DNA of 15,356 bases from Jimgerdemannia flammicorona (taxonomy: Eukaryota; Mucoromycota; Endogonomycetes; Endogonales; Endogonaceae). Position numbers and translations under genes: made by a program. Below the pieces are notes generated by a model. It was not told the origin of the DNA and made no database searches. It saw only the letters and a program-made list of their open reading frames with translations. Below, piece after piece: positions 1-15,356 of this stretch. Positions within the stretch are counted from its first letter, which is position 1. Every line of letters starts with the position of its first letter. The stretch spans positions 1-15,356 of the forward strand of contig RBNI01003695.1 in assembly GCA_003990745.1 (NCBI GenBank), read 5' to 3'.

Positions 1-939
1 TTGGTCTCCGTGTACTTGGGTTTGCTCGGCATCAAAGTAGACAGAATCAGTTGTATATCTGATTTCAGATGGACTTAATTCAAAGTCAAGTTCTGGTTCG
101 GTATTGGTTTCAGATTCAGGTAGAGTTATAGCAGGGCCTGCTTCAGGTTCGGGATCAGGTAGTTGATGAAGGGTTTCTCTTGCTTCTTCTTTAAGAATAT
201 GGCAGGCCTTGCTGTTCTGGAATCGGTAGTATAATGCGGTCTTGGTCCTGGTATGGTGAAAGTCGGTAGAGTTGAGCCACTTGGCTACAGAGGCTTGGGC
301 TTCGTGAGGAACTAAGGCTAGAAAGACTGCTGCTGGTTGTCCTAGATTGCTCGGGTTTGTGGAGCTGACAAAACTCTTGTTGAGAAGAGTAAAGAAGGCT
401 TCTATAAGACCTTCTTCGTCTTGACTTACTGGGTGTAGTGCAAGGAGTTCGGTGAATAGGGTTTCACCTATTTGCTGGTTTAATCGGAGTACTTCTTTCT
501 TTGAATGAAGTTTGTCCCACTTGTTGCAGGTGTGGAGGTCAAATTGTCCTTGTACATCAGGTTCAATTCTCTCCAGATTGTCAGATGGTTCAGAATAAAT
601 TCCAGTTCAGAGGTTGGGCTTTATACCAACTTGTAGGAATTTGCAGAAGGGTTTGTAGCGGGGTGAGGAAGCATCTTGAAGTGGAATTGGATTGTAAACC
701 ATTGCTACCAAGTTGTAAGAGGGTTGCTTTTTAGGGTAACCATTACGTAGTTCTGGAAGGGTTTTCTGGAAGTTCTGGATATTCTGGAAGACTGTTTTCT
801 TATGGTCAAGATCAATTTCATATGGAGTACGTCCTCTACGCTTATTGATTTCAAGATCGGGTTGACGTTTCAACCAAAGTCCTTTTTCGGACTAGTTCTG
901 GATGTTCAGGATTTTCCATATTTCAGGAAGTTCAAGAAA
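1..939 (-). pseudogene. Gag-like open frame of LTR element (partial, unrecognised)
   Basis: One minus-strand frame runs from 939 off the left edge of the window. It is broken only by TAG at 892-894 and TGA at 607-609, and the last 202 codons (606 to 1) are fully open. It has no in-frame ATG, GTG or TTG in that open part, so its start lies upstream or was lost. The first part is basic (KRRGRTPYEI near 850-820). The middle is helical and hydrophobic with FFTLLNKSF and VFLALVPHE. The end is Pro/Glu-rich and acidic (LPDPEPEAG and following). Its place just downstream of the LTR fits a Gag first domain, but no CCHC knuckle, protease or RT is inside the window, so the family assignment is inference. 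Both stops can arise by C-to-T change on the coding strand. A host gene truncated by the element is a less likely alternative. Confidence 0.45.
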
Positions 940-942
940 CTA

Positions 943-1112
943 AGACCAGCTTAGTTGAATTGGCGTATCGCTGCAGACAATATCCAATTAGGAAATTTCG
1001 TGGCGGGGTTAGGAGTGGGACCTAACGGGGAGCAGATTTACTTAAGAGTGGTTTGTGGGTTATTAAATAGGTTTATTTGCTATTCATGATATTGCTATAC
1101 TAGGAGTAGTTG
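943..1112 (-). other. Leader between LTR end and gag-like frame
   Basis: This 170-bp stretch lies between the probable LTR end at 1113 and the gag-like frame. It has stops in the gag frame (940-942 and 988-990) and keeps several CpG sites. A tRNA primer-binding site would start with TGG directly after the LTR; the bases there read CAACTACTCC on the minus strand, so no standard site is visible. A self-primed element or a different LTR boundary (near 1087, TATCA) are both possible. Confidence 0.35.
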
Positions 1113-1192
1113 TGTAAGGGGATATTGTGGGGAAGTGCTCAGGATTGTTCTTGTGTGTTCAAGTCTGAGATTCTGAGGTCTGGGAGAGGGGG

Positions 1193-1200
1193 TATTTATA
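1193..1200 (-). promoter_or_regulatory. TATA box of the element transcript (3' part of LTR)
   Basis: TATAAATA on the minus strand, about 80 bp before the LTR end. It is followed by a pyrimidine-rich stretch and then TCAGAATCTCAGACTTG, a likely start region. The same box is intact in the otherwise more decayed copy at 8438-8445. A second TATAAATAG lies at 1378-1386 and is also kept, at 8623-8631. Confidence 0.5.
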
Positions 1201-1389
1201 CTAGTGAGGGGCTATCTGGGCTATGCTAGATATGGATGTAGCACTAAGTGCTTTGCTGAGTCAGAATGCAGTTACGTAGTACAAGGGTGATCTGACATGT
1301 CAAGAGATCGTCTGACTGCTGAGTTAGTTCACAGTCATGTCATACAAGGCTAATCTAACTATACTATGACTGCTAATCTATTTATAGGT

Positions 1390-2487
1390 TTACACGCTGT
1401 CTGGGTAGTCTTCGATGACATCACCATCGATGACATCATCTCTGATGAAGTAGTTATCTAAGAAGAGTGGTTCGTGGATTACTTCTCCTTATTGGCTGAG
1501 GTAATAATACATTGGGACTTCATCTCCGTCCCACAGGATAGCATCATCTGTCTCGTATGCTGGATAAGGTGTTGGTGGGCGAAGGAGGGGTGTGCTGTCT
1601 TTGCTTTCATCAGATTCGCTGTCTGCATACCTTCTATAGGTTACAGCACTATGAGTTGCAGGGTTGTAGTAAGCTGGCAGCTGTAGTTCATGTCACTCGT
1701 ACTCAGGTGGTGGAGTTGTTGGTTCGATCTCGAGGGTTGTCTGAAGGTACAGGTTGTGTTCTCCAGTCTCTTCATTGTAGTTGAAGTAATCGGGGGTGAA
1801 TGCAGGTTGGTATTCATGCCAGTGATCATTGTCCCAATAAGTCTCGTATGCTGTTATGAACTATTGTAAGTTCATTGGCAAGGTTGGTGGTGTGATCAGG
1901 GTTGGTAGAGATCCTTGGCTTGAGGTCATATCAGTGTCAGAGGGATCATTGTCTTCTGCTTCGTCTTCATCAAAGTTAATTATATCGTAGACGTCCTTCA
2001 TGGCGTATCCAACTTGGGGCATTTGCAGAATATGGTTGTCAGGGTGCAGAAAGGTTCTGTCGGTAGTCTGAACGTATTCGAGATACTTGTGGTTGAGTTC
2101 TTGTATCATGTCGTCGATTTGGCCATAGGACAGGGTAGCAACCATTTCACTGGTAGTAACTTGGAGGCAGGGAATAAAGGTGCTGTACTCATAGAAGAGT
2201 TCTCGGTGTTTGCGGGTGATGAGCTTCTGGTGTTGAGACATTTGGGTAATGTCTGTATCATAGTGGTGTTTGACCATGTCTTCCAGGAGGCGGCTGATCT
2301 AGTAGTAGCTTGAGATTTGTCCGATCTGGTGGGCCTCGTTAAGCATGTTCAGGGCATTCCATCGGGCTTCCACGAAGTAGAGGGGTGTGAGGCTATGGAT
2401 ATTCATGAGGGGTAGAGGGGGTGTGGCTCGGTTGACAATAGCATTCCAAATGTCAGCACGGATGTGGTTGTAGATCTCGGTGGTCAT
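1390..2487 (-). pseudogene. LTR-borne 366-codon ORF, unknown acidic protein with PPxY motif
   Basis: A single minus-strand frame runs from ATG at 2485-2487 to TAA at 1390-1392. It is interrupted only at codons 63 (TAG, 2299-2301), 209 (TAG, 1861-1863), 265 (TGA, 1693-1695) and 333 (TAA, 1489-1491), with no frameshift. The start is favoured by its context (CAAACATGACC) and by a CAA-rich leader downstream of a TATA box; an earlier in-frame ATG at 2544 lies too close to the TATA. The protein begins MTTEIYNHIRADIW. The N-terminal half is helical with many Tyr and His. An acidic linker follows near residues 170-195 (FDEDEAEDNDPSD). The second half is Pro/Tyr-rich and acidic, with PPEY at residues 260-263 and a second acidic patch (DSESDESKD). 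No zinc finger, protease, RT, integrase or DDE motif is visible. I do not recognise the family. Its end overlaps the part of the LTR repeated at 8330-8695. An accessory retroelement protein is an inference. Confidence 0.55.
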
Positions 2488-2556
2488 GTTTGTGTTTTTG
2501 GAAGTTGTAGTTGTTGTTTGTTTTGGTTCTCTGTTTTGACACATCTCGGAGCTCAG

Positions 2557-2581
2557 TATATATGCATCTGTTCTTGATTGG
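2557..2581 (-). promoter_or_regulatory. CCAAT + TATA promoter at start of LTR
   Basis: On the minus strand CCAAT (2577-2581) is followed by TATATA (2557-2562), then about 70 bp of CAA/ACA-rich sequence and the ATG of the LTR-borne ORF at 2487. Both boxes are preserved in the diverged copy on the plus strand (CCAAT 9509-9513, TATATA 9528-9533) although its surroundings have changed at many sites. Confidence 0.5.
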
Positions 2582-2670
2582 TAAGATTCCGTTTATGTGA
2601 ACCTTGTGTTCTGTGACTTCGTATTGACTCAGCTTCGTGATCATACAGGTGATTTCCAGATTTGTTCAGA

Positions 2671-2727
2671 GGTCATGTGTGATTTCGGTGGCTTGTTAAG
2701 AGGGTGACGTGTGATTTCTGTGGCTTG
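2671..2727 (-). repeat. 32-bp-period tandem repeat in LTR upstream region
   Basis: Two units with a 25-bp core, at 2671-2695 and 2703-2727, match at 22 of 25 positions with a period of 32 bp. A third, partial unit (GGTGATTTCCAGA) lies at about 2649-2661. The rightmost unit contains TGACGT, a bZIP/CRE-like half site. The position upstream of the CCAAT/TATA pair suggests enhancer-like elements; this role is inferred. Confidence 0.5.
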
Positions 2728-2744
2728 AAGGTTGTGCGCTTACA

Positions 2745-5700
2745 CAACTGGTGCCCCTCTTCAAAAATAAAGAGCCAATGTCCAGCCAGCCTCACCCATA
2801 CTGCTAAAACCCACCCTACAGTTAGTTACCCATTGCCCACCCCACCCACTAACCTAGCCTTCAAATCCTCTCAGTAGTCTCTCTCTCCATCTGGCCTCCT
2901 TTTTACATCCAGTTGGTCACCTACTGCTATACAAAAGTTCCCCAGAACCTCACACTCTCCAAGTCAGTATTCTGGTGTCTGCACATAGCCCCCAACTTGT
3001 CCAATATTATAGCACTCCTCACAATCATATTGGCCACCTTCTACTAGATGCCTAGCATGGAAATTCAATATGACATTCCTCTGCAATATCTGCTACTAGA
3101 CCACCCAGAACTTGGAAGGAAGCTATCTCTGCACCTCTGCACTCTATGACCAGACTCTTGTCCAGTCTCACTCCTTGCCAATCCTCACTACCTGTCAACC
3201 ACTCAACCAAAGATTCTGACCAAGGCCCTTCTGACACTCCACCCCATCACTAAAATCAAACTCAGCAAGTGGGACACCCCTAAGAAGCAGTCTGTCCCAC
3301 TGCCACATAGCTGGTCTCCACATCATCTCCCCCTTATTGCTATGCCAGCATAGGCCTATTCAGTGTACTCCATCCACTACCCTCCACCAGAAGCTCTTAT
3401 ACCATAGCTGGTGGCATCTAACCAGACCTACCAGTGAAAGCAAATCTCCCAAGAATCCTCTTGGGGAGAATCTTATCTCCTATATCTTCTGCATCAGTAG
3501 CACTCAGCCCCTTCTCTTCAACTCAACAGCTCTTTGCAACCACTATGCTCACAGGCAGTGCAGCCTCTTAGAAAGGTCCACCAGACCTAGCCCTCTCCAA
3601 ACCACTGGTGATGCCAGAGTGTCCCAACTGATCTGAGCCCACCTCTCTGCCCAAATCTAGTCTCTAGCTAGCTTCATCAGCCTCTTCACCACTCAAGCTG
3701 GAAAGTCCAAATGATAAGCAATATACTACAGCTTAGGGAATCAGTAGACATTCAGAATCAATACCCAGCCAGTTAGAGAGATGTGGTGACCTCCCTAATC
3801 TAAAAGCATCTCTCCCCAAATGGCCACCCTCATATCTATGGCAGGACAGAACCATATACAGAAAGGAAGATGCTCAGATATCTCACCACCTCTCCCATAG
3901 AGACAATTGTTCCAATGATGTCCCCACCCACTAGCCCATTCTCTAGCACCATTGTCTCACACTTATGCCAGTTGAGTTTTGCCTCAGAATGTACCTCATA
4001 CCATTCCACTATCTCTCAAAGTATCTCAATATCCACTACTGAGCCAAGGCCAACTACCATATTATCTGCAAAGACCCCCACCTTCTACACCACACCATAT
4101 ATAGAGAGTTCTGCCACCTTCTATCATATCCTATCCATCAAAGGTTCCAATGAAAGAGTATAAAGGATAGAAGACTGTGGGTCCCTCTGAGGAACTCTCC
4201 TTCCCAAGGGAAATGCCAGACCCCAGTACCCATTACACAATAGTGCTGCCCTGCTACCCTCCAACAGACCCAACATAGAAGTCTGAAAGCATGGCAGAAT
4301 ACCAATTCTATCCAGCACCTTGCTTAGCCACACTTACTGAACACAGTTGTAGGCCTTCTCCTAGTCCAAAAAGACCAGTCTTCCATCTAATCTACAAGCC
4401 TATACTCCTTCAATAATGCCATGGACCCAGGCTATACCATCTCAGATAAGTCAGCCTCCAACACAGCTCCACTGCTCCTCACCTAGCACCTGTTGGGCAA
4501 CCTTCTGTAACCTCACCACAATTACCTTGATCACCATCTTTCTGTCTATATCCAGAAGCATAATTAGTCTCCAGTTCTTCCAGTTCTCCCTCTACCCCTT
4601 GTCTTTATACAACAAGGCCACCAACCCCAAGTCCTGCTTGCCAACCCACTCACCATTCAGAAGAACATAGTCACAGAGTACCACCATCTCTCCTAAAACT
4701 CCAGGAACCTTCACCATCTTTTTCCAAAAGTCCCAAGGTAACTCATCCTCTTCTAGCACTGTCCCAAGCTTAGTTGTAGTCAGGACTCTCTGAATCTCCT
4801 CTTTATGAACTGGTAGGACCAAATCACCCAGGCTCTCAACTTGCAGTGGTTTCCAATCCTCAAATATATCTCCAATTGCCTCCTCATCTACATCCCCTTT
4901 CTCTTCACTCCACAGACCCCTCCACCTTTCTTTCAGCACTTCTAAGATCTGTTATATGTTACAAACTATTTCTCCATCTGCATTTAGCACCCTATCTCAT
5001 TGATGCTGCACCCTCCTAGCCTGGAGGAGTCATAACAAGTACCTAGTAGGCTACTCCCCCTCCTCAAGTCTCTGCTACCTCAGCCTAGCTGCCATTCCTT
5101 TCATACACATCTCCTCCTCCTCTCTCAATACCTGTTGCTACTCTACTACCTCCAATTTTGCATGTGCCAACCTCCAATCATTGCCCTCACCAGAATTTAA
5201 CAAATCAGCCCATTCTATCTGCAATTTAACCAACCATTCAGAAGTACTCTATACCCTTTTCCTCCTCTGCTTCCCTGTCTCTCTGCCAGCCCCTCCTCAG
5301 TCTACCTATGTAGTCTCTTTCAACTTTAGCCAACAGACACCTACTGGCAAACCCTTGTATGTCTAGCCAGCAATCTTTATCTGGATATCTTCCACTCAAG
5401 AGTTCCACAAGACCTTCTCTGCCAGCAGAGAGGAGTTAGGGTGCCAATGTCTGGGTCTATCTCCACTCTCCCCAAACTGCCCCTGCCTCAATAGGTCCCA
5501 GTGATCAGACCATGGGCACTACTCCACCTCCAGTGACTTCCAGACATCCAGGCCCCAGCATTCAGACATCAGGATCCAGTTAATCCTTGTACTCAGTCCA
5601 TTTACCCAGTATGTATAAATCCTCTTTTCTCCCCACCATATCCTGTCTATTTCACCTAAGGAGCTGAGGGTCTCCACCTCCTCCCATGCATCCAGGCCAC

Positions 5701-6180
5701 CACTCCTCCCACCCACATTTTTCCCTCCATCAGTGCAATCTAACTGAGAGTTCTGCACCATATTGAAGTCCTCTCCCAGAACATCTATCTCTTCCTCCAA
5801 TAGGGTGGTCTCTTCTAACAGACCCTTAATCCATACAATCTGCTCACCCCTAGCTGCCAGGCAGTAGCAAGAGCCAACTTTCACTGGCTCTTACCCAGGT
5901 CGATACCATTCCCCTCATACCAATCAGTCCTCTCAATTCCTGATTTCACCTAACTCCCCTTTTCCACTCTGTATCAAAATTGCCACCTTATCAATCCAAA
6001 CTATAGCCCCTCTCCATTCTCTAGTCCACTCTACTCAATTCTTCTCATCTTCACAATATACATTCTACAGTAGAAAGAGATCAGCCTCCAAACCCTTAAG
6101 CTAAGAAAAATGTTCTTTTACCACCCAGAACCCCTCAACCTATTCACATTCAGAGAAAAAATGTTAGTTATACTGTTTAT
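2745..6180 (-). pseudogene. LINE copy A ORF2: endonuclease-reverse transcriptase, decayed
   Basis: The start that copy B uses (ATG) is ATA here at 6178-6180. The endonuclease part shows a GEDFNMVQ block (normally GDFN; near 5770), STRINWIL and SDHW (SDH codons 5501-5509). The reverse transcriptase part shows LLYKDKG (near 4600), the motif A area with the first Asp kept at 4364-4366 but followed by TAG (4361-4363) and Asp-to-Asn at 4346-4348, LEGSRAALLCNGYWGLAFPLG (around 4200-4260), and FADN at 4061-4072 where the family has FADD. The C-terminal Cys pair lies at 3012-3023. A frameshift falls between 6180 and 5884 and another between 4124 and 3023. The last codons before the LTR junction align with copy B (FEEGHQL versus FEEEQQL). 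The protein would act in target-primed reverse transcription, but this copy cannot make it. Confidence 0.8.
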
Positions 6181-6217
6181 TGGGAATAATATTTAGGAGT
6201 AAGATCCAGTATACACT

Positions 6218-8147
6218 CTACAAATCCACATTTCTCTCCTCTCACACCAAGTCCAAGATATGTTCTGCCACCAACTCCTCCTCTTCAGTCTCCTTTGCCT
6301 CCAATTTCACCAGAAGTTCAGCCATCACCCCATCCTCCTTCTTCTCGAATTCCTCACAATATTCCAGGCAGGCCTCCTGCTAGAGTTTCAGATCATGATG
6401 CTCTGCCCAACAGTAGGCAGTCTGCTCACCAGTAACAACCACCAGCTCAGCCTCTCTTTCCTTGTCAACCTCATACCCCTTCTCTTTTAGAAGAATTGCA
6501 AGCACCTCCCCCTTCAGAGCTGCTACTACCCCATTACTACACAGGATCTATACCCAATGCTCCTCGCTCATCATGCTCAAATCTACTTCTCCTAACTCCT
6601 CAGCTACAAATTCATTCATCATTTGATGCATCTACAGTAGATTCCCCACCTCCTTCCCTCCTGGTGTCACTGGTCTTCCAGTATCTAGTATTGTGGTATC
6701 AGCCCTGGCACTTGCAGACTCATCCCACTCCTCCTCTGGAATATCCACCAGCTTGTTCTTGTCAACTGTCACTACTTGTCCCCCTTTTGCCACATCGGAG
6801 ACTTCAAAGTATACTCACTGGGCACCCCTCATCAGCATATTCTCTGCCACCCCTCTCTTCACAGCTGGGCCTCTCCTGATAAGAGAGGGAGTGTCACCCA
6901 AATCTTGCTCCCAGACTTCAAATGTACCATCCACATATGGGTCCTTGCTCAGTATCTTCCCAGCCCCCTTTTGGCCCTCCTCCACCTCTCCTCCTCCTTT
7001 ACTAGTCCAAACACTGGCTTTAGCACCCCCAGACTCCTCAGCCCTATCCACCTCCTTCTTTGCTCCTCCTTTCATACTTGCCAACAGCTCTCTCTGCCTC
7101 TTGTACCCCTGGGCCCACTCTTACTACCTCTTATTAGTGCAGACATGTTTCCTCTCCACAATCTCCAAATGTATTGACTTTACATATTTCTTCCAGACTG
7201 CCACCCTCTGCTCAACAGCTCCACTCATCTCTTTCAGAGCCTCCAACAGATCCTCCTCCTCCTCCTCACTCTCTTTCACCCTCAATACCTGATAGATGAA
7301 AGCCCCCCATAGCATCACTGACAGCCAGTCACTTGTCTTTTCAGTGGCCTCCTTCTCTACTAGCCAAATCCTTATATCAACATTGCTAGTCCTGATAGTG
7401 GTCCCCTCCTATATCTGGAAACCAATATCAACCACATTACTATACTCTGCCATCACCTCCTCAACTTTCCTTCTTGTCTCAACTGCCATTACCATAGGCA
7501 CCTCCTTCACCAGCAGCTGAACCACTCTGGGGTTCCACCTAAGACAGTACACTATAGACCACTACTTCCCTGACCACCACTCTAGTCTTCAGAGTCTCAT
7601 CCAGTGAGCCCATCTCCTCAAAGCCCACTTTAATCTCCTCAAGACCCTTCAGGAACTTCACCAAAGTGGCCCTAGTCACCTGCTTCAAGATAAGCCCCAG
7701 GACCATCCTTGCTATCATCACCAAGCCCTAGAAGCACAAGGTAACCACAAACTCTGAGATCGACTTCTTGAGCAATAGTGCCACCACCAGCCCTGTCACA
7801 CTACCTGCCAGATCCCCCTTCTGCATCAGGAACCCCTGCCCCACCTTACCATCAGCTATCACATCTCTTTTTTTTTCCTGATTCTCCATCACACTCTCAT
7901 CAGCAGTTCCACCCTCAGCCACAGCACCTCCAGCCCCTATACTCACATCCCTCACCTGGGTACTGTCTCCCCTACTGATGGTAGCCTTGCTCTTCCCCTC
8001 AGCAGTACCAGCCCTAGCTCCAACTGGCCATCTACTCTCCTTTACCTTGTCCACAAAGCTAGGGGGGCCAGACCTTCCCCCATTTCCACCCAACACCAGT
8101 CCTCCTCCAGAGCTTTCTCTACTCTTTGATCCTCCAAAGGTCTCCAT
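6218..8147 (-). pseudogene. LINE copy A ORF1, decayed
   Basis: The start at 8145-8147 (METFGG) aligns with MGSFSS of copy B; the frame is open a little further upstream but only with GTG. The N-terminal ~130 residues are Gly/Ser-rich and basic, with SFVDKVKES matching SFADML of copy B. A conserved helical part follows (GLVVALLLKKSISEFVV, then FLKGLEEIKVGFEEMG). Next comes a Glu-rich stretch (SEEEEEDLLEALKEM near 7240-7270), then a C-terminal part with VDKEREAELVVVTGEQ and a coiled coil rich in Glu/Lys/Leu, ending at TAG 6218-6220. At least one frameshift lies between 7539 and 7318, and several stops are present. In LINEs this position encodes a nucleic-acid-binding partner of ORF2, but I see no CCHC knuckle. 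Confidence 0.7.
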
Positions 8148-8260
8148 CTCCAAGCCATAACCTCTTCCCACATGTTGTCAGCCAAATACCCCAGATCTAT
8201 CTGACTCAGTATGCTCATCAGAACTCTTACTTGATGATATTTTTATAGTATCTTTTCTCC
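8148..8260 (-). other. LINE copy A 5' leader
   Basis: This 113-bp stretch aligns with 9640-9752 of copy B (GAGAAA-GATA-TATA near the start, ATACT-GTCAG and CTGGG further on). The equal length and clear end of similarity at both copies place the LINE 5' end at about 8260 and 9640, to within a few bases. No promoter motif stands out. Confidence 0.5.
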
Positions 8261-8329
8261 AAGTTATATTGAAAACTGTTGCTTGAAGTTAGTATAATGT
8301 GAATTGTATAGGAGAAAGGTAGAAGAAAA

Positions 8330-8695
8330 TGATACTAGGAGTAGCTGTGTGAAGAGATATTATGGGGAAGTATTCAGGAGTTGTATTCAGATGGTTCAAG
8401 TATTTAAGTCTGAGATTCTGAGGTCTGGGGGAGGGGGTATTTATACTAGTGAGGGGCTATCTGAACTATGCTGAATATGGATATAGTACTTAGTACCTTG
8501 TTGAGTCAGAATGTAGTCATATAGTACAAGTATAATCTGATATATCAAGGGATTATCTGACTGCTGGGTCAGTTCACAGTCACATCATATAAGGCTAATC
8601 TAACTATACTATAACTGCTAAGCTATTTATAGATTTAGATGCTGTCTGGTTAGTCTTTGATGATATTACTATTGATGATATCATCTCTAGTAAAG
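8330..8695 (-). repeat. Fragment: 3' part of the LTR (same orientation as left LTR)
   Basis: It matches about 1087-1451 in the same orientation. The blocks CTGAGATTCTGAGGTCTGGG and TATTTATACTAGTGAGG are nearly unchanged, and both TATA boxes are kept. Differences are mostly C-to-T and G-to-A: the CG and CA sites of the left copy (TTCGATGACATCACCATCGA) are TG and TA here. Similarity stops near 8695, so the fragment has lost the rest of the LTR, including nearly all of the ORF. The 69 bp between it and the LINE 5' end at 8260 match nothing else here. Confidence 0.75.
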
Positions 8696-8817
8696 TCTGA
8701 GCAGTTTTCTGACTTCTGATATCATTAGTTTCAAAGGTGTCATCACCTTTATCTCTTGCAAAATTAAGGCTATCCTCAGTAGCAGTAATTGTTTAAGGAT
8801 AACAGGTCTTGGTTCTC
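8696..8817. other. Unassigned spacer
   Basis: AT-rich sequence between the LTR fragment and the SINE-like unit. It has no ORF and no match elsewhere in the window that I can see. A short hairpin-like AAAGGTGTCATCACCTTT lies at about 8733-8750. Confidence 0.4.
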
Positions 8818-8950
8818 TTTTTTTTTTGGACTACTGGTGCATTTGCGAGGACTGGCCATTCTTGTCTAGGGCAAGGGCTCCCAATGTCATAGCTGGGGAT
8901 TCGAACCTCTTAGAAATAATATTTTCTATAATCTGAGACAATTTCAAATA
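8818..8950 (-). mobile_element. SINE-like unit with tRNA-type promoter boxes and A tail
   Basis: On the minus strand a perfect B-box, GGTTCGAATCC (8897-8907), is preceded by an A-box-like TGTCTCAGATTATAGA (8925-8940), which matches TGGCTCAG-TTGGTAGA types at 12 of 16 positions. About 70 bp of unrelated body follow, and the unit ends in a run of ten A (8818-8827). This is the plan of a tRNA-derived SINE, a class known in several fungi. The A- to B-box spacing is about ten bases short and the acceptor stem does not pair, so it is not a working tRNA. It could be mobilised by the LINE family here; that is inference, since the LINE 3' end is not in the window for comparison. Confidence 0.45.
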
Positions 8951-9314
8951 GTAATATCTATCATGTAGATGGGCTTGAGATTGGTTTTGACAATGTCAGC
9001 TTTCTTAAGTTCAGATGAAGTATCTGTTATTCTCTAATAGAGGTGATACAGATAGAGTGAATAGAGTTGTTCAAATGTATTTTGCTTCTACTAAGTAATG
9101 AGGTCTTTATATAGTTATAGTATATCTTAGTCTTAAGTTGATAAGTACAGTTCATGAATCTTTGATAGATGAGATAGGGTTCTTCTTATCTTGGTTTGAG
9201 TTTGGTACTTCAGTTTCTTTTTGTAATAATATGGTATACCAAAACTAGTTGTAGAGATTCAGAGTCAGTCTTATAGTTGTAGGTATTCTTATGTCTTAGC
9301 AGTAGGTTCATGTA
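8951..9314. other. AT-rich spacer, possible remnant of another LTR
   Basis: About 360 bp without an ORF of note. On the minus strand there is a TATATAAAG at 9105-9113 and a GGTATACC palindrome near 9232-9239, which could be what is left of a further promoter or LTR. I see no terminal repeats or internal copy to support this. Confidence 0.3.
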
Positions 9315-9572
9315 TGTAAGCACACAACCCCCAAGTCACTGAAATTATATGTCACTCTTCAAACAAGCCACTGAAATCACATATGACCTCTGAACAAATC
9401 TAGAAATCACCTGCAAGATCATAAAGCTAAGTCAAACTAAAGTTACAGTGCACAAAGCTGAGTCAACTCAAAGTCATAGAATATAAGATTTATACAAACA
9501 GAATTTTACCAATCAGGACCAAATACATATATACTGAGTACTGAGATATATCAAAACAAAGAATCAAAACAA
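9315..9572 (+). repeat. Fragment: 5' part of the LTR (opposite orientation)
   Basis: It starts TGTAAG at 9315 and follows the minus-strand LTR from 2744 to about 2510, in plus orientation. The tandem U3 units, CCAAT (9509-9513) and TATATA (9528-9533) are all recognisable. CpG sites of the left copy are TG or CA here (GCGCAC to GCACAC) and CA often reads TA. A 31-bp tandem duplication (9423-9453 and 9454-9484) is present only in this copy. Similarity ends before the ORF start, about 70 bp from the LINE copy B 5' end. Confidence 0.75.
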
Positions 9573-9752
9573 ATAGTAATCTCTCTCTACTACAATTCAT
9601 GTTACACATACTTTTACAATACACTTTTAAGTTATTTATTAGAGAAAGATATTATAGTAATATCAACTAGTAAGTAAGCAGATGTGTATACTAGGTCAGG
9701 TGGACCTGGGGCCTTCAACTGGCAATATGTCAGATGAGGGTCTGGGCTTAGG

Positions 9753-11677
9753 ATGGGGTCTTTCAGTAGCCTGAGTGGGCAGGGCAGCTCAGGCAGTAGA
9801 AGTGGCACTGGTGGTGGGGCTGGTGGGCAGAAGGAGAGGAGCTTTGCAGACATGCTGTGGGCTGGTGGTTGGCTGGTAGATACTCGTGATGGGCAGACAG
9901 GAGAGAAGGGGAAGCAGAGGGTTAGAGAAGCTGGAGGGGCTGGACCTCAGCTGGTAGAAGGTAGGGCTGGTAGGAGTAGTAGTGGGACTGCTGGTAGCAG
10001 CATGACTAGGAATCTGGAAAAAAATCCAGATGTAACTGTTGATAGAGAGGCTAGGCAGATGGGCCTAAAGCAGAAGAAAGACCTGGCTGATGGTATGATG
10101 GGGCTAGCAGTGGCACTGTTACTCAAGAAGTTAATTTTAGAGTTCATAGCAATCTTGTACTTCAGGGACTTAGCAGTAACAGTGAGAATAGTTCTGGGGC
10201 TTATTTTGGAGCAGATAGCTAGAGCAGCCTCAGTAAAGTTTCTAAAGGGGATGGAGGGAGTGGAGGTGGGCTTTAAGGAGATGGGTCCATTGGAGGAGAT
10301 ATTGAAGACTAGTGTGGCTATAGAGGAGGTGGTGGTCCCTATAGTGCAGTACTTGAGGTGGGACCCCAGAGTAGTGTAGTTGCTGGTGAAGAGAGTACCT
10401 ATAGTGATGAAGGAGGAGACTAGGAGGAGGGTGGAGGAGGTGATGGTGGAGTATAGCAATGTGGTTGATATTGACTTCCAGATGTAGGAGGGGACCTCCT
10501 TCAGGATAGGTGATGTGGATGTCAGAATTAGACTGGCTGGGAGGGAGACCACAGGGAAGACAAGTGACTGGTCTTCAGTGCTGATGTGGGGGGCATTTGT
10601 CTGCAAGGTGTCAAGGATGAAAGGGAGTGAGGAGGAGGAGGAGGACCTGTTGGAGGCTCTGGAGGAGCTGAGTGGTACTGTTGAGTAGAGGACAAAGGCC
10701 TGGAAGTTGTATGTAGAGTCAATACATCTGGAGATTATTGACAGGAGACATATTTGCACTGACAAGAGGCAGTGAGAGAGGGCTCAAGAGTGCCAGAGGC
10801 AGAGAGAGCTGCTGGCAAGCATGGATGGAGGGGTGAAGATGAAGGCTGAGAAGACTGAGAAGTCTGAGAGAGTAGAGATGAGTATCTGGGCAGGAAAGAG
10901 AGGAGAAGATATGGAGGAGGGTCTGGAGGGAGCTGAGAAGGTACCTCACAAGAACCCTTTTACTGATGGTACATTCGAAGTCTGGGAACCAGTCATTGAT
11001 GACACTCCCCCACTGATCAGGCGGGTCCTGCTACAAGAGGTCAGGTGGCAGAGGATGTGTTGATGAAGGGCACCCAGTGGGTACATTTTGGGATTCCAGA
11101 TGCTGCAAAAGGTGGACAGGTGGTGGCTGTTGGTGAGGATGAGCTGGTGGATATCCCAGAGGAGGGGTGAGATGAGACTACCAGTGTAGGGGCAGATACT
11201 ATGATACTGGATGTGGGAAGGCCAGGGATACTGGGAGGAAAGAAAGTGGGGAACCTGCTATAGATGAGCAAGATGATGGATAACTTTGCAGCTGAGGAGT
11301 TGGGAGAAGTGGACTTGCATGTGATACCTGAGGAGCATTGGGCATAGATTCTGCATGGAGATGGAGTGGTGGGGGCTCTGAAGGCTGAGATACTTGCAAT
11401 CTTCCTGAAGAAGGAGGGTTATGAGGTTGATAAGGAAAGGGAGGCTGAGTTGGTGGTCATTACTGGTGAGCAAGCTGCCTACTGTTGGGCAGAGTATCAT
11501 AGGCTATAACTCTGGCAGGAGGCATGTCTGAAGTATTGTAAGAATTTTGAGGAAAAAGAGGATGGGGTGATGGCTGAACTTCTGGATAGACTAGAGATAC
11601 AGGCAGCAGAAAAAAAAGTTCTGGCTGCTAAACATAACTTGGACTTAGCACAAGAGGAGTTGAATGTGGACTTGTAA
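9753..11677 (+). pseudogene. LINE copy B ORF1, decayed (about 641 codons)
   Basis: Start ATG 9753 aligns with the copy A start. The first 208 codons are open, to TAG 10377-10379. The same frame goes on with further stops (TAG in about 10480-10490, TAG near 10683, TGA near 10770) to about 11020. A one-base loss in GCGGG at 11021-11025, judged against copy A, shifts the frame, which then runs to TAA 11675-11677. Parts in order: a Gly/Ser/Arg-rich N-terminus with SFADML (near residue 33); a conserved helical stretch (VALLLKKLILEFIAILYF, FLKGMEGVEVGFKEMG); an acidic EEEEEDLLEALEEL block (10628-10670); a block with FTDGTFEVWEPVIDDTPPLIRR; and a C-terminal coiled coil (EEKEDGVMAELLDRLEIQAA). No CCHC knuckle or RRM is evident. 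It is probably an RNA-binding/assembly protein by position. Confidence 0.75.
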
Positions 11678-11708
11678 AGGATGAGACTGATATTTAACAT
11701 TATTCCTT

Positions 11709-14700
11709 ATGAATAGTATAACTAACATTTTCTCTCTGAATGTGAATGGGTTGAGGGGATCTGGGCAGTATAAGAACATTTTTACTTGGCTTAAGGGTTT
11801 GGAAGCTGATCTCTTTTTACTGCAGGATGTATGGTGTGAGGGTGAGGAGGATCAGGTAGAGTGGACTAAAGAATGGGGAGGAGCTACTGTCTGGATTAGC
11901 AAAGTGGTGATTCTGGTGAGGAGGGGTAGAGGAGATTTAGGTGGAGTTAGGAGCTGGGGTGACTGATTAATATGGAGAGAATGGAGTTGACCTGGGTGGG
12001 AGTCAGTGAGAGTTGGCTCCTGCTATTGCCCTACTGCTAGGGGTGAGCAGATTGAGTGGGTTAGAGATCTTTTAGAGGAGGATATTCTTTTGGAGGAAGG
12101 AGTGGATATTCTGGGAGGTGATTTTAATATGGTGCAGAATCCACAGTTAGATAGGATGGATGGCAGGAGGAGTGCAGGTGGAAGAAGTGGTAGTCTGGAT
12201 GCCTGAGAGGAGGTGGAGAACCTGAGCTCCTTGGATGATGTGAGTAGAATATAGTGGGGCAAGAAGAGAGTTTATACATACTGGGTGAATGGTCTGGACA
12301 TAAGGATTGACTGAATTCTAATTGTTGAATACTGGGGTATAGATGTTTGGAGATCTCTGGAGGTGGAGTGGTGTCTATAGTCTGATCACTGGGGACTTTT
12401 AGGGCAGAAGCAGTTTGGGGGAAGTAGAGATAGACCTGGACATTGGTGCCTTAACTCCTCCCTGCTGGCTGAGAAGGTATTGTGGGATACATGAGTGGAG
12501 AACATCCAGGTGAAGATGGCTAGCTGGATATATAATGGTTCACCTGTGGGTGTATAATAGATGAGATTGAAGGAGACTGCAAGAGTTTATTGAGGAGAAG
12601 CTGATAGGGAGGCTGGGAGGTAGTGAAGAAAGAGAGTATGGTGTACTTCTAATAGGCTGCTTTGATTATAGTTAGAGTGGGCTGATTTGATTTCTGCTGA
12701 AGAGGTGGGGGATTGGCAGCTGGAGCAAGTGAAATGAGAGATAGTGGAGCTGTAATAGATATTGAGAGATGAGGAAGAAATTCATATGAAAGGAATGGCT
12801 GCCAGACTAAGGTGGCAGGGGCTTGAGGAAGGGGAGAGGCCTACTAGATACTTGTCAAGACTTCTCCAGGCTAGGAGAGTGTGACATTGATGGGATGAGA
12901 TCCTTGATGCTGAGGAGGAAATAGTGCATAGTATACAACAGATCTTAGGAGTACTGAAGGAGAGATGGAGAGATCTGTGGAGTGAGAAGGAAGGAGGTGC
13001 AGATGAGGAGGAAATTGGTGACACACTGGAGGAGTGGGAACCACCACTGGTGGAGGGCCTTGAAGATTTGATACTACTGGTCTGAGAGGAGGAAATCCAT
13101 GGTATCCTGGCAGAGACTAAGCTCAGAACAGCATCAGGAGAGAATGAGCTACCTTGGGACTTTTGGAAGAAGATGGCAAAGGTCCCTGAAGTGTTAGGAG
13201 AGATGGCTGCCCTCTGTGACCATGTTCTTCTAAATGGAAAGTGGGTTGGTGAGCAGGACTTAGAGCTGGTGGCCTTATTGTATAAAGACAAGGAGAGGAG
13301 GGAGGATTGGAAGAACTGGGGGCTGATCATGCTTCTAGATATGGACAGAAAGATGTTGACTAAGATGATTGTTGTGAGACTATAGAAGGTTGCCCAACAG
13401 ATACTGGGGGAGGAGCAGCAGGGTTTTATTGGAGGCAGGCTTATCAGAGATGGGACTGCCTGGGTTCATAGCATCATTGAAGAAGCAAGAGCTTGTGGAT
13501 TGGATGGGAGACTGGTCTTTTTGAACCAAGAGAAGGCCTATGACTGCATTCAGTGGGTGTGGCTAGGCAAGGTACTAGATAGAATTAGTGTTCCCCCATG
13601 ATTTCAAGCTTCTATATTGAATCTATTGGAGGGGAGTAGGGCAGTACTGATGTGTAATGGTTACTGGGGTCTGGCATTCCCCTTGGGGAGAGGGATTTCT
13701 CAGAGAGATCTACTGTCTCCTATTCTCTATACCCTTTTATTGGAACCTTTAATGGATAGGATATGACAGAAGGTGGCAGGGCTCTCAGTGTATGGTGTGG
13801 TGTGAAAGGTGGGGGCCTTTGTAGATGATATGGTAGTTGGTCTTGGCTCAGTGGCAGATGTGGAGATACTTCAGGAGATAGTGGAATGGTATGAGGTACA
13901 CTCTGGGGCAAAACTCAACTAGCATAAGTATGAGATAATGGTGCTGGAGAATAGTCTAGTGGGAGGAGATGTCATTGGAACAATTGTCTCTACAAGAGAG
14001 GCAGTGAGGTATCTGGGTATCTTTCTCTTGGTATATGGTTCTGTCTTACTACAAGTGTGGTGGGAGAGGAGGGTGGCCATTTGGGGGGAGGCTCTGAGAG
14101 GTTGGGGAGGTTGCCATATCTTCCTAACAGGCTGGGTATCAATCCTGAATGTCTACTGGTTCCCTAAGCTGTGGTATATTGCTTATCATTTAGACTTTCC
14201 AGCTTGGGTGATGAAGAGACTGATGAAACTGGCTAGAGATTGGATTTGGGCAGAGAGGTGGTCTCAGATCAGTTGGGATACTCTGGCAATACCAGTGGTT
14301 TAGGGAGAGCTAGGCCTAGTAGATCTTCCTAAGTGGCTATATTGTCTGCAAGCTTGGTGGTTGAAAAGGGCTGTTGAATTGCAGAGAAGAGACTGAGTAC
14401 CTCTGATGCAGAAGGTGTAGAAGATGAGATTCTCCCCATGAGGATTCTCAGGGGATTTGCTATCTCTGGTAGGTCTGGATGGAAGCTGATGGCTATAGTA
14501 TAAGGGCTTCTGGTGGAGAGTAGTGGATAGAGTGCACCAGATAGACCTGCACTGGTGAGGTAATGAGAGGAAGATACTGTGGGGCCCAGCTATATGGCAA
14601 TGGGACCAACTGCTTCTGAGGGGTATTCTACTTACTGAGTTTGACATTGGTGATGGAGTGGAATGTCAGCAGGGACTTGGACAGGATCTGTGGCCAAGTA

Positions 14701-15356
14701 GCTGGCAGGCAGTGGAGATTGGTGAGGAGTAGAACTAGGCAGAAGTCTGGTCATAGAGTGTTGAGGTGTGGAGGTAGCTTCCTCCAAAGTTCTGAGTAGT
14801 ATGGTGGAGGATGCTGCAGAGGAATGTCATGTTGAATTTCTATGCTAGGCATCTGGTGGATGGTGGTCAATTCAATTGTGAGGAGTGTTATAATGTTGGA
14901 CAAGTTGGGGGATTTGTGCAGACACTGGAATATTGACTGGGAGAGTGTGAGGTTCTGGGGGACTTTTGGTTAGCAGTTGGGGCTCAGTTGGGCTCAGTTG
15001 GGTATGGAGAGGAGGTCAGATGGAGAGAGAGGGCAGTGGGAGGATCTAAAATCTAGGTTAGTGGGGGGTGTGGGCAATGGATGGCTCACTGTAAGATGGG
15101 TTTTAGCTGTATAGGTAGGGTTAGCTGGACATTAGCTCTTTGTTTTTGAGGAGGAGCAGCAGTTAGATATATAGGAGAAGTTGTTGAGATGGGAGGGGTT
15201 GATGGGAGATCTGTTGACTGAGTGGTGGGTTGGTTGGAGGCCCCAGGGTGGGTGACATTGTCATTTGGTAGAAGGGATATATGAACAGAGTAGTGGGCAG
15301 ATAGCGATAGTGAATGACAAAGTGGTCTTTCATCGTAAGGAGGTAGGGAGGGGGGG
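11709..15356 (+). pseudogene. LINE copy B ORF2: endonuclease-reverse transcriptase, decayed, partial
   Basis: Start ATG 11709 gives an APE-type endonuclease: FSLNVNGLRG (residues 8-17), LLQDVWC (Asp40 where the family usually has Glu), GGDFNMVQ (12112-12135), RID-IL (12302-12320) and SDHWG (12381-12395). The reverse transcriptase follows: LLYKDKERREDWKNW (near 13275-13320), GFIGGR (13422-13439), LNQEKAYD with Asn for the first catalytic Asp (13524-13526), FPLGRGISQ, and FVDDM (13818-13832, both Asp intact). A C-terminal motif reads C-x2-C-x14-Y-x4-C (14877-14948). One frame holds from 11709 to about 14980 with stops only; a 10-bp duplication (14981-15000) then shifts it. The shifted frame goes on to the window end with FEEEQQL (copy A junction point) and IAIVNDKVVFHRKE. 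It is inactive. Confidence 0.85.
14981..15000 (+). repeat. 10-bp tandem duplication causing frameshift in ORF2
   Basis: GGCTCAGTTG occurs twice in a row (14981-14990, 14991-15000). Copy A has a single equivalent. Ten bases change the frame by +1, which is exactly the shift needed to join the upstream ORF2 frame to the downstream coding-like frame. Confidence 0.75.

Follow-up and report, generated by a model that had tools for sequence, protein, structure and literature searches.

Evidence for an accessory protein gene within the long terminal repeat of a Ty3/gypsy element of the fungus Jimgerdemannia flammicorona

The genome of Jimgerdemannia flammicorona most probably harbors a chromovirus-type Ty3/gypsy element with an accessory protein gene in the U3 region of its long terminal repeat (LTR), a reading to which we assign a probability of roughly 0.8. 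One copy begins in the window (i.e., the whole stretch of DNA analyzed; 15,356 nucleotides of contig RBNI01003695.1, here C3695), and the genome searched for further copies comprised 134.8 Mb in 7754 contigs. In the proposed layout, the LTR would consist of a U3 of approximately 1600 bp (containing its own TATA box, a CAA-rich leader, and an open reading frame [ORF] of 365 codons), a second TATA box, an AATAAA signal, and U5. The second TATA box would start the gag-pol RNA, and expression of the ORF would be possible from every LTR, including solo ones. In LTR elements, reverse transcription duplicates the 3' U3, so that each transposition would copy the ORF to both ends of the element.

The ORF in the window lies on the minus strand at positions 1390 to 2487, with its ATG at 2487 and its TAA at 1390 to 1392. 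Translation of this copy gave 365 codons plus the stop codon in a single frame, with no frameshift and four internal point stops, in agreement with the original prediction of a 366-codon ORF at this place. The CCAAT/TATA pair predicted 5' of the ORF was likewise found (ACCAATC at 2576 to 2582 and TATATA at 2557 to 2562, both on the minus strand), as was the CAA-rich leader in the window sequence. The predicted extent of the LTR did not hold. It had been placed at a CTTACA at position 1113, giving a unit of about 1632 bp, and this CTTACA proved to be internal to the LTR. The terminus is CCCTCTTACA at 714 to 723, followed in the window by ACTTGGTAGCAATGG, and the complete 5' LTR (TGTAAG...CTCTTACA; 714 to 2744, minus strand) is 2031 bp long, about 400 bp longer than the predicted unit, with a boundary that is common to copies flanked by a polypurine tract, copies flanked by a primer-binding site, and solo copies. 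A primer-binding-like site, TGGTAGCAATGG, lies at 699 to 710 (minus strand). The start of the internal, gag-side region occupies positions 1 to 698 (minus strand), where it aligns to internal sequence of two other loci (L064 and L061) and the element continues beyond the window.

A DNA search of the genome with the predicted unit yielded at least 43 matches from the 40 scored of 3563 first-look candidates, and 30 loci were fetched. Similarity continued past CTTACA in 29 of the 30 (L018 diverged after approximately 55 bases), also in copies marked as 3' LTRs by the polypurine tract AAGCTAAGAAGGGGAGAG; among three long stretches 3' of such tracts, the likeness ended approximately 2060 bp after TGTAAG. 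In eight loci (L001, L003, L006, L008, L011, L014, L027, and L030), the LTR end was followed by a primer-binding-like site, ACTTGGTAGCAG(C/T)GGTTTAC or a sequence close to it. Both LTR ends were obtained in 28 of the 30 loci, with no end for L002 and L018. These 28 comprised nine solo LTRs, ten LTRs with the tract ahead of them, and nine running into internal sequence; for the nine 5' LTRs, the ends were taken from primer-binding-site junctions in eight, and L017 had no correct end. In the loci with a correct end, LTR lengths were 2032 to 2134 bp, mostly 2060 to 2066 bp. The junction of tract and LTR occurred 830 times genome-wide (at most one mismatch), compared with 0 occurrences of the reversed pattern. 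The ORF region was inside the LTR in all nine solo LTRs with perfect 5-bp duplications (L005, L007, L010, L015, L016, L020, L021, L023, and L025); being part of the LTR there, it travels with it and did not enter these copies by a later insertion.

The upstream side was read for three elements (C9, C71, and C27), one of which (C9) was complete. Read as two separate stretches (L065 and L061), the C9 copy has the order 5' LTR, gag side, dUTPase, protease (PR), reverse transcriptase (RT), integrase (IN), polypurine tract, and 3' LTR, with ATTAG before it and ATTGG after it (one mismatch). Its ORF is present in both LTRs, each broken by internal stops, and this copy supports the earlier proposal of an LTR family that carries an accessory gene twice per full element. 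In C71 (L064), the 5' LTR is missing its first 555 bases and abuts an LTR in inverted orientation. For C27 (L066), no LTR was found within the 9.1 kb read upstream, and the internal region is interrupted by a stretch of approximately 5 kb.

The element is a Ty3/gypsy element with a dUTPase. It has two LTRs with TG...CA ends, a 5-bp target duplication, a primer-binding-like site, and a polypurine tract. The Ty3/gypsy order of PR, RT, RNase H, and IN is seen in PR, RT, and IN pieces that follow one another in L065, each a broken piece scoring below the curated Pfam cut-off, and in an RNase H well above the cut-off in L064 (E = 6.6e-33), located between the places of RT and IN. The dUTPase (PF00692) was detected in L065 (4558 to 4866; E = 9.4e-18) and in L049 (2493 to 3026, minus strand; E = 3.4e-30), the latter belonging to an ORF-less variant described below. 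The gag-side piece gave no match to a Pfam gag model, and a chromodomain-like stretch at the integrase end was read by eye in L064 and L065. We also considered a gag start within the LTR, by way of an open frame across the junction of the LTR and the primer-binding-like site (607 to 873, minus strand), but do not propose it: eight of the nine translated copies share a stop at one place, where the ninth (L027) is in another frame.

We took 30 loci of 3' LTRs in which the tract and the LTR start matched exactly, following the order of the contigs; 17 were of the ORF-bearing type (type A), 11 were of a second type (type B; L031, L034, L042, L046, L048, L049, L050, L052, L053, L055, and L058), and two were rearranged (L036 and L059). 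Type B resembles type A over the first 25 to 32 bp (by BLAST for 5 of the 11 and by eye for the rest where printed) and again from approximately 20 codons ahead of the ORF stop onward. The middle is a different stretch of approximately 720 bp, in which there was no ATG-started sense ORF of 100 codons. Type B LTRs thereby lack the upstream TATA box and retain only about 20 codons at the end of the ORF, and they keep the downstream TATA box, the AATAAA signal, and the tract ahead of the LTR. Since the two types share their ends and differ in the middle, the ORF and its promoter may have entered, or left, the LTR as a module long ago.

Integrase-region sequence adjoins the type A LTR in 17 of 17 loci (the best integrase piece in L045 is 260 bases long, and approximately the last 330 bases are missing from L047 and L056) and the type B LTR in 0 of 11, except for a remnant of approximately 100 bases in three. 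Four translated type B internal pieces contained a zinc knuckle, a dUTPase, or a protease; in one of them, the protease part runs on into a chromodomain remnant. Judging from these stretches, type B elements, which have a U3 of their own, seem to be without RT, RNase H, and integrase and seem to depend on type A elements. The abundance of ORF-less type B elements indicates that the ORF is dispensable in cis, and the retention of the downstream signals by a variant that lacks most of the ORF along with RT, RNase H, and integrase makes it probable that the protein acts in trans.

Both types are found elsewhere in the window. A type B LTR fragment without the ORF lies at 8332 to 9290 (minus strand; 86% to positions 1101 to 154 of the L034 LTR), and the 5' end of another type A LTR lies at 9315 to 9579 (plus strand; 82% to positions 1 to 265 of the L027 LTR), so that the two adjoin in opposite orientation. 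The window further contains two long repeats in opposite orientation (2746 to 7557, minus strand; 10339 to 15164, plus strand) that are 75 to 88% alike in six large blocks. These are probably LINE-like, given an endonuclease-like piece at 11709 to 11966 (PF03372; E = 1.4e-4, below the cut-off).

The ORF was free of stops and frameshifts in 3 of the 46 copies in hand, i.e., in 2 of the 30 loci chosen by DNA similarity and in 1 of 16 type A 3' LTRs taken in contig order (the truncated L043 being excluded). Of 52 aligned rows, counting duplicates, 48 kept the ATG and 49 the terminal TAA. Among the best 111 of 4043 candidate genome matches to an open copy, 26 had no stop or a single TAA, and in L027, the one such TAA copy that was read, this TAA is the normal terminator. 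Stops or frameshifts in the other 43 copies, together with the lack of a recognized domain, are what would be expected if the frame were open by accident in a regulatory U3 and had stayed so only through the young age of the copies. The pattern of variation among the copies speaks against such an origin. With the ORF start set at LTR position 289, non-CpG transitions common to at least 6 of 45 copies fell on codon positions 1, 2, and 3 in the numbers 15, 6, and 37 (p = 2e-7), and those common to two to five copies in the numbers 44, 34, and 81 (p = 3e-7), and singletons numbered 22, 35, and 43 (p = 0.03); the counts include two copies twice (L032 = L061; L033 = L062). Transitions in the CpG columns of the ORF had no codon-position bias.

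Nonsynonymous-to-synonymous (N:S) ratios were calculated from variants present in at least two copies and outside CpG columns, with C-to-T and G-to-A type changes excluded. The ORF had 14 nonsynonymous changes of 1903 possible versus 31 synonymous changes of 371 possible (ratio, 0.088; p = 2.4e-15; n = 42 copies, which are related by descent and hence nonindependent). The reference for this ratio, L027, has deaminated sites of its own that are wrongly classed, which should push the value toward 1. The 42-copy set was without L032, L033, L037 (= L063), the truncated L043, and, unnecessarily, L040 (its LTR was in the set only once), as well as five diverged copies (L063, L062b, L045, L060, and L041); restoring the diverged copies and L043 gave a ratio of 0.091 (n = 48). 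The same test gave 0.13 for the positive control, the integrase-chromodomain region (14 copies). By contrast, the ratio was 1.14 and 2.32 for the ORF read in its two shifted frames, 0.39 for the 3' untranslated stretch (p = 0.15), and 0.87, 0.48, and 1.46 for the three frames of the LTR tail (p = 0.81, 0.06, and 0.51), none of these negative controls (0.39 to 2.3) being significant at 0.05. All three parts of the ORF were constrained (codons 1 to 160, 0.049; 161 to 250, 0.085; 251 to 366, 0.136). The deamination-type changes were nearer neutral (0.67 in the ORF and 1.01 in the integrase).

A ratio of about 0.09 in the ORF frame, set against 1.1 and 2.3 in the shifted frames, demonstrates that the protein was under selection in the replicating lineage; dN/dS among copies had been named as a check of the original prediction, and the value obtained is integrase-like. 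Moreover, a 66% identical relative of the ORF protein (P0003; ENA; 247 amino acids [aa]) ends at the same place. The frame-specific constraint, which matches that of the integrase and is seen neither in the shifted frames nor in the LTR tail, largely refutes an accidental frame, which we regard as very improbable. Another origin, capture of a host gene that the LTR carries as a passenger, would agree with the exchangeability of the U3 middle shown by type B LTRs, and no relation of the ORF to gag or pol was seen. However, the best 111 of the 4043 own-genome matches were all 88 to 100% identical and nearly full length, with no distant paralogue among them (one may be hidden), and the synonymous-rich variation shared across LTR copies indicates that selection acted in the element lineage. 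We therefore consider a captured passenger gene unlikely.

The two LTRs of the C9 element (L065, 515 to 2577; L061, 54 to 2117) differ at 162 of 2062 aligned sites, with 0 transversions and 0 gaps, the transitions being mostly in CpA, CpG, and CpC contexts. This decay looks like cytosine deamination, and the ORF decays by transitions after its phase of selection in the replicating lineage. Under such heavy, transition-only decay, counter-defense would pay; a protein that limits copy number or counters host silencing, in the manner of Nef or Rem or of p22 of Ty1, is thus a possible though tentative reading, with which the apparent separate promoter would also be in keeping. Heavy CpG methylation has been described in a fungal genome rich in repeats (PMC4165359).

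The candidate promoter of the ORF (P1), the upstream TATA box, was present as TATATA in 48 of 48 type A copies and in 0 of 11 type B copies when scored at LTR positions 150 to 320; the CCAAT-like motif ACCAATC was present in 35 of 48 and 0 of 11, respectively. Directly after the ORF, TATAAATAG (1378 to 1386, minus strand), a possible further promoter, was found in 38 of 47 type A and 11 of 11 type B copies. The downstream TATA box (P2; 1193 to 1200, minus strand), the candidate promoter of the gag-pol RNA, reads TATAAATA near LTR position 1576 and was present in 34 of 34 type A copies that were long enough and in 10 of 11 type B copies; among 32 copies, the segment around it showed the lowest variability in the LTR. 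AATAAA, the candidate poly(A) signal (1072 to 1077, minus strand; near LTR position 1701), was present in 33 of 33 long-enough type A and 10 of 11 type B copies. Variability around the upstream TATA box (0.101, versus an LTR average of 0.082) was no lower than elsewhere, which counts against a tightly kept upstream promoter. The downstream TATA box would mark the end of U3, and with either downstream box the whole ORF would fall within U3. Conservation of the TATA and AATAAA motifs thus points to a probable U3 location of the ORF, ahead of the place where the genomic RNA would start, and from motif matches and conservation we infer two promoters per LTR.

As for the protein, two open ORF copies matched no Pfam family at E values up to 1, and no membrane segment was seen by eye. 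Relatives were sought in 5.8 billion proteins with a search that finds only proteins of similar length sharing short exact words; besides P0003, it returned P0004 (JGI; 128 aa; 91% over 35% of the query). Acidic and aromatic residues abound in the C-terminal 205 positions (45 D/E, 7 K/R, and 31 F/W/Y; pI, 4.05), and with this composition of the C-terminal half, a regulator of the expression of the element's own LTR is the role that we favor, although only tentatively. A structural or assembly factor (Gag-like or late-domain-like) instead of a regulator is possible to a similarly limited degree. The N-terminal half is helical in a weak AlphaFold2 model, and PPPEY and PPAY motifs occur in many genome copies, but the model, made with 16 natural sequences, has a mean pLDDT of 33 and is too low in confidence for use. 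The two PPxY motifs were rejected as a functional handle because P0003 is without them, and type B elements were amplified without the ORF, although supply in trans is conceivable. The structural and counter-defense roles are equally close to the regulator role.

A more specific and more doubtful proposal is that the U3 gene is self-contained, being driven by a promoter of its own, and that its product would activate the downstream LTR promoter in trans, much as Tas does in foamy viruses. The ORF-less satellites would then exploit this activator together with the RT and integrase of autonomous elements, and they would, just as doubtfully, have kept only the target promoter.

Mouse mammary tumor virus (MMTV), a retrovirus of mice, carries the protein gene sag in its LTR and thus at both ends of the provirus, and Sag is a membrane glycoprotein. 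The likeness to the present element consists of a gene inside the LTR at both ends, an arrangement that would not be expected of a nonviral element. The ORF protein differs in having no membrane segment by eye, and the absence of any Pfam family at E values up to 1 in the two open copies gives no sign of a relation to the MMTV superantigen family. An LTR gene in retroviruses, a dUTPase in fungal Ty3/gypsy elements, and LTR subfamilies with variant U3 regions are already known. Ty3/gypsy elements with a dUTPase include PosPlaTy3 of Postia, the Phanerochaete elements, and Tmt1 of Tuber; they share the dUTPase domain with the present element, and the available part of the report describes no ORF in their LTRs, and a further ORF, of unknown function, is named in a figure legend (PMC2864245). 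The LTR variants of crapaud of Podospora anserina diverge in the part of U3 that precedes the TATA box and have a common 3' half, but these LTRs are 339 to 443 bp long with a divergent U3 of <200 bp, and the accessible text describes no ORF in them (PMC10787394). Retrosat2, RIRE3, and RIRE8 of rice are long-LTR elements with, as here, an extra ORF (ORF0, of unknown function), but LTR, ORF0, and ORF1 are presented as separate parts, and LTRs are said in the same source not to code for replication enzymes (PMC3485330). LTR retrotransposons of bdelloid rotifers have a dUTPase and extra ORFs, as here, but the extra ORF is an ORF3 besides gag and pol, and none is placed inside the LTR in the portion of the report available (PMC5408684). 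Among the titles and abstract starts listed from the open-licence literature, no gene inside the LTR of a nonviral retrotransposon was found.

Retrotransposon LTRs are usually regarded as regulatory DNA. With a gene under protein-level selection in the LTR, solo LTRs, which are normally counted as dead, would stay potential gene copies, and many such copies may turn up as orphan genes in genome annotation. The satellite variant amounts to a natural experiment that splits cis-acting from trans-acting LTR sequence. The present element suggests that keeping an accessory gene in the LTR is a trick not confined to retroviruses.
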